A stretch of 64,000 bases of DNA from Nocardiopsis metallicus (GTDB lineage: Bacteria; Actinomycetota; Actinomycetes; Streptosporangiales; Streptosporangiaceae). Location: NCBI RefSeq assembly GCF_014201115.1, contig NZ_JACHDO010000001.1, positions 7,316,001 through 7,380,000 of the forward strand, in the 5' to 3' direction. Numbering within the stretch: position 1 is the first letter of the stretch; each line of letters opens with the position of its first letter. The notes beneath the pieces were generated by a model. It was not told where the DNA came from and searched no databases. It saw only the letters and a program-made list of their open reading frames with translations. A program made the position numbers and the translations under genes. Positions 1-64,000 of the stretch are shown in pieces.

Positions 1-723
1 ACCGGCCTCGCCGTGGCGGTGCACGCCGTCCGCGCCACCGGTGTGCTCGGCCTCTACCCGTGCGCCTACAACGCCGCCGCCCTCGAGATCGCCGGGATCG
101 CCGCGGCCGGGACCCTCCTGGGTTGGCTGCTCGCCCGCTGGGTGCCCGCCCTCTGGCCGTTCGGCCCGCACCGCTCCTGGCCCGTGGCCGTCCCCGACCG
201 GGTCGCCCCGGACCTGGCCCGGCGCATGTTCGGCACCCTGATCGACCTGGGCCTGTGGTGGTTCGGCGCGGCCACGCTCGTCGCCCTGCTGAACGCCTAC
301 GGGATCATCCGCCCGGGTACCCAGGAACAGGTCCTCACCGGCACCCTCCTGGGGTTGTCCCTGCTCTTCGGCCTCTTCCTGCCCCTGCTGCGCCGCGACC
401 GCAGCACCCTGGGCCGCGCCGCCGTCCACCTGGCCCTGACCGAGTGGAGCCTGCCCCGCCCGGCCGTCCGCCGCCGCGTCCTGGCCCGCGCGGCACTGCT
501 CTACGCCCCGGTCACCGCGCTGGTCGCGTTCGGCCTGCCGTGGTTCGCCCTCGCGGTGGCCGTTCTGCACGCCTGCACCGCGGTGGTCCGCCCGGACGGC
601 GCAGGCCTGGCCGACCTCATCTGCCGCACCCGCGTCCGCACCCGCTCCAGCCTGACCGGGTCCCTTCCCCAGCGCCTGGTTCGTTACGTCCCGCCCAAGG
701 AGGACGTCCCCGCTCCGTCCTGA
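1..723 (+). CDS. RDD-family membrane protein, 5' end outside the window
   Basis: The reading frame is already open at base 1. The first in-window start codon is a GTG at 13, and the true start is probably upstream. The visible 240 or so residues hold several hydrophobic helices and end in a segment reading GLADLICRTRVR. That resembles the RDD-family signature in which a conserved Arg/Asp-rich stretch follows the last membrane helix. RDD proteins are integral membrane proteins of mostly unknown function; some are proposed transporters. A short basic, proline-containing tail closes the protein. The family call rests on the helix pattern and the C-terminal motif only. Confidence 0.55.
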   Translation, partial: TGLAVAVHAVRATGVLGLYPCAYNAAALEIAGIAAAGTLLGWLLARWVPALWPFGPHRSWPVAVPDRVAPDLARRMFGTLIDLGLWWFGAATLVALLNAYGIIRPGTQEQVLTGTLLGLSLLFGLFLPLLRRDRSTLGRAAVHLALTEWSLPRPAVRRRVLARAALLYAPVTALVAFGLPWFALAVAVLHACTAVVRPDGAGLADLICRTRVRTRSSLTGSLPQRLVRYVPPKEDVPAPS

Positions 724-883
724 GCCACAGGGGGCCCTTCCGTTCGTGCGCCGGGGCGGCCGATCCTCCGGAACACAGCGCGAGACGAGACAAGCCGCTA
801 GCGAGGAACGAGCTGGAGCAAGGGCCGCGCCGAAGGCTTCTGTTGAGGGTGGTGGCGGGCGACGGGCGGGCGCAGGCGCGAGG

Positions 884-1282
884 TTACACGGTCCAGTGGA
901 GGTAGCCCAGGAACGCTCCGATGAGGACCAGGAGCAGGCCGAGGGAGCCGAACATGCCGCGGACCCAGTGGCTGAGCCAGGGCGCGGAGACGATGCGGGC
1001 GTGTTCGGGGACCTCGGGGTCGTAGGAGACGGTGACGATCTCTCCGGCGCGGGAGGCCATCCAGCCGGTGTTCTCGTGTTCAGCGTGGATCTCCTTGCCG
1101 TCCTCGGTCTGGAACTGCACGATCATCCGGGAGGCCACCGACGTCTCGTGGTAGCCGATGACCCTTCCCTTGGCGCGGACGCCGTTGCGGACCAGGCGCA
1201 GTTCCATCCGGGTGTCGCGGGTGACCATCCACAGCAGGACGGCACCGACGATCACCGGCAGCAGCGGGTAAAGGTCAGCCAT
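884..1282 (-). CDS. DUF3592-type small membrane protein
   Basis: A 132-residue protein with one hydrophobic helix near the N-terminus (about residues 4-20) and another near the C-terminus (about 108-127). Between them is a soluble beta-rich segment containing RAKGRVIGYHET and VSYDPEVPEHARI, the layout of DUF3592 proteins. ATG 1282 was chosen because it starts just inside the end of the upstream TetR gene (8-bp overlap), which implies translational coupling. The frame continues further upstream only as a shadow of the TetR gene. The function of DUF3592 is unknown. It is the last gene of the ABC-YhgE-TetR unit. Confidence 0.7.
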   Translation of the reverse strand: MADLYPLLPVIVGAVLLWMVTRDTRMELRLVRNGVRAKGRVIGYHETSVASRMIVQFQTEDGKEIHAEHENTGWMASRAGEIVTVSYDPEVPEHARIVSAPWLSHWVRGMFGSLGLLLVLIGAFLGYLHWTV

Positions 1283-1958
1283 GGCGGGGGAGTCCTCTCC
1301 GGGGTTCTTCGTGCGGGGGATCAGCGCGGGGAGGCTGGCCGATGAGACCGTCGGCCATGTGCGCCAGGGTGGTGTGGATGTCCTCCACGGGACGCTCTGG
1401 CTGGAGGGTACGCCAGTCCAGAGCCACTGTGACCACCATGCCGAAGAGAGCGGATCCCGCAAGGGAGGTGTCCAGGTCCGGCCGGGTCAGGCCGCGTTCG
1501 ACCATGGCGTCGAGCTGGTCCGTGATGACCCCGATCGCCTCGGTGCGGATCTGTCGGACCGCCTCGTACCAGGCCCGGTTGGTGCGCCAGGCCTCGGCGA
1601 TGAGCAGCCGGGCCAGCGCCTCGTGGGTGCTGATGAACACCACCCCGGCCCGCAGTACCTCGGCCAGGGCTTCGCGGGGCGCGGCGCCCTGGCCGGGGTC
1701 GGGCACGGAGTCCCGAAGCGTGTCGGCCAGGCGGGTCACGCCCCACTCCATCAGGGCCGCGTACAGCTCGTTCTTGCCCCCGAAGTTGTAGTAGACGGTG
1801 CCCTTGGCGACGCCGGCCCGTTCGGCGATCTCGTCGACGGTGGTGGCGCCGTACCCCTGTTCCGAGATCAGGGTGACGGCCGCTTCGAAGAGTTTGCGCC
1901 GGGTGGCTTCACGGCGGCCGCTGAGGGGCCGCCCCGGTTCGGGGGTGCTCACGTTCAT
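1275..1958 (-). CDS. TetR-family transcriptional regulator
   Basis: A 227-residue regulator. The N-terminal TetR helix-turn-helix lies at about residues 22-68, with the recognition region TTVDEIAERAGVAKGTVYYNF-like around 39-59. The rest is the helical ligand-binding domain. The start could be ATG 1958 or ATG 1967, since the stretch reads MGGMNVS. The gene follows the YhgE/Pip gene by about 30 bp and overlaps the DUF3592 gene, so it sits in the unit it probably represses. The palindrome at 4950-4973, at the head of this unit, is the natural candidate operator. The inducer is unknown. Confidence 0.88.
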   Translation of the reverse strand: MNVSTPEPGRPLSGRREATRRKLFEAAVTLISEQGYGATTVDEIAERAGVAKGTVYYNFGGKNELYAALMEWGVTRLADTLRDSVPDPGQGAAPREALAEVLRAGVVFISTHEALARLLIAEAWRTNRAWYEAVRQIRTEAIGVITDQLDAMVERGLTRPDLDTSLAGSALFGMVVTVALDWRTLQPERPVEDIHTTLAHMADGLIGQPPRADPPHEEPRRGLPRHG

Positions 1959-1990
1959 TCCTCCCATTGTGCCCGTGACCGGGTCACCCG

Positions 1991-4114
1991 TCAGATCTTC
2001 AGCGCCGGGTAGAGCGTGGACATCGTCCATTCGCGCTTCTTGGCAACGGCGCGCCAGGTGAGGAGCATGGGTACCACCAGCCACAGCGCCATCACCCCGA
2101 ACGCCTGCGCGACCACGGTCATGTCGCCGCCGCCGACCAGGTGCCGCATGGCGGTCACCCCCCAGTGCAGGGGCAGGTACGGGCCGATGGCCTGGAAGAA
2201 CGCCGGGCTGGTCTCGATCGGGTAGGTACCGCCCGCCGAGGTCAGCTGCAGGACCAGCAGCACCAGCGCCACCACCCGGCCCGCGGCGTTGAACTTCACG
2301 TTCAGGTACTGCACGGTCGCGGTGAACGCGGCCGAGGTCAGCAGGAGGAAGGCGATCAGCAGCAGCCAGTTCTGGGAGTCCAGACCCAGCGCCAGGCGCA
2401 GGACGGTCAGCATGACCGCCACCTGGGCCCAGCCGAGGATCAGCGGGACGATCCGCCCGGACAGGGCGACCCGCCAGGAGGCGGCGGAGGAGGCCAGCGC
2501 GCGGCTGGACAGCGCGGGCAGCACCATGAACACCATCATGGCGCCGACCCACAGGGACAGCGGTACGAAGAACGGCGCGAACCCGGTGCCGTAGTTGGGC
2601 ACCTCGTTGTCCACCTCGCTGTCGAGCCGGACCGGCTCGCTCATCATGTCGGAGGCGGTGACCCGGCCCTGGTCGGAGTAGGTGGGGATCTCCTCCACCC
2701 CGTCGGCCAGACCCTCGGCGAGCTCGTCCGTACCCGAGGAGAGCTGCCCCAGGCCGTCATGGAGGTCACCGGCACCGCCGCTGAGCGTGCCCAGTCCGGT
2801 GTCGAGCTCTCCGGCCCCTTCGGCGGCGCCGGAGAGACCGTCGCGCAGGTTGCGCGTGCCCTCCGCCAGTTCCGCCAGGCCCTCGGCGAGTTCGTCGATC
2901 TGCTCCCGGGCGTCCTCGGCGTCCTCGACGATGTCTGGCAGGTCCTCGGACAGGCTCACCGCCTTCTGGCTGAGGGCGGCCGCCTCGGCCGCGGCGGAAT
3001 CGATGTCCTCGCGGTTGTCGTTGACGAACCCGGACACCTCCAGGGCGGTGGCCATGGCCCCCTGGAGGTCGGTGAGCAACTCGTACAGCTCGGGCTGCTC
3101 CTCCTCCAACTCGGGGTGGTCCCCCAGGTAGTCGGTGAGCCGGCCGTCGACCTCGGTCAGCGCGGTGACGTCGATCTCCTCGGGCAGCTCGCCCAGGGCC
3201 TCGGACACCGCACCGGAGACCTTCGCGGCCTCCCTGGCCTTCTCCTGGATGTCGGGGATGTCCTCTTCGAGCTGGGGCAGCCACTCGTCCACGAGGTCGT
3301 CGAGCGCGCCCACCTTCTCGTTGACCTCGTTGGAGGCCTCGGTGGCACCGGTGGCGATGGTCTTCGAACCCTCGTAGAGCTGGCCGATCCCGCCGCTCAG
3401 CGACCCCGCGCCCTCGTGTGCGCTGTCGATCCCCTCGGACAGCTCCCCGGAGCCGGCCTCGGCGTCGTCGGCGCCGGTCGATATCTGGTCGGCCCCCTCT
3501 GAGGCCTCCTCGGTCTTGCTGTGGATCTCGTTGAAGCCCAGGAAGATCTGGTCGAGGTAGTCGCTGATGGCGGAGGTCGCCGCCGCCTCGCGGATCTCCT
3601 TGAAGGCGCTCCCGGCGAGCTGGCGGACGATGTAGCTGTTGGAGTCGTTGTAGTTGGCGACGAGCAGCGCGGGGACCGGTTCCTCGCGGTCGCGGGAGGG
3701 CGAGGTGATGGCCTCGCTGAAGTGCGCGGGGATGGTGAGGGTGACGTAGTAGGTGCCGTCGTCCAGGCCGACGGCGGCCTCCTGGGCGTCCACGAGGTGC
3801 CAGTCGAGGTCCCCGCGGTCCAGGAGGGTCTCGGTGAGCTCGTCGCCGGCGTTGACCTCCTCGTCGTCGACCTCGGCGCCCTCGTCCGCGTTCACCAGGG
3901 CGACCGGCAGGTTCTCCATCCGGTCGAAGGGGTCCCAGAACGACCACAGGTACATGCCGGAGTAGAGCAGGGGGATGAGCATGAGCGCGGCGAGCGCCGC
4001 GGTGGGCAGCGGTGACCGCAGGAAGGACCGCATGGTGAGCAGTCCGAGCCGGGGGACGGCCAGGGGACGGTAGCGGGGGGCGCCGGGTTTCCTACGAGTC
4101 TTCACGGTGCGCAC
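1991..4114 (-). CDS. YhgE/Pip-domain membrane protein
   Basis: A 707-residue protein built like YhgE/Pip proteins. There is one N-terminal membrane helix (about residues 36-57), followed by the family landmark YLWSFWDPFDRMENLPVALV. Next comes a large extracytoplasmic region (about 75-500) rich in Glu, Ala and Gly with repeated AEGAGELDTGLGTLSGG-like heptads, probably coiled coil. About five to six membrane helices follow (500-700), as in the ABC-2 permease fold. Homologues include phage-infection protein receptors and EsaA-like proteins. GTG 4114 and GTG 4105 are both possible starts; 4105 has better Shine-Dalgarno spacing. It overlaps the end of the ABC gene, suggesting the two products act together. 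Confidence 0.85.
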   Translation of the reverse strand: MRTVKTRRKPGAPRYRPLAVPRLGLLTMRSFLRSPLPTAALAALMLIPLLYSGMYLWSFWDPFDRMENLPVALVNADEGAEVDDEEVNAGDELTETLLDRGDLDWHLVDAQEAAVGLDDGTYYVTLTIPAHFSEAITSPSRDREEPVPALLVANYNDSNSYIVRQLAGSAFKEIREAAATSAISDYLDQIFLGFNEIHSKTEEASEGADQISTGADDAEAGSGELSEGIDSAHEGAGSLSGGIGQLYEGSKTIATGATEASNEVNEKVGALDDLVDEWLPQLEEDIPDIQEKAREAAKVSGAVSEALGELPEEIDVTALTEVDGRLTDYLGDHPELEEEQPELYELLTDLQGAMATALEVSGFVNDNREDIDSAAAEAAALSQKAVSLSEDLPDIVEDAEDAREQIDELAEGLAELAEGTRNLRDGLSGAAEGAGELDTGLGTLSGGAGDLHDGLGQLSSGTDELAEGLADGVEEIPTYSDQGRVTASDMMSEPVRLDSEVDNEVPNYGTGFAPFFVPLSLWVGAMMVFMVLPALSSRALASSAASWRVALSGRIVPLILGWAQVAVMLTVLRLALGLDSQNWLLLIAFLLLTSAAFTATVQYLNVKFNAAGRVVALVLLVLQLTSAGGTYPIETSPAFFQAIGPYLPLHWGVTAMRHLVGGGDMTVVAQAFGVMALWLVVPMLLTWRAVAKKREWTMSTLYPALKI

Positions 4115-4931
4115 CCCCGCCGGTGTTCTCCGTCCCCGAGCCCTCGGGGGCCAGCAGTTCGTCGATACCGATCACGCGCTCGGTGCCCTCCGTCTCCGCG
4201 CCGCCGGTTCCGACCTGGTCCTGCTCGCCGGCTGCGTTGTCCTTGTCTCCCTCGGCGTCCCTGCCGTCCTCGCCCTGTCTGATCTGCAGGGGGCCCTGGG
4301 TGTCCCGGTCGGCCACGGCGCCGAGCTCCCGGGAGTCCGCGCAGGTGGCGATCACGGTCAGCCCTTCGTCGGCGAGGTCCTTCAGCGACCGCCACATCTG
4401 CGCCTGGTGCTCGTCGTTGAGCCCGCTGTCCACGTTGTCCACCACGAGCAGGCGGGGTTCGCAGACCAGGGCGAGGGCCACGCCGAGGCGCCGCCGCTCC
4501 AGCATGGAGAGCTCCTTGACCATGGTCCGGCGGTCCAGGTCGGCCAGCCCGGCGGCGCTCATCGCCGCGTCCGACACCGATCGGGCCGAGGGCCGCAGCC
4601 GCAGCAGGCGGGCCTCGGAGAGGTGTTCGCTGACCCGCAGGCGTTCGTCGAGGGCGTTGACGTCGTCCATCAGCCCGAGCGCGCTGATCCGCCGTACCTT
4701 CCGCGCCTGCTTGGGCAGGGTGTATCCGTCCACGTGCAGGGTGCCCCCGGTGGGTCTCATCCGGCCGGAGAGCGTGAGCAGCAGCGCGCTGCGACCGCCC
4801 CCGGAATCGGCCTGGAAGACGGTGAGCGTCCCCGGGCGGGCGGTGAAGTCGACCCCCGTGTAGACGGGCCCCTCGCGGGTGGTGAGTGTGACGCCTTCTG
4901 CGTGCACGCGAGCTCCGGTGGCCCGACGCAT
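4092..4931 (-). CDS. Degenerate ABC ATP-binding protein, partner of YhgE/Pip
   Basis: A 279-residue protein with an ABC ATPase fold but altered motifs. The Walker A position reads ADSGGGRSA (about 41-49), with Arg where the catalytic Lys belongs. The signature region reads ELSMLERRR (140-148) instead of LSGGQ. Walker B reads LLVVDN (161-166), with Asn where the catalytic Glu belongs, and the H-loop position near 197 has no His. An acidic, disordered tail covers about 201-279. ATG 4931 was chosen because GGGGGAGG lies 8 bases before it. An in-frame ATG at 4949 abuts the operator palindrome and lacks a leader. Whether it hydrolyses ATP is doubtful. It may be a regulatory or structural subunit of the YhgE system. 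Confidence 0.78.
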   Translation of the reverse strand: MRRATGARVHAEGVTLTTREGPVYTGVDFTARPGTLTVFQADSGGGRSALLLTLSGRMRPTGGTLHVDGYTLPKQARKVRRISALGLMDDVNALDERLRVSEHLSEARLLRLRPSARSVSDAAMSAAGLADLDRRTMVKELSMLERRRLGVALALVCEPRLLVVDNVDSGLNDEHQAQMWRSLKDLADEGLTVIATCADSRELGAVADRDTQGPLQIRQGEDGRDAEGDKDNAAGEQDQVGTGGAETEGTERVIGIDELLAPEGSGTENTGGGAHREDS

Positions 4932-4949
4932 CCTTGCGGCCTCCCCCAT

Positions 4950-4973
4950 TTTGAACTGACCAGTCAGTACAAA
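4950..4973. promoter_or_regulatory. Candidate TetR operator at the head of the YhgE unit
   Basis: A 24-bp palindrome with arms TTTG-ACTGAC and GTCAGT-CAAA around a CA centre; one base pair (4954/4969) is mismatched. It lies directly upstream of the ABC gene, about 19 bp before ATG 4931, where a repressor would block transcription of the ABC-YhgE-TetR-DUF3592 unit. The size and symmetry are typical of TetR-family sites. Assignment to the TetR at 1275-1958 is inference. Confidence 0.6.
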
Positions 4974-5121
4974 TTCTCGGCTCCACGGTACTGGCCCGGG
5001 GCGGTGGTCCCGAGCGTTCGGGCCTGTGGCCTCTGGCACAACGAGGCGCACCAGGGGATGGCGGGATCGGCGGTCGAACTTGGTCCGGGCTTTCCCGTGG
5101 ATGGGGTTTGAGGTACGTTGA

Positions 5122-5135
5122 TACGTAATTACGTA
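5122..5135. promoter_or_regulatory. Perfect AT-rich palindrome upstream of the M23 gene
   Basis: TACGTAATTACGTA is a perfect 14-bp palindrome in an AT-rich island, 49 bp before the ATG of the M23 peptidase gene. Such AT-rich symmetric sites stand out in this GC-rich DNA. They usually mark a promoter plus a repressor site (GntR/YtrA, MarR or similar). No dedicated regulator gene is adjacent. Confidence 0.45.
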
Positions 5136-5183
5136 ATAATTCGAACGAGTGTCGTGCCCACACCGCGCCCCAGAAAGGCCCGC

Positions 5184-5993
5184 ATGCGTCACAAGTTCTC
5201 GGCCCTCGGTTACTGCTTCCTGCTCGTCTACGTCGTCTACCTGGTCCTTCTCTTCCAGGTCCCCGCACTCGAGCTCTCGGCGCCGCCCGCGTTCGTCCTG
5301 CTCGGGCTCTCCCTGGCTCTGGTCTTCGGATCGGCGTTCTGGCCAAAACCGAAGCTCCAGGAGCGGGAGGCCGTCGAGGTCGCCGCGCCGGTGAGCGGTG
5401 AGTGGATCGCGGTGAACAGCCCGGCCGACAAGGTGCCCAGCCACGGGGCGCGCGGTTCCGGCCAGGAGTACGCCATCGACGTCTTCGTCGACTCCGGTCG
5501 ACCGGTCATCGACGGCTGGTGGCCCGCCATGCGCCGACCCGACGACGGCTTCCCGGCCTTCGGCCAGCCGATCCTGGCGGTCGCCGACGCCACCGTGGTG
5601 CACGTGTCCGACGGGCAGCGCGACCACCTCAGCCGCAACAGCTGGCCCGGGCTCGCCTACATGTACGTGGTCGAGGGCATCGTCCGGGGGAACGCCGGGT
5701 GGCGCTTCATCTTCGGCAACCACGTCATCCTGGACCTGGGCGACGGCGTCTACGCCGCCTACGCGCACCTGAAGCGGGGTTCGGTCGAGGTCGCGGCGGG
5801 GGACCGGGTCACGGTCGGCCAGCGGATCGGCCTGTGCGGGAACTCGGGCAACTCCAGTGAGCCGCACCTGCACTTCCAGCTGATGGACCACCCCGAGATC
5901 CGCCGGGCCACGGGCATCCCCTTCCGGTGGACCGGGGTCGGCGTCCCCGGAGCCGGAAAGCCCTTCACCCCGCCCGAGCCCGCGCCCCGCTGA
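5184..5993 (+). CDS. M23-family (LytM-like) metallopeptidase, membrane-anchored
   Basis: A 269-residue protein. Two hydrophobic helices (about 8-25 and 33-53) anchor it in the membrane, and the M23 domain follows from about residue 68. Zinc-ligand and catalytic motifs are visible. H87 and D99 lie in SHGARGSGQEYAIDVF, H195 lies in AYAHL, and H228/H230 lie in EPHLHFQ. The YAID variant of the first motif is typical of one M23 subgroup. M23 enzymes cut peptide cross-links in peptidoglycan. ATG 5184 is chosen because AGAAAGG precedes it; the frame extends upstream to 5118 without a ribosome site. A hairpin at 6038-6068 probably ends the transcript. Confidence 0.85.
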   Translation: MRHKFSALGYCFLLVYVVYLVLLFQVPALELSAPPAFVLLGLSLALVFGSAFWPKPKLQEREAVEVAAPVSGEWIAVNSPADKVPSHGARGSGQEYAIDVFVDSGRPVIDGWWPAMRRPDDGFPAFGQPILAVADATVVHVSDGQRDHLSRNSWPGLAYMYVVEGIVRGNAGWRFIFGNHVILDLGDGVYAAYAHLKRGSVEVAAGDRVTVGQRIGLCGNSGNSSEPHLHFQLMDHPEIRRATGIPFRWTGVGVPGAGKPFTPPEPAPR

Positions 5994-6037
5994 CCGCGCT
6001 CGTCGAAGCGCCCACCGAAGCCCCCTCCGAACCGCCT

Positions 6038-6068
6038 CGGTCCGCGTCCGTGGACGGGACGCGGACCG
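6038..6068 (+). terminator. Hairpin after the M23 gene
   Basis: Twelve-base arms CGGTCCGCGTCC (6038-6049) and GGACGCGGACCG (6057-6068) with a 7-base loop. There is no T-run, which is common for actinobacterial terminators. It separates the M23 gene from nfi. Confidence 0.55.
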
Positions 6069-6141
6069 GGGCGTCCCCGTCCTAGACTGCGCGTTGAGAG
6101 GGTGTCGGGCAGGGTACGGACCAGGCAAACGGGGGGAACGC

Positions 6142-6930
6142 GTGAGCGACATCGCGGAGCGGGCGGCCAAGGCCCTGGACGATCCGGAGAACTGGCCAGC
6201 CGAGCCCAAGGAGGCCGTGGTCCGCCAGCGCCTGCTGGCCGAGCGGGTGCGCACCGAACCCCTCGACCCCGGCTCCGTGCGCTACGTCGCCGGGCTGGAC
6301 GTGAGCTACGGCGTGGGCGACACCGAACTCGCCGCGGCCGCCGTGGTCCTGGACGCCCGCACCCTGGAGGTCGTGGACACCTCCCTGGTCGCCGACACCC
6401 CTTCCTTCCCCTACATCTCCGGGCTGTTCGCCTTCCGGGAGCTGCCCCCGGTGCTCCGGGCGATCGAGGGGCTGTCCGTGGCCCCCGACGTGTTCGTCTG
6501 CGACGGTTTCGGCCTGGCCCACCCCCGCCGGTTCGGGATCGCCAGCCACCTGGGCGTCCTCCTCGACGCTCCGGTGGTCGGCTCCGCCAAGTCCGTGCTC
6601 TACGGGAAGAACTCCATGCCGGGGGAGGAGCGCGGTTCATGGACGCCCATGATCGCCGGGCGCTCCGAGCTCGTGGACGACACCGAGAGCCTCGCCGCGG
6701 AGGGGGCCGAGGTGATCGGCCGGGTCCTGCGCACCCGCGCCAGGACCAAACCCGTCTACGTGTCCGTGGGTCACCGCGTGGACCTGGCGGGTTCGGCCGA
6801 CCTCGTCCTGCGGCTCTCGCCCAAGTACCGGATCCCCGAACCCATCCGGCACGCGGACCGCCTCTGCGGCCAGTACCGCAAGCGGCACAAGGAGCGCCAA
6901 GAGCGCCAGGAGGGCTCGGGCGAGGGCTGA
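6142..6930 (+). CDS. nfi: Endonuclease V (deoxyinosine 3' endonuclease)
   Basis: A 262-residue enzyme that nicks DNA one nucleotide 3' to deoxyinosine, starting repair of deaminated adenine. The diagnostic motifs are present in order: AGLDVSY with catalytic D53; PYISGLFAFRE with E100, including the strand-separating PYIS wedge; and DGFGLAHPRRFGIASHLGV with D121. GTG 6142 is preceded by a GGGGGGA ribosome site. A TAGACT -10-like box lies at 6083-6088. The length is slightly longer than the roughly 225 residues usual in E. coli, because of an extended N-terminus and a basic, Glu/Arg-rich tail (about 240-262). Confidence 0.93.
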   Translation: MSDIAERAAKALDDPENWPAEPKEAVVRQRLLAERVRTEPLDPGSVRYVAGLDVSYGVGDTELAAAAVVLDARTLEVVDTSLVADTPSFPYISGLFAFRELPPVLRAIEGLSVAPDVFVCDGFGLAHPRRFGIASHLGVLLDAPVVGSAKSVLYGKNSMPGEERGSWTPMIAGRSELVDDTESLAAEGAEVIGRVLRTRARTKPVYVSVGHRVDLAGSADLVLRLSPKYRIPEPIRHADRLCGQYRKRHKERQERQEGSGEG

Positions 6931-6951
6931 ATCCCCGCGGTGGCGGGAGGT

Positions 6952-6967
6952 TGAGTACTCGTACTCA
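6952..6967. promoter_or_regulatory. Inverted repeat upstream of the lipoprotein gene
   Basis: TGAGTAC and GTACTCA are perfect 7-base arms around TC, 35 bp before ATG 7002. The position suggests an operator overlapping the promoter of the lipoprotein gene. The binding protein is unknown. Confidence 0.45.
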
Positions 6968-7001
6968 GGCGCGGCACGGGCAGCGGCCCTGAAGATGGGG
7001 C

Positions 7002-7766
7002 ATGACCTTCTGGAAGCAGTACACCCCCTCCACCCCCGTCCTCGCCATGACCCTCGGCGCGATGGCCCTCATGGTCGGAACCGCAGGGTGCGGGACCGCC
7101 CCGGAGATCGAACCCGGTTCCTCCGCCGCGGAGGAGCTCCCCGAGCTGAACCCGGACGGCAGCGCGCCGTCCGAACGCATGACCCTGGAGGAGGCCGCTC
7201 CGTTCCTGCGGGCCCAGGGCTACGCCCCGGCCGAGGGCGACCTCAGCGGCTACCAGGTCACCTACCTGCCCGACGCCGTGGAAGGCACCCCCTACGACCA
7301 CGACGTCAACGCGTGGCTGATCCAGGAGCTGGGCGAGGGGGCGGCCCTGCCCTACGACGAGGAGGTCGAACGGTCGTGGCTGCCCGACACCATTGACGTG
7401 GACCACCTCGTGGACGACGACGGCCAGGTTCTGGCCGAGCGCGAGGCGTTCACACCCTCCGACGTGTCAGTCACCGTCCTGCGCCTGGAGGACTTCACCG
7501 ACGTCGACGCCTACCTGGACCCCGGGGCCGAGGACGGCACCACGCTGGAGGAGGCACTGCCCGGCGGGGGCATCAGTGAGCTCCCGGACGGGACCGGCTA
7601 CTACAACGGCGCCGGGGCGCTCTTCGTCCCCGAACCCGGAGTGGTGATCGAGGTCTCCTACATGGACGAGGCCGTGCTGGACGAACTGCTGGAGCACCCC
7701 GACGGCGAGGTCGAGGGGTACCCGGACGAGGTCCTGCTGATCGTGGAGGGCATCGAGCCCCTCTAG
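7002..7766 (+). CDS. Putative lipoprotein of unknown function
   Basis: A 254-residue protein. A basic start and hydrophobic stretch (about residues 14-29) run into TAGC with Cys30, a plausible lipobox, so it is probably lipid-anchored outside the cell. The mature part is very acidic and ends in a segment reading VLLIVEGIEPL. I recognise no enzyme motif. It is monocistronic: preceded by the 6952-6967 inverted repeat and followed by a strong hairpin (7781-7806) shared with the convergent guaB1 gene. The ribosome site is weak (GATGGGG). Confidence 0.75.
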   Translation: MTFWKQYTPSTPVLAMTLGAMALMVGTAGCGTAPEIEPGSSAAEELPELNPDGSAPSERMTLEEAAPFLRAQGYAPAEGDLSGYQVTYLPDAVEGTPYDHDVNAWLIQELGEGAALPYDEEVERSWLPDTIDVDHLVDDDGQVLAEREAFTPSDVSVTVLRLEDFTDVDAYLDPGAEDGTTLEEALPGGGISELPDGTGYYNGAGALFVPEPGVVIEVSYMDEAVLDELLEHPDGEVEGYPDEVLLIVEGIEPL

Positions 7767-7780
7767 CCCACCGGAACAGA

Positions 7781-7806
7781 GGGGAGGGGCCCGAAAGCCC
7801 CTCCCC
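7781..7806. terminator. Bidirectional terminator hairpin
   Basis: Perfect 10-base arms GGGGAGGGGC (7781-7790) and GCCCCTCCCC (7797-7806) around a 6-base loop, placed between convergent genes. It lacks a clear T-run on either strand. Confidence 0.7.
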
Positions 7807-7830
7807 GTCACGGTTCCTGACCTGCTCGGA

Positions 7831-9375
<1,545 letters not shown>

Positions 9376-9513
9376 TTAGGTTGGGGGTACCCCCGTCTGG
9401 CATGATGACTCGATCCCACCTCTACCCGGCCCTGGCCCCTGCCTCGAATCGGTGACCGCATCCAGTGCGCCGTAGGCTTTCTCGGGCTCTGTGCTTTCCA
9501 GGAGAACTCCCGC

Positions 9514-10443
9514 ATGTCGCGTTTCACTCTCGCGCAAGTCAAGGAAGAGACCTACAAGGCGAAGGACGCCTGGTGGACGGTCTTCCTGGTCGATCCGCTG
9601 GCGGGTCGGCTGGTGGTGTGGACGGCGAACCGGACCAACATCACACCGAACCAGCTGACCCTGGGCGCCGGTGTACTGGGCCTGCTGTCCGCGATCTGTT
9701 TCGCGGCCCCCGTCTGGGCGGGTGACCTGGGCTGGGCGTGGCTGCTGGTCGGCGCGCTGCTGTTCCACCTGAGCTTCGTCCTGGACTGCATGGACGGCAA
9801 GATCGCCCGGCTGAAGCACAACGGGTCGGTCTTCGGCAGCTGGGTCGACTTCGTCTTCGACCGGATCCGCTTCTTCGGCTGCGTGATGGCGCTGCTGATC
9901 GGCCAGTGGCTGGTCACGGGTAACGCCGCCTACCTGATCGTCGCCCCGGTGGTGGTCTTCTTCGACCTGCTGCGCTACCTCAACGGGTCGCAGGTCGCCA
10001 AGACGCGCAAGAGCATGAAGCAGGCCCTGGCGGTCGCCTCGGGCGACACCGACGGGCTGCGCGCGGAGGCCGCCAACCCCGACGTGTCCGACCCCGAGGA
10101 CGACGAGATGTCGGACGCCCCGGCCAACGCGGAGACCCCGGCGCCCGAGGGCCTCTACCCGCGGGTACGGAACTTCCTGCTCCGGCACCGGGTGCGCCCG
10201 CACCTGTTCAGCGGCATCGAATTCGAGATGTTCCTGTGCGTGGTGGCGCCGGTGACGGTACTGGTGGCCTTCTTCACCCCGCTGAACAGCCTCATCATCC
10301 CGGTGGCGGTGTTCTCCGTGCTGGCCCTGGCCTTCTTCGAGATCGTGCTGGTGGCCCGCCTGTACAAGGAGTCCAGGCGCTTCGAGGCGCGCCGCCGTGA
10401 GCTGGCCACCGCGACCCCGGCCACCGCGGGCGGCGGCAGCTGA
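9514..10443 (+). CDS. CDP-alcohol phosphatidyltransferase family protein
   Basis: A 309-residue membrane enzyme. The signature DCMDGKIARLKHNGSVFGSW followed by VDFVFDR gives the full D-x2-DG-x2-AR-x8-G-x3-D-x3-D motif (D91, D94, D112, D116), which binds two metal ions and the CDP-activated lipid. About six helices flank it, with a hydrophilic acidic loop near 185-210. Family members make phosphatidylinositol phosphate, phosphatidylglycerol phosphate and related lipids; the acceptor cannot be told from sequence. The N-terminus (TYKAKDAWWTVFLVDPLAGRL) fits a sub-branch with a soluble first helix. CAGGAGAA precedes the ATG. A strong hairpin follows. Confidence 0.85.
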   Translation: MSRFTLAQVKEETYKAKDAWWTVFLVDPLAGRLVVWTANRTNITPNQLTLGAGVLGLLSAICFAAPVWAGDLGWAWLLVGALLFHLSFVLDCMDGKIARLKHNGSVFGSWVDFVFDRIRFFGCVMALLIGQWLVTGNAAYLIVAPVVVFFDLLRYLNGSQVAKTRKSMKQALAVASGDTDGLRAEAANPDVSDPEDDEMSDAPANAETPAPEGLYPRVRNFLLRHRVRPHLFSGIEFEMFLCVVAPVTVLVAFFTPLNSLIIPVAVFSVLALAFFEIVLVARLYKESRRFEARRRELATATPATAGGGS

Positions 10444-10487
10444 GCCGAGGCGGTCCGAGGTGAGCTGGGCCGACTCTTCTGACATGT

Positions 10488-10526
10488 GGAAGGGGCGTTC
10501 CGCGCGCGGCGCGGGACGCCCCTTCC
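10488..10526. terminator. Strong bidirectional terminator
   Basis: An 18-bp stem (10488-10505 with 10509-10526, one G-T wobble) and a 3-base loop between convergent genes. The outer part reads GGAAGGGGCG and CGCCCCTTCC. Confidence 0.8.
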
Positions 10527-10570
10527 GCTGTGCCTTCCACGGGGGTCGGGAGGTGTCGGGGGGGGTCCGC

Positions 10571-11761
10571 CTAGACGGAACCCTTCTCCCGCTCGGCCCC
10601 GCTCCCGGCCGCACGCTTCCCGGCGTCGGCCTCCTTCCTGGCGAGGCCCTTGTCGTCCTGGCGCAGGAACCAGGTCGGCTGCGGCTCGACCGCCCACTGC
10701 AGGCACCCGCGCACCAACGGGGTGCACAGCAGCAGGGTCAGCCCCACGCCCGCCGCGAGTGTGACGGCCAGCCCCACCGGGCCTGCCATCACGTCGTACC
10801 AGGGCGTGTTCTTCAGGATGAGCAGGACCACCGAGTGGCCCAGGTAGACGAAGAGCGTGTAGGCGCCCAGCGGCGTGTACCAGGTCTGCCGCTTCGGGGT
10901 GAGCGCCAGGACCGCGATGGTCATGGCCAGGGCCAGACCCATGAAGGCCAGCCGCAGACCGATGCTCGGCAGCAGCGGGTCGATGTCGCGGTCGGTGAGG
11001 CTGTCCCGCCAGAACAGCCAGTCCCGGCTCAGGTGGTCCGAGATCGGTACGGCCAGGACGGCCGTGACGCCCAGCACCAGCACGGAGCCGACGCGCACCC
11101 AGAGCTTGTCCAGGTAGGCGAAGTGCTCGCGGCGCAGGCTCAGGCCCAGCACGAAGAACGGCAGGAAGCTCAGCACCCGGCCCAGGGACAGGGTGGTGCC
11201 CAGGTCCGCCGTGGCGGCGAACAGGGAGACGATGATCGCGATCGCCACCGGCCACCGCAGCCGCTGCCACACCGGCACGCTCAGGCGCCACAGGAACAGG
11301 GCGACCAGGAACCACAGGGTCCAGGTGGGCTGCAGCACGGACAGGGAGTCCGGGAGCCCGCCGCGCTCGACCGTGTAGATCGCCTGGTGCGCGGTCCAGA
11401 AGATCAGGTAGGGGACGGCCAGCGTCAGGACCAGCTTCTCCACCCGGTTCGACGAGGCGTCGAAGGACCGGGAGAGGTAGCCGCTGATCAGGATGAACGC
11501 GGGCATGTGGAAGAAGTAGATCCAGTAGTAGAGGGCACTGGTGGGCCCGTGGTCGGTGAGCGGCTCGATCGCGTGGCCGACGACGACCAGCGCGATGAGG
11601 ATGAACTTGGCGTTGTCCAGGCGGGCGTCACGGCCCGGCGGCTTCTCCTGCGCGGCCTTGGCCGTGGCCGCGGAGACCCGGGCGGTCGCGCCGTACCCGT
11701 TCTCCGGGGGCTGCGGTGCAGGACTGGTCATGGATGAGGCCACAGAGGACTCCGAGATCAT
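10571..11761 (-). CDS. Acyltransferase-3 family membrane O-acyltransferase
   Basis: A 396-residue polytopic membrane protein of the acyltransferase-3 type. After a 45-residue hydrophilic head it reads RDARLDNAKFILIALVVVGH. The His is in the place expected for the catalytic His of the first helix, and the phrase is typical of COG3594 (fucose 4-O-acetylase-like) proteins. About ten helices follow, and a charged tail (about 365-396) ends the protein. Such enzymes acetylate surface sugars or other acceptors; the substrate is not deducible. ATG 11761 gives the longest frame; ATG 11731 (MTSPAP) is also possible. Confidence 0.83.
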   Translation of the reverse strand: MISESSVASSMTSPAPQPPENGYGATARVSAATAKAAQEKPPGRDARLDNAKFILIALVVVGHAIEPLTDHGPTSALYYWIYFFHMPAFILISGYLSRSFDASSNRVEKLVLTLAVPYLIFWTAHQAIYTVERGGLPDSLSVLQPTWTLWFLVALFLWRLSVPVWQRLRWPVAIAIIVSLFAATADLGTTLSLGRVLSFLPFFVLGLSLRREHFAYLDKLWVRVGSVLVLGVTAVLAVPISDHLSRDWLFWRDSLTDRDIDPLLPSIGLRLAFMGLALAMTIAVLALTPKRQTWYTPLGAYTLFVYLGHSVVLLILKNTPWYDVMAGPVGLAVTLAAGVGLTLLLCTPLVRGCLQWAVEPQPTWFLRQDDKGLARKEADAGKRAAGSGAEREKGSV

Positions 11762-12205
11762 GTTTCGGGGCTATGGGTATGGGTTCCGCTACCCTCCGTG
11801 CGGGATGGGGGCCGTCCGGCCGGTCGAGGGCGGGGATCGGGTGGCGCGGTGCCGGGCGGTGCCCGGGGCGCCGGGCGAAGCCGTTCGGCGAACGTGCTTC
11901 CGTTACGCTACTGAGACATATTGCGGTATGCCAGTAGTTCGCACAAATCAGGTAAAGGTTCCAGGGGCGCGCTCAGGCCCGGGGCGGGGCTCGTGAGGGC
12001 TCGGGGCCCGTGGGGACGGGCGTGTGATGGCTTACCGTGCGCAGACCCTAACCCATGGGTTCCGCCAGGGGACACCACGGCACGAATGTGGCAGTGTGAA
12101 CCGGCGGCGGCCTCGCCGATAGGCTGCTCCCAGGCGGCTGAACCCCCTGACAACCATTCATCCTTTCAGCGCCCGCAGCCGAGAACGAAGAAGGCGGTGG
12201 AAACC
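11762..12205. other. Intergenic region between divergent genes, with an inverted repeat
   Basis: No gene is supported here. A locally AT-rich patch holds the arms TACTG (11909-11913) and CAGTA (11932-11936), enclosing CATA (11917-11920) and TATG (11927-11930). This is a near-symmetric site that could be a shared operator for the acyltransferase and M20 genes. The rest is GC-rich leader sequence for the M20 gene. Confidence 0.4.
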
Positions 12206-14089
12206 GTGCCGCACGCGGTGGACCCGAACCGTGCAGCTCAGCACGGCAGCGTGGTCATGCGACTCCTCGACGAGCTCTTCCCGCTCGTGGAGGGGGTCTA
12301 CGTCGACCTGCACAAGAACCCGGAGCTCTCCCACTCCGAACAGCGCACCGCCAGCGTCGTCGCGGAATGGCTGAACCGAACCGGCTACGAGGTCCACAGG
12401 GGCGTCGGCGGCACCGGTGTGGTCGGCATCCTCCGCAACGGCCCCGGCCCCACGGTGATGCTCCGCGCGGACATGGACGCCCTCCCCCTGGAGGAGAAGA
12501 CCGGTCTGCCCTACGCCAGTACCGCCAAGGCCCCGGGCCCCGACGGCGTCGAGGTCCCGGTCATGCACGCCTGCGGCCACGACGCCCACACCGCCTGCCT
12601 GATCGGTGTCGCCGACCTGCTCTCGGAGACCCGTGAGGAGTGGGCCGGAACGGTCATGGTGGTGGCCCAGCCGGGCGAGGAGACCCTCGACGGCGCCCAG
12701 CGGATGATCGACGACGGTCTGTACGACCGCTTCGGCCGCCCCGACGTCATCCTCGGCCAGCACCTGGGCCCGCAGCCCGCCGGGCTCATCTCCCACCGGG
12801 CCGGGATCATCCTCGGCGCGGCCAACGCCTACCGGGTGCGGATCTTCGGCGAGGGCGGCCACGCCTCCCAGCCGCACACCACCGTCGACCCGGTGCTCAT
12901 CGCCGCCAACATCGTCACCCGCCTGCAGGGCGTGGTCTCTCGCGAGATCAGCCCCAGCGAGATGGCGGTGCTGACCGTCGGCAAGATCCAGGCGGGCACC
13001 AAGGCCAACATCATCCCGGACGAGGCCTACCTGGAGATCAGCACCCGCGCGCTCAACGAGAACGTCGCGCAGCAGCTGGAGCAGTCGATCGAGCGGATCG
13101 TGCGCGCGGAGGCCGCCGCCTCCGGTGCCGGCCGCGAACCCGAGGTCGAGCGCTTCCAGGGCAGCGGGGTCACCCACAACGACCCGATCGCCACCGGGGA
13201 CGTGGCCGCCGCCCACCACGCCTACTTCGGTCCGGACTACGTGATCCACCTGCCGGACCCCTCCCCGGCGACCGAGGACTTCTGCCGCTTCGGCCTGCCC
13301 GAGGACCCGCAGCCCATCCCGTACGTGTTCTGGTTCGTCGGAGCCACCCCGCACGACGTGTGGGACAACGCCCCCGGCGACACGCCCTACGAGAAGATGG
13401 GCAACGTCCCGAGCAACCACTCGCCGTTCTTCGCACCCGACCGCGAACCCACCCTGCGGGCCGGGCTCGCCGCGCTCACCGTGGCCGCCCTGTCCTACCT
13501 GGGCAGCGAGAACAAGAACCCGGCCGCCATGGCCTCGGCGCCCGCGGCCGCCCCGATGGGCAACTCCTTCCCGGGGCCGGCACCCACCGAGGCCGCGGAC
13601 CCGCGGGGCAACACCGACCCCAGCGCGAGCTTCGGCGGCGACCCGCTGTCGGACGTGCCGCCGCCGATGCCCACACCCGCGAACACGCCGGTCGACCCGT
13701 TCCCGGACCCGCTCACCGGGCCGCGCCCCGCGGAGCCCAGCTTCTCCGAGGAGGCCAACGACGCCTACGACAGCGCGTTCCTGGCCGCCGGCGCCTGGCC
13801 GGAGGAACCCGCCCAGTCCGCCTACTCCACCCACGACGCCGACATGGACTCGGTGATGGACCGGCAGGACCAGGAGATCCGCGACGAGTGGCGCAGTGAC
13901 AAGGCCGAGGAGTCGACCCTGTCCGCCGACATGGCCGCGATCATGGACGAGGACGAGGCCCCCGCCTCACCTTCGGGTCCGCCCGCCGGGCCGTCCTACG
14001 GCGGACCGCCGCCGGCGGGCAACGCGCACTCCGCGCCGCCGCCCCCCGGGCCGGACGACGATCTGCCCGACGCCCAGTACCGGCTCTGA
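12206..14089 (+). CDS. M20-family amidohydrolase with long disordered C-terminal tail
   Basis: A 627-residue protein. Residues about 18-432 are an M20 peptidase/amidohydrolase: RADMDALPLEE; MHACGHDAHTA with metal-binding H125 and D126 and C123 before them; QPGEET with catalytic-base E158 and ligand E159; and a late NHSPFF His. Members remove acyl or amino-acid groups from amides. Residues about 433-627 are proline-, alanine- and acid-rich with no recognisable domain, and are not part of the family. GTG 12206 is the chosen start, with GGCGGTGG upstream; GTG 12251-12253 and ATG 12257-12259 are alternatives closer to the domain. An M48 peptidase gene follows by 6 bp. Confidence 0.82.
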   Translation: MPHAVDPNRAAQHGSVVMRLLDELFPLVEGVYVDLHKNPELSHSEQRTASVVAEWLNRTGYEVHRGVGGTGVVGILRNGPGPTVMLRADMDALPLEEKTGLPYASTAKAPGPDGVEVPVMHACGHDAHTACLIGVADLLSETREEWAGTVMVVAQPGEETLDGAQRMIDDGLYDRFGRPDVILGQHLGPQPAGLISHRAGIILGAANAYRVRIFGEGGHASQPHTTVDPVLIAANIVTRLQGVVSREISPSEMAVLTVGKIQAGTKANIIPDEAYLEISTRALNENVAQQLEQSIERIVRAEAAASGAGREPEVERFQGSGVTHNDPIATGDVAAAHHAYFGPDYVIHLPDPSPATEDFCRFGLPEDPQPIPYVFWFVGATPHDVWDNAPGDTPYEKMGNVPSNHSPFFAPDREPTLRAGLAALTVAALSYLGSENKNPAAMASAPAAAPMGNSFPGPAPTEAADPRGNTDPSASFGGDPLSDVPPPMPTPANTPVDPFPDPLTGPRPAEPSFSEEANDAYDSAFLAAGAWPEEPAQSAYSTHDADMDSVMDRQDQEIRDEWRSDKAEESTLSADMAAIMDEDEAPASPSGPPAGPSYGGPPPAGNAHSAPPPPGPDDDLPDAQYRL

Positions 14090-14095
14090 CCACAC

Positions 14096-14899
14096 GTGGG
14101 GGACATCCCTTGGCAATGGGGTGACCCCCGTGTGCGTCGCTCCCTGCGACATCACCGGGAAACCCCCCTTTTGGTGGGCTGCGTCCTCGTGACGCTGCTC
14201 GCTGTCGTGGGGGCCGTCAGCCGGGCCCTGTCCGGGGACCCCAACCAACCGCTGCTGCTCCTGAGCATCCCCGTGGTGGTGTACTTCGTGCGCGGGCAGC
14301 TCTACGCCCGCCAGCGCGTCAACGGGGTGCGCATCACCGAGGCGCAGTTCCCGGAGGCCCACCGGATGGTCGCCGAGGCCGCGGAGTCCTTCGGGATGCG
14401 CCGCGTCCCGGAGGCGTACATCGTGCTGGGCAACGGCACCATCAACGCCTTCGCCTCCGGGCACGGATTCCGCCGCTACGTGGCGATCCACAGCGACCTC
14501 TTCGAGGTGGGCGGACGCCTGGGGGACCCCGACGCACTGCGGTTCGTGATCGGCCACGAGGTGGGCCACATCGCGGCCGGGCACACCTCGTTCTGGCGCC
14601 AGTTCGCCATCTCCATCGCCCAGGTGATCCCGGGCGTGGGCAGCACCCTGGGCCGCGCCCAGGAGTACACCGCCGACAACCACGCCTACGAGTTCTGCCC
14701 CGAGGGCGTGCAGGGCGTACGCGTCCTGGCCGCGGGCAAGTACCTCTACCCGGCCGTGGACTTCGACGACATCGCCGCCCGCGCCCACACCGACACCGGC
14801 TTCTTCGTGCTGCTGGTCAACCTCCTGTCCAGCCACCCGGTGAACACGTTCAGGTTCGCCGCCCTGGCCGACCGCTCCACCCCGGGCCGGGTCCTCTAA
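14096..14899 (+). CDS. M48-family membrane-associated metallopeptidase
   Basis: A 267-residue protein. Two hydrophobic helices (about 24-42 and 52-66) are followed by a zinc peptidase domain with HEVGH at 154-158 and a third ligand, E190, in AQEYTADNHA, the pattern of HtpX/Ste24-like M48 enzymes. It lies 6 bp after the M20 gene, so the two are probably co-transcribed. GTG 14096 has no clear ribosome site, which fits coupling to the upstream stop. The physiological substrate is unknown; HtpX-like enzymes degrade damaged membrane proteins. Confidence 0.82.
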   Translation: MGDIPWQWGDPRVRRSLRHHRETPLLVGCVLVTLLAVVGAVSRALSGDPNQPLLLLSIPVVVYFVRGQLYARQRVNGVRITEAQFPEAHRMVAEAAESFGMRRVPEAYIVLGNGTINAFASGHGFRRYVAIHSDLFEVGGRLGDPDALRFVIGHEVGHIAAGHTSFWRQFAISIAQVIPGVGSTLGRAQEYTADNHAYEFCPEGVQGVRVLAAGKYLYPAVDFDDIAARAHTDTGFFVLLVNLLSSHPVNTFRFAALADRSTPGRVL

Positions 14900-14906
14900 C
14901 ACCCGT

Positions 14907-14960
14907 GATCTTGCTACCAGGAGCGAGTTCGGCGCCGAACTTGCTCCTGGTAGCAAGATC
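14907..14960. repeat. 54-bp near-perfect palindrome sharing arms with 57784-57857
   Basis: Two 27-base arms with no spacer differ at one position. The outer sequence is GATCTTGCTACCAGGAGC. It starts 8 bp after the M48 stop codon, so it can act as a terminator. The same GATCTTGCTACCAG outer arm recurs at 57784-57857 after thrC, which makes it a dispersed element rather than a simple terminator. A lone half-site, AGCAAGATC, also occurs near 15033. Confidence 0.8.
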
Positions 14961-15215
14961 TACTGGTTCACCATGGTGGGTGTCGGGAGGGTTTCGACGG
15001 GAGCCGCCCGGCAGCGGCGCTGGGGTGACTCCAGCAAGATCTGTCCCGCGTGGACCTATCGATGACCTGTCCACCAGCGCTCGCAGGCCAAGGCCCTGGC
15101 CGCGGGAGTGACCTCATAGAAGCCTGTGCAGCCGATAACTCACAGTAGATCTGTCCCCCGGGCCAGGGCCCTGGTAGTCGTCCCGTTCCTGACCAAGAGG
15201 AAGCAGGACACCACC
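14961..15215 (+). other. Non-coding left flank of the IS110-type transposase
   Basis: This stretch of about 255 bp carries several potential hairpins: GTGGAC/GTCCAC at 15050-15055 and 15069-15074, GGCCA/TGGCC near 15087-15101, and the palindrome CCAGGGCCCTGG near 15163-15174. AGATCTGTCCC occurs twice, near 15038 and 15148. In IS110-family elements the non-coding end next to the transposase can encode a structured bridge RNA, so this is where one would be expected. I cannot place its ends. Confidence 0.3.
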
Positions 15216-15527
15216 ATGGTGACAGTGGGTATCGATCCGCACAAGGACATGCACCAGGCCGTCGCGCTGGCCCAGGACGGCACCCGCCTGGGCAGGGCCA
15301 AGAAGGTCAACACGGGCCCCCAGGCCCTGGGCCAGCTCTTGGCCTGGATCCGTGCCCTGGCCGCAAACAGCCCGGTGCTGTGGGCCATCGAGGGCGGCCC
15401 CGGCCTGGGCCGGGCCCTGGCCGACGCTCTGCTGGGGGCGGGCCAGGAGGTGGTGTGGGTGCCACCGCGCGCCATGGCCGCCCACCGCCGCCTGGGCGGG
15501 CCGGTGGGCGCCAAGTCCGACGTGTGA
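15216..15527 (+). pseudogene. IS110-family transposase, N-terminal fragment
   Basis: 103 residues of the RuvC-like domain, ending at a TGA created by the IS3 insertion. It keeps the first Asp (VGIDPHKDMHQ), the Glu (WAIEGG) and the third acidic residue (GAKSDV) of the DEDD tetrad. ATG 15216 follows AAGAGGAAG. The remaining Asp and the C-terminal domain are in the fragment at 16834-17592. Alone it cannot be an active recombinase. Confidence 0.88.
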
Positions 15528-15593
15528 TCTTGCTTCGGTTCGGTGGACAGGTGTCCGCTTTCGGATACTTTGTCATTGAACGAGGAGATTGAA

Positions 15594-15881
15594 GTGCCCA
15601 AGACCCGCCCTGCGTACCCGCCGGAGTACCGCGATCAGATCATCGCGCTGGCCCGCTCCGGCCGTAGCCCCGAGGACCTGGCAGCTGAGTTCGAACCCTC
15701 GGCCCAGACGATCCGCACCTGGATCAATCAGGCCAAGATCGACTCCGGCCAGGCAGAGGGCACCACCAGCGATGACAAGGCCGAACTGGCCCGCCTTCGC
15801 CGAGAGAACGCCCAGCTGCGCGAAGAGCGCGAGATCCTGCGCAAGGCCACGGCTTTCTTCGTCCGGGAGACCAGTCGGTGA
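15594..15881 (+). CDS. IS3-family transposase OrfA
   Basis: A 95-residue DNA-binding subunit. The N-terminal helix-turn-helix (YPPEYRDQIIALARSG through SAQTIRTWINQAK) resembles InsE-type proteins. A leucine-zipper-like helix follows (LARLRRENAQLREEREILRK, about 66-86). GTG 15594 has GAGGAG upstream. The frame extends back to 15543 but without a ribosome site. Its stop overlaps the start of orfB. Confidence 0.88.
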   Translation: MPKTRPAYPPEYRDQIIALARSGRSPEDLAAEFEPSAQTIRTWINQAKIDSGQAEGTTSDDKAELARLRRENAQLREEREILRKATAFFVRETSR

Positions 15882-16792
15882 TGTTCCGGCTGATCGACGA
15901 AGAAAAGACACGCCACTCCGTCTCCCTGATGTCCCGGCTGCTCGGCGTATCGCGGCAGGGCTACTACAAACACCACCACCGAATCCAGGACGGCCCCACG
16001 GCCAAGGAACGCTCCGACGCTGACCTGTCCGAGCGCATCCAGGGCCACCACGAGCGCTCCCGCGGCACCTACGGCTCCCCCAGGCTCCAGGCCGACCTGG
16101 CCGAGCTCGACGGCATCCGCGCTGGACGCAACCGCATCACCCGGCTGATGCGCCGCCAGGGCCTGGTCGGGGTCCACCGCCGCACCGGCCGCAAAAGCCT
16201 GACCTCCCAGGACCGGATGGCCACAGCCCCACCGGATCTGGTCGGTCGTGACTTCACCGCCCATGCCCCCAACACCAAGTGGAGCGCGGACATCACCTAC
16301 GTGCCCACCGACCAGGGGTGGGTGTACCTGGCGGTGGTGATGGACCTGTTCTCGCGCCGCATCGTGGGCTGGGCGATGGCCCCTCACATGCGCGCCGATC
16401 TGGTCTGCGACGCGCTGGCCATGGCGGTGACCGCCCGCCGTCCCGGTCCGGGGCTGATCCATCACTCGGACAAGGGATCGCAATACACCAGTCTGGCCTT
16501 TGGTCGCCGCTGCGAAGAGGCAGGGATCGCTCCCTCGACGGGGCGGACGGGGTCGTGTTACGACAACGCCGTCACCGAGAGCTTCTTCGCGTCGTTGGAG
16601 ACCGAGTTGATCGACCGCACCCGTTTCGCCACCAGGGCGGATGCGGAGCGGGAGGTGTTCTCCTATATCGAGGGGTTCTACAACCCCTGGCGGCGGCATT
16701 CGGCCAATGGTCAGCTCAGCCCGGCTGAGTATGAACGTCGCCACACCGAAGTTGCTCAAGACAGGCTTGCGGCGCTGTCTCAGGCCGCGTAA
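15878..16792 (+). CDS. IS3-family transposase OrfB (DDE integrase)
   Basis: A 304-residue catalytic subunit with an HTH_21-like N-terminal part and an rve integrase core. The DDE residues are visible: WSADITYV, HHSDKGSQY and AVTESFFASLETEL, with 35 residues between the second Asp and the Glu. The GTG start overlaps the orfA stop (GTGATG), so orfB is made either by re-initiation or, as in many IS3 elements, by a -1 frameshift producing OrfAB. Nothing in the frame is broken. Confidence 0.9.
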   Translation: MMFRLIDEEKTRHSVSLMSRLLGVSRQGYYKHHHRIQDGPTAKERSDADLSERIQGHHERSRGTYGSPRLQADLAELDGIRAGRNRITRLMRRQGLVGVHRRTGRKSLTSQDRMATAPPDLVGRDFTAHAPNTKWSADITYVPTDQGWVYLAVVMDLFSRRIVGWAMAPHMRADLVCDALAMAVTARRPGPGLIHHSDKGSQYTSLAFGRRCEEAGIAPSTGRTGSCYDNAVTESFFASLETELIDRTRFATRADAEREVFSYIEGFYNPWRRHSANGQLSPAEYERRHTEVAQDRLAALSQAA

Positions 16793-16833
16793 AACCCCAG
16801 CTCACAGGTGTCTACCGAACTGAAGCAACATCA

Positions 16834-17592
16834 GTGATCGACGCGGTGGCCATCGCGCGTGCGGCCCTGGCCGACCCTGGCCTGGCCCGTCACCGGATCG
16901 ACCCGCAGGTGCGGCAGGTGCGTGTGCTGGTGAACCTGCGCCAGAACCTGACCGATCAGCGTGTGGCCCTGACCAACCGGGTGCTGGCGGCGGTGCACAT
17001 CGAGCTGGACCACCGTCTGGGCCAGGGGGCGTTGGCCACCCGGGCCAAGGTGGGGCGGGTGCGTGCGCTGGTGGAGGGGGCCGGGTTGGACGAGATGGTG
17101 CGGTGGGCTCTGCTGGAGCAGTTGGAGGAGATCCACACCCTGTTCGTGCGTGCGGCCGAGGTGGAGCGGCGCCTGAAGGAGTTGGTGGAGCCGTTGGCGC
17201 CGAACCTGTTGGGGATTCGTGGTGTGGGTGTGGTCTGGGCTGCGGTGTTGCTTGCGCAGGTGGGGGATGTGTCGCGGTTTGCGACCTCGGCGAGGATGGC
17301 GCGGTGGGCGGGGAGCGCGCCGATTCCGGTGTTTTCCTCGGGGCGGGATCGGCACCGGTTGCACCGGGGTGGGAACCGGCAGGTGAATCGGGCGTTGCAC
17401 TCGATCGGGGTGGTCCAGGTCCGGCTGGGTGAGCCAGCGCGGGAGTTCGTGCGTTCCCGGGAGGGGGCCAAGGGCACCAAGGGTGCGTATCGGGCTTTGA
17501 AGCGGCATCTGGTGGATGTGGTGTATCGGGCGATGGTCGCTGATCAAGTGGTGAGAGGGCGGGCTGAGGTCTGTCTTCAACCCGCCACTTGA
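16834..17592 (+). pseudogene. IS110-family transposase, C-terminal fragment
   Basis: 252 residues continuing the fragment at 15216-15527. It starts at the duplicated GTG with IDAVAIARAALADPGL, which contains the fourth acidic residue of the DEDD tetrad. A coiled-coil linker follows, then the transposase_20 domain (GIRGVGVVWAAVLLAQVGD and ARWAGSAPIP..FSSGRDR), which holds the catalytic Ser region. The frame itself is undamaged, so only the IS3 insertion inactivates the gene. A GTG start could allow some translation of this part. Confidence 0.85.
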
Positions 17593-17624
17593 CATAGAAG
17601 CGTCATCGGGGGAGGGAGGGCGGG

Positions 17625-19796
17625 TTAGGCCTCCGAGCGCTCCTTGGCCAGGCGGCGCTCCACCTGCTCGGGGAGGCGTTCGTGGCGGAGGTAGTCGCGG
17701 GTGAAGACCCCCGTGCCGTGGGAGACCGAGCGCAGCTCCACGGCGTAGCGCACGATCTCCAGTTCGGGTACCTCCGCCCTGATCACCACCCGGCCGCCCG
17801 GCGCCGCCTCGGTGCCCACCACCCGGCCGCGGCGGGCGGACAGATCGCTCAGGACCGCGCCCAGGTAGGCGTCGTCGACCTCCACCGTCACCGTGTCCAC
17901 CGGTTCCAGGACGGCCAGCTCCGAGGTGGACGCGGCGTCGCGCAGGGCGAGGCGCCCGGCCTTCTGGAAGGCCATGTCCGAGGAGTCCACCGAGTGCGCC
18001 TTGCCGTCGTACAGGGTCACGCGCAGGTCCACCAGCGGGTGGCCGTGGTCCACGCCGTCTGCCATCTGGGCGCGTACGCCCTTCTCCACCGAGGGCACGT
18101 ACTGGCGGGGGACCACGCCGCCCACGACCTTGTCCACGAACTCCAGTCCGGCACCGGACTCCAGCGGCTCCACCCGGATCCGGCACACCCCGAACTCGCC
18201 GTGCCCGCCGCTCTGCTTGACGTTGCGGCCCATGCCCTGGCCGGGGCCGGTGAAGGTCTCCCGCAGCGGGATACGGACCTCCTCGGTCTCCACCCGGACC
18301 CCGTAGCGGTGTTCGAGCCGGTCCAGGGCGGCGTCCAGGTGGGCCTCGCCCAGGCTCCACAGGACCATCTGGTGGGTCTCGGGGTTGATCCGTACCCGAA
18401 GCGACGGGTCCTCCGCCACCAGGCGGGACACCGACTGGGACAGCTTGTCCTCGTCGGAGGCCGAGGCGGCGCGGATCGCCACCGGCATCATCGGATCGGG
18501 GAAGCGCCACGGCGGGACCCGGAACGGCAGTTCGGGCGCGGACAGGGTGTCCCCGGTCCGGGCCGCGGGCAGCTTCGAGACCAGGCACAGGTCACCGGCG
18601 ATCACCTCGCCCACCGGGCGGGCCTGGCGACCGAGCGGGACCGAGAGCGAACCCAGCCGCTCCTCGTCCCCGCTGCGGTCGAGCTCATCGGAGTTGCCCA
18701 GTCCGGTGCGCACCCCGTGGCCGTGCAGGTGGACGTCGACGTCGGGCACCAGCGTCCCGGAGAACACCCGTACCAGGCTGACCCGGCCCACGTACGGGTC
18801 AGTGGTGGTGCTCAGCACCTCGGCGACCAGCGGCCCCTCCGGATCGCAGGACAGGCCCTCGACCGGGTGGCCGTCGGGGCGGTTCACCGACGGGAACGGG
18901 CACCGGGTCGGGTCCGGGCAGGAGAGCGGGAGTTCGCGCAGCAGCTCGCGCACGCCCACGCCGCGGGTCGGGCTCAGCGCCAGCACCGGGTGGAAGCCGC
19001 CCGCGGCCACCGCCTTCTTGAGGTCGGCGATGAGCAGGTCCGGATCCAGCTCGCCGCCCTCCATGTAGCGCTCCATGAGCGCCTCGTCCTCGCTCTCGGT
19101 GATGACTTCCTCGATGAGGGTCTCCCGCAGCGGTCCCGCCTGCTCACGCAGCCAGTCGGGTGCCGGACACGAAGCGGGGGCGGACTCCATCCCGCCCCCG
19201 TCGGAGTAGTCGTAGTAGCGCTCCGAGACCAGACCCCAGAGCCCCACGAGTTCGCGTTGGTCGCCCGATCCCTCCACCGCGGGGACGTAGGCGGCGTGTA
19301 CCCCGGACCCGAAGGCGTCCTGACACTGTGCGACCACCTCGTCGAAGTCGGCTCGCGGGTGGTCGATCTTGGTGACGGCCACCGCCCGCGGCATGCCGAT
19401 GGCGGCGCACTCCTCCCACAGCATGCGGGTGCGCCCGTCCACGCCGTCCAGGGCGGAGATCACGAACAGGGCGGCGTCCGCGCCTCGCAGTCCGGCGCGC
19501 ATCGCCCCGATGAAGTCGGCGTAACCGGGGGTGTCCAGCAGGTTGACCTTGACATCGCCCACCATCACGGGGTTGACGGTCAGGTGCACGGAGCGCTTCT
19601 GCCGGACCTCGACCTCGTCGTGGTCGCTGACGGTCGTGCCCTCCTCCACACGGCCGGGGCGCTTGATCTCCCCGGCGGCGAGGAGCAGCGCCTCGACCAG
19701 GCTCGTCTTGCCCGCGCCGGTCGGCCCGACCAGCGCGATGTTGCGGATGTCCTGGGGCCTGGCGGCCCTCGGTACGGCTACGGCTCGGTCTACCAT
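17625..19796 (-). CDS. EF-G2-like translational GTPase
   Basis: A 723-residue elongation factor G-like protein. The P-loop GPTGAGKTSL is intact, but switch-2 reads DTPGYADF, with Tyr where canonical EF-G has the catalytic His, and the G4 motif reads TKID rather than NKxD. Domain II, III, IV (EFVDKVVGGVVPRQYVPSVEKG and HSVDSSDMAF) and V follow in order. These features fit the actinobacterial EF-G2/FusA2 group, which coexists with true EF-G and is reported to bind GTP with little ribosome-dependent hydrolysis. It stands alone, and its 3' end lies about 30 bp from the IS110 remnant. Confidence 0.85.
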   Translation of the reverse strand: MVDRAVAVPRAARPQDIRNIALVGPTGAGKTSLVEALLLAAGEIKRPGRVEEGTTVSDHDEVEVRQKRSVHLTVNPVMVGDVKVNLLDTPGYADFIGAMRAGLRGADAALFVISALDGVDGRTRMLWEECAAIGMPRAVAVTKIDHPRADFDEVVAQCQDAFGSGVHAAYVPAVEGSGDQRELVGLWGLVSERYYDYSDGGGMESAPASCPAPDWLREQAGPLRETLIEEVITESEDEALMERYMEGGELDPDLLIADLKKAVAAGGFHPVLALSPTRGVGVRELLRELPLSCPDPTRCPFPSVNRPDGHPVEGLSCDPEGPLVAEVLSTTTDPYVGRVSLVRVFSGTLVPDVDVHLHGHGVRTGLGNSDELDRSGDEERLGSLSVPLGRQARPVGEVIAGDLCLVSKLPAARTGDTLSAPELPFRVPPWRFPDPMMPVAIRAASASDEDKLSQSVSRLVAEDPSLRVRINPETHQMVLWSLGEAHLDAALDRLEHRYGVRVETEEVRIPLRETFTGPGQGMGRNVKQSGGHGEFGVCRIRVEPLESGAGLEFVDKVVGGVVPRQYVPSVEKGVRAQMADGVDHGHPLVDLRVTLYDGKAHSVDSSDMAFQKAGRLALRDAASTSELAVLEPVDTVTVEVDDAYLGAVLSDLSARRGRVVGTEAAPGGRVVIRAEVPELEIVRYAVELRSVSHGTGVFTRDYLRHERLPEQVERRLAKERSEA

Positions 19797-19974
19797 CCTT
19801 GCCTGCCCAGCCCTTCGGGGTTTGGCGGTGGCCGACCAAGACCACCGAAAGTGTGACCTGTGACACTCTCTACGGTCGCTCCTCGCAGCCCCGATAACAA
19901 GAGGTCACCCGGTCGATATCCCGGATGGGGCCCTTCGGGATCTATGACCCGGGATGTTCTTCTAGGCTGTGCCC

Positions 19975-21513
19975 GTGCCATGGTCGGAAAGTCTTCCTCA
20001 ATTCAGTCTCGCCGGGACCCTTCTGACGGTCCTGCTGCTGTTCTTCGCGGCGTTCGGCGAGCCCCTGCTCGGTCGGCGTGCGTTCTCGTGGCTGTCACGC
20101 CGCAGAGACGGCGACGAGCGAGCCCTCGGACTGCTGTACGCCGTCACGGTGGCGATCCACGTCCTGTGGGGCCTGATGGTCCTCGTGGTGCTGCTCGTCT
20201 CGCCCGCGCTGAACCTGGTCGATCTGGGACTGCGCACCCCTGACGCGTTCGGGCCCATCGTGGGCGCCGCGATCGGCGGGCTCATCGCGCTGGCCGCCTT
20301 CTGGGTGCTGGTCAACGGCCTGCCCACCAGGGAACGCTTTCCGGTCCTGGGCAAGCTGTCCGGCGGCAAGGGCGGCAGGGGGAAGCCCGGGCGCCGCGCG
20401 AAGCCGGGTGACGCGGACGCGGAGGGCACCGAGGGCAGGGGGAGGAAGGGCCACCGGGGGCGCCGCGGCGCCGCCAAGCCGATGACCCTGCCCGAACCCG
20501 GCCGAGAGCAGTACTTGCTCCTGCCGCGCACCGGCCGCGAACGGGGCCTGGCCGCGGGCATGGCGGTCACCGGAGGCGTGTTCGGCGAGCTCCTCTACCG
20601 GGGGCTGTTCATCACCCTGGTGGCCAGCATGGGGGTCCCGCTGTGGATCGCCGCCGTGCTGTCCATCGTGGTCTTCGCCGTGGCCCACGCCTACCAGGGC
20701 TGGTGGGGTCTGCTCAGCGCGGGCTTCTCCGGGACCCTGTTCACCATCCTGTACCTGGGGACGGGCAGCCTGGTCATCCCGGTCCTGGTCCACGTGGCGC
20801 TGAACCTGCGCTCGGTGGTGTTCCCGCCCGCGGCGGACCGGGAGGCGGCGCACGAGGCCTACCGCTCCGGGGACCGCTACGACGACGAGTACGACGAGTA
20901 CGAGTACGACGGGTACGAGGGCGACGGGTACGAGGACCGGGGTCACGGGGACACGGAGTACGGCGAGGACGACTACGGTCGGACGGGGGAGTTCGAGGCG
21001 GTCGAGGCCGACCGGACCGAGAACGAGCCCATGGCCGCCGCCGTACCGGCCGGCCCGCCCGCGCCGCCGCTTCAGCAGGGTCCGCCTTCCGCTGGTACCC
21101 CGCCGTTCGGGCAGTCCGCGCCTTATCCGGGGCCCCACAACCCGAACCCCCACAACCCGGGCCCCCGGCCGCCCCAGCCCGGGCCGGGCCACTTCCAGCA
21201 GGCATCGCCGCCCCCGTACCGGCCGACCCCCCAGCAGCCGCCTCAGCACCGGCCGCCGCAGGGGCTCCCGCAGGGGCCGCCACCCGGTTACGGTCAGCAG
21301 CCACCGCAGCAGCCACCGCAGCCTCCACAGGGCCCGCCGCCCGCCTACCCCCACCCGTCCGCTCCGCCCTCGTCGGACGGCGGTGACTTCCGCTCCGGTC
21401 CCGGACCCGCAGCTGACCAGGGCGGGCACCGCCTCTACCCGGACGAGTGGATCGACCGCCACCACGGCCCCGAGGGCGACACACCGGGGCCGGGCTCCCC
21501 GCCCCGCGACTGA
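19975..21513 (+). CDS. CPBP-family intramembrane metalloprotease with proline-rich tail
   Basis: A 512-residue membrane protein. Helices occur near residues 15-30, 58-80, 92-112 and 195-280. The CPBP (Abi/Rce1) motifs are GELLYRG (about 203-209, with Gly replacing the first Glu of the usual EExxxR), FAVAHAYQG and HVALNL. A charged loop (about 125-175) and a long tail from about 290 on, first acidic Asp/Tyr-rich and then Pro/Gln-rich, are low complexity. GTG 19975 lies 7 bases after a TAGGCT -10 box (19963-19968), suggesting a leaderless mRNA; GTG 19969 is the alternative. Confidence 0.82.
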   Translation: MPWSESLPQFSLAGTLLTVLLLFFAAFGEPLLGRRAFSWLSRRRDGDERALGLLYAVTVAIHVLWGLMVLVVLLVSPALNLVDLGLRTPDAFGPIVGAAIGGLIALAAFWVLVNGLPTRERFPVLGKLSGGKGGRGKPGRRAKPGDADAEGTEGRGRKGHRGRRGAAKPMTLPEPGREQYLLLPRTGRERGLAAGMAVTGGVFGELLYRGLFITLVASMGVPLWIAAVLSIVVFAVAHAYQGWWGLLSAGFSGTLFTILYLGTGSLVIPVLVHVALNLRSVVFPPAADREAAHEAYRSGDRYDDEYDEYEYDGYEGDGYEDRGHGDTEYGEDDYGRTGEFEAVEADRTENEPMAAAVPAGPPAPPLQQGPPSAGTPPFGQSAPYPGPHNPNPHNPGPRPPQPGPGHFQQASPPPYRPTPQQPPQHRPPQGLPQGPPPGYGQQPPQQPPQPPQGPPPAYPHPSAPPSSDGGDFRSGPGPAADQGGHRLYPDEWIDRHHGPEGDTPGPGSPPRD

Positions 21514-21527
21514 TCGTGCACGATGGA

Positions 21528-22328
21528 GTGGTGTCCGATGCCATTGACCACCCCATCGCCCAGCCCCAGGAGAACCGTTTCTGGCTGACCACCTCGGACG
21601 GCGTGGGGATCGACGCCGTGCTGCTGCGCCGTGCCCAGCCCCGCACCACCGCGGTGGTCCTCGCCAACGGCTTCATCGGCACCTACCGCAGCCCGCACAC
21701 CCGCGCCATCGCCGAGGGCCTGCTGTCCGTGGGCGACGTGATGACCTTCGACTTCCGGGGCCACCACGGCTCCGGAGGCCGCAGCACGGTGGGCAACGCC
21801 GAGATCCACGACCTCGAAGCGGTGGTGAGCCGCCTGCGCGAGCTCGGCTACACCCACATCGCCGCCGTGGGCTTCTCGATGGGCGCGGCGGTCGCGATCC
21901 GGCACGCCGCCATCTACGGCGGCACCAGTGCCGTGGTGTCCGTGAGCGGGCCCAGCCGCTGGCACTACCAGGGCACCCGGGCGATGCGCCTGCTGCACAT
22001 CGGGATCGGCAAGACCTTCGGCCGCGCCTTCCTGAAGCGCTTCCGCAAGGTCCGGGTCACCGACCAGCGATGGAACCCCACTCCGGCCGAACCCCGTGAG
22101 ATCGCCGGCGAGGTCGCGCCGGCCCCGCTGCTGGTCGTGCACGGCGACGCCGACGCCTACTTCCCGGTCTCGCACGCCACCGCCATCTACGACGCCGCCC
22201 GCGAACCCAAGGACCTGTGGATCATCCCGGAGATGGGCCACGCGGAGAGGGCCGTCAGCTCCGACCTGGTGGCCCGCCTGCGCGAGTGGCTCGGCGAGCG
22301 GCTGCCGCAGAGGGAGCGACCCGCCTGA
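21528..22328 (+). CDS. Alpha/beta hydrolase
   Basis: A 266-residue hydrolase of the dienelactone-hydrolase/acyl-peptidase-like type. The nucleophile elbow is GFSMGAA (Ser near residue 118), an acid is likely in HGDADAYFPVSHA, and the His is in PEMGHAERA near the end. FDFRGHHGSGG gives the oxyanion-region HG-like motif. GTG 21528 is the probable start, 14 bp after the CPBP gene stop, so the two genes are likely one transcript. The substrate cannot be assigned. Confidence 0.82.
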   Translation: MVSDAIDHPIAQPQENRFWLTTSDGVGIDAVLLRRAQPRTTAVVLANGFIGTYRSPHTRAIAEGLLSVGDVMTFDFRGHHGSGGRSTVGNAEIHDLEAVVSRLRELGYTHIAAVGFSMGAAVAIRHAAIYGGTSAVVSVSGPSRWHYQGTRAMRLLHIGIGKTFGRAFLKRFRKVRVTDQRWNPTPAEPREIAGEVAPAPLLVVHGDADAYFPVSHATAIYDAAREPKDLWIIPEMGHAERAVSSDLVARLREWLGERLPQRERPA

Positions 22329-22422
22329 GGCTCCGACCGGGTCGGGTGCGGGTACCAGGCCTCAGCCACCGGGGCAGGTGACCCGCATCGACAGGCCACG
22401 GCGACTCGGCTAGAAAGGACGG

Positions 22423-23691
22423 ATGATCCGATCTCGCTCCTCCGCCGCCGGGAAAGGTGACCCCGAGTTCACCGAGGCCGACCTCCCCGGCCTGAGGGGG
22501 CGCGGCTTCGCCCTGCTCATCCTGGCCACCGCGGCCGGACTGTGCGGGTTCGCCGCCGTCCTGCCCCTCGTGCCCCTGTGGGCCAGCCGGGGCGGCGCGG
22601 GCGAGTTCGGGGCGGGCGCCACCACCGCCGCGTTCATGCTCACCACCGTCATCACCCAGCTGGCCATGCCCTGGCTGCTGGACCACGCGGGCGGCTACCG
22701 GTGGGCGTTCCCGGTCGGATCCCTCATCATGGGCCTGCCCATGCCGCTGTTCGCCCTCACCACCGACCTCGGGCCGCTGGTGGCGGTCTCGGCGGTGCGC
22801 GGGGTGGGTTTCGGGATGGTGACCGTGGCAGGGACGGCGCTCGCCGCCCGCCTGGTCGCCAAGGAACAGGTCGGCCGGGCCACCGGCTACTACGGCCTCG
22901 CCGTCGGGCTCCCGCAGATCGTCATCCTGCCCGGCGGGGTGGCGCTGGCGCTCAGCATCGGATTCGACACCGCCTTCTGGCTCACCGGGATCTGCGGCGT
23001 GCTGGCGGCGGCGCTGGCCTCCGGCATCTGGTTCGCCGACGGCGGCCGCAACCGCGCGGCGCTGCGCGGAGCGGGCCCCGAGGCCGGGAAGGGGACCGCC
23101 GAGGCGCCGAGCGCCCCGCGCGGCCTCCCACTCCTGAGCGCCCTGGCCGCGCCGCTGATCATCATGCTGGTGGTGTCCTCGGCCGCCAGCGCCGTCGTCA
23201 CCTTCCTGGCCATCCCGTTCGAACAGGCGGCCTGGCTGGTCAGCGCACTACTGGCCGCCTACGCGCTGATGCTCGTCACCGGCAGGTGGACCGCCGGGGT
23301 CCTGTACGACCGCTACCGGCGCACCGTCCTACTGCTGCCCGGAACCCTCGCGGCGGTCGCGGGCACGGGGCTGCTCACCGCCGGGCTGTGGGCCAACGGC
23401 GACGGCTCGCCGGGGGCGGGCGTGGCCCTGCTGGTGCTGGGTGGGACGGCGCTGTTCGGGCTCGGGTTCGGCGCGGTGCAGAACGAGGCCGTCACCGTGA
23501 TGCTGGAACGCGCCGGACCGACCGGCTACGGGCGCGCCAGCGCGTGGTGGAACATCGGCTACGACGCGGGTACCGGGGCCGGGGCGATCGGCCTCGGCCT
23601 GGTCATCCAGCTCATGGGTTACGGACCGGCCTTCGCGATCGTGGCCGTGTCCCTGGCCGCGGTCCTACCACTGGCCCTGCGCCGGAAGTGA
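22423..23691 (+). CDS. MFS transporter
   Basis: A 422-residue protein with about twelve membrane helices, a central hydrophilic loop (about 205-230) and a motif-A-like DHAGGYR after helix 2. The overall plan is that of a drug or metabolite exporter of the major facilitator superfamily. AAAGGACGG precedes ATG 22423. It ends 28 bp from the convergent hydrolase gene at 23720. The substrate is unknown and there is no adjacent regulator. Confidence 0.85.
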   Translation: MIRSRSSAAGKGDPEFTEADLPGLRGRGFALLILATAAGLCGFAAVLPLVPLWASRGGAGEFGAGATTAAFMLTTVITQLAMPWLLDHAGGYRWAFPVGSLIMGLPMPLFALTTDLGPLVAVSAVRGVGFGMVTVAGTALAARLVAKEQVGRATGYYGLAVGLPQIVILPGGVALALSIGFDTAFWLTGICGVLAAALASGIWFADGGRNRAALRGAGPEAGKGTAEAPSAPRGLPLLSALAAPLIIMLVVSSAASAVVTFLAIPFEQAAWLVSALLAAYALMLVTGRWTAGVLYDRYRRTVLLLPGTLAAVAGTGLLTAGLWANGDGSPGAGVALLVLGGTALFGLGFGAVQNEAVTVMLERAGPTGYGRASAWWNIGYDAGTGAGAIGLGLVIQLMGYGPAFAIVAVSLAAVLPLALRRK

Positions 23692-23719
23692 ACCCTGTGC
23701 CGCCCTGACCCCGGGTGGA

Positions 23720-24706
23720 TCAGTACGAGCTGATGTGCACGTGGTCGTAGTGGTTCTGGGTGAGGTCGCCGCGGTCGTTCATCCAGGTCCACTGGCGCGA
23801 GGTCGACTGCCAGATCTGCTGTTCCCAGATGATGTACTTGATGCCCAGCCGGTCCGCGTTGGCGATGCCGTAGTCGGAGATCGCCTGGCCCAGGGCCCTG
23901 TTCTCCGCTGAGGGCGCGGCGCCGTTGGCGCTCATCATGAAGTCGCAGGCGGTACCGGTGCCGTGGTCGTCGTTGCTCGGCCGCCAGCAGCCCACCGGGT
24001 AGGGAGCGCCGAACTCCATGATGATCTCGTCGCGGATGGCCGCCATCCGGGGCTGGGTCTGCTCCCAGCCGCCGCCGCGCGCGCTGTCGGGGACCGTGCC
24101 GTTGCCGCCGCCTCCGCCGGCACCGGGGGTCTCCGGCTCCGCCGGGACCTGCTCGGCCTCGTACTCCTCGATCCGCTTCTCGACCTCCTCGCGCTGCTCC
24201 TCCAGCTCGTCGATCAGATCGGAGGCCTCGGCCAGCTCGCCCTGGAGTTCCTCGGTGAGCTCGGCCTGCTCGTCGCGCAGAGCGATGAGCTCGGAGATCT
24301 GCTCGGCCTGGTTCTGCCCGAGGTAGTCGACGTTGGCGGCGTCGACGAACATGTCCTCGGGGTCGCTGGAGAAGACGACCTGGAGGGTGGGGTCGAAGCC
24401 GTCGCCCTTGTACCTGGCGGCGGCGATGGCCGACACCCCGCCGCGGGACTTCTCCAGGCGCTCCTCGAGCTCCTCGAGTTCGGCCTCGGCGGCCTCCGCC
24501 CGGTCCTTGATCTCGGTGTACTGGAGCAGCTCGCCGTCGTAGGTCTCCTCGAGCTCCTCCGCGCGCTCGGTGAGTTCGTCGATGTCGACGTCGTCGGGGT
24601 CTGCATGGGCGACACCGGGCAGGCCGGTGAGCATCACGGCGGTGACGACGGCGAGGGACGCGGTGAACCGGCCGCGACGGGGGGAGTTGCGAGGAGTGGA
24701 AGTCAT
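23720..24706 (-). CDS. Secreted coiled-coil protein with ARB-07466-like hydrolase domain
   Basis: A 328-residue protein with a signal peptide (basic head, then a hydrophobic core to GVAHA-D near residue 36). A long coiled coil (about 40-190, ELEELEERLEKS and EELQGELAEASDLIDELEEQ) resembles the N-terminal part of RipA-type cell-wall hydrolases. After a Gly-rich linker the C-terminal domain (about 215-328) has a HGTGTACDFMM motif and ends HYDHVHISSY, the His/Asp zinc-site pattern of the M15-like ARB-07466 domain. This suggests a secreted peptidoglycan hydrolase or autolysis factor. GGAG precedes ATG 24706. Confidence 0.82.
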   Translation of the reverse strand: MTSTPRNSPRRGRFTASLAVVTAVMLTGLPGVAHADPDDVDIDELTERAEELEETYDGELLQYTEIKDRAEAAEAELEELEERLEKSRGGVSAIAAARYKGDGFDPTLQVVFSSDPEDMFVDAANVDYLGQNQAEQISELIALRDEQAELTEELQGELAEASDLIDELEEQREEVEKRIEEYEAEQVPAEPETPGAGGGGGNGTVPDSARGGGWEQTQPRMAAIRDEIIMEFGAPYPVGCWRPSNDDHGTGTACDFMMSANGAAPSAENRALGQAISDYGIANADRLGIKYIIWEQQIWQSTSRQWTWMNDRGDLTQNHYDHVHISSY

Positions 24707-24748
24707 GTCTGCTCCGTGGATGGTCTGAGATCATCCGCATCGCCGGGG

Positions 24749-24763
24749 GACGGCTGTGCCGTC
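24749..24763 (-). other. Small hairpin in the leader of the secreted hydrolase gene
   Basis: GACGGC and GCCGTC arms with a 3-base loop lie 43-57 bp upstream of the ATG. It could affect translation. I looked for a ydaO-type (c-di-AMP) riboswitch, common before such hydrolase genes, and did not find its conserved elements. Confidence 0.3.
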
Positions 24764-24876
24764 ACGGGAGAGGAGTTACTCAGCAGACCATACGAGATCT
24801 TGGCGTTACGTGCACAGTGAGTTGACTCGCGTTGCTGTGGGGGTTGAGCGGGGATCTGTCCAGAAGATACCCGGAC

Positions 24877-24924
24877 CGGGTGACCGGACCGAACGTCAAG
24901 GGGAGGGATCGGTCCGGTCACCCG
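24877..24924 (-). terminator. Terminator-like inverted repeat after def
   Basis: Perfect 15-base arms CGGGTGACCGGACCG (24877-24891) and CGGTCCGGTCACCCG (24910-24924) with an 18-base spacer, starting 44 bp past the def stop codon. It probably separates def from the secreted hydrolase gene. Confidence 0.6.
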
Positions 24925-24967
24925 CAGGTCGGCCGCCGCGGGGCTGCGGGGGCAGGGCCGGGAGGAT

Positions 24968-25525
24968 TCAGCCGTTTCCGCCGAAGGCGCTGGGCAGGCG
25001 CACGGAGGTGGTGGGCGCGGGCTGTTCGGAGGGCAGGAACCAGTCCGAGCGGCGGATGTCCCGCAGCGCCCGCTTGCGGGTCTCGGAGTCCAGGCGGTCG
25101 ATGTAGAGCATGCCGTCCAGGTGGTCGGTCTCGTGCTGGAGGCACTGGGCCATCAGTCCGGTGCCCTCGACGGTGACCGGCTCGTTGCGCAGGTCCACAC
25201 CTTTGACCACGGCCCGCTCGGCGCGCTTGGTCCGGTACCAGAGCCGCGGGATGGACAGGCAGCCCTCGTCGCAGTCCTGGAGCTCCTCGGAGAGCTCGAC
25301 GATCTCCGGGTTGATCACGTACCCGATCCGGCCCTCGACGGCGTAGCTGAACACGCGTGAGCCCACACCGATCTGGGTGGCGGCCACCCCGGCCCGCCCG
25401 GGGGCGTCCACGGTGTCGAGGAGGTCGCGGACCAGCTTCTCCGCGCGCTGGTCGAAGGTGGTCACGGGGGCGGTCTTGGTCACGAGAACGGGGTCGCCGA
25501 AGCGGACGATGGGGCGCATGGTCAT
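24968..25525 (-). CDS. def: Peptide deformylase
   Basis: A 185-residue zinc/iron enzyme that removes the N-formyl group from new proteins. All three family motifs are present: GVAATQIGVG (motif 1), EGCLSIP with the metal-binding Cys (motif 2), and QHETDHLDG with the two His ligands and the catalytic Glu (motif 3). The C-terminal 20 residues are a low-complexity extension. The start reads MTMRPIV; ATG 25525 or ATG 25519 would serve. It lies downstream of the nucleotidyltransferase gene on the same strand, with a gap of about 77 bp. Confidence 0.93.
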   Translation of the reverse strand: MTMRPIVRFGDPVLVTKTAPVTTFDQRAEKLVRDLLDTVDAPGRAGVAATQIGVGSRVFSYAVEGRIGYVINPEIVELSEELQDCDEGCLSIPRLWYRTKRAERAVVKGVDLRNEPVTVEGTGLMAQCLQHETDHLDGMLYIDRLDSETRKRALRDIRRSDWFLPSEQPAPTTSVRLPSAFGGNG

Positions 25526-25602
25526 GAAACCAGATTAGTTCCCCGACGTCATGGCTCGCCCGTCCTTGTGGGCAACCTGTGGACAGGGGCACGGGGGAGG
25601 GG

Positions 25603-26412
25603 TCAGGTGGCCAGGCCGGGGCGCAGGGAATCGTCCAGGACCATCTCGATGTAGTCGAGGGCGGCGCGGCGGCGGGCCAGGGCGCTCTCGTACAGGGAAG
25701 GGGTCTGGGCGCCGCGGCGCACGCGCAGGCACTCGTTGACGATGCGCTGCCAGCGCTCGGGGAAGGCGTGCAGGGCGTAGGCGCCCGCGCCGGACTTGGA
25801 GGTGATCTCACCGGTCTTGAGCGTGAAGTGCAGGCGGCTGACGCTCAGCACGCTCCACGACGGGGCCAGCGAGCCGAGGACGGCCAGACCGCGCGGGGTG
25901 ACCAGCCGACCGGCCTTCTCGCGCCAGCGGCACCAGTGTTCGTCGAGCGAGCCGAGGGACCAGTCGCGCAGGCTCTCCGGCTCGTCCCACACGTCCAGTT
26001 CCACGGGGTGCGGGCCGCGGACGGTCACGCCGCGCTCGGCCAGGATGTGCCAGGTGACCGGATTGACGTCGACGGACGCGCTGGTGCGGAAGCGTCCGTT
26101 GATCACGGAGGGGACGGGACCGCAGTCGCCGGGGGCCTGGTTGAGCTCGTCCCAGGTGACGTGGACGCCGTTGAACTGGGGGCGGGGGACCTCGCCGCGG
26201 GTGCGCGCGTGGATGCGGCGCAGGGCGTCGACGTCCTCCCCGGAGCGGCGGCCGGTCACGATGACGAAGTCGACGTCGCTGGTGTGCGGGCGGAAGTCGC
26301 CGAGGGCGACCGAACCGGTCAGGTAGAGACCCTGGACCAGCCCGGGGGCCTCCTGATCAGCGTTGGCGAGGAAAGCCTGGGTAAGCGTCCGCACCCGAGG
26401 GTGGACGACCAT
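25603..26412 (-). CDS. Nucleotidyltransferase (AadA/DUF4111-like)
   Basis: A 269-residue protein of the DNA polymerase beta superfamily. The active site reads LTGSVALGDFRPHTSDVDFVIV, the GS-x10-DxD signature with two metal-binding Asp. The C-terminal helical part, containing TPRGLAVLGSLAPSW, is like the aminoglycoside nucleotidyltransferase group. These enzymes transfer AMP or another NMP to a hydroxyl acceptor, and resistance is one possibility only. ATG 26412 is preferred because TGGAG lies 6 bases upstream; a TTG at 26418 adds two residues but is too close to that site. Confidence 0.78.
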   Translation of the reverse strand: MVVHPRVRTLTQAFLANADQEAPGLVQGLYLTGSVALGDFRPHTSDVDFVIVTGRRSGEDVDALRRIHARTRGEVPRPQFNGVHVTWDELNQAPGDCGPVPSVINGRFRTSASVDVNPVTWHILAERGVTVRGPHPVELDVWDEPESLRDWSLGSLDEHWCRWREKAGRLVTPRGLAVLGSLAPSWSVLSVSRLHFTLKTGEITSKSGAGAYALHAFPERWQRIVNECLRVRRGAQTPSLYESALARRRAALDYIEMVLDDSLRPGLAT

Positions 26413-27281
26413 GCTCAACTCCAGTCTGGGGGGCGGTTCGGTGGGTTTCGGTGCCGCGCGGTGACGGGGCCGTGGGGAGGCCGTCCGAATCGCGTGCGGG
26501 AGGGACAGCGGGGTGCTGGTGGGACCCGAAGTCCCTTCCGTCGGTTTCCAAGTGTGGTCCGGGTGCGGGGCGATGGCAAGTGATCACGCCGGACTCGCAC
26601 CCTGTCTCCCCACGTCAAGTGGTGTGCGGTTATACGGAGGAGGGGGAGCTCGCACCCTTGACAAAGGGGTGAGCGGTATGGCAAGGGGTCGTGGTTCGGG
26701 TCGTGCGCGCCCCGGGCCACGGCGCGGCGAAGTCCACTCGGGGCGCCGCTCCGGTTTCCCGTTCGTCGGAGTTCCGGCCGGAGCGCCGGGCGGTTGCGTA
26801 TTCGGACGCACGTGCACCTGCCGCATGCAACTGTCACGTGCACCTGCCCCGTGCACTTGTCGCGTGCATTCGCATCGGCTGTCCTGAGGGGATTTCTCTG
26901 GAGAGCTTCCGTGAATTCTGCGGGTTTGTCGCTCCGGGTATCCGGGAAAGTGGTCTCTGGCGCGTTCTGCCCATTGGCGGTGGCGTAGCTGGACGGAGAA
27001 TTGGGTGGTCCTGCGAGGTCAGCGGGTCTGGTGCGGAAAGAGTGGGTTTTTGTCTATCTTCTCTGGCTCTTGTTGGGAGACGCACGCCACCCTCGAGATA
27101 AGTGGACACGCCGTACTTTTTCGGGGATTGTGGTGGTTCACCAAGTCTTCCCCAGGTGATAGCCATCCCAGCCATTATCTGCTGTTTTCCTCCGCGTAAC
27201 ACGTGGGAACCCGCCTGAAACTACACAGATTTACGCTCGATGGACAACGGCAGAACTCTCAGCGATTCCAAGGAGCCGTGC
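26413..27281. other. Gene-poor 0.87-kb intergenic region with GTGCAC-type repeats
   Basis: No frame here has convincing codon use or a ribosome site. Between 26809 and 26872 a motif close to GTGCACCTGCC is repeated (GTGCACCTGCC, ATGCAACTGTC, GTGCACCTGCC, GTGCACTTGTC, GTGCATTCGC), an iteron-like cluster. A consensus TTGACA lies near 26659. From about 26880 to 27240 the GC content drops well below the neighbours. The last part is the leader of the CbiX-like gene. The region could be regulatory or the remnant of a lost gene. Confidence 0.5.
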
Positions 27282-27959
27282 ATGGTCCCCACGATGGTTC
27301 TCGTAGCCGATGACTCGCGTGACGCCCACCGACGTGAGGCCCTGTGCGGGCTGGCGGAGGCGGTGGCCGACCGCGGCGAGGCGCCCGTGAAGGCGGCCTT
27401 CGGTAGTCCCGACGAGGTCAACGCCACGCTCCACTCCGTCCGCGGCCCCAAGGTGGTCGTGCCCGCCTACGTCGCCGGCGGCGACGTGGCCAGCTCCCAC
27501 CTGCTCTCCCGGCTCGACCCCGCCGGCCTGGCGAACTCCTGCCAGACCTCACCCCTGGGCGCTGTCCCCTCCATCGTGGCCGACCTCGCCGGCCGTCTCG
27601 CCGACTCCGGTTGGAAATCCGAGGACGGGGTGGTCCTGGCCGCCGACGGCACCACCGGAACCGAGGAGCGGCAGGTGGTCATGGACGTGGCCCGGATGCT
27701 CAGCCGACGGCTGTCCTCCCCGGTCCAGGTCGGCTACCTGCGCACCTGGGCGCCCTCGGTCTTCGACGCCGTCGACCGGCTGCGCCGCGATGACCGCGAC
27801 CGGGTCGCGGTCGCCGCGTGGCGACTGGTCGACGGCCCCGACTTCGACCTGCTCCGCGGGCTGGACGCCACCGCCATCACGGCCCCGCTGTGGCCCTCTG
27901 ACCTGGTCGTGGACACACTCCTCGCCCAGCACCGGGCGGTGAAGGGGCGGCTCACCTGA
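27282..27959 (+). CDS. CbiX/sirohydrochlorin chelatase-like protein
   Basis: A 225-residue protein with the two-lobed layout of CbiX-type chelatases: MVLVADDSRDAHRREALCGL opens the first lobe, VVVPAYVAGGDVA sits after it, and VVLAADGTTGTEE starts the second. The first active-site His of true chelatases (AHGSRD) is Asp here (ADDSRD), and the second-lobe His is also absent. It may not insert metal into sirohydrochlorin, and a divergent role is likely. ATG 27282 follows AAGGAG; the frame continues upstream to 27240. No siroheme or cobalamin genes are adjacent. Confidence 0.6.
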   Translation: MVPTMVLVADDSRDAHRREALCGLAEAVADRGEAPVKAAFGSPDEVNATLHSVRGPKVVVPAYVAGGDVASSHLLSRLDPAGLANSCQTSPLGAVPSIVADLAGRLADSGWKSEDGVVLAADGTTGTEERQVVMDVARMLSRRLSSPVQVGYLRTWAPSVFDAVDRLRRDDRDRVAVAAWRLVDGPDFDLLRGLDATAITAPLWPSDLVVDTLLAQHRAVKGRLT

Positions 27960-28288
27960 AGTGTCCGCGCGGGAACCCACCGTGATCTCGTCGCCGAGAT
28001 CAGCCGAGACACCGTTACCCGGACCACGAGGATGGGTATGTGCCCCACGGGCGGGAACTCCCCGCACCCACAGTGCGGAATCCGACGCCGTAGCGACACA
28101 CACGCGGTGCGGTGACGGTTCGGGCACGCCCCTTCGCGAAGGTTCGTGCATGTCAGCCCGGTGTGGAGCTCCCCCCGCGGCCGGCCCATGCCCCGAAGAC
28201 GTTCTCCCGCCGCGGACCTCCCCGTCCGCCGAACCGGGACGGGGCCAGCTCCGGCAGGCATCGACGTGAGCGAACCGAAGGTGGATGT
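27960..28288. other. Intergenic region with a hairpin after the CbiX-like gene
   Basis: The arms TGATCTCG (27983-27990) and CGAGATCA (27995-28002) form an 8-bp hairpin without a T-run, a likely terminator for the gene ending at 27959. The remaining 290 bp hold the leader of the phosphotransferase gene. I see no gene. Confidence 0.45.
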
Positions 28289-29209
28289 ATGAACGACGTC
28301 ACAGCGCAGTTCGTCGATGACCGGCAGCGCCGCCGCCTGGAACGGCGCTTCGGGAGCCAGGTCACCGAGTGGCTGGCGGAGCTGCCCGCGATCGTCGAGA
28401 AACTGGCCGCCGAGTGGGGGCTGACCATCGAGGGGCCCGCCCCGCACGGCCGCACGTCCGTGGTCCTCTACGTCCGTCACACCGACCACGGCGAGGGCGT
28501 CCTCAAGATCTCCCCGGACAGCGGCCTGGCCGTCTCCGAGGCCGGACTCCTGCGGATGTGGGAATCCTCCCACCGCGTCCCCGACGTGTGGGGCGTGGAC
28601 GCCGAACGCGGTGCCGTGCTGATGGAACGGATCGAGGGCGACACGATCTCGGCCAAGGGGGTGGTCCCGCCGATGGAGACCATCGGCGGCCTCATCGCCC
28701 AGCTGCACGCCGTCCAGGTCAGTCCGGCCGAGCGGATGGAGCTGCGCCCGCTCTCGGCTCGGGTGCAGTTCGTGTTCGAGATGTGGGGCCGCGAGCGCGA
28801 GGAGGGCCCCGCCGCGGACCTCGTCCCGGCCGCCATGATGCACCGGGGCGCGGCCAAGGCCCGCGACCTGGCCATCGGTGAGGTCGACGTGGTCCCGCTG
28901 CACGGGGACCTGCACCCCGGCAACGTGATCGACGGCGGCGCGCGCGGGCTGGTCGTCCTCGACCCGCGCGCCTGCCTGGGCGACAGCGCCGCGGACGCGG
29001 TCGAGTGGGCCGTGTGGAAGGCCGACAGCATCACCGAGGTGGAGCACCGCGTGGGTGTGCTCTCCAGCGTGATGGGGGTGGACGGCGAGCGGATGATGGA
29101 GTGGGTGCGCGCCTTCGCTCCCTGCTTCGCGGTATCCAAGGCCAACCGCGGCCAGACCGACTCCTTCGAGTTCGATCTGATGATGAGCCTGTGCGGGGTG
29201 AACGTGTAG
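28289..29209 (+). CDS. Aminoglycoside phosphotransferase-family kinase
   Basis: A 306-residue kinase-like protein. The catalytic loop LHGDLHPGNV (about 207-216) and the metal-binding VLDPRACLGD are those of the APH(6)/hydroxyurea phosphotransferase group. The N-terminal lobe ends with VLKISPDSGL, the ATP-anchoring Lys region. Members phosphorylate streptomycin or other small hydroxyl compounds, and many chromosomal copies have unknown substrates. ATG 28289 follows AAGGTGG. It ends at a convergent terminator (29223-29252). Confidence 0.82.
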   Translation: MNDVTAQFVDDRQRRRLERRFGSQVTEWLAELPAIVEKLAAEWGLTIEGPAPHGRTSVVLYVRHTDHGEGVLKISPDSGLAVSEAGLLRMWESSHRVPDVWGVDAERGAVLMERIEGDTISAKGVVPPMETIGGLIAQLHAVQVSPAERMELRPLSARVQFVFEMWGREREEGPAADLVPAAMMHRGAAKARDLAIGEVDVVPLHGDLHPGNVIDGGARGLVVLDPRACLGDSAADAVEWAVWKADSITEVEHRVGVLSSVMGVDGERMMEWVRAFAPCFAVSKANRGQTDSFEFDLMMSLCGVNV

Positions 29210-29222
29210 GGCGACCGGAGCG

Positions 29223-29252
29223 GTGGGGCGGCCCCGGCGGGGGCCGCCCCAC
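29223..29252. terminator. Bidirectional terminator hairpin
   Basis: Perfect 13-base arms GTGGGGCGGCCCC (29223-29235) and GGGGCCGCCCCAC (29240-29252) with a 4-base loop between convergent genes. Confidence 0.78.
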
Positions 29253-29254
29253 AC

Positions 29255-29488
29255 CTACTGTTCCGGGACGCGGTAGCCCGGGGCCGAGGGCCAGCGGACG
29301 GTCAGCACCACCGGCTCCTCCGCGCTGACCCAGACGGACCGTTCCTCGCCCGCCTCGTGCACACCCCACTTGATCTCGACATCCCCGCTGTGGCGGGGAT
29401 CGCCGGAATCCTTGAAGTGCCCGAGCAGCCAGCCCCGGTCCAGGGCCGCGTCCCTGCCCGCGTTACCCACGTACACGCTGTTGTTCAA
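29255..29488 (-). CDS. Small cupin-like protein, apparently internally shortened
   Basis: A 77-residue protein reading NNSVYVGNAGRDAALDRGW, then GDVEIKWGVHEAGEERSVWV, then directly PVVLTVRWPSAPGYR. From memory of related actinobacterial proteins of about 110 residues, these pieces match the start and end of a cupin-like family whose middle strands are missing here. TTG 29488 has GGAGG seven bases upstream. It begins 22 bp after the kdpE stop, so it is probably the third gene of the kdpD-kdpE unit. It may be a non-functional remnant. I am moderately sure it is translated. Confidence 0.55.
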   Translation of the reverse strand: MNNSVYVGNAGRDAALDRGWLLGHFKDSGDPRHSGDVEIKWGVHEAGEERSVWVSAEEPVVLTVRWPSAPGYRVPEQ

Positions 29489-29510
29489 AGCGCCGTCCTC
29501 CACCGGGAGA

Positions 29511-30188
29511 CTAGCCCTCCCGCTCGAAGCGGTATCCGCGTCCGGCCTCGGTGATGAGGTAGCGCGGGTGGGACGGATCCGGCTCCAGCTTGCGGCGCAG
29601 CTGGGCCAGGTAGACCCGCAGGTAGTTGGTCTCGTTCTGGTAGCTCGGCCCCCACACGTCGTGCAGGATCTGGCGCTGACTGACCAGCTGCCCGGTGTTG
29701 CGGGCCAGGAGCTCCAGGATGTGCCACTCGGTCGGGGTGAGCCGCACCTCCTCGCCGTCGCGGACCACGCGTTTGGCGCCCAGGTCCACCTCGAAGGAGT
29801 CCGTGCGCACCACCGGGGCCTCCTCGACCGGGGTCGCCCGGCGTTCGGCGGCGCGCATCCGGGCCAGCAGCTCGTCCATCCCGAACGGCTTGGTGACGTA
29901 GTCGTCCGCGCCCGAGTCCAGGCAGCGCACCTTCTCCCCGGCCGAATGCCGGGCCGACAGCACGATGATGGGCACCTGGGACCACCCGCGCAGCCGCTGG
30001 ATGACCTCCACACCCTCCATGTCCGGCAGCCCCAGGTCCAGCAGCACCACGTGGGGGTGCTGCTCCGAGGCGAGCCGGAGCGCGCTCGCCCCGTTCGCCG
30101 CGGTGTCCACGTCGTAGCCGCGGGCCCTCAGGTTGATCCGCATCGCTCGGATGATCTGCACGTCGTCGTCAACGACCAGGACCCGCAT
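29511..30188 (-). CDS. kdpE: KdpE-type OmpR-family response regulator
   Basis: A 225-residue regulator. The receiver domain (1-115) has the acidic pocket VVDDD, phospho-acceptor D51 in LLDLGLPD and K101-region DYVTKPF. The winged-helix DNA-binding domain follows (about 128-222, LTPTEWHILELLARNTGQLV and ETNYLRVYLAQLRRKLEPDP), as in KdpE. ATG 30188 lies inside the end of kdpD (20-bp overlap), a classic kdpD-kdpE arrangement. The potassium ATPase genes kdpFABC that it would normally control are not in this window on either side. Confidence 0.9.
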   Translation of the reverse strand: MRVLVVDDDVQIIRAMRINLRARGYDVDTAANGASALRLASEQHPHVVLLDLGLPDMEGVEVIQRLRGWSQVPIIVLSARHSAGEKVRCLDSGADDYVTKPFGMDELLARMRAAERRATPVEEAPVVRTDSFEVDLGAKRVVRDGEEVRLTPTEWHILELLARNTGQLVSQRQILHDVWGPSYQNETNYLRVYLAQLRRKLEPDPSHPRYLITEAGRGYRFEREG

Positions 30189-32697
30189 GGCTCTCCTCTT
30201 CGTCTTCGCCCTCGTCCACCGCACGCAGGGTGAACACCATCGTCAGTCCGCCGCCCGGGGTGTCCTCGGGGGCGAGGGTGCCGTGCATCGCCTCAACGAA
30301 ACCACGTGCCACCGCCAGTCCCAGACCGACCCCCGTTCCCTGGGGAGCGTCACCCAGGCGCTGGAAGGCCTCGAACATCCGCTGTTTGGCCTCGTCCGAG
30401 ACGCCCGGGCCCCGGTCCACCACCCGCAGCTGCACGCTGTCCCCGTGCGCGCTGGCCGCCACCAGTACCGGGGTCCGGGGATCGGGGTTGTACCGGACCG
30501 CGTTGGTGACCACGTTGGCCACGGCCCGGTCCAGCAGGCCGGCGTCCACCCGGACCCGGGGCAGGTCGCCTGGGACGTCCACCACCACCGCGTCGGTCGG
30601 CACGCCCAGCAGGGTTGCCGGAAGCACCTCCTCCAGCGCCACGGCATGGAGGTGGGGCCGCACGCTGTCGGTCTGCACCCGGCTCATGTCCAGCAGGTTC
30701 CCGATCAGCCGGTTCAGCCGGTCCGCGGACTCCTCGACGGTCTCCAGCAGCTCCGCGCGGTCCTCCTCCGAAAGCCGGATGTCGGTGGCCCGCAGACTGG
30801 ACACGCTCGCCTTGATGGAGGTCAGCGGGGTACGAAGGTCGTGCGAGACCGCAGCCAGCAGCGCGGTGCGCATCCGGTTGCCCGCCGCCTGGCCCCGGGC
30901 CTCGGCCGCGTCCCAGGCCAGCCGCCGGTGTTCCAGCGCGATCCCCACGTGGGTGGCGAAAGCCCCCAGCACGCCCCGGTCGGCGGCGGGCAGCATCCGG
31001 CCGCGCAGTCCGAGCGCCACCGTGTCCGAGACCGACACCAGGGCGTCCGCCTCCTCGGGCGTCTCACAGGCCGGGGCGCCCACGCTGTGCACCGCGTGCC
31101 AGCGGCCGTCGTCCAACCGCTCCAGCAGGGTCGCCGACCGCTGCCCGAAGGTCTCCCGGATCCGCCGCAGCAGCGCCTGGAGAGGTTCGTTCCCGGACAG
31201 CACGCTCGCCGCCAGCAGGGTGACCGCGTCCGCTTCGGCCCGGCCGCGCACCGCCTGGGCCGACCGGCGGGCGGCCGTCTCCACCATCACCGCCACCAAC
31301 GCGCCCACCAGTACGAACGCCGCCATCGCCAGGAAGTTGTCCAGGGACATCGACGGCCGCCCGTGCAGCGGTGACAGCAGCACGGTGAGCAGGAGCGCGC
31401 TCCACAGCGCCGAGGCCAGTGCCGGGGGCAGACCGCCGACCGCCGCCGTGGCCACCGTGATGAACAGCAGCAACAAGGGGTCCGAGGCAGGTCCGACCTG
31501 TACGAAGACCGGAAGCGCCAGCACCAGGGTGAGGAACGGCGGGGCCATCAGGGCCAGCGCCCACCCCCACAGCCGACGGTGCTCGTTCAGGCCCCGGCCC
31601 ACCGCGGGAAGCGGCCAGCGGCCCCGGCCCACCTCCTCGTGCGTGACGATGTGCACGTCGATGTCGCCGGACTCCCGGGACACGATCGTGCCTACCCCGG
31701 GCCCGAACACGTACTGCCAGGGGCGCCTGCGGGAGGAACCCAGCACGATCTGGGTGGCGTGTGCGCCGCGCGCGAACTCCAGCAGGGCCGAGGGCACGTC
31801 GGTACCCACCACCTGGTGGTAGGTGCCGCCCAGCTCCGCGAGCAGGTGCCGCTGCCGCAGCAGCTCCCCGGTGGGCTGTTCACCGATCCCGCTCGGCGGC
31901 ACCACGTGCACCGCGAGCAGGTGGCTCGGCTGGGGGCGGCCGCCCCTGGAGCGGGCCGCCACCCGGGCGGCGCGGCGGATCAGCGTCTCGCCCTCGGGCC
32001 CGCCGGTCAGCGCCACCACCACCCGTTCCCGGGCCTCCCAGGTGTTGCGGATCTCGTGTTCGCCCCGGTAGCGGGTGAGCCCCTCCTCGACCCGGTCGGC
32101 GGTCCAGAGCAGGGCGAGCTCGCGCAGGGCCGCCAGGTTGCCCTCGCGGTAGTAGTCGGCCATCGCCGCGTCGACCCGCTCCGCCGGGTGCAGGTCGCCG
32201 TGGGCCATGCGGCGGCGCAGCTCCTGGGGCGTGACGTCGACCAGCTCGATCTCCGCGGCCCCGCGCACCACGCGGTCCGGGACGGTGTACTCGGGCCGGG
32301 CACCGGTGATCTGGTGGACGACGTCGTAGAGCGAGTCCAGGTGGTGGATACCCACCGTGGACAGCACGTCGATCCCCGCCGCCAGCAGCTCCTCCACGTC
32401 CTGCCAGCGCGCGGAGTTGGGGGAGCCGGGTCCGTTGGGCCGGGCCAGGTCGTCCACGAGCACCACCCGGGGGCCCCGGGCGATCACCGCGGCGGTGTCC
32501 ACTGCCCCCGAGGGGAGCGGCGGGACGGTCTCCAGGCCTTCGAGCAGCGCCGAGGTGTGGATTCGGCGATGGGTGTGCACCGCGCCGACCACGACGTCCA
32601 CCCCGCGTTCGGCCCGGCGCCGCGCCTCGGCCAGCGCGTGGTGTGTGGTTCCAACGCCCGGGGCCGAACCCAGGTGGATACGGAGAGTTCCTTTCAC
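30169..32697 (-). CDS. kdpD: KdpD-type sensor histidine kinase, altered Walker A
   Basis: An 842-residue sensor. The KdpD N-terminal domain (1-210) has a Walker A reading GSAPGVGTT, with Thr17 where Lys is usual, and a Walker B-like VVLVDDLA. Next are a Usp-like domain (about 228-350), four membrane helices (about 375-480), a GAF-like segment, a HisKA domain with the phospho-accepting His in AAVSHDLRTPLTS (about 619) and an HATPase (GTGVGLGLAVARGF). It senses potassium or turgor in other bacteria. GTG 32697 puts the start at the conserved KGTLRIHLGSAPG. It faces the paralogue array at 32888 across a 190-bp divergent region. Confidence 0.88.
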   Translation of the reverse strand: MKGTLRIHLGSAPGVGTTHHALAEARRRAERGVDVVVGAVHTHRRIHTSALLEGLETVPPLPSGAVDTAAVIARGPRVVLVDDLARPNGPGSPNSARWQDVEELLAAGIDVLSTVGIHHLDSLYDVVHQITGARPEYTVPDRVVRGAAEIELVDVTPQELRRRMAHGDLHPAERVDAAMADYYREGNLAALRELALLWTADRVEEGLTRYRGEHEIRNTWEARERVVVALTGGPEGETLIRRAARVAARSRGGRPQPSHLLAVHVVPPSGIGEQPTGELLRQRHLLAELGGTYHQVVGTDVPSALLEFARGAHATQIVLGSSRRRPWQYVFGPGVGTIVSRESGDIDVHIVTHEEVGRGRWPLPAVGRGLNEHRRLWGWALALMAPPFLTLVLALPVFVQVGPASDPLLLLFITVATAAVGGLPPALASALWSALLLTVLLSPLHGRPSMSLDNFLAMAAFVLVGALVAVMVETAARRSAQAVRGRAEADAVTLLAASVLSGNEPLQALLRRIRETFGQRSATLLERLDDGRWHAVHSVGAPACETPEEADALVSVSDTVALGLRGRMLPAADRGVLGAFATHVGIALEHRRLAWDAAEARGQAAGNRMRTALLAAVSHDLRTPLTSIKASVSSLRATDIRLSEEDRAELLETVEESADRLNRLIGNLLDMSRVQTDSVRPHLHAVALEEVLPATLLGVPTDAVVVDVPGDLPRVRVDAGLLDRAVANVVTNAVRYNPDPRTPVLVAASAHGDSVQLRVVDRGPGVSDEAKQRMFEAFQRLGDAPQGTGVGLGLAVARGFVEAMHGTLAPEDTPGGGLTMVFTLRAVDEGEDEEESHAGPGR

Positions 32698-32887
32698 GTC
32701 CCCATTGTGGGTCCGGCGCGGACCTGGCGGGCCGGTCCGCCGCCGTTGCGGTGTGATCCCGGCCCTGTTCCTTCGTGATCCGTGCACTGGGAGGTGACCG
32801 GAACAGGACTGAGGATGACTCTTCGCGGCTTGTGTCCGGTAAAACTGAAGGGCCCTTTTCCAACAGAGCAGACCACGAGGTAACCCC

Positions 32888-33883
32888 ATGGGACAGCCCC
32901 CGACCCCGAACGGCCCGCAGGGCCCCTACCCGGGGCAGCCCGGCCCGCCGCCCGGGTTCGGACAGCAGCCGCCCCAGGGCCCGCCCGGGCAGTACCCGCC
33001 GCAGGGGATGCCCCCGCAGGGGCCGCCGCCCGGTTACGGCCAGCAGCCTCCGGGATATGGCCAGCAGCCGCCCCAGGGCCCGCCGCCCGGGTTCGGACCG
33101 CAGCCTCCGCAGGGCCCGCCCGGGCAGTTCCCGCCGCAGGGCCCTCCCGGGCAGTACCCTCCCGGCCACGGCCCTCAGGGGCCCGGTGCCGGTGCTCCGA
33201 AGAAGAAGACCGGTCTGATCATCGGCGGTGCGGCCGCGGCGGTGCTGCTGATCGTGGTGGTCGGTGGTGTGCTGGTCCTCGCCAACTCCGGCGGTGAGTA
33301 CGTCTCCCTGCCCAACGACTGCTCCGAGGCGGTCGACGGCTCGTTCCTCGAACCGTTCTTCGAGGACGGACCCCCCGCGCTGAGCGGTGGCTTCGACGCG
33401 GACGACCGCAGCATCGATTCCTCCTACGGGACCCTGAGCTGCAGCGGTGAGTCCGGTGGCGTCACCGTCGAGATCAACGCGGAGCTGGTCGACCTCGAGG
33501 ACCCGCAGACCCTGGAGGAGTTCGAGGAGGTCTTCGACGGGACCCAGTTCAACGACGAGTTCATGGACGAGCAGGCCCAGCCCGGTGAGATCCACGAGGA
33601 GGACTTCGGTTTCGGCATGACCGCCTCCTACCTTTGGGACCAGACCAACGTGGGGGACCAGAGCATCGCGCTGGCCATGGCCAGCGACGCCGGTGAGGAC
33701 TTCTCCGACGTCCCCGGCGCCTCGAACAACTTCGCCATGGGCGTCTTCCTCACGGACAACATCGCCGGCGGCATCATCGTGAACGACAGCGAGGGCGGGC
33801 GCGACGTGCAGGATCTGTTCAACACGATCGACTTCGCCAGCGGTGACCTGGCCAACCAGCTCAAGCGCGTGGCCGACAAGTAG
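32888..33883 (+). CDS. Proline-rich membrane-anchored protein, paralogue 1 of 4
   Basis: A 331-residue protein. The first 100 residues are Pro/Gly/Gln-rich repeats (GQQPPQGPPPGFG-like), presumably cytoplasmic. PKKKTGLIIGG then leads into one membrane helix (about 108-128) and an acidic outer domain (about 130-331) that begins EYVSLPNDCSEAV. A second Cys occurs in TLSCSG. The same plan, including an opening Y-x-S/A-L-x-x-C motif, recurs in the next three genes. No enzyme motif is visible. ATG 32888 follows a GAGGTAA site. Confidence 0.78.
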   Translation: MGQPPTPNGPQGPYPGQPGPPPGFGQQPPQGPPGQYPPQGMPPQGPPPGYGQQPPGYGQQPPQGPPPGFGPQPPQGPPGQFPPQGPPGQYPPGHGPQGPGAGAPKKKTGLIIGGAAAAVLLIVVVGGVLVLANSGGEYVSLPNDCSEAVDGSFLEPFFEDGPPALSGGFDADDRSIDSSYGTLSCSGESGGVTVEINAELVDLEDPQTLEEFEEVFDGTQFNDEFMDEQAQPGEIHEEDFGFGMTASYLWDQTNVGDQSIALAMASDAGEDFSDVPGASNNFAMGVFLTDNIAGGIIVNDSEGGRDVQDLFNTIDFASGDLANQLKRVADK

Positions 33884-34075
33884 AGACGTGACCCGCGGGG
33901 CCGTGCGGGGACCGTAGGGGTGCCGGGTGGCCAGGAGTGGCCGTTGGGGGCCTGTGGTCGTTCGGGTACCTCGGGTGTCCGGTAGAAGTGGGGGGTTCGT
34001 TTCCTCCTCTTTTGAAGACTCCGGTCGTCGGTTGACGCGGATCTTCCAGTGACATGGATCTGCGAGGCACCATTC

Positions 34076-35005
34076 ATGGGACAGCCCCAGCCCCCGTACG
34101 GCCCCCAGGGGCCGCGACCCCCGCACGGCCCGCAGGGGTCGCAACCCCCGCACGGCCCGCAGGGCCCCTTCCCGGGCCAGCCCGGCCAGCAGCCCCAGGG
34201 TCCGCCGCCCGGGTTCGGGCAGTTCCCGCCGCAGGGTCCTCCCGGCCACTTCCCGCCCGGACAGCAGCCGCCCGGACAGCAGCCGCCCGGTTTCGGGCCC
34301 CAGGGTCCCGGCCCCGGCGGTCCGAAGAAGAAGACCGGCCTGATCATCGGCGGTGCGATCGGCGCCGCGGTGCTGCTGATCATCGTCGGCACCCTGGTGT
34401 CCGTCAACTCCGGCCGGGACTATGTCTCCCTGCCCAGGGACTGCGCCGAGGTGGTCGGTGACAACGTCCTCGACGACCTCTTCGACGGCTCACCGCCGCG
34501 GCTGGATGGCACGTTCCAGAGGGACGCCTCCGATTTCGACCTCTTCGGAGCGAGCTTCCACGGAGCCTTGGCCTGCGCCGCCGGGAACGACGACGTCGAC
34601 CTGACCCTCGCCGCCCTTCTGATCGACCGCGAACGGTCGAGCTGGGACGTGGATCGCTACTTCGAGGAGGCCCTGGAGGAGTTCGAGGACCTGACCGATG
34701 GGATCGTCCCGCGCGGTGAGGTCGTCGACCGCGACTTCGGCTACGGGGGCGACGATGCCCGGGGCTACTGGGACACCCCCTCGATCGGTGACCGGAGCAT
34801 GGCCGTCGGGGTGGACGACGGCAGGGGCCGCAGCTACCAGTCGGAGTTCGGGGTGGCGATCGTCCAGAAGAACAACGCCGTCATCGTGGTGAACGTCGAC
34901 TACTCGGGGTCCTCGCGGACGCCGGACGTCGAGGAGCTCTACGACACCGTGACGTCGGTCGCGGGTTCGGTCGTCAAACAGATCCCGCGCGTGGCCGAGC
35001 GCTAG
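34076..35005 (+). CDS. Proline-rich membrane-anchored protein, paralogue 2 of 4
   Basis: A 309-residue protein closest to paralogue 1: MGQPQPPYGPQG head, proline-rich repeats to about residue 80, the same PKKKTGLIIGG before a membrane helix (about 85-108), then DYVSLPRDCAEVV at the start of the outer domain, a second Cys in LACAAG, and DFGYGGDDARGYWDTPSIGD aligning with DFGFGMTASYLWDQTNVGD of paralogue 1. It has its own 190-bp upstream region, so it may have a promoter. The function is unknown. ATG 34076 was chosen by alignment with paralogue 1. Confidence 0.78.
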   Translation: MGQPQPPYGPQGPRPPHGPQGSQPPHGPQGPFPGQPGQQPQGPPPGFGQFPPQGPPGHFPPGQQPPGQQPPGFGPQGPGPGGPKKKTGLIIGGAIGAAVLLIIVGTLVSVNSGRDYVSLPRDCAEVVGDNVLDDLFDGSPPRLDGTFQRDASDFDLFGASFHGALACAAGNDDVDLTLAALLIDRERSSWDVDRYFEEALEEFEDLTDGIVPRGEVVDRDFGYGGDDARGYWDTPSIGDRSMAVGVDDGRGRSYQSEFGVAIVQKNNAVIVVNVDYSGSSRTPDVEELYDTVTSVAGSVVKQIPRVAER

Positions 35006-35173
35006 GGCGGTTCGGTACCGGGAACGGGTCCGGTTCGTGGCCGTCTCAGATGGGGAAGTCCTATTCTGTCGATGTATCGACCGCTTTCGACCTGCCTGTA
35101 AGGAGGCGTGGCGCGAGCTCCCCGTGGCCCGCCCGGGTCCGCCCGTCTGTGGGGGAGGGACGCCGCGACACTG

Positions 35174-36052
35174 ATGACCGGACATCCCCCTGGTAGTGAC
35201 GGGTTCCCCGGGCGACCGGGAGAGCCGCCGTTCCCCGGCCGCCCCGACCAGCCGCCGCACAACCCACCGCCGCACGGCGGGTTCCTGCCGCCCCGGCAGC
35301 CCTACGCCCGGCAGCCGTTTCCGCGGAACCCGCGGGGGTGCCCGCCGCCAGACCTGCAGCCGAGGCCCCGGCGGCGGGCACCGCTGCTCGGCGCGATCGG
35401 GTCCGCGGCCCTGCTCCTGGTGTCCGCGGGGGTGGTGGTCTGGTCGCTCTCGGGCGCCAACGGCCCCTACACCGCACTGCCCGAGTGCGGCCCCCTCGTG
35501 TCCGAGGAGATCCTCGGCGTCGTGCCCACCCCGGTCAACCCGAGCGTCTCCGGTGAGTTCGTCGACGTGGAGGAGCTGCGCCACCTGGACGAGCGGGACA
35601 TCGAGGAGAGGGAGCTCCTCGGCTACCTGCAATGCAAGGCCATCGGCCGGGACTACCGCGAGGTGCTGCGGTTTTCGATCTACCTGCACGAGGCCCACGG
35701 CCAGGACCGGGAGGCGGCCGGGGAACTCAACAAGTACCTGGTCGGGGAGATGGAGGAGCGCCGTCAGGACTGGGCGGACGGTGAGATGCGCGACACCGTT
35801 CCCGATCGGAACGGGCGCGGCTGGCGGGAGACCTCGACCGGCGACGGCGGGATGGTCGGGTTCTACGAGGACGGGACGGAAGACTTCGGCCGTGACACCC
35901 AGGCGATCCTGAACTTCGTCACGGACAACCTGACCGTCTGGGGCTACTACAGCCTCTACGACCCCTACGAGGAGTCCGATGTCCTCGACTACATGGAACT
36001 GCTCTCCGAGCAGTTGTACGGACAGATCACCCGAGAGGCGGAACCGGCGTGA
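35174..36052 (+). CDS. Proline-rich membrane-anchored protein, paralogue 3 of 4
   Basis: A 292-residue protein: proline/arginine-rich head (about 1-70), a membrane helix (about 76-96), then an outer domain starting PYTALPECGPLV, with a second Cys in YLQCKAIG. Less similar to paralogues 1 and 2 but with the same layout. ATG 35174 aligns with the paralogues. A GTG at 35108 has AAGGAGG only one base before it, too close to be convincing, though it cannot be excluded. Its stop overlaps the start of paralogue 4, so the last two are translationally coupled. Confidence 0.74.
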   Translation: MTGHPPGSDGFPGRPGEPPFPGRPDQPPHNPPPHGGFLPPRQPYARQPFPRNPRGCPPPDLQPRPRRRAPLLGAIGSAALLLVSAGVVVWSLSGANGPYTALPECGPLVSEEILGVVPTPVNPSVSGEFVDVEELRHLDERDIEERELLGYLQCKAIGRDYREVLRFSIYLHEAHGQDREAAGELNKYLVGEMEERRQDWADGEMRDTVPDRNGRGWRETSTGDGGMVGFYEDGTEDFGRDTQAILNFVTDNLTVWGYYSLYDPYEESDVLDYMELLSEQLYGQITREAEPA

Positions 36053-36729
36053 CCGAGGCAGAGCAGGCCCCGGAGCGGGAAGGACGCCGCGGCCGGTCGC
36101 GCGTCCTGCCACTGATCGGGGGCGCGGCGGCCGCCGCGGTTCTGGTGGCGGGCGGGGTGTTCGTGTGGGACCGGGCGACCGGGGGCTACACCAGCCTGAC
36201 CGGGGACTGCGAGGACCTGCTCCCGGACGACCTGCCCGACCGGCTGCCCGGAACCGGTGACTTCGACCTCCGCGGCGGCGCCGCCGACCCCGGCGAGGAC
36301 GGGGTGCTCCGGCTGGTGCACTGCGAGGCGGCGGTGCCGGTCGACGGCGGGCCCGCCGACTTCAGCCTCCAGGCCGTCCTGTACGACCCCGAGGAACGCG
36401 AGGGCGTGCGCCGGATGCAGGCCATGGTCGCCGAGGGACAACTGGAGCGGGAGGCCGACGACTTCGAACTGGAGTACTCGAACCCGCCCATGCGCGCGGT
36501 GGAGTGGCGCTCCCTCTCGGTGGGTGACGGCGGTTACGCCACGGTCTCCCGGGGCCAGGAGGGCGAGGACCCCGAACTGTGGACCTCACTGGAGTACTCG
36601 GTGGCCAACGTGCGGGTGAGCCTCTTCCACCAGACCGCTGAGCCGGTCGAGCCCCTGGACAGCCTGGAGGCCCTGGAGGCGCTCGCCGAGGAACTGGTGG
36701 AGCGCCTGCCGGAGCTGGCCGGGGAGTGA
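36049..36729 (+). CDS. Membrane-anchored protein, paralogue 4 of 4
   Basis: A 226-residue protein that lacks the proline-rich head. A short basic N-terminus is followed by a membrane helix (about 21-40), then an outer domain beginning GYTSLTGDCEDLL with a second Cys in LVHCEAA. It is strongly acidic. GTG 36049 overlaps the TGA of paralogue 3. The shared Y-x-S/A-L and two-Cys pattern indicates common descent with the three genes upstream. The function is unknown. It is convergent with the FAD oxidoreductase gene, 21 bp away. Confidence 0.76.
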   Translation: MTEAEQAPEREGRRGRSRVLPLIGGAAAAAVLVAGGVFVWDRATGGYTSLTGDCEDLLPDDLPDRLPGTGDFDLRGGAADPGEDGVLRLVHCEAAVPVDGGPADFSLQAVLYDPEEREGVRRMQAMVAEGQLEREADDFELEYSNPPMRAVEWRSLSVGDGGYATVSRGQEGEDPELWTSLEYSVANVRVSLFHQTAEPVEPLDSLEALEALAEELVERLPELAGE

Positions 36730-36750
36730 CCCCGGCCAGCGGCCGCGCGC

Positions 36751-38394
36751 TCACGCCTCGGGGATGAGCTTGCCCGGGTTGAGCACGCCCTGCGGGTCCA
36801 GCGCCGACTTCACCGCGCGCAGCACCTCGCCGCCCAGCGGGCCGAGCTCCGCCGCCATCCACGGGCGGTGGTCGGTGCCCACCGCGTGGTGGTGGGTGAT
36901 GGTCCCGCGGTTGGCCACGATCGCGTCCGAGGCCGCCCGCTTGGCGCGGTCCCAGCGCGCGGCCGGGTCCGTGCCCGCACCCGTGGCCACGGTGAAGTAC
37001 AGCGAGGCGCCGGTCGCGTAGGTGTGCGAGATGTGGCACTGCACCACGGCGCCGCTCTCGTCGTCATCCAGGGCGCCGGTCAGCGCGCCCACCACGGCCG
37101 TGTACAGCGGCAGCAGGTCGCTCCAGGACGCGGCGGTCTCCAGGGTCTCGGTGAGGATGCCCGCAGACAGCAGGGTGTCGCGCAGGTAGGGCGCGTGGAA
37201 GCGGGTCTCGCGCCAGTGCGCCACCGGGTCCGGGCCCAACGCGGTGCCGCCCGCGGCCTCCATCACCTTCCGGACCGCGGCCGCGCGGGCCTCGACCTCG
37301 GCGTCGGTGCCCTCGAAGCCCAGCACCGCCTGGCAGCCCGGGACCGCCTCGCGCCCGCCGATGGCGGCGTTGACGAAGGTCTCGGTCTCGTCCGAGAGCC
37401 GTGCCATGGTGGGCCGGGTGTCCGACTGCGCGAGAGCGCGCAGGGCGTCCACCCCGCTGGCGTAGTCGGGGAAGGACCAGGCCTCGTCCAGTACCCGCTC
37501 CGGAACGGGGCGCACCCGCACGGCCACCTCGGTGATCACGCCCAGCGTGCCCTCGGAGCCCACGAGGAGGCGGCGCAGGTCCGGCCCGGCGGCCGAGGCC
37601 GGGGGGCCGCCCGCGTCCAGGGTGCCGCGCGGGGTGGCGACCTTCAGGCCCACCACCATGTCCTCGAACCGCCCGTACCCGGCGGAGGCCTGCCCGCTGG
37701 AGCGGGTGGCCGCGTACCCGCCGATGGTCGCGTACTCGTAGCTCTGAGGCATGTGGCCGAGGGTGAGCCCGTGCTCGGCCAGCATCGCCTCGGCGTGCGG
37801 GGTGCGCACGCCCGCGCCGAGCACCGCGGTCAGCGAGGTGGTGTCCAAGGACACCAGGCGGTTCAGCCGGCGCAGGTCGAGGGCGACCACGGCATGGAAG
37901 CCGCCGTCCAGCGGGGAGACCCCGCCCACCACGCTCGTACCGCCGCCGAAGGGCACCACGGCCACGCGTTCGGCCGAGCAGAGCTCCAGAAGCCGCTCCA
38001 CCTGGTCGTGGTCGGCCGGGTACAGCACGGCGTCGGGAGCGGGGGAGGCCCGGCCGGCCCGGCGGGCGAGCAGGTCCGGGGTGCTCTTGCCGCCGCTGTG
38101 GATCAGGCGGGTCGCGTCGTCCATGAGCACGTGTTCGGCGCCCAGGAGCTCGGTGAAGGCCTCCAGCGGGCCGCCGTCCAGGCGGGAGGCGGGTAGGGCC
38201 ACGTCCGCCTCGGCCACCGGGGGCATGTCCTCGGTCCGGGCGCGTAGCACCTGGGAGATGAGGTCGCGCAGCCCGGGTTCGAGCTCCTTCGCCCGGGCGG
38301 GGTCGCCCCAGGCGAACCAGCTCATGTCCGGCGCGGTACCGGCGGTGTCGGCGAGGCTGACGGCGGTGGGTTCAGTGCGAGGATCGTGGGTCAT
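36751..38394 (-). CDS. FAD-binding oxidoreductase, alkyl-DHAP synthase-like
   Basis: A 547-residue VAO-family flavoprotein. The FAD-binding PP-loop region reads VVPFGGGTSVVGGVSP (about 143-158). GHMPQSYEYATIGGYAATRSSG and LLVGSEGTLGVITE complete the FAD domain, and the C-terminal ITHHHAVGTDH matches the His cluster of alkyldihydroxyacetonephosphate synthase (AGPS). AGPS makes the ether bond of ether lipids; related bacterial enzymes can be lactate or glycolate oxidases. The divergent TetR-glpD pair supports a link to glycerol-phosphate metabolism. It is separated from the TetR gene by 17 bp. Confidence 0.82.
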   Translation of the reverse strand: MTHDPRTEPTAVSLADTAGTAPDMSWFAWGDPARAKELEPGLRDLISQVLRARTEDMPPVAEADVALPASRLDGGPLEAFTELLGAEHVLMDDATRLIHSGGKSTPDLLARRAGRASPAPDAVLYPADHDQVERLLELCSAERVAVVPFGGGTSVVGGVSPLDGGFHAVVALDLRRLNRLVSLDTTSLTAVLGAGVRTPHAEAMLAEHGLTLGHMPQSYEYATIGGYAATRSSGQASAGYGRFEDMVVGLKVATPRGTLDAGGPPASAAGPDLRRLLVGSEGTLGVITEVAVRVRPVPERVLDEAWSFPDYASGVDALRALAQSDTRPTMARLSDETETFVNAAIGGREAVPGCQAVLGFEGTDAEVEARAAAVRKVMEAAGGTALGPDPVAHWRETRFHAPYLRDTLLSAGILTETLETAASWSDLLPLYTAVVGALTGALDDDESGAVVQCHISHTYATGASLYFTVATGAGTDPAARWDRAKRAASDAIVANRGTITHHHAVGTDHRPWMAAELGPLGGEVLRAVKSALDPQGVLNPGKLIPEA

Positions 38395-38395
38395 G

Positions 38396-38435
38396 CTCTA
38401 CAGTTTTACACATGGCGTCAAAACGTAATGTAGAG
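38396..38435. promoter_or_regulatory. Candidate operator between the FAD oxidoreductase and TetR genes
   Basis: Two inverted repeats cover the very short divergent gap: CTCTACA (38396-38402) with TGTAGAG (38429-38435), and GTTTT (38403-38407) with AAAAC (38420-38424). They overlap the start codons on both strands, so a bound TetR dimer could control both transcripts. Confidence 0.45.
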
Positions 38436-39002
38436 GACGAGATCCTGGACGCGGCCCGCGCCTGCGTCGAAGCCTTCGGGGTGCGCCGGACCACCCTGAC
38501 CGACGTGGCCCGGCGGGCCGGGGTCAGCCGCCCCACCGTCTACCGGCGCTGGCCGGACGTGACCGCCCTGGTCGCCGACCTGCTCACCCGCGAACTCAGA
38601 CGCATCCTCATCGCCGAAGAAGTGGAGGCGGAGCGCGAGACGGACACGGGGGAGAACACCCGGACCCGGCTGGTCCGGCACGCCACCGGGGTGGCCCGCG
38701 CGATGCTCGCCCACCCGCTGGTCAACCGCATCGTGGACACCGAACCCGAGCTCCTGGCCACCTACACGTTCCACCGCCTGGGCAGCAGCCACCGCGCCGC
38801 CCTCGAACTGCTCGAACCCGCCATCGCGGCGGGCCAGGCCGAGGGATCGGTCCGTGAGGGCGACCCCGGGGTCCTGGCCCACCTGTTCATGGTCACCGTG
38901 CAGAACACCGTGACCTCCCGCCGCCTCTTCACCGACGTGCTCGACCAGGACGGACTGGTCGAAGAGCTGTCCGCCCTGCTCGACGGCTACCTGCGGCCCT
39001 GA
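38412..39002 (+). CDS. TetR-family transcriptional regulator
   Basis: A 196-residue regulator with an N-terminal helix-turn-helix (about 10-56; TTLTDVARRAGVSRPTVYRRW) and a C-terminal helical domain. It lies between the AGPS-like gene (divergent) and glpD (27 bp downstream, same strand), so it probably controls both in response to a glycerol or lipid intermediate. The ATG is 17 bp from the divergent ATG, so the mRNA may have almost no leader. Confidence 0.88.
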   Translation: MASKRNVEDEILDAARACVEAFGVRRTTLTDVARRAGVSRPTVYRRWPDVTALVADLLTRELRRILIAEEVEAERETDTGENTRTRLVRHATGVARAMLAHPLVNRIVDTEPELLATYTFHRLGSSHRAALELLEPAIAAGQAEGSVREGDPGVLAHLFMVTVQNTVTSRRLFTDVLDQDGLVEELSALLDGYLRP

Positions 39003-39029
39003 CCCACCCTCTCCGGAAAGGACGCCCCG

Positions 39030-40574
39030 ATGCGTCAGCACACCCGGTCCACCTCACTCAACACCGCCCGGCGCACCGCCGACCTCGCCGCACTGGAGGC
39101 ACGTCCCGAGGTGGACGTCCTGGTGGTCGGCGGGGGAGTCACCGGCGCCGGAGTCGCCCTGGACGCCGTCTCCCGAGGCCTGTCCACCGTGCTCGTCGAA
39201 CGCGAGGACCTCGCCTTCGGCACCAGCCGCTGGAGTTCCAAACTGGTCCACGGCGGGCTGCGCTACCTCGCCAAGGGCCAGGTCGGGATCGCCTACGAGA
39301 GCGCCCGCGAACGAGACGTCCTCATGCGCGTCACCGCGCCCCACCTGGTCCGCCCCATGCCCATGGTGGTCCCCGTCCACCGGGACACCGGCCTGGCCCG
39401 AGCCCTGTTCGTCCGGGCCGGGATGGGCATGGGCGACCTCCTGCGCGTGCTGTCCCGCACCCCCGCCTCGGTGCTCCGCCCGCCCCGCATCCTCAACGCC
39501 CGCCAGACCACCCGCCTCCTGCCCGGCGTCAAGACGGACGGACTGCTCGGCGGAATCCTGTCCTTCGACGGTCAGCTCGTCGACGACGCCCGGCTCGTCA
39601 TCGGGATCGCCCGCACCGCGGCCGGTCAGGGCGCCCGGATCATCACCCGCTGCTCGGCCGAGAGCATCACCGCGGACGGCGTCGTCCTGCGCGAGGGGAC
39701 CACCGGCCGGATCATCCCGGTGCGGCCGCGCGCGGTGGTCAACGCCACCGGGGTACACGCCGACGCCCTCGACCCCGGCATCCGGTTGAGCCCCAGCCGC
39801 GGCACCCACCTGGTCCTGGACGCGGCGACGCTCGGCCGTCCCAAGGCCGCGCTGACCGTGCCGATCGAGGGCAGCACCAGCCGGTTCGTGTTCGCGCTCC
39901 CGCAACCCGACGGCCGGATCTTCGCCGGGCTCACCGACGAACCCGTGGACGGCCCGGCCGCGCGCGTCCCGGAGGTCCCCGAGGAGGACGTGGACTTCCT
40001 CCTCGCCCAGTTCAACCGGGCGCTGTCAACCGAGCTGACCAGGGCGGACGTCATCGGCTCCTTCGCCGGGCTGCGCCCGCTGCTGCGCGGCGACGAACAC
40101 AGCTCCAACCTGTCCCGGGAGCACTCGGTCTCGGTCGCCCCCAACGGTTCGGTGACCGTGGTCGGCGGCAAGCTCACCACCTACCGGGCGATGGCGGAGG
40201 AGGCCGTCGACGCGCTGGCCGCGGTACACCGCCTGCCCGCCGGGCCCTGCCGCACCCGCGAGATCCCGTTGGTGGGAGCCGCCTCCCCCGAGGAGCTCGA
40301 CGCCCTGGACGCCCCGCGCCACCTGGTGGCCAGGTACGGGACCGAGGCGGCCGAGGTGCTCTCCACCGCCGGGGGAGACCCCGACCTGCTGGTCCCGGTC
40401 GTGCGCGGCATCACCCCGGCCGAGCTCCGCTTCGGGGTGAGCCGCGAGGGCGCCCTGAACACCGATGACCTGCTGGAGCGCCGGAGCCGGATCGCCCTGG
40501 TCGACACCGACCGCGACCTCGCGGAGACCGCCGCCAAGGAGGCCCTGGCCTGGGCCGAACGAACGGGGGCGTGA
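39030..40574 (+). CDS. glpD: Glycerol-3-phosphate dehydrogenase (FAD, aerobic type)
   Basis: A 514-residue flavoenzyme that oxidises sn-glycerol-3-phosphate to dihydroxyacetone phosphate and feeds electrons to quinone. The FAD-binding GxGxxG motif reads VVGGGVTGAGVALDAVSRG (about 32-50). WSSKLVHGGLRYL is the family's substrate-site motif, and GSVTVVGGKLTTYRAMAEEAVD closes the FAD domain. The C-terminal DAO_C domain follows. AGGACG precedes ATG 39030. It is probably co-transcribed with the TetR gene. DHAP is the precursor of alkyl-DHAP, fitting the divergent AGPS-like gene. Confidence 0.92.
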   Translation: MRQHTRSTSLNTARRTADLAALEARPEVDVLVVGGGVTGAGVALDAVSRGLSTVLVEREDLAFGTSRWSSKLVHGGLRYLAKGQVGIAYESARERDVLMRVTAPHLVRPMPMVVPVHRDTGLARALFVRAGMGMGDLLRVLSRTPASVLRPPRILNARQTTRLLPGVKTDGLLGGILSFDGQLVDDARLVIGIARTAAGQGARIITRCSAESITADGVVLREGTTGRIIPVRPRAVVNATGVHADALDPGIRLSPSRGTHLVLDAATLGRPKAALTVPIEGSTSRFVFALPQPDGRIFAGLTDEPVDGPAARVPEVPEEDVDFLLAQFNRALSTELTRADVIGSFAGLRPLLRGDEHSSNLSREHSVSVAPNGSVTVVGGKLTTYRAMAEEAVDALAAVHRLPAGPCRTREIPLVGAASPEELDALDAPRHLVARYGTEAAEVLSTAGGDPDLLVPVVRGITPAELRFGVSREGALNTDDLLERRSRIALVDTDRDLAETAAKEALAWAERTGA

Positions 40575-40760
40575 GGCGGAGCCGGTGCGGCGAGAGTCCA
40601 CCGGTGAATTCGGGGAACTCACCACACCGGCCTCCCCTGTTCCGAGACGATGTGATCGCGTAAGGTCATACCGGTTCGAGCCTCCCTCCTCGGACACTCC
40701 CGCAGCCGCCCCCGTTTCGGCTCGCCCGCCCACTGAGCCGCCCCGCCGAAGGAGTCAGCC

Positions 40761-41312
40761 ATGCCCACGCTCGTTGCCGTGCCCACTCTCATCAAGAACG
40801 AGGACAGAGTTCTTGAGCGGGTCCCGGACGAGTACCGGCACTATTTCAACGGACGAGTACCGGTCCCGTTCACCAAACGCCGCTGGGAGTTCGACGGCGA
40901 GCCGGTGAGCGTGCCCATGGTCCGGGCCTTCCTGGAGACCTGCGCGGCCGGGCGGGACCCGGACTACCAGTACGTGCTCACACTGCTCGGCGCGGAGCTG
41001 GCCACCAACGCCATCCGGCACAGCCGATCGGGGGAGCCGGGCCAGACCTTCGTGGTCCGCGTGGACCGGGGACCGAACGGGCTGACGGTCACCTGCCGGG
41101 ACAACGGGACTCCCGTCAGCGCGCTCAAGGGCGAGGGCGGTCAGTTGTTCGCGTCACCGCCGGAGGAGAGGCTGACCGCCGAGGACGGGCGCGGCCTGGC
41201 ACTGATCGACAGCTTCGCCACCGCCTGGGGCGACAACGGGCACCCGAGTATCCGCAAGGTGTGGTTCCACCTGGCCTACGACATGACCGGCAGCTCCTGG
41301 CCCGCCGCCTGA
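40761..41312 (+). CDS. RsbW/SpoIIAB-like ATP-binding regulator
   Basis: A 183-residue protein with a GHKL ATPase domain. The N-box is LGAELATNAIRHSRSG (about 75-90), G1 is VTCRDNGTPV, and DGRGLALIDSFAT is the G2 box. Actinomycetes encode many such free-standing HATPase_c_2 proteins, acting as anti-sigma factors or regulatory kinases. No sigma factor or anti-anti-sigma gene is adjacent. GAAGGAG precedes ATG 40761. A TAAGGT -10-like box lies at 40661-40666. Confidence 0.82.
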   Translation: MPTLVAVPTLIKNEDRVLERVPDEYRHYFNGRVPVPFTKRRWEFDGEPVSVPMVRAFLETCAAGRDPDYQYVLTLLGAELATNAIRHSRSGEPGQTFVVRVDRGPNGLTVTCRDNGTPVSALKGEGGQLFASPPEERLTAEDGRGLALIDSFATAWGDNGHPSIRKVWFHLAYDMTGSSWPAA

Positions 41313-41357
41313 CCAGGGGCGAAGGCGCTCGCGCCCTTGCCAGTGCGCGTGACGCGT

Positions 41358-41391
41358 GCCACTATTTCCTACCTACAGGTAACTTTGTGGC
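41358..41391. promoter_or_regulatory. Nested inverted repeat upstream of the BASS transporter
   Basis: GCCAC (41358-41362) and GTGGC (41387-41391) enclose TACCT (41370-41374) and AGGTA (41377-41381) in an AT-rich patch 183 bp before the transporter ATG. It could be an operator or the terminator of the gene ending at 41312. Confidence 0.3.
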
Positions 41392-41573
41392 GTGGGTCAC
41401 GGATCGGCGCGATTCCGTCACCCTGCCGGACGTCTCCGGGATGCTCCGGGCGTTTCCGGGACACTCCGGGCGGCACAGGTCACCTGTGCGCAGGCACCGT
41501 TCACCGAACGCGGTCCGCGATTGTCCCGACCGCCCGTGCCGCTCTCCCCGCGGCCCGTCCCCCAAGGTGCCCC

Positions 41574-42467
41574 ATGGACTCCGCCCTCACGACGATCGGC
41601 CTCCCGATCGCCCTCGGCATCATCATGCTCGGCCTGGGTCTGTCCCTCACCGTCAAGGACTTCACCCGGCTGATCTCCATGCCCTGGACCATCGTCCTGA
41701 TCCTGGGCTGCCAGATCGTCCTGCTGCCGATCTTCTGTTTCGGCCTGGTCCTGGTCTTCGTCAACTACTTCGACCTCTCACCGCTGCTGGCGGTGGGAAT
41801 GATGATGATGGCCGCCTCCCCGGGCGGAACCACCGCGAGCCTGTACAGCTACCTGTTCAAGGGCAACGTCGCGCTCAACATCTCCCTGACCGCGATCAAC
41901 TCGCTCACCGCCATGGTGACCCTGCCGCTGATCACCGGCTTCTCGCTCGGCTACTTCACCGAGGGCGGGTCCATCGGGCTCCAGACCGACAAGATGATCC
42001 AGGTCTTCGCGGTCATCCTCGTCCCCGTCGCCATCGGCATGTTCATCCGCGCGAGGATGACCTCCTTCGCCGAACGCATGGAGAAGCCGGTCAAACTCGG
42101 ATCCGTCCTCGTCCTCGTCGCCGTCATCGTCGGCGCGATCGCCGCGGAGTGGGCCAACCTGCCGCAGTACATCGTCTCGGTCGGCCTGATGGTCCTCGTC
42201 TTCAACATCGTGAGCCTGATCATCGGCTACTGGGCCCCGCGCACGGTCGGTACCGGGCGCCCCGAGGCCATCGCCTCCTGCATGGAGATCGGCCTGCACA
42301 ACACCACCCTGTCGCTGACCATCGCCGTGACGGTTCTCGGCAGCACCGAGATCGCGATTCCCTCGGCGGTCTACGGCGTGCTGATGTTCTTCACCGCGGC
42401 CGCCGCCGGGGTCCTGCTGACCCGCCGCGACGCCCGGGAGGCCAAGGCCGAGGCGGAGACCGTGTAG
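41574..42467 (+). CDS. Bile acid:sodium symporter (BASS) family transporter
   Basis: A 297-residue protein with about nine to ten membrane helices. MMMMAASPGGTTASLYSYLFKG and EIGLHNTTLSLTIAV are the two crossing-helix motifs of the BASS fold, which bind sodium. Bacterial members carry organic anions such as pyruvate, pantoate or other keto acids rather than bile salts. ATG 41574 follows AAGGTG. The frame stays open far upstream, but that part is not membrane-like. Confidence 0.85.
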   Translation: MDSALTTIGLPIALGIIMLGLGLSLTVKDFTRLISMPWTIVLILGCQIVLLPIFCFGLVLVFVNYFDLSPLLAVGMMMMAASPGGTTASLYSYLFKGNVALNISLTAINSLTAMVTLPLITGFSLGYFTEGGSIGLQTDKMIQVFAVILVPVAIGMFIRARMTSFAERMEKPVKLGSVLVLVAVIVGAIAAEWANLPQYIVSVGLMVLVFNIVSLIIGYWAPRTVGTGRPEAIASCMEIGLHNTTLSLTIAVTVLGSTEIAIPSAVYGVLMFFTAAAAGVLLTRRDAREAKAEAETV

Positions 42468-42560
42468 CCGGTCAGCGGTCCCGGCGGGCCGGGTCAGGCG
42501 CCTGACCCGGCCGCGGTGGCTTCGAGCCCCGTCCCAGCCCCGCTGCCCGGGAGGTCCGCC

Positions 42561-43208
42561 TCAGCTCCGGTGGCTCAGGTAGGTGAGGACCGCTCGGACC
42601 CGGCGGTGGCCGGTGTCCGTGGGGGCCAGGTCCAGCTTCTGGAAGATATTGCCGATGTGCTTGTGCACGGCGTTGTTGGTGACGACGATCCGTTCCGCGA
42701 TCTCGGTGTTGTCGTGCCCCTCGGCCATGAGGGCGAGCACCTCGCGTTCCCGGGCGGTCAGGGACTCCAGCGGGTCCCGCTCCCTGCGGGCCAGCAGCTG
42801 CTGGACGACCGCCGGGTCCATCACCGTGCCGCCCTCGGCCACCTTCCTCAGAGCGTCGACGAACTCGCTCACCCGGCCGACCCGGTCCTTGAGCAGGTAC
42901 CCCACGCCGCCCTGGCCGTCCGAGAGAAGCTCACCCGCGTAGTCGCGTTCGACGTACTGGGACAGCACCAGTACCGGCAGCCCGGGGTGGGCGCTGCGGG
43001 CGGCGATGGCGGCGTGGATGCCCTCGTCGCGAAAGTCCGGGGGCAGGCGCACGTCCACCAGGGCCAGGTCCGGCCGGTGCCGGTCGACGGCCTCCGCGAA
43101 GGCGGGGACGTCCTGGGCCACCGCCACCACTTCGTGGCCGCGGGTGGACAGCAAGAGCTTGAGGCCTTCGGACAACAGCACGTTGTCCTCGGCGATCACG
43201 ATCCGCAC
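42561..43208 (-). CDS. NarL/LuxR-family response regulator
   Basis: A 215-residue regulator. The receiver domain has D52 (LALVDVRLPPD) as phospho-acceptor and GYLLKDRVG as its conserved Lys region. The C-terminal LuxR helix-turn-helix (about 150-200) reads LTAREREVLALMAEGHDNTEIAER. GTG 43208 follows GGTGGAG and overlaps the kinase gene by 13 bp, so the pair is translationally coupled. Confidence 0.92.
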   Translation of the reverse strand: MRIVIAEDNVLLSEGLKLLLSTRGHEVVAVAQDVPAFAEAVDRHRPDLALVDVRLPPDFRDEGIHAAIAARSAHPGLPVLVLSQYVERDYAGELLSDGQGGVGYLLKDRVGRVSEFVDALRKVAEGGTVMDPAVVQQLLARRERDPLESLTAREREVLALMAEGHDNTEIAERIVVTNNAVHKHIGNIFQKLDLAPTDTGHRRVRAVLTYLSHRS

Positions 43209-44449
43209 GGAAGCTCCACCCCGATCACCGTCGGTCCGCCCTCGGGGCTGTGCACGGACACACGTCCGTCCAAGGCCGCGACCCTCCTGCGCAGGCCCTG
43301 GATCCCGCTTCCGGCGGTCTCGTCCACCCCGCCCCGTCCATCGTCGGTGACGGTCAGCGTCAGCAGGTCCCCCCGCTTCTCCTCCGCCCCCGCCTTCCCC
43401 TCCCGGGACAGCCGTACCGTCACCGAGTCCGCACCGCTGTGCCTGACCGCGTTGGTGACGGACTCGGTGACCGCGTAGTAGGCGGCCGTCTCCACCGCCA
43501 CCGGAAGCGTTCCGGGGTCGGTGACGTCCAGTCGCACCGGCAGCGTGGTCCGACCGGCCAGCGCGGCGAGCGCCCCGGGCAGCCCGCGGTCGGCGAGGAT
43601 GGGCGGATAGATGCCCCGGATGACGTCGCGCAGCTCGGACATGGCCTCCTCCGTGCCCGTGTGGGCCTGTTCCAGGAGAGCGGCGACCGTCGGGTCCGCC
43701 ACCGCCTCCTTCGCCACACCCAGCTGCATCGCGATCGCCACCAGCCTCGCCTGGGTGCCGTCGTGCAGATCGCGTTCGATCCTCCTCAGCTCCGCGCCGT
43801 GGGCGTCCACCACACCGGCCCGGGTGCGCTGGAGCTCGTCGACCCGAGTTGCCAGCTCCTCCCGCCGCTCCCGTTCGGAGGGCGCCAGCAGCCGGACGCA
43901 CAGCCGGGCGTGGACTCTCGCGGCCGGCGGGACGACCCACACGGTGATCACCGTCCCCGCCACCAGCTGCACGGCGGCGACACCGAGCGCGATCCCCCAA
44001 CCGTCGATGGTGAGCCCGAGCTGCATCGGCTGCAGGTCCGGGGGGAAGGCCCACCACATCAGCATCTGCACCGGGTTGAGCATCATGCCCGGACCGAGCA
44101 GTCCCAGGAGACCGAACACCATGCTCACCAGCGCGAACACCGGAGTCCAGAGTAGAAGTCGGAGCACCGCCGGTCGGCGCAGCAGGGCCAGAACGCTCCG
44201 CTCCGCGGGCAGGGAGAGTTCGGGGACCTCGACCCCGAGCAGCCGGGCGGCCCGCCGCCGGTTCCAGTCGGCCCATCCGGCCACCAGCCGCAGCCACCTG
44301 GGAAACACGAACAGCCCCACCCCGCTGACCGGGATGGTCAACGCCACGACAAGGGTGAACGGAAGCACCAGGAGGGTGGCCATTCCGGCTCCCAACGCCA
44401 GCAGCAGGTAGCCGCACGCTCGTAATGCCCGACCCCAGACGTCCCGCAT
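43196..44449 (-). CDS. NarL-type sensor histidine kinase
   Basis: A 417-residue kinase. Several N-terminal membrane helices (about 7-50 and 100-185) are followed by a HisKA_3 region with [20 protein letters not shown] (His near 228), and an HATPase domain with [14 protein letters not shown] and [22 protein letters not shown]. It pairs with the overlapping regulator gene. ATG 44449 is chosen because the upstream extension (to GTG 44530) is not membrane-like and crosses the promoter region. The signal is unknown. Confidence 0.9.
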
Positions 44450-44542
44450 CCCGCACCCCTCGATCTTGTTCGCGCCGACCCGGCTGCGTCGACACCGAAC
44501 ATTCTGGGGTATCCCGATCGCGCCGGACACTACAGCTGGCTA

Positions 44543-44581
44543 CCGGAACCCGGAACCCGGAACCCGGAACCCGGAACCCGG
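44543..44581. repeat. Heptanucleotide tandem repeat
   Basis: CCGGAAC is repeated five times exactly, plus CCGG, in the 209-bp region between the divergent kinase and DinB-like genes. Such short perfect repeats vary in copy number by slippage and could alter promoter spacing. Confidence 0.9.
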
Positions 44582-44658
44582 CCACCGCTCCGTCCGGAGT
44601 TGTCCACAGCCCGCGGATCACCCTCCCGTTCGTCGCCGTCCCGGCGCAGACTGGAAGC

Positions 44659-45203
44659 ATGAACCAGATCCCGCCGCAGAACTTCTCGGGTGTGTGGCCC
44701 GCCGACGACCGTCCCGCACCGCCCCGGGCGGGGACGGAGGCCGAGGTCCTCACCGCCTACCTCGACTGGCGCCGCGCCACCCTGGAGGCCAAGTGCGAAG
44801 GGCTGAGCCCCGAGCAGCTCTCCGCACGGGCCGTCCCCGCCTCCACGCTCAGCCTGCACGGGCTGGTCCGCCACCTGGCGGGGGTGGAGCGCTGGTGGTT
44901 CCGGATCCAGTTCGCGGGGGAGGACCTGCCGTTGCCGTACTACACCGACGACGACCCCGACCAGGACTTCGACGACCTCGGCGGCGACCCGGCCGAGGCC
45001 TTCGCGACCTGGCGGGCCGAGGTGGACCGATCCCGGGAGATCGTCGCGGCGGCGGGATCGCTGGACGGACGGGGACGGAGTCACGCTCCGGCGAGCCCAT
45101 CCAACTCAGATCGGTCCTGGTGAAACTCATCGCCGAGTACGCCCGTCACAACGGCCACGCTGATCTGCTGAGAGAGAGCATCGACGGCGCCACCGGAGTG
45201 TGA
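44659..45203 (+). pseudogene. DinB/DUF664-family gene with a frameshift
   Basis: The N-terminal part ([13 protein letters not shown] to about residue 139, SLDG) is in one frame, including [17 protein letters not shown] with the first metal-binding His. From about 45075 the expected continuation, [19 protein letters not shown] and [19 protein letters not shown] with the other two His, is in another frame ending at 45203. A one-base loss (or two-base gain) in the G/C-rich run near 45060-45077 explains it. The first frame otherwise ends at 45123 without the DinB C-terminus. A sequencing error is possible. The family includes mycothiol-dependent and other metal enzymes. Confidence 0.72.
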
Positions 45204-45230
45204 CCGACCCCGAGAGGAAGGCGGAGCCCC

Positions 45231-45737
45231 GTGCCCGCAGACCCCCCGACCCGTCCACCGATCCACCACCCGCTACCTGACGCGCTCCCCCTGCCCCGCG
45301 CCGTGCATGGCCTGTACGGCAGGATCATCCGACAGGGCTGCGGCGGAAAATTCGCCGTGGTGTGGGCGGAGGCCCTGCCACTCGGGCCCGGCCGTAGCGG
45401 GGTCGAGACCGTCGACGAGGTGACCCACCGGGTGGAGGGCGACAGCTTCCCCGAGGAGTACCTGGCAGCCCTGGGCGACGGTGCGCACAGGGCCTGGACG
45501 CTCGATGACGGGCCCAGACCGCCCTATGCCGTCCGCGTCCGCGTCACCGACGCCCGCTGGCACCCCGTGGACTCCAACCCGATCTCCTTCGGGGCGGTCG
45601 GCGAGTACCTGGCAGCCGAGATCACCGCCTGCCTGCGTGAAGGCCGCGCGCCCCACCCGCTGATGCTGCCCGGGACCCGCCCACCGCTGCCCTGGGAACG
45701 CGAACTGCTCCACCCCGGTCAGGGCGGCGCGCCCTGA
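45231..45737 (+). CDS. Free-standing EF-G domain IV-like protein
   Basis: A 168-residue protein whose middle (about 62-145) resembles domain IV of elongation factor G: VETVDEVTHRV, FPEEYLAAL, YAVRVRVTDARWHPVDSNPISF and EYLAAEI match, in order, the EF-G pattern (FVDKVVGGV, PRQYVPSV, VDLRVTLYDGKAHSVDSSDMAF) also seen in the EF-G2 protein at 17625-19796. The GTPase and other EF-G domains are absent. This is my reading by eye and needs a profile search. GTG 45231 follows a GGCGGAG site. It is 27 bp after the frameshifted DinB gene. Its function is unknown. Confidence 0.6.
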   Translation: MPADPPTRPPIHHPLPDALPLPRAVHGLYGRIIRQGCGGKFAVVWAEALPLGPGRSGVETVDEVTHRVEGDSFPEEYLAALGDGAHRAWTLDDGPRPPYAVRVRVTDARWHPVDSNPISFGAVGEYLAAEITACLREGRAPHPLMLPGTRPPLPWERELLHPGQGGAP

Positions 45738-45739
45738 CC

Positions 45740-45756
45740 GCGCCGAGCTTCGGCGC
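45740..45756. terminator. Small hairpin between convergent genes
   Basis: GCGCCGA (45740-45746) and TCGGCGC (45750-45756) with a 3-base loop, just after the stop at 45737 and before the convergent LURP-one gene. There is no T-run. Confidence 0.45.
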
Positions 45757-45807
45757 TGGGGGCCGTCCCAGCCCGGTCCGGTACGGAAGGGGGAGTGGAG
45801 CAACGGC

Positions 45808-46314
45808 CTAGCTGCCGTCGCCGTCGTCGTTGGTGAGGGCGTCGACCGCCACCGCCACGCTGATCACCAGCGCCGGGTCCCCGGCGATGTCCTTGCGATG
45901 GGTGTTGACGTCCACCGCGTAGGTGTCGCGCATCCGGAACCACTTACGGGAGACCACCGCGACGGTGCCCTCCTTGTCGCTGATCGAGTACTCCTTGTCG
46001 AAGAAGCTCCCGACCACCTCCCAGTCGGGGCCGCCCCTGACCTCCACGGTGAGTTTGTCCCGGATGGGATTGAACAGTCTCCTGCGGACGGTCGCGACGA
46101 TCTTGCCCTCGTGCTCGACCCGCATCTGGTCGCGGACCTTGAAGAGCTTCTTGCGGATCACCATGAGGACTTCGCCCTTGGGATCCTTGAGCTCGAAGGT
46201 GGTGCGCACCCGCAACGCCTTGCCGTCCACCCAGAACACCTTGGCGCCCTGTTCGTCGGTCACCCAGAAATCGTCGCCGATGTCGAACACGCGTTCACGT
46301 ACCAGGAATTTCAT
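45808..46314 (-). CDS. LURP-one-related (tubby-like fold) protein
   Basis: A 168-residue beta-rich protein reading MKFLVRERVFDIGDDFWVTD, VFWVDGKALRVRTTFELKD, GEVLMVIRKKLFKVRDQMRV and VAVVSRKWFRMRDTYAVDV, the strand pattern of LURP-one-related proteins. The family has a tubby/scramblase-like barrel and may bind membranes or lipids; the bacterial role is unknown. The start is the first Met of the conserved N-terminus. Confidence 0.82.
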   Translation of the reverse strand: MKFLVRERVFDIGDDFWVTDEQGAKVFWVDGKALRVRTTFELKDPKGEVLMVIRKKLFKVRDQMRVEHEGKIVATVRRRLFNPIRDKLTVEVRGGPDWEVVGSFFDKEYSISDKEGTVAVVSRKWFRMRDTYAVDVNTHRKDIAGDPALVISVAVAVDALTNDDGDGS

Positions 46315-46395
46315 GACACGACGCTAGTAGATCCCGATTTCGGCCACCAGAACCACGGTTGTGCGGGATCCCTCGCCTCGCCGCGCTCTGGGCGG

Positions 46396-46887
46396 TCAGG
46401 TCGCGGGCTGAGCCGGTCCCTGTTCCCGTGCGACCTGCCCCGGCTCCGGGGTGAGCTCGCGCAGGGCGCCCACCAGCGGGGCGAGTTCAGGGGTCTGTGC
46501 CGCGTCGTCCAGAGCCTGGCGCAGTACCTCGTCGTGGGTGGGCCGGGCCCGGGTGAGGAGCTCCATGCCGGCGGGGGTCAGCTCCGTGTAGATCCCGCGC
46601 CGGTCGTCGGCGCACAGGATGCGGGTGAGCAGCCCCCGCTCCTCCAGCCGGGTGACCAGGCGGGTGGTGGCGCTGCTGGACAGCGCGGCGGCGCGGGCGA
46701 GCTGGCGCATCCTCATGTGCCAGCCGTCCTGCCGGTTCAGGGCGTCCATGACGGTGTACTCCACGACGGAGATCCCGTGCTCCGACTGGAGCGCGCGCTC
46801 CAGGGCGGTCTCGATGAGTCCGTGGACGGCGGCGAGCGTACGCCATCCGTGCGCGCGGATCTCTACGGCGTCGTCGGCGATCCCCAT
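46396..46887 (-). CDS. MarR-family transcriptional regulator
   Basis: A 163-residue regulator with the MarR winged helix: LNRQDGWHMRMRQLARAAALS then SSATTRLVTRLEERGLLTR and the wing CADDRRGIYTELTPAG. ATG 46887 follows GAGGAGGTGG. It is divergent from the MFS pump gene, and a strong inverted repeat (46963-46991) lies between them, the usual arrangement for a MarR repressor controlling an efflux pump and itself. Confidence 0.9.
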   Translation of the reverse strand: MGIADDAVEIRAHGWRTLAAVHGLIETALERALQSEHGISVVEYTVMDALNRQDGWHMRMRQLARAAALSSSATTRLVTRLEERGLLTRILCADDRRGIYTELTPAGMELLTRARPTHDEVLRQALDDAAQTPELAPLVGALRELTPEPGQVAREQGPAQPAT

Positions 46888-46929
46888 GGCCGCCCCACCT
46901 CCTCGTGGCTGGTCGCACATCATCTTAGC

Positions 46930-46991
46930 TTGCGCATGTAGAACGCGCATGCAACTATTTCTGTTGCGCGTGCAACTAGTGCACGCGCAAC
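46930..46991. promoter_or_regulatory. MarR operator region with a perfect inverted repeat
   Basis: GTTGCGCGTGCA (46963-46974) and TGCACGCGCAAC (46980-46991) are perfect 12-base arms around ACTAG. Two further half-sites, CGCGCATGCAAC (46944-46955) and TTGCGCATG (46930-46938), lie on the MarR side. Repeated TTGC(G/A)CG-type half-sites suggest two dimers controlling both directions. Confidence 0.7.
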
Positions 46992-47020
46992 TACCCTTCT
47001 CTCTCCGAGGAGTACTCCTC

Positions 47021-48265
47021 ATGCCGCTCGCGCTCTACGCCCTCGCCATCGGGGGCTTCGGTATCGGACTCACCGAATTCGTCATCATGGGTCTGCTGCC
47101 CGAGGTCGGCGCCGACTTCGGGGTCACGCCCACCGTCGCCGGGTACCTCATCTCCGGCTACGCCCTCGCCGTCGCGGTCGGCGGGGTCGGCCTGACCGCG
47201 CTGCTCAACCGGGTGGACCGCAAACGCGCCCTGCTCCTGCTGATGGTGCTGTTCATCGCGGGCAACCTGACCTCCGCGCTCGCGCCCACCTACGAGGTCA
47301 TGCTCGCCGGACGCGTCCTCGCGGCCCTGTGCCACGGCGCGTTCTTCGGGATCGGCGCGGTCCTGGCCGCCGGGCTGGTCCCCGTGCACCGCAAGGCCGC
47401 CGCGATCTCGATCATGTTCGCCGGGCTCACCACCGCCACGGTCCTCGGCGTGCCCTTCGGGACCTTCCTCGGCCAGGCCTTCGGCTGGCGCTCCACCTTC
47501 TGGGCCATCACCGTGATCGGCGTGGTCGCCTTCGCGGGTATCGCCGCCCTGGTCCCGGCCACCAAGACCGCCGCCACCTCGGCTGTGCCCGCCGCTCGGG
47601 GCGCCACCAGCGCGACCGAAGCCGCTCCGTCGGCCTCCGCGCCCAGCCTGCGCACCGAACTCTCCGCCTTTCGCAGCACCCAGGTCTGGTTCTCCCTGGT
47701 GGCCACCGTCCTCGGCTTCGGCGGCATGTTCGGCGGGTTCACCTACATCGCCTTCACCCTCACCGAGGTGAGCGGATTCGCCGCCACCGCCGTGCCCTGG
47801 CTCCTGGTGCTCTTCGGCGTGGGCCTGTTCGCCGGGAACATCGTCGGCGGGCGCGCCGCCGACCGGAACCTCGGCCGGACCCTGCTGGTGCTCTTCGCCC
47901 TGCTCACCCTGGTCCTGTCCGGCTTCGCGCTGGTCGCGCACCTCAAGTGGGCCGCCCTGGTGGCCCTGCTGCTCATGGGCTTCGTCGGTTTCGCGACGGT
48001 GCCGGGGCTCCAGATGCGCATCATGGACTTCGCCGCCAAGGCTCCGACGCTCGCCTCGGGCGCCAACATCGCCGCGTTCAACGTCGGCAACGCCCTGGGC
48101 GCCTGGGCCGGGGGCCTCGGCCTGGCCGCCGGTCTGGGCTACACCTCGCCCCTGTGGGCGGGCGCCCTGATCACCCTGGTGGGGCTGGCCGTGATCGCGG
48201 TCGCGGTGCGCCTGCGCGGAGGGGAGTACGCCCGCCCCGCCCCGGAGCCGGTTCAGGTGCTCTGA
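47021..48265 (+). CDS. MFS efflux transporter (DHA1-type)
   Basis: A 414-residue protein with twelve membrane helices. GFGIGLTEFVIMGLLPEVGAD in helix 1, NRVDRKRALL (motif A) and AAISIMFAGLTTATVLGVPFGTFLGQ (motif C region) resemble the AraJ/CmlR-like exporters. Hydrophilic Ala/Ser/Thr-rich linker near residues 183-205. ATG 47021 follows CGAGGAG. It is regulated in all likelihood by the divergent MarR protein through the operator upstream. The drug or metabolite is unknown. Confidence 0.88.
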   Translation: MPLALYALAIGGFGIGLTEFVIMGLLPEVGADFGVTPTVAGYLISGYALAVAVGGVGLTALLNRVDRKRALLLLMVLFIAGNLTSALAPTYEVMLAGRVLAALCHGAFFGIGAVLAAGLVPVHRKAAAISIMFAGLTTATVLGVPFGTFLGQAFGWRSTFWAITVIGVVAFAGIAALVPATKTAATSAVPAARGATSATEAAPSASAPSLRTELSAFRSTQVWFSLVATVLGFGGMFGGFTYIAFTLTEVSGFAATAVPWLLVLFGVGLFAGNIVGGRAADRNLGRTLLVLFALLTLVLSGFALVAHLKWAALVALLLMGFVGFATVPGLQMRIMDFAAKAPTLASGANIAAFNVGNALGAWAGGLGLAAGLGYTSPLWAGALITLVGLAVIAVAVRLRGGEYARPAPEPVQVL

Positions 48266-49218
48266 CCGGACTGGGGGCTTCGCCGTTGGGACAGCCAGAT
48301 CGCCAGAACCACCAGCACGCAGCCCGCCAGTTGGACGGGGGTGACCCGCTCGCCGAGGAAGACCGCGCCCATGGCCACCGCCAGGACCGGTGGGAGCACG
48401 AGGATCGCCGCGCCGGTGCTCGCCGACAGCCGGGGCAGTGCCGAGCCGATCATCAGCCAGGTCAGTACCTGTCCGGTCAGAGCCAACAGCGCCGACCACA
48501 TCCAGGCCCGTGCGTCCAGTGACGCCAGGTCGATCCCGCTCCACAGCGCACCCAGCACACCCGCGGCCAGCGCCGCGGTGGCGGTGGAGACGCACACCGG
48601 GGTCACCGTGTGCCCCTGGCCGCCCGCGAGCCGGGACAGGAAGAGGTACCCGGCGTAGGCGACCCCGGCCGCGCAGCCGTAGGCCAGGCCGAGCCACGGG
48701 TCCCCGTCGGGAACCGCGCCCGTGGCGCCGGCCGGATTGAACACCCCGGCGGTCAGGGCGACCCCGACCAGCATCACTGGCACCGCCAGCAGGAACCGTA
48801 GCGGTGCGCGGTCACCCAGGAGCACCCACGCCAGCAGGGGGAAGACCACCACCTGGACGTTGAGCAGGACGGTCGCCATCCCCGCGCCCACGTGCTGGAT
48901 GCTCGCCGCCCAGAACACGTAGTCCACGCCGAGCAGCAGCCCCGCCGCCGCGTCCAGGCCCAGCAGCCGTCGTGCCCGCGGGCCGACCCGGCGGAGTTCG
49001 ACGGCGGCCATCGGGACCAGCGGGAAAAGCGCGAGCGCGCACCGCAGGAAGGCGGCGGTTCCCGTGTTGGCCCCCGAGAGCTTGACGAAGACACCCGTCG
49101 CGGAGGTGCAGCCCGAACCCGCCACGGCCAAGGCCACGGGGTTGATCCGGTCCAACACCGAACCCCGTCGGGGCTCCCGTTTCGCCTCCGTGCCCGCCAC
49201 CGGCTCCGCGCTCCTCAC
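48253..49218 (-). CDS. EamA/DMT-family transporter
   Basis: A 321-residue protein with ten membrane helices and two EamA repeats (about 30-155 and 170-305); VYVF-like VDYVFWAASIQHVGAGMATVL and LPPVLAVAMGAVFLGERVTPVQ are typical repeat ends. It probably exports an amino acid or other metabolite. GTG 49218 was preferred because AGGGGAG lies just upstream; the frame extends to 49260. It is divergent from a LysR gene, which probably regulates it. Its 3' end overlaps that of the convergent MFS gene by about 13 bp. Confidence 0.86.
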   Translation of the reverse strand: MRSAEPVAGTEAKREPRRGSVLDRINPVALAVAGSGCTSATGVFVKLSGANTGTAAFLRCALALFPLVPMAAVELRRVGPRARRLLGLDAAAGLLLGVDYVFWAASIQHVGAGMATVLLNVQVVVFPLLAWVLLGDRAPLRFLLAVPVMLVGVALTAGVFNPAGATGAVPDGDPWLGLAYGCAAGVAYAGYLFLSRLAGGQGHTVTPVCVSTATAALAAGVLGALWSGIDLASLDARAWMWSALLALTGQVLTWLMIGSALPRLSASTGAAILVLPPVLAVAMGAVFLGERVTPVQLAGCVLVVLAIWLSQRRSPQSGQST

Positions 49219-49313
49219 CGTCGCTCCCCTCGTTTTCCTGAGAATCAGCCTGCCGCCCACGACTCAGAAAGAAAAGCGATGATTTGTCTGACTTACTCAG
49301 TAGCATTGCTGAT

Positions 49314-50321
49314 GTGTTCAGCATCGAACGACTGCGGGCGTTGGCCGCCGTACGGACCCACGGCTCCATCGCGCGCGCGGCGAGGGTTCTACACCTCACC
49401 CCTTCGGGGATGTCCCAGCAGCTCGCCAAACTGGAGCGGGAGGCGGGCCAGCGACTGCTCGAACCCGACGGCCGGACCGTGCGACTCACCCACGCTGGCC
49501 GGGTTCTGGCCGGGCACGCCGACCGGGTGCTCGCCCAGGTCGCCGAGGCGCAGACCGACCTGGCCGCCCTGGAGAGCCAGATCCTCGGGCCGCTGCGCCT
49601 GGGCGGTGTGGGCAGCGCGGTGCGCACCCTGCTCCCCGGCGCGCTGTCCGCCCTGCTCGCCCAACACCCCCGGCTGACCCCCACGGTCCGCGACGGCGAG
49701 GCGGTGTCCCTGCTGCCGCCGCTTCTGCGCGGGGAACTGGACCTGGTCATGGCCGAGAGCTGGTCCAGCCGCCCGGTCGCGCTCCCGGCCGGGGTCCGCA
49801 CGGTGCGGCTCCTGGACGAGCGGGTGTGCCTGGCCCTGCCGTCCGACCACCCCTTCGGCGACCGGGGCGCGGTCGATCTCGCTGACCTCGCGCCCCCGGG
49901 CTCCCAGGCCCCCACCGGGTTGCCGTGGGCGAGCTGCCCGGCGGGCACCGAACCCCATGAGGCGATCCTCCAGGCCCTGCGCGCCCGGGGCGTGGAGCCC
50001 GACATCAGGTACACGCTCGCCGAGATCCCCTCCCAGCTGGAGCTGGTGGCCTCCGGGCTCGCCATGGCGCTCGTCCCGGACCTGGGGCGGCGTACCGCAC
50101 CCGTAGGTGTGCGGTTCCTGCCCACGGAACCGCCGCTTCGTAGGACCATCGAGGCGGTGTGGCGGGCCGACGCCGAGACCCCGGCGATCCGCGCCTGCGT
50201 CACCGCGCTCACCGACATCGCCAGTAGGACCGACAGCGGTGCCAGCAGCACCAGCGCCACCATCGAAGGCAGCGCCGCCGGCGCCGACCACACCACCGCA
50301 CCGAACAGAGGAAGCACGTGA
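49314..50321 (+). CDS. LysR-family transcriptional regulator
   Basis: A 335-residue regulator. The N-terminal helix-turn-helix reads FSIERLRALAAVRTHGSIARAA and PSGMSQQLAKLEREAGQRLLE, followed by an effector-binding domain (LGGVGSAVRTLLPGALSALLAQHP). GTG 49314 aligns with the usual family start; TTG 49284 would add ten residues. It is divergent from the EamA exporter, a common regulator-exporter pairing (for example ArgP/LysG types). The C-terminal 30 residues are low complexity. Confidence 0.86.
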   Translation: MFSIERLRALAAVRTHGSIARAARVLHLTPSGMSQQLAKLEREAGQRLLEPDGRTVRLTHAGRVLAGHADRVLAQVAEAQTDLAALESQILGPLRLGGVGSAVRTLLPGALSALLAQHPRLTPTVRDGEAVSLLPPLLRGELDLVMAESWSSRPVALPAGVRTVRLLDERVCLALPSDHPFGDRGAVDLADLAPPGSQAPTGLPWASCPAGTEPHEAILQALRARGVEPDIRYTLAEIPSQLELVASGLAMALVPDLGRRTAPVGVRFLPTEPPLRRTIEAVWRADAETPAIRACVTALTDIASRTDSGASSTSATIEGSAAGADHTTAPNRGST

Positions 50322-51025
50322 ACACTCCCTGGCACACCCGGCCCATGGCCGCCTTCGACATCGAGACCACCGGCCTGGACGTCGAGGGCGACCGGATCGT
50401 CACCGCCGCCCTGTGGCGCATCGACCCCGCGCGGGGCGCCAAGGAGGTCACCACCTGGTTGGCCGATCCCGGGATCGAGATCCCGGCGGAGGCGGCCGAG
50501 ATCCACGGCGTCACCACCGAGCGGGCCCGCGCCGAGGGCCGTCCCGCGGCCGAGGTGGTCACCGAGATCGCCGCCGCGCTGGAGGCCGTGACCGCCGAGG
50601 GCATGCCCGTGGTGGTCTACAACGCCCCCTACGACCTCACCCTCCTGGACCGCGAGATCGCGCTCCACCGCCCGGGTGCGCCCCTGGCCGCCCAGCCCCT
50701 GGTGGTGGACCCGTTCGTCCTGGACAAGCACGTGGACACCTACCGCCGGGGCTCCAGGAAGCTCGTCGACGTCTGCGCCCACTACGACGTCCCCCTCGCC
50801 CAGGAGGAGGCGCACGGGGCGGCCGCCGACGCCCTGGCCGCCGCGCGCCTGGCCTGGCGGATCGCCGCCGCCCACCCCGAGATCGCGGAGATGTCCGCCG
50901 AGGACCTGCACCGGGCCCAGGTCAAGTGGAAGGCCGAGCAGTCCGCCAGCTTCCAGGAGTACCTGCGCCGCCGCAACCCCGAAGCCGTGGTCGACGGCAC
51001 CTGGCCGCTGGTCCCCGCCACCTGA
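50318..51025 (+). CDS. DnaQ-like 3'-5' exonuclease
   Basis: A 235-residue DEDDh exonuclease: AAFDIETTGLD (Exo I, Asp and Glu), VVYNAPYDLTLLDREI (Exo II Asp), and AHGAAADALAAARLAWRI with the Exo III His-x4-Asp. It degrades DNA or RNA from the 3' end, as a proofreading or repair factor. The GTG start overlaps the LysR stop (GTGA), so the two are translationally coupled, although no functional link is obvious. Confidence 0.88.
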   Translation: MNTPWHTRPMAAFDIETTGLDVEGDRIVTAALWRIDPARGAKEVTTWLADPGIEIPAEAAEIHGVTTERARAEGRPAAEVVTEIAAALEAVTAEGMPVVVYNAPYDLTLLDREIALHRPGAPLAAQPLVVDPFVLDKHVDTYRRGSRKLVDVCAHYDVPLAQEEAHGAAADALAAARLAWRIAAAHPEIAEMSAEDLHRAQVKWKAEQSASFQEYLRRRNPEAVVDGTWPLVPAT

Positions 51026-51058
51026 GCTGACCGCTCCCGGCCGAGACCGCGGTCACGG

Positions 51059-51559
51059 TCACGCCCGCGGCACGGCTTGGCGTTCCGCGGGCGTCTGCCG
51101 ACGACGGCCGCGCCAGGCGCCTACGCAAGGGACGAGGACCATGGTGGTCGCCGCCACGAACACCGCCTGCATGGCGGTGCGTACGGGCAGGCTTTCGGTG
51201 AGGCCGGTCGAGACGCCCTGGGTGATGGCGTACACGTTGGCCGGGAACATCGCCACCAGCATCAGGGCCAGCCCCGCCGCCGCCCAGGGCGCCGTACGGT
51301 GCCAGAGCAGCCCGGCGGCCCCCGCGAGTTCGAGGACCCCGGTGACGGTGACCAGGAGTTCCGGTGCGGGCAGGGCCGGTGGGACCATGGCGACCAGGGT
51401 GTCCCGCATCCCCACGAAGTGCGCGACGCCGGTCACGGTGAACATGGCGGCCAGCCCGCCGCGCAGCGGCACCGGCCAGGGCCGAAGGCGCCGGACGCCC
51501 AGCAGCCCCAGCACCGCCAGGAGCGCGGTGGTGCCGACCAGGGTGATCAGGGGTGCCAT
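51059..51559 (-). CDS. DoxX-family small membrane protein
   Basis: A 166-residue protein with four to five membrane helices. RGGLAAMFTVTGVAHFVG and VTGVLELAGAAGLLWHRTAPWAAAGLALMLVAMFPANVYA match DoxX/DUF4267-like proteins, which are membrane proteins often linked to redox or oxidative-stress functions. ATG 51559 has GGAGAGAGGGAGAG upstream. A palindromic site lies further upstream (51611-51625). Confidence 0.78.
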   Translation of the reverse strand: MAPLITLVGTTALLAVLGLLGVRRLRPWPVPLRGGLAAMFTVTGVAHFVGMRDTLVAMVPPALPAPELLVTVTGVLELAGAAGLLWHRTAPWAAAGLALMLVAMFPANVYAITQGVSTGLTESLPVRTAMQAVFVAATTMVLVPCVGAWRGRRRQTPAERQAVPRA

Positions 51560-51610
51560 GACTGCTCTCCCTCTCTCCAGCTCGGTGCGGCCCTCTCCGG
51601 GCCCGCAAAT

Positions 51611-51625
51611 CTTTCCACTGGAAAG
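51611..51625. promoter_or_regulatory. Candidate operator upstream of the DoxX gene
   Basis: CTTTCC and GGAAAG are perfect 6-base arms around ACT, 52 bp before the DoxX start. A further GGAAAG half-site lies at 51655-51660. The site is AT-richer than its surroundings. No regulator gene is adjacent. Confidence 0.4.
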
Positions 51626-51775
51626 TCAACTCGAGACGCCCTCATCTTGTCAATGGAAAGATTCAGTGGGCAGGGTGTATCCGCCCGCCAGGACGGACCG
51701 TAACGAGGAAAAGGAGAGGCAGGGGAGGCTGGGGGAGCGTAGGGGCCCAACGGGCGAGAAGTCACCGAAAAGCAG

Positions 51776-51801
51776 AAAAGGCACCCCGTAGGATGCCTTT
51801 T
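51776..51801 (-). terminator. tRNA-Arg terminator
   Basis: AAAAGGCA (51776-51783) and TGCCTTTT (51794-51801) form an 8-bp stem with a 10-base loop. Read on the minus strand, the stem ends in TTTT, 17 bp after the tRNA 3' end. Confidence 0.78.
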
Positions 51802-51817
51802 CGCCGCGTTCTCGCTG

Positions 51818-51889
51818 TGCCCCCAGGAGGATTCGAACCTCCGCACCCGGCTCCGGAGGCCGGTGCTCTATCCCCTGAGCTATGGGGGC
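51818..51889 (-). tRNA. tRNA-Arg, anticodon CCG
   Basis: A full cloverleaf reads on the minus strand: acceptor GCCCCCA pairing with TGGGGGC, D-arm GCTCAGGGGATAGAGC, anticodon arm CCGGC-CTCCGGA-GCCGG (anticodon CCG, reading CGG), T-arm GGAGG-TTCGAAT-CCTCC and discriminator A. The CCA end is not encoded. Length is 72 nt. It lies directly upstream of, and divergent from, the receiver and ArgRS-like genes. Confidence 0.95.
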
Positions 51890-52022
51890 GCGCTGCCGCG
51901 TGAACAACTGTAGCAGGGGTTGCGGGCCGCTCGACCACACGTCGGGGGCACACGCCGCCCAACCCCGCCGGATGCTGGATTCCAGTGGTGCCGCCGCGCT
52001 CGACGGCGGTAGTGTCACGGTC

Positions 52023-52421
52023 GTGAACGCCCTTCCCACACGGGTTCTCGTCGTCGAGGACGACGAGGTGATCCGCGAACTCATCCGCCTGAACCTCGAA
52101 TTGGAGGGGTTCGAGGTGTTCACCGCCATGGACGGTCAGGACTGCCTGGACCGCGTGGGTCACGTCGAACCCGACGTGATCACCATGGACGTGATGATGC
52201 CCCGGCTCGACGGCTGGTCCACGGTCGAGCGCCTGCGCTCGGACGGTTACGACCGCCGCATCGTCATGGTGACCGCCCGAGCCCAGGCCGACGACCGCAG
52301 ACGCGGGGAGCGGATCGGCGTGGACGAGTACCTGACCAAGCCCTTCGACCCCGACGAACTGGTCGACCTGATCCGTGCCCTCCTGGGGGAGGGCGACGGC
52401 GGGATCGGGGGAACGGCGTGA
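52023..52421 (+). CDS. Single-domain response regulator (receiver only)
   Basis: A 132-residue CheY-like protein: acidic pocket VVEDDE, phospho-acceptor D56 in VITMDVMMP, and DEYLTKPFDPDELV with the conserved Lys. There is no output domain, so it must act through protein contacts or phosphotransfer. A TAGTGT -10-like box lies about 8 bases before GTG 52023, suggesting a leaderless mRNA. The next gene starts at its stop codon (GTGA overlap), so it is coupled to the ArgRS-like gene. Confidence 0.86.
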   Translation: MNALPTRVLVVEDDEVIRELIRLNLELEGFEVFTAMDGQDCLDRVGHVEPDVITMDVMMPRLDGWSTVERLRSDGYDRRIVMVTARAQADDRRRGERIGVDEYLTKPFDPDELVDLIRALLGEGDGGIGGTA

Positions 52422-53536
52422 CCCCACGCGGACTGGAAGCGGTCCTGCGGCGCGCCGCCCTGCGCGCCTTCGACCTGTCCGAGGCGGACGTCCCCTTCGT
52501 GTGGCCGCGCAACGACCACGCGGCCGAGGGGGCCGACGCCGCCGTCGCCCTGGCCCCCCGCCTGGTCGGCCGGGTCCGCGACACCCTCCCCAAGGGCCGG
52601 GAGGACAGCCACCGGCGCGTGGTCTGCGAGCGGATCTCCGACGAGGTCGACGCGATGGCCGAGGAGGGCGAGCCCGACGCCGGGTTCGCGCGGGTCCTCG
52701 CGGACAAGCGCGGCTTCACCAACGTCACCTTCACCTGCGAGCAGCGCCAGAACCTGCTCCGCGCCGCCGCCGACGGGCCGCGCTACCTCACCGGCCGTCC
52801 CTGGACCGGGACGGGGGAGTGGCCCCGCTCCGAACTGCACGAGGCCGGACCCCTGGCCCAGGCCCGCCGGTACGCCCGCGCCGACGCCCGGGCCCGCATC
52901 GCCCTGGCCGTGGGGGAGCAGGCCCCACCGCCCGGTCCCGAGGGCGAGGCCTCCTGGCGGGACCGCTACCTGGACACCGGCCACGCGGAACTGTTCACCC
53001 CCGCGGGCCGCGTGCTCGGCCGGATCGGGGAGGACAGCGCCCGCGTGGCCTTTTGCCGCTCACTTCCCGAACACCCCCGCGAGAGCGAGACCACCGGGCG
53101 CGACCTGCCGGTCCTGCCCTCGGCGGACAAACCCGGGGCCTGGGTCCGGCTCACCGACGCCAACCCGGCCTTCCGGATGCGCTACGCCCACGCGCACGCC
53201 CTGAGCAGCCTGCGCTGGGCGGACCGGACCCCCGCCCCCGGCGCGCGCGGCTGCCACCACGGGCACGGGGCGAAGGTGCGCGGACTCCTCTTCGACGGCC
53301 CCAGCGTCCTGGACACCGCGGCCCGCCGAGAGGAACCCCATATCCTGGTCAGATACCTGGAGGCGCTGACCAGTGCCTACGATGAGTGGCGGACGGGTTC
53401 CACCACGGCCGCCGAACCGGCCCAGGGGCCGGAGCCGACGTGGGCCGCCCTCGACCCGGCGCTGCCCGCGGCCGTCGCCGGTGTGATCGGCACCGGACTC
53501 TTCCTGCTCGGGGTGTCAGCGCCCACAAGGCTGTAG
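52418..53536 (+). CDS. ArgRS-like protein with DALR domain, catalytic motifs absent
   Basis: A 372-residue protein whose start ([19 protein letters not shown]) resembles the N-terminal additional domain of arginyl-tRNA synthetase. Its end has the DALR anticodon-binding features [19 protein letters not shown], and [21 protein letters not shown] like an ArgRS C-terminus. I find no HIGH-type or KMSKS-type signature in the middle, so it should not charge tRNA. It sits where argS often precedes lysA in actinobacteria, and just downstream of tRNA-Arg(CCG). It may bind tRNA-Arg or be a relic. The true argS would be elsewhere. Confidence 0.72.
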
Positions 53537-53711
53537 ACACCCCTGCTGCGGCGGGCCCGCACCACGGACCCGATGGGACCAGCCCAACCCCTGTGTTCCG
53601 ATCGGCTTAGTGGACAATGAGTACCGGAACATGCCCCGGTCGCCTTCCCGCGCCGACCGCCGGTCAACACAGCACAGCCAGAACTATCGAAGTCCCAGCC
53701 GAAAGACCGTC

Positions 53712-55097
53712 ATGAGCCGCTACGCCCACCCCGCCGGATCCCGCCACGCGGAGGTCCTGCCGGAGGAGAACCCGCCGCTGCCGCCCGAGGACCTCAACGC
53801 GCTGAACCCGCGGGTCTGGCCCGCCACCACGCGTCGCTCGAACGGTGAGGTCACCGTCGGCGGCGTCGGCGTGCGCGCCCTCGCCGCCGAGTACGGCACC
53901 CCGCTCTTCGTCATGGACGAGGAGGACTTCCGCGCCCGGGCCCGTGACTACGCCACCGCCTTCGCCGACGCCGACGTCTACTACGCGGGCAAGGCCCTGC
54001 TGACCAAGGCCGTCGCCCGCTGGGTGGTCGAGGAGGGGCTCAAGCTCGACGTCTGCTCCGGCGGCGAACTGGCCGTGGCCCTGGCCGCCGAGGTCCCCGC
54101 CGACCGCATCGCCATGCACGGCAACAACAAGTCGGTGGCCGAGCTGCGCCGCGCCGTGCAGGCCGGGGTCGGCCGGATCATCCTGGACTCCCTGGACGAG
54201 ATCGGCCGCCTGGAGGCCGTGGCCGCCGAGTCCGGCGCCCGCCCCAAGGTGCTCATCCGGGTCACCACCGGTGTGGAGGCGCACACCCACGAGTTCGTGG
54301 CCACCGCGCACGACGACCAGAAGTTCGGCTTCGCGCTGAGCACCGGCGCCGCCGCCGAGGCGGTCCGCCGCGTCCTGGCCGCCGAGCACCTGGAGCTGGT
54401 CGGCCTGCACTCGCACATCGGCTCGCAGATCTTCGACACCTCGGGCTTCGAGGTCGCCGCCCGCCGCCTCACCAAGTTCCTCACCCGGATCCACGAGGAA
54501 CTGGACGTCACCCTCGCCGAACTCGACCTCGGCGGCGGCCTGGGCATCGCCTACACCGCCGGTGACGACCCGCTCGACCCCAAGACCATCGCGGCCAGCC
54601 TCACCGCCATCGTGCTCCGCGAGTGCGCCGACGCGGGGCTGCCCATGCCGCGCATCGCGGTCGAGCCGGGCCGGGCCGTGGCCGGTCCGGCCGGGATCAC
54701 CGTCTACGAGGTCGGAACCGTCAAGGACGTCGAGGGCATCCGCACCTACGTCAGTGTCGACGGCGGCATGAGCGACAACATCCGTACCGCCCTGTACGGC
54801 TCGGAGTACACCGGCCAGCTGGTGTCCCGGGAGAGCGACGCCGAGCCGATGCTCTCCCGCCTGGTCGGCAAGCACTGCGAGAGCGGTGACATCATCGTGC
54901 ACGACCTCTACCTGCCCGCCGACCTGCGGCCGGGCGACCTGGTGGCGGTCGCCGCCACGGGCGCCTACTGCTACTCCATGGCGAGCAACTACAACCACCT
55001 GCCCCGCCCCGCCATGGTGGCGGTCCGGGACGCGAACGCACGGGTGATCGTGCGCAGGGAGAACGAGGAGGACCTCCTCCGCCTCGACGTAGGCTGA
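53712..55097 (+). CDS. lysA: Diaminopimelate decarboxylase
   Basis: A 461-residue PLP enzyme that makes L-lysine from meso-diaminopimelate. PLP Lys94 is in [54 protein letters not shown] and the C-terminal [18 protein letters not shown] complete the family pattern, including the active-site Cys brought in by the partner subunit ([13 protein letters not shown] region). ATG 53712 begins [15 protein letters not shown], typical of actinobacterial LysA. It starts the lysA-hom-thrC-thrB run. Confidence 0.95.
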
Positions 55098-55170
55098 ACC
55101 GTCCGCACCACGGGCGCCGCACCGGTGCCCGGCAGGGTTCGGACACGAGAGAAGTGGGAGTCACGCCCAA

Positions 55171-56457
55171 ATGGCGATGAAGGTGGCGCTGCTCGGATGC
55201 GGCGTTGTGGGTTCGGAAGTCGTCCGCCTGGTCAACGAGCAGTCCGGGGAACTGGCCGCGCGGATCGGCACGCCGATCGAGATCGGCGGCATCGCGGTCC
55301 GCCGGCTGGACCGCGACCGCGGCGTCGACCCGGCGCTGCTGACCACCGACGCCACGGCGCTGGTCACCCGCCCGGACATCGACGTCGTGGTGGAGGTCAT
55401 CGGCGGGATCGAACCGGCCCGTTCGCTGATGCTCGCCGCGATCAAGGCGGGCAAGTCCGTGGTGACGGCCAACAAGGCCCTGCTCGCCGAGGACGGTCAG
55501 ACACTTCAGGCCGCGGCCCGTGACGCCGGGGTCGACCTGTACTACGAGGCGTCCGTGGCGGGGGCGATCCCGCTGCTGCGACCGCTGCGCGACTCCCTGG
55601 CCGGGGACCGGGTCAACCGGGTCCTGGGCATCGTCAACGGCACCACGAACTACGTGCTGGACCGGATGGACTCCCTGGGCGCCGGGTTCACCGAGTCCCT
55701 GGAGGAGGCACAGGCCCTCGGGTACGCCGAGGCCGACCCGACCGCCGACGTCGAGGGCTTCGACGCCGCCGCCAAGGCCGCGATCCTGGCCCGGCTGGCC
55801 TTCCACACCCAGCGGGTCACCGCCGCCGACGTCCACCGCGAGGGCATCACCGGGGTGTCGGCCGCCGACATCGCCAGCGCCCGCGCGATGGGCTGCGTCG
55901 TCAAACTCCTGGCGATCTGCCAGCGCTCGGAGGACGGCGAGTCGGTGGGCGTGCGCGTCCACCCGGTGATGCTTCCGGTCGAGCACCCGCTGGCCAGCGT
56001 CAAGGAGGCCTACAACGCGGTGTTCGTCGAGGCCGAGTCGGCCGGCCGCCTGATGTTCTACGGAGCCGGGGCCGGCGGCACGCCCACCGCCAGCGCCGTC
56101 CTCGGCGACATCGTGGCGGTGACCCGCAACCGCCTGGCGAACACGTCGGTGGGGGAGGGCGCCCACGACACCGGCCTGCCGGTGCACGACATGGGTCAGA
56201 CCATCACCAGCTACCACGTGGCGCTGGACGTGGCCGACCGCCCCGGTGTGCTCTCCAAGGTCGCCGAGATCTTCGCCGACCACGGGGTGTCCATCAAGAA
56301 CGTGCGCCAGGAGGGGACCGGGGACGACGCCCAGCTCGTGCTGGTCAGCCACCCCGCCCCGGACTCCGCGCTGAGCGGCACCGTCGAGGAGCTCAGCGTG
56401 CACCCGATGGTCCGCGACGTCGCCAGCGTCATGCGGGTGGAGACCTTCCAGGAGTAG
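55171..56457 (+). CDS. hom: Homoserine dehydrogenase
   Basis: A 428-residue enzyme that reduces aspartate semialdehyde to homoserine with NAD(P)H. The nucleotide-binding motif is ALLGCGVVGSEV (7-18). The catalytic domain has NGTTNYVLDRM and EAQALGYAEADPTADVEGFDAAAK, with the substrate Glu and Asp and catalytic Lys. A C-terminal ACT domain (about 350-428; VADRPGVLSKVAEIFADHGVSI) gives threonine feedback control. It follows lysA by 73 bp and precedes thrC. Confidence 0.95.
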   Translation: MAMKVALLGCGVVGSEVVRLVNEQSGELAARIGTPIEIGGIAVRRLDRDRGVDPALLTTDATALVTRPDIDVVVEVIGGIEPARSLMLAAIKAGKSVVTANKALLAEDGQTLQAAARDAGVDLYYEASVAGAIPLLRPLRDSLAGDRVNRVLGIVNGTTNYVLDRMDSLGAGFTESLEEAQALGYAEADPTADVEGFDAAAKAAILARLAFHTQRVTAADVHREGITGVSAADIASARAMGCVVKLLAICQRSEDGESVGVRVHPVMLPVEHPLASVKEAYNAVFVEAESAGRLMFYGAGAGGTPTASAVLGDIVAVTRNRLANTSVGEGAHDTGLPVHDMGQTITSYHVALDVADRPGVLSKVAEIFADHGVSIKNVRQEGTGDDAQLVLVSHPAPDSALSGTVEELSVHPMVRDVASVMRVETFQE

Positions 56458-56699
56458 CCGGACCCCGCCGGGGCCCGTGTGCGCACGGCCCCGGCGCCCG
56501 GTCGTGAGCCGGTCGGGAAATCCACCGAATGTCCACATGGTGAGAAAAGTATGCCCGGGATGCAAGACGACTCGGGCAGGGCCATAGACTCGTAGCTGGT
56601 GGGGACGGATCGCCTCCGCGACGCCCCGCCCGCATCCCGCGCGCGCCGAGTCCGGCCGCGCGTCAAGCGCAACCGCATCCACCCGAAAGGGACACCGTC
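56458..56699 (+). promoter_or_regulatory. hom-thrC intergenic region, possible thrC promoter
   Basis: A 242-bp gap. It holds the inverted repeat TGCCCG (56552-56557)/CGGGCA (56573-56578) and a TAGACT -10-like box at 56585-56590 with a weak TGCAAG at 56561-56566. This suggests that thrC-thrB has its own promoter in addition to read-through from hom. Confidence 0.35.
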
Positions 56700-57764
56700 G
56701 TGAGCATGGCACGGGCGTGGCGAGGCATCGTCGAGGAGTACCGCGACCGCCTTCCCGTCAACGAGAACACCCCCGTCGTCACCCTCCAGGAGGGCGGCAC
56801 CCCCCTGCTGCCTGCCACGCGCGTATCCGAACTCACGGGATGCGAGGTCTTCCTCAAGGTCGAGGGCCTCAACCCCACGGGTTCGTTCAAGGACCGCGGT
56901 ATGACGATGGCCATCACCAAGGCCGCCGAGGACGGCGCCAAGGCGGTCATCTGCGCCTCCACCGGCAACACCAGCGCCAGCGCCGCCGCCTACGCCATCC
57001 GCGCCGGGATGACCTGCGCCGTGCTGGTGCCCCAGGGCAAGATCGCCATGGGCAAGCTCGCCCAGGCCCTCGTGCACGGCGCCCGCCTGCTCCAGGTCGA
57101 CGGCAACTTCGACGACTGCCTGGAACTGGCCCGCAAGCTCAGCGTCGACTACCCCGTCGCCCTGGTGAACTCGGTCAACCCCTACCGCCTCCAGGGGCAG
57201 AAGACCGCCGCCTTCGAGATCGTGGACGCCCTCGGCGACGCCCCGGACATCCACTGCATCCCCGTCGGCAACGCGGGCAACATCACCGCCTACTGGATGG
57301 GCTACACCGAGTACGCCAAGGACGGGATCTCCACCAGGGCCCCGCGCATGCTCGGCTTCCAGGCCAGCGGTTCCGCCCCGATCGTCAACGGCGCACCGGT
57401 CACCAGCCCGAGCACCATCGCCACCGCGATCCGGATCGGCAACCCGGCCTCCTGGAAGCTCGCCGAACAGGCCCGCGACGAGTCCGGCGGCCTCATCGAC
57501 AAGGTGACCGACCGCCAGATCATGGCCGCCTACAAGCTCCTCGCCGCCGAGGAGGGCGTGTTCGTCGAACTCGCCTCCGCCGCGAGCGTGGCCGGGCTCC
57601 TCCAGGCCGTCGAGGCCGGGCAGGTCCCCAAGGGCAGCCGGATCGTGTGCACCGTGACCGGGAACGGCCTCAAGGACCCCGACTGGGCGCTGGCCGGAGC
57701 CTCCTCCGCCACCACCGTCCCCGTCGACGCCCAGGCCGCCGCCAAGGCCCTCGACCTCGCCTAG
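56700..57764 (+). CDS. thrC: Threonine synthase
   Basis: A 354-residue PLP enzyme that converts O-phosphohomoserine to threonine. PLP Lys64 is in [10 protein letters not shown], the phosphate-binding loop reads [13 protein letters not shown], and [19 protein letters not shown] and [14 protein letters not shown] are family landmarks. The short form without the plant-type extension is usual in actinobacteria. GTG 56700 and ATG 56706 both follow GAAAGGG. Confidence 0.95.
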
Positions 57765-57783
57765 CCACCACTGCCGACCACCG

Positions 57784-57857
57784 GATGATCTTGCTACCAG
57801 AGGCGATCTCGGCGCCTTGGGTTCCAGAGGTACCGCGCCTCTGGTAGCAAGATCATC
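57784..57857. repeat. Palindromic repeat between thrC and thrB, related to 14907-14960
   Basis: Perfect 22-base arms (57784-57805 and 57836-57857), starting GATGATCTTGCTACCAGAGG, enclose a 30-base centre. The GATCTTGCTACCAG part is shared with the palindrome at 14907-14960. It ends 6 bp before the thrB start codon, so the folded mRNA would mask or reposition the thrB ribosome site, and may lower thrB expression relative to thrC. Confidence 0.85.
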
Positions 57858-57863
57858 GCCTGT

Positions 57864-58838
57864 ATGGAGCCCACTGTGACCTCTCCGCGCCCCGACCGGG
57901 TGTCCGTCCGGGCACCGGCGACCAGCGCCAACCTCGGCCCGGGCTTCGACGCCCTCGGGTTGGCCGTCCAGCTGTACAACGAGTTCGACGTCGCGGTCCG
58001 CGCCGACGGCGAGCTCCGCATCCGGGTCGAGGGGCAGGGCTCGGGCGAGGTACCGCTGGACCGGCGCCACCTCGTCGTCCGGGCCATGCGCGAGGCCTTC
58101 GAGCGGGTCGGGGAGGGACTGCCCGGCCTGGACCTGCGCTGCGTGAACCGCATCCCGCACGCCCGGGGCCTGGGCTCGTCCTCGTCGGCGATCGTCGGCG
58201 GGGTCGCCGCGGCCGCCGCGCTGCTGGGCCGCACCGGTCCCGGCGGTGGGCCGGACCGGGACTGGATCTACCAGATCGCCGCGGACATCGAGGGCCACCC
58301 GGACAACGTGGCTCCGTGCGTCCACGGCGGCTACACCGTGGCCTACCGCGACGGCGACTCCTGGGCTGCCGCCCGGCTCACCCCCCACGCGCGGATCCTG
58401 CCCGTGCTGTGCGTGCCGGGGTGGAAGCTGTCCACCGAACGCGCCCGCGGTCTCCTGCCCGAAACCGTCTCCCATGCCGACGCGGCCTTCAACGCCGGCC
58501 GTGCCGCGCTGATGACGGCGGCCGTTTGTGGCCAACCCGAATCCCTGTACGCGGCCACCGAGGATCGGCTACACGAGGCCTACCGGGCCCCCGCGATGCC
58601 CCGAACCCTGGAGCTCATCGGTGACCTGCGTCAACACGGGGAACTTCCGGCCGTGGTCTCCGGCGCGGGGCCCACGGTGCTCGTGCTGTGCTCGGTTTCG
58701 GAGGGTTCGGCGCGGGAGGATTCACCGGAAATCGTCCGGCAGATTGATTTGATCCGTCAGCGGGCGGGTAATGATTGGGACATACGCCCCCTGCACATCG
58801 AGCCGGCGGGGGTGCGGACCCCATCTCCCCATCCGTAG
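57864..58838 (+). CDS. thrB: Homoserine kinase
   Basis: A 324-residue GHMP kinase that phosphorylates homoserine for threonine synthase. The ATP-binding motif is IPHARGLGSSSSAIVGG. The N-terminal VSVRAPATSANLGPGFDALG is family motif 1, and VVSGAGPTVLVL is motif 3. ATG 57864 has no clear ribosome site, because the palindromic repeat ends only 6 bp upstream; GTG 57876 is an alternative start. Confidence 0.93.
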   Translation: MEPTVTSPRPDRVSVRAPATSANLGPGFDALGLAVQLYNEFDVAVRADGELRIRVEGQGSGEVPLDRRHLVVRAMREAFERVGEGLPGLDLRCVNRIPHARGLGSSSSAIVGGVAAAAALLGRTGPGGGPDRDWIYQIAADIEGHPDNVAPCVHGGYTVAYRDGDSWAAARLTPHARILPVLCVPGWKLSTERARGLLPETVSHADAAFNAGRAALMTAAVCGQPESLYAATEDRLHEAYRAPAMPRTLELIGDLRQHGELPAVVSGAGPTVLVLCSVSEGSAREDSPEIVRQIDLIRQRAGNDWDIRPLHIEPAGVRTPSPHP

Positions 58839-59273
58839 CATCTGTGTCGAGGAATAGCCGTGGCCTCTGGTGATGTTAGGCTGGGTGAAGCACCAGATGC
58901 CCCGTTGCGGGGCGTGTGCTCATCCGCCACAACGGCTTCCGCGTCCCATAATCCGGCGGTCCGATCTCTCGACCTGTCGGAAGCGGTGGCCCAAGTGTCG
59001 AGTCAGCGGGATCCCCGCTGTGCCCACGTCTCCACAGTCCACTCCTCCTTGGATGAGTGTGTCAGCGCGGTCGACGGGCATCACCTCCGAGCCACCCGCC
59101 CCGACGTCTGGCTGTACCCAGAGCCCGCCGCGATTGGGTAGGGGACCGTTTTCGCCGGTTTCCAACATCCACGTGGGGCACGCCCTACCCGGCCCCTGCC
59201 GGTTCGCACCATCGGGCCGGCCGATCAAGCAATCCGCTGACGGCCGAAGCCCGCTCCTTGGGAAGGACCCTTA
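58839..59273 (+). promoter_or_regulatory. Long rho leader region
   Basis: A 435-bp region without a convincing gene. A TAGGCT -10 box at 58877-58882 could start an mRNA with a leader of about 385 nt before rho. A frame from GTG 58860 to 59141 exists, but its codon use is not gene-like. Long C-rich, weakly structured leaders before rho allow Rho to terminate its own transcription in other bacteria, and that is a reasonable inference here. Confidence 0.45.
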
Positions 59274-61286
59274 GTGAGCGACACCACCGAACTCCGAACG
59301 GACGCGGCGGTCGACAGCAAGAAAAGTGCCGACGCCTCCTCGGAGGCCGGCGAAGCCGCGTCCGCCACCCGGCCCCGCACGGCCTCGCGCGGTACCGGTC
59401 TCGCCGCCCAGAAGCTCCCCGAGCTCCAGAAGCTCGCGTCGAGCATGGGTATTACCGGCACGGGGCGCATGCGCAAGAGCGACGTGATCGCCGCGATCGA
59501 GGCCAAGTCGGGCGGCCCTGTCGGCGGCCCGGCGAAGGCCAAAACCGCAAAGAAAGCCGACACCGCGCCCAAGGCCGGTAAGGTCGAGGCAACTGACGGC
59601 CCGGCCGAAGCCCAGTCTCCCGCCCAGTCGGGCACGGACGAGGCCCCGCGCAAGAGCGCGGGAGAGCGGTCGTCGGACCAGGCCGTGACCGAGACACAGG
59701 GTGGGAAGGGCGACAAGCCCTCCCGTAGCCGCCGCTCGTCCCGCAGGCGCGGCGACGAGTCCGGTGAGCAGCCCCGCTCGGTGGACGGCACCGACTCCTC
59801 AACCTCCGCGAGCAGCGTGACCAAGACATCCAGCACCCCCCAGAAGAACGGCCCCGACTCCGAGGACCGTGACACCAGGTCCGGGCAGGGTCGCGAGCGC
59901 CAGCGCAACCGTCGCAACCGCAACCGCGGCGGTGACGACCAGAACACGAACAACAACTCCGACCGCCAGCAGGACCGCCAGCAGGGCGGCGGTGGCGGAG
60001 GCGGCCAGAACCAGGGCCGCGGCCAGGGCGGCAACAACCAGAGCGAGGACGACGACTTCGGCGGCCGCCGCCGCGGCCGCCGTCGGGACCGCCGGGACCG
60101 CCGCGGCGGACGCGGCGGGGGCCAGGAGCCGGAGCCGGTCATCAACGAGGACGACGTCCTCCTGCCGGTCGCGGGCATCCTGGACATCCTGGACAACTAC
60201 GCCTTCGTCCGGACCACCGGCTACCTGCCCGGCCAGAGCGACGTCTACGTCTCGCTGGCCCAGGTGCGCAAGCACGGCCTGCGCAAGGGCGACCACATCA
60301 TCGGTGCGGTCCGCCAGCCCAAGGACGGCGAGCGCCGCGAGAAGTTCAACGCGCTGGTGCGCCTGGACTCGGTCAACGGCATGTCGCCGGACCAGGCCCG
60401 CGGCCGCCAGGAGTTCTCCAAGCTCGTCCCGCTCTACCCCCAGGAGCGCCTGCGCCTGGAGACCGAGTCGAACATCCTCACCACGCGCATCATCGACCTC
60501 GTCGCGCCGATCGGTAAGGGCCAGCGCGGCCTGATCGTCTCGCCGCCCAAGGCCGGTAAGACGATGGTGATGCAGTCGATCGCCAACGCGATCACCGAGA
60601 ACAACCCCGAGTGCTACCTGATGGTCATCCTCGTGGACGAGCGTCCCGAGGAAGTCACCGACATGCAGCGCACGGTCAAGGGCGAGGTCATCCACTCGAC
60701 CTTCGACCGCCCGGCCGAGGACCACACGGTCGTCGCCGACCTGGCGATCGAGCGGGCCAAGCGGCTCGTGGAGATGGGTATGGACGTGGTCGTCCTGCTC
60801 GACTCCATCACCCGCCTGGGCCGTGCCTACAACCTCGCCGCCCCGGCCAGCGGACGCATCATGTCCGGTGGTGTGGACTCCACCGCCCTCTACCCGCCGA
60901 AGCGCTTCTTCGGTGCCGCCCGCAACATCGAGGGCGGCGGCTCGCTGACCATCCTGGCCACCGCACTGGTCGAGACGGGTTCGCGCGCGGACGAGGTGAT
61001 CTTCGAGGAGTTCAAGGGCACCGGCAACATGGAGCTCAAGCTCAACCGGTCCCTGGCGGACAAGCGGATCTTCCCGGCCGTGGACGTGGACGCCTCCAGC
61101 ACGCGTAAGGAGGAGATCCTGATGTCGCCCGAGGAACTGGGCGTCGTCTGGAAGCTCCGCCGGGTGCTGCACGCGCTGGACACGCAGCAGGCCATCGAGC
61201 TGCTCCTGGACAAGATGAAGGAGTCCAACAGCAACGCGGAGTTCCTGATGCAGATCCAGAAGACCACCGTGGGCCCTGAGCGGTAA
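59274..61286 (+). CDS. rho: Transcription termination factor Rho
   Basis: A 670-residue RNA helicase. A Rho_N-like helical domain lies at about 45-85 (LPELQKLASSMGITGTGRMRKSDVI). A long Arg/Asn/Gln/Gly-rich insertion follows (about 85-285), typical of actinobacterial Rho. The RNA-binding cold-shock domain is at about 290-370 (VAGILDILDNYAFVRTTGYL). The ATPase core has PPKAGKT (about 424-430), LMVILVDERPEEVTDMQR and the R-loop region DSITRLGRAYN. The insertion is intrinsically disordered and may aid RNA binding or condensate formation. GTG 59274 follows GGGAAGGA. Confidence 0.95.
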   Translation: MSDTTELRTDAAVDSKKSADASSEAGEAASATRPRTASRGTGLAAQKLPELQKLASSMGITGTGRMRKSDVIAAIEAKSGGPVGGPAKAKTAKKADTAPKAGKVEATDGPAEAQSPAQSGTDEAPRKSAGERSSDQAVTETQGGKGDKPSRSRRSSRRRGDESGEQPRSVDGTDSSTSASSVTKTSSTPQKNGPDSEDRDTRSGQGRERQRNRRNRNRGGDDQNTNNNSDRQQDRQQGGGGGGGQNQGRGQGGNNQSEDDDFGGRRRGRRRDRRDRRGGRGGGQEPEPVINEDDVLLPVAGILDILDNYAFVRTTGYLPGQSDVYVSLAQVRKHGLRKGDHIIGAVRQPKDGERREKFNALVRLDSVNGMSPDQARGRQEFSKLVPLYPQERLRLETESNILTTRIIDLVAPIGKGQRGLIVSPPKAGKTMVMQSIANAITENNPECYLMVILVDERPEEVTDMQRTVKGEVIHSTFDRPAEDHTVVADLAIERAKRLVEMGMDVVVLLDSITRLGRAYNLAAPASGRIMSGGVDSTALYPPKRFFGAARNIEGGGSLTILATALVETGSRADEVIFEEFKGTGNMELKLNRSLADKRIFPAVDVDASSTRKEEILMSPEELGVVWKLRRVLHALDTQQAIELLLDKMKESNSNAEFLMQIQKTTVGPER

Positions 61287-61301
61287 CCACGAGGCTTCCA
61301 G

Positions 61302-61333
61302 GGCCCCCTCCCCACCCGGGGAGGGGGCCTTTT
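61302..61333 (+). terminator. Intrinsic terminator of rho
   Basis: Perfect 12-base arms GGCCCCCTCCCC (61302-61313) and GGGGAGGGGGCC (61318-61329) with a 4-base loop and TTTT, a textbook terminator 16 bp after the rho stop. Confidence 0.9.
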
Positions 61334-61490
61334 CGTGTTCTCCGGGGCACTCGCCGGCCTGGTTTCCGTCTTCCGGAAGCCCCATGTCACCAGTATGTCT
61401 CGGATCACATTCGGGGGCTGGTGGGAGGGCTCCCGCGTGCGTAGGGTCGCGCGAACCAGAGTGCAACCCCCCGACCAGGGAGCCGCCTGG

Positions 61491-63311
61491 ATGGACAACC
61501 TCGCACTACTCAGCCTTCTCGCGCTCGCCCCGATCCTGCTCGTCGGAATCCTGCTGGTCGGGTTCCGACTCCCCGCCATGTACGCGATGCCCGCCGGGTA
61601 CGTCGTCGTGGTCGGGATCGCCGTCGTCTTCTGGCAGACCGACTGGATGGTCGTCGCCGCCTCCACCCTCCAGGGCCTGATCCTCGCCGCGGGCCTGCTC
61701 TACATCATCTTCGGCGCGCTGCTCCTGCTCTCGACCCTCACCAGGAGCGGTGCCGTCGCCACCATCCGCGCCACCTTCACCGACATCACCCCCGACCGCC
61801 GCGTCCAGGCGATCATCATCGGCTGGCTGTTCGGCAGCTTCATCGAGGGCGCCTCCGGGTTCGGCACCCCCGCCGCCGTGGCCGCACCCCTTCTTCTCGC
61901 CCTGGGCTTCCCCGCAATGGCCGCCGTCATGGTCGGTCTGGTCATCCAGAGCACCCCCGTCAGCTTCGGCGCCGTCGGTACCCCGATCCTGGTGGGGGTC
62001 GCCGGCGGTCTGGAGGGATCCGACCAGGTCGCCGAACGCGCCTCCGTCCTCGGGCTCACCCTGCCCGAGTTCGTCAACACCATCGGGTTCCAGACCGTGC
62101 TGCTGCACGCCGTCGCCGGGACCTTCGTCCCGCTGATCATCTGCGTCATGCTCTGTGGCTTCTACGGCGATAACCGGCGCTTCTCCGACGGTCTCGGCGT
62201 CTGGAAGTTCGCCCTGTTCAGCGCCTTCGCCATGACCATCCCGTCGATCCTGTACAACTACTTCCTCGGGGTCGAGTTCACCAGCCTCCTAGGCGGGCTC
62301 ACCGGACTGGTCATCGTGGTCCTCGCCGCCCGCAGGGGCTTCCTGATGCCGAAGAAGATCTGGGACTTCCCGCCCCGGGAGGACTGGCTCGCCCGCTGGA
62401 CCGGAAAGATCGAATCCGGCAACGGCGAGGAGGTGGCCGGGCGCCGTATGGGCCTGCTCCAGGCCTGGGCGCCCTACCTGCTGGTCGCCGCGGTCCTGGT
62501 GGGTACCCGCACCATCGGCCCCCTCCAGGAGTGGCTGAGCGGCATCTCCGTCGGGTCCGGCGACATCCTCGGCACCTCCGTGGCCCAGACCATCGAGCCG
62601 CTCTACTCGCCCGGCGCCACCTTCATCCTGGTCTGCCTCATCACCTACGGCCTGCACCGGATGAAGGGCCGGGAGATCCTCGCCTCCTGGAAGATGGCCG
62701 GATCCCAGTTGGCCGGGGCCGCCGTGGCCCTGCTCTTCGCCGTCCCGCTGGTCCGGGTCTTCATCAACACCGGAGCCCGGTTCGGTGACACGGCCCTGGA
62801 GAGCATGCCGCTCACCCTGGCCATCGGAGCCGCGGAGGTCGGCGGTACCAACTGGCCCCTCCTCGCCCCCTGGATCGGTGCGCTGGGCGCCTTCGTGGCG
62901 GGCTCCAACACCGTCTCCAACCTGATGTTCTCGCTCTTCCAGTTCTCCACCGCCGAGCGCATCGGCATCGCGCCGGAGACCGTCGTGGCCACCGGGGCCG
63001 TCGGCGGAGCCGCCGGGAACATGATCACGGTGCACAACATCGTGGCCGCCTCCGCCGTGGTCGGCCTGGTCGGCCGCGAGGGCGACCTCATCCGCCAGAC
63101 GATCATCCCGATGACCTACTACGTACTCATGGCCGGATCGGTGAGCTACGTGTTCGTCCACGGGCTCGGAGCCAACACGGGAACGGTCGTGCTCGCGCTG
63201 CTCCTGGCCACCCTGGCCGGTCTGGTCCTGCTCATGCGCAGGGCGGACGCGAACAAGCCCCTGCCCAGCACTATGCGCGACGCGGCGGAACTGAAAGGGG
63301 GTCGGGAATAG
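61491..63311 (+). CDS. L-lactate permease-family (LctP) transporter
   Basis: A 606-residue protein with about 13-14 membrane helices. [34 protein letters not shown] is split over the two landmark helices of the LctP family, and [11 protein letters not shown] and [17 protein letters not shown] with [16 protein letters not shown] are further family motifs. It imports lactate or glycolate with protons. No lactate dehydrogenase or regulator gene is adjacent; its place between rho and rpmE is unusual and suggests a later insertion into a conserved block. ATG 61491 follows CAGGGAG. Confidence 0.88.
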
Positions 63312-63508
63312 GTACTGGTCCCGGCATGGTTGTTGGTCTGGCAAACTGGTATCAGGGAACGGCAGTCCTCCGCGCTCGCGGAGAGCACGCCGCCCTCTTA
63401 CCTGGATCGCCGCGGCACCGGTTCGCGCATGGTCAACACACCGCCCCACCCCCGACGGTGGTGCGGTCGTCATGCGTCCGGCGGTCGCGCCCTGAGAAGG
63501 AGACACAC

Positions 63509-63718
63509 ATGCAGGCCGACATTCACCCCACGTACGTCCCGACCGAGGTGACCTGCACCTGCGGGGCCAAGTTCGTGACCCGCAGCACGAACCCCGAGGG
63601 CAAGGTGCGCGCCGACGTGTGCTCCGAGTGCCACCCGTTCTACACCGGCAAGCAGAAGATCCTGGACACCGGTGGCCGGGTCGCCCGCTTCGAGAAGCGC
63701 TTCGGCAAGCGCCAGTAG
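63509..63718 (+). CDS. rpmE: 50S ribosomal protein L31 (zinc form)
   Basis: A 69-residue ribosomal protein: [21 protein letters not shown], then [18 protein letters not shown] and the basic end FEKRFGKRQ. Two Cys pairs (CTC and CSEC) bind zinc, so this is the C+ form that is replaced by a paralogue under zinc starvation. GAAGGAG precedes ATG 63509. It begins the conserved rpmE-prfA pair. Confidence 0.95.
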
Positions 63719-63730
63719 CGCTGCCCTTCG

Positions 63731-63776
63731 TCCGGTGGCGCCGCCTCCCCGCGGGGGCGTGCGCGGCGCCACCGGA
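63731..63776 (+). terminator. Hairpin between rpmE and prfA
   Basis: Perfect 14-base arms TCCGGTGGCGCCGC (63731-63744) and GCGGCGCCACCGGA (63763-63776) around 18 bases. There is no T-run; it is either a terminator or a partial attenuator before prfA. Confidence 0.65.
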
Positions 63777-63841
63777 TCAGGCGGTCCCTCGGGTGGGGGA
63801 GACGACGGACAGGGCGAGCGACAAGACGGGAACGTGGGAAA

Positions 63842-64000
63842 GTGAAGCTGGACGACCTCCTTGGGGAGTACTACGAGCTGGAACAGCAGCTCGCCGACCC
63901 CGAGGTGCACGCCAACCAGACCAAGGCGCGCACGCTGGGCAAGCGCTACTCACAGCTCACCCCGATCATCGAGGCCTACCGTCAGCTCAAGGAGGTCGAG
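63842..64000 (+). CDS. prfA: Peptide chain release factor 1, 3' end outside the window
   Basis: The first 53 residues, KLDDLLGEYYELEQQLADPE and onward to YRQLKEVE, match the N-terminal helical domain of RF1, which ends translation at UAA and UAG. GTG 63842 is chosen as the start; the frame runs off the window edge. The position after rpmE supports the call, as the rpmE-prfA order is conserved. Confidence 0.88.
   Translation, partial: MKLDDLLGEYYELEQQLADPEVHANQTKARTLGKRYSQLTPIIEAYRQLKEVE

What the first reader, a model, noticed from the sequence alone, without database searches (positions are those of the whole stretch)
15216..17592. IS3 insertion between the two final acidic residues of an IS110 transposase
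The IS3 element (15525-16833) has 25-bp ends matching at 22 positions and a GTG target duplication. Deleting it plus one GTG rejoins ...AKSDV with IDAVAIARAAL in frame, restoring a 354-residue DEDD transposase. The cut falls inside the D-x-x-D pair that completes the active site. Both halves are otherwise undamaged, so the insertion looks recent.
Basis: partly seen in the sequence, partly recalled or inferred. Interest (0 to 1): 0.6.

Follow-up and report, generated by a model that had tools for sequence, protein, structure and literature searches.

The report
One jumping gene inside another
In a Nocardiopsis-like bacterium, one common mobile element (IS3 family) has landed inside the recombinase gene of another (IS110 family), which is an ordinary event; the interrupted element keeps the region for its guide RNA, and that region fits the repeated DNA hairpin at which it sits.

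Summary
An IS3-family element (15525-16833, 1309 bp, ends matching at 22 of 25, GTG duplication) splits an IS110-family recombinase gene between codons 103 and 104, inside the D102-V-I-D105 pair of the DEDD site. Of the 12 other IS3 copies with both ends, 11 are base-identical to this one, so 'recent' is supported. It is an ordinary nested insertion that breaks one of six IS110 copies. Beyond the finding: the IS110 element spans 14961-17604 with a probable TC core, and the region before its gene has a two-loop fold with four stretches matching its own target and ends, as a bridge RNA would. It sits at the arm end of a 54-bp palindromic repeat, as do 16 of 18 close copies in three genomes of the genus. 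Where the right target guide differs between species, the target mostly differs with it (one copy of 18 does not fit). These are new members of known kinds. Loss of activity, and any mobilisation in trans, are inferred.

The parts
14907..14960 (.). 54-bp palindromic repeat, target of the IS110 (left flank)
   Evidence: Arms 27 nt, 96% complementary; half-pattern found 84 times in the genome, 0 in the control
14961..17604 (+). IS110-family element, IS3 included; core TC at 14959-14960 and 17603-17604
   Evidence: Ends from 18 copies in three genomes and from the site without IS110 in G014; the one- or two-base extent of the core is inferred
15014..15175 (+). Predicted bridge-RNA region with two stem-loops
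   Evidence: Three-species fold; 14960-15215 is 100% identical in all six own copies. Transcript not shown
15033..15041 (+). Predicted left target guide AGCAAGATC
   Evidence: 9-nt match to the left target
15060..15065 (+). Predicted right target guide CGATGA
   Evidence: Complement of right target TCATCG; differs between species together with the target; weak when taken alone
15115..15123 (+). Predicted left donor guide CATAGAAGC
   Evidence: 9-nt match to the element's right end
15143..15149 (+). Predicted right donor guide CAGTAGA
   Evidence: Complement of the element's left end, 7 nt
15216..15524 (+). 5' half of the IS110 recombinase gene, residues 1-103 (D7, E59, D102)
   Evidence: Pfam PF01548, alignment to IS621, intact copies
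15522..15524 (.). GTG target duplication, left
15525..16833 (+). IS3-family element, 1309 bp; inverted ends 15525-15549 and 16809-16833
   Evidence: 22 of 25 end matches; models for OrfA and OrfB
15594..15881 (+). IS3 OrfA (start codon chosen by me)
   Evidence: Pfam PF01527, NCBIfam NF033516 positions 1-85
15878..16792 (+). IS3 OrfB; its frame is open from 15776, in -1 frame to OrfA
   Evidence: Pfam PF00665, NCBIfam NF033516 positions 91-369; overlap of frames; slippage not shown
16834..16836 (.). GTG target duplication, right
16837..17592 (+). 3' part of the IS110 recombinase gene, residues 104-354 (D105, Tnp domain) and stop
   Evidence: Pfam PF02371, intact copies

Best explanation
An IS110-family element of the bridge-RNA type entered this chromosome at the arm end of a palindromic repeat between an M48 peptidase gene and an EF-G2 gene, and was later hit by an IS3-family element that duplicated GTG and put a stop codon directly after D102-V103. 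This copy can no longer make a whole DEDD recombinase: the 5' fragment lacks D105 and the Tnp domain, the 3' fragment lacks D7, E59 and D102. Shown: the anatomy, the intact copies, a site without either element in a sister genome, the guide matches. Inferred: that this copy is inactive, that the predicted guides act, that the IS3 makes OrfAB by frameshifting.
For: Exact junctions and duplication; 5 of 5 other close copies intact with single GTG; 4 of 11 copies in G014 open over 354 codons; 12 of 13 end-complete IS3 copies, this one included, base-identical; family models; DEDD alignment to IS621, where mutation of each of the four residues abolished recombination (PMC11208158, passages); site without IS110 or IS3 in G014; guides and targets in three genomes, fold.
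Against: No reads or PCR, so the assembly is taken on trust, in a genome with 13 near-identical IS3 copies and an estimated contamination of 6.39%. Five of the 13 IS3 copies lack a 3-bp duplication. One G014 copy (L128) does not fit its guide at the right target. The right target guide alone, and to a lesser degree the right donor guide, match no better than chance allows (50% and 9.7% of simulated sequences). The fold of the window sequence is only mildly better than shuffles (z -1.89).
Confidence: 0.93

Rival explanations
1. Assembly artefact: the many IS3 and IS110 copies were wrongly joined and no nested copy exists.
For: 13 near-identical IS3 copies and 6 near-identical IS110 copies in the assembly.
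Against: A wrong join at a repeat would not place an exact 3-bp duplication on both sides and continue the same IS110 in register; no other IS110 copy in the genome has an IS3 at this site from which such a junction could come.
Confidence: 0.04
2. The split is used: the IS3 leaves precisely, or its right end drives the 3' fragment from the in-frame GTG, so that recombinase activity is regulated rather than lost.
For: The duplicated GTG stands in frame before I104 and could serve as a start codon.
Against: The first codon of the IS3 stops the 5' half; the single interrupted copy of six gives no sign of selection for the arrangement; no case is known to me.
Confidence: 0.01
3. The broken copy is still moved in trans by recombinase from the intact copies (compatible with the best explanation, an addition to it).
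For: Both ends present and 14960-15215 identical in all six copies; movement with transposase and non-coding region in trans reported for ISEc11, an IS1111-group element (PMC11187229, passages).
Against: Only one interrupted copy among six in the genome. In G014, 7 of 11 copies have single-base deletions, five of them the same one and two another, which could mean spread of broken copies, but all three places are homopolymer runs, so sequencing error is as likely.
Confidence: 0.2

Closest known systems
IS110 family, IS110 group (IS621 of E. coli; PMC11208160, PMC11208158)
   Same: DEDD RuvC-like domain and Tnp domain, long non-coding left part before the gene with two-loop fold, guides in the published order and sense, landing at palindromic repeats
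   Different: Core reads TC here against CT in IS621; recombinase only distantly alike (phmmer E 7.4e-11); this copy is interrupted
REP-targeting IS elements (ISPa11, ISPpu9, ISPpu10, ISRm19 of the IS110 family; PMC1525189)
   Same: An IS110-family element found again and again at a palindromic intergenic repeat
   Different: Another repeat family and an actinobacterial host; REP function of this repeat not tested
IS3 family
   Same: OrfA and OrfB in -1 frame, integrase core, TG...CA ends, 3-bp duplication
   Different: Nothing notable seen; subgroup not determined, as ISfinder is not at hand

Membership tests
IS110 family (IS110 group) | Recombinase with PF01548 and PF02371 domains | tested here: met
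   Halves apart and intact copy; NF033542 above cut-off for the intact copy
IS110 family (IS110 group) | DEDD residues | tested here: met
   D7, E59, D102, D105 align with IS621 and are invariant in 7 aligned proteins
IS110 family (IS110 group) | Catalytic serine of the Tnp domain (S241 in IS621) | tested here: inconclusive
   S270 is invariant in 7 proteins, but the pairwise alignment has a gap near S241
IS110 family (IS110 group) | Long non-coding region before the gene with target and donor guides | tested here: met
   Guide matches and three-species fold; RNA itself not shown
IS110 family (IS110 group) | RNA-guided recombination through a circle | not testable with these tools
   Needs an assay
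IS3 family | OrfA with helix-turn-helix and OrfB with integrase core | tested here: met
   OrfB 340 bits against a cut-off of 160
IS3 family | Inverted ends TG...CA and 3-4 bp duplication (recalled) | tested here: met
   22 of 25, GTG
IS3 family | OrfAB made by -1 frameshifting (recalled) | not tested
   Frames overlap by 106 nt in -1 register; slippage needs an experiment
REP sequences as IS110 target | Many intergenic palindromic copies | tested here: inconclusive
   84 half-pattern matches, control 0; intergenic placement was seen only at the window site

The most novel reading that the evidence does not exclude
The recombinase-dead copy lives on as a non-autonomous, guide-RNA-bearing element: recombinase from the intact copies acts on its untouched ends with the identical bridge RNA, so that the IS3 rides as cargo of an RNA-guided element to further palindromic repeats.
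Probability: 0.2. Interest if true: 0.4.

Novelty: new member of a known kind. Interest (0 to 1): 0.2.

Why it matters
As a nested insertion it matters little: one of six copies is broken. The by-product is of more use. Three genomes of one genus give a small natural experiment in which the right target guide of an IS110 bridge RNA and the sequence right of the insertion point have changed together, and a family of palindromic repeats that takes an IS110 at its arm end and, in the cases looked at, IS30 and IS701 elements at its centre.

Tried and rejected
Spread of broken IS110 copies in G014: 7 of 11 copies carry single-base deletions (one place in 5 copies, another in 2, a third in 1, which also has the first); first read as broken copies that had multiplied. 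All three places are homopolymer runs, so sequencing error cannot be excluded and the argument was dropped.

Targeting of the IS3 to the D-x-x-D codons: no common motif among 8 duplications and no second IS3 in the other own or G014 IS110 copies; rejected.

IS110 relatives in the named genome collection: the 3' half as query found none.

Rfam at gathering thresholds gave only one tRNA in the window, so the bridge RNA rests on guide matches, fold and comparison. In one search the script reported, for the right target guide, a tied 6-nt match in a C/G run at 15155 rather than CGATGA at 15060, and 50% of simulated sequences did as well; the case for that guide is the comparison between species.

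A drug-resistance gene beside the element was looked for: the EF-G-like gene at 17625-19796 passes the EF-G2 model (1112 bits, cut-off 890) and stays below the tetracycline-protection model (259 bits, cut-off 775, best 25 of 27 families shown); the MFS gene at 22423-23691 has no NCBIfam match. Eleven window proteins were scanned: the four IS pieces and seven neighbours between 10574 and 23688; the rest of the window was not annotated.

Full report
What was checked. The stretch 14900-17900 was read and open frames between 8000 and 26000 listed. The IS3 spans 15525-16833 (1309 bp); its 25-bp ends match at 22 positions, begin with TG and end with CA; GTG stands at 15522-15524 and 16834-16836. The left frame runs into TGA, the first three bases of the IS3, after residue 103.

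Is the interrupted gene a real IS110 gene? Yes. The 3' half was searched against the assembly (7,776,555 bases in 2 contigs; the window is contig 1, 7316001-7380000). Six places match at E 0.001 or better: the window's own and five others, all five with an open frame. In 5 of 5 the site has one GTG and the protein is 354 aa; differences from the window's halves are 0, 0, 0, 1 and 2 residues, and 2, 2, 2, 4 and 11 nt. Pfam and NCBIfam put each half apart and an intact copy as a whole in the IS110 family. Against solved structures the intact copy finds IS621 (8wt6) and ISCro4 (9t56), with D7, E59, D102 and D105 on the DEDD positions. That the four IS621 residues are D11, E60, D102 and D105, and that mutation of each of them or of S241 abolished recombination, is from passages of PMC11208158. 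The cut between V103 and I104 parts the third acidic residue from the fourth, and the first 103 residues from the Tnp domain.

How old? IS3 OrfB has 33 matches in the genome, 13 of them full length and 100% identical in protein, the window's included. Those 13 have both ends; 12, the window's included, are identical over 1309 bp and one differs by one base; 8 of 13 have a 3-bp duplication and 5 do not. Two more matches, L020 (94% identical) and L021 (partial), were left out of that count because both ends were not found exactly. Among 40 genomes of the genus, own included, 4 have OrfB at E 1e-120 or better: own (15 matches), G014 (5, of which 3 full length and 100% identical), G017 (84%) and G034 (83%). 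The insertion is recent in the sense that neither element has decayed; no date can be given.

Which organism? The neighbouring M48 peptidase gene finds 37 loci in the named collection, 30 of them titled Nocardiopsis (best N. ganjiahuensis, 93%), the other 7 titled Streptomonospora (3), Allosalinactinospora, Actinorugispora, Nocardiopsaceae and an actinomycete MAG.

Where does the IS110 begin and end? Comparison of six own copies, eleven in G014 and one in G011 puts the left end after ...AGATC and before TACTGG, and the right end at ...AAGCGTC. In G014 the place between the same two genes has neither IS110 nor IS3; there ...AGCAAGATC is followed directly by ATCGGGGGAGGGAGGG, the window's left flank next to its right flank. 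In that genome the centre of the palindrome is occupied by another element, with an IS30-family transposase (NF033563, 245 bits, cut-off 80). TC is common to the target, both junctions and both ends, so I take it as the core; a one-base core is not excluded. The element is 14961-17604.

What is the target? The left flank is a 54-bp palindrome. A pattern for half of it has 84 matches in the genome, 40 forward and 44 reverse, and none when read backwards. Five of six own copies, eleven of eleven in G014 (three of these with an altered palindrome centre) and none of one in G011 lie at an arm end CTGGTAGCAAGATC, 16 of 18 in all. The own copies L002 and L003 share both flanks and are probably one insertion that was duplicated. 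The two exceptions still have CAAGATC at the left.

The bridge RNA. Rfam has no match here at gathering thresholds. Durrant et al. [quoted passage not shown] In the 255 nt before the gene I find, in that order and sense, AGCAAGATC (15033-15041), CGATGA (15060-15065), CATAGAAGC (15115-15123) and CAGTAGA (15143-15149). In 5000 first-order Markov sequences a match as long occurs in 0.16%, 50%, 0.2% and 9.7% of cases, all four together in 0 of 5000; two of the four are thus weak alone. The three species' sequences fold into two stem-loops, one around each guide pair; 3 of 59 pairs have a change on both sides that keeps the pair. The window's sequence alone is only mildly more stable than shuffles (z -1.89; 6 of 200 fold as well).

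The comparison between species is the best evidence. Right of the insertion, own copies read TC-ATC in 6 of 6 (TC-ATCG in 5), and the guide is CGATGA; G014 copies read TC-ACG in 10 of 11, and the guide ends CGTGA; the G011 copy reads TC-ACGAGAA, and the guide is TTCTCGTGA, a run of 9, while its left target TACAAGATC goes with a left guide TACAAGATC that has changed likewise. For own copies the run of right-target letters that fit is 5 to 7 with the own guide and 3 with the G014 guide; for ten G014 copies it is 5 with the own guide and 3 with the G000 guide. One G014 copy (L128, TC-ATCC) goes against this: it fits the G000 guide (5) better than its own (3). As background, free arm ends with a following A number 135 in G000 and 191 in G014; they continue ATC in 69 and 94, ACG in 29 and 51 (counts whole, lists capped). 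Against that background 10 of 11 ACG in G014 has a chance of 1.5e-5, ATC in 5 of 5 independent own copies only 0.035. Copies within a genome share history, so these numbers are no proof.

How it works, then. Shown: nested anatomy, intact relatives, a site without either element, matching guides. Inferred: this copy makes no working recombinase; its bridge RNA may still be made; recombinase from five intact copies could act on it. Movement with transposase and non-coding region supplied in trans has been reported for ISEc11, an IS1111-group element (PMC11187229, passages), not for this one.

What is known. IS110 elements at REP sequences were described in 2006 (PMC1525189, passages); bridge RNA and natural re-direction of target guides in 2024 (PMC11208160, PMC11187229; passages). 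A search for insertion sequence, nested, IS110, IS3 and interrupted together returned one paper, on Mycobacterium avium subsp. paratuberculosis, of which I saw the listing only. Searches for Nocardiopsis with palindromic insertion sequence and with IS110 returned 3 and 2 papers, whose listings do not point to this. Most subscription papers, and ISfinder, were not searched.

Noticed in passing
14907-14960 and genome-wide: A family of about 54-bp palindromic repeats: 135 arm ends CTGGTAGCAAGATCA in the own genome and 191 in G014, none in the reversed control.
   Followed up: partly
L142 812-2002 (G014); L139 and L140 (own genome): Other IS elements sit at the centre of the same palindrome: an IS30-family one in G014 at the site orthologous to the window's, and elements of about 1.85 kb flanked by GGCGCC in L139 and L140, the one of L139 with an IS701-family transposase (L140 not scanned).
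   Followed up: partly
L141 1001-1341: A palindrome centre filled by about 300 bp with inverted ends resembling those of the L139 element, without a long open frame: perhaps a deleted or MITE-like derivative.
   Followed up: no
L128 (G014:C1:3619651-3621912): The one G014 IS110 copy whose right target (TC-ATCC) fits the own-genome guide rather than its own; its first 14 right-flank bases equal those of own copy L004.
   Followed up: no
L008, L009, L010, L012, L018, L019: Five of 13 IS3 copies lack the 3-bp duplication, and L018 and L019 share the same 15 bases on the left: signs of recombination or duplication between IS3 copies.
   Followed up: no
L129-L135 (G014): Single-base deletions in homopolymer runs of 7 of 11 IS110 copies, one of them in five copies: slippage, sequencing error or spread of a broken copy.
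   Followed up: partly
window 32904-34703: Repeated stretches 1.1-1.2 kb apart, GC-rich and in part of proline-glycine-glutamine type by eye; perhaps two duplicated neighbouring genes.
   Followed up: no
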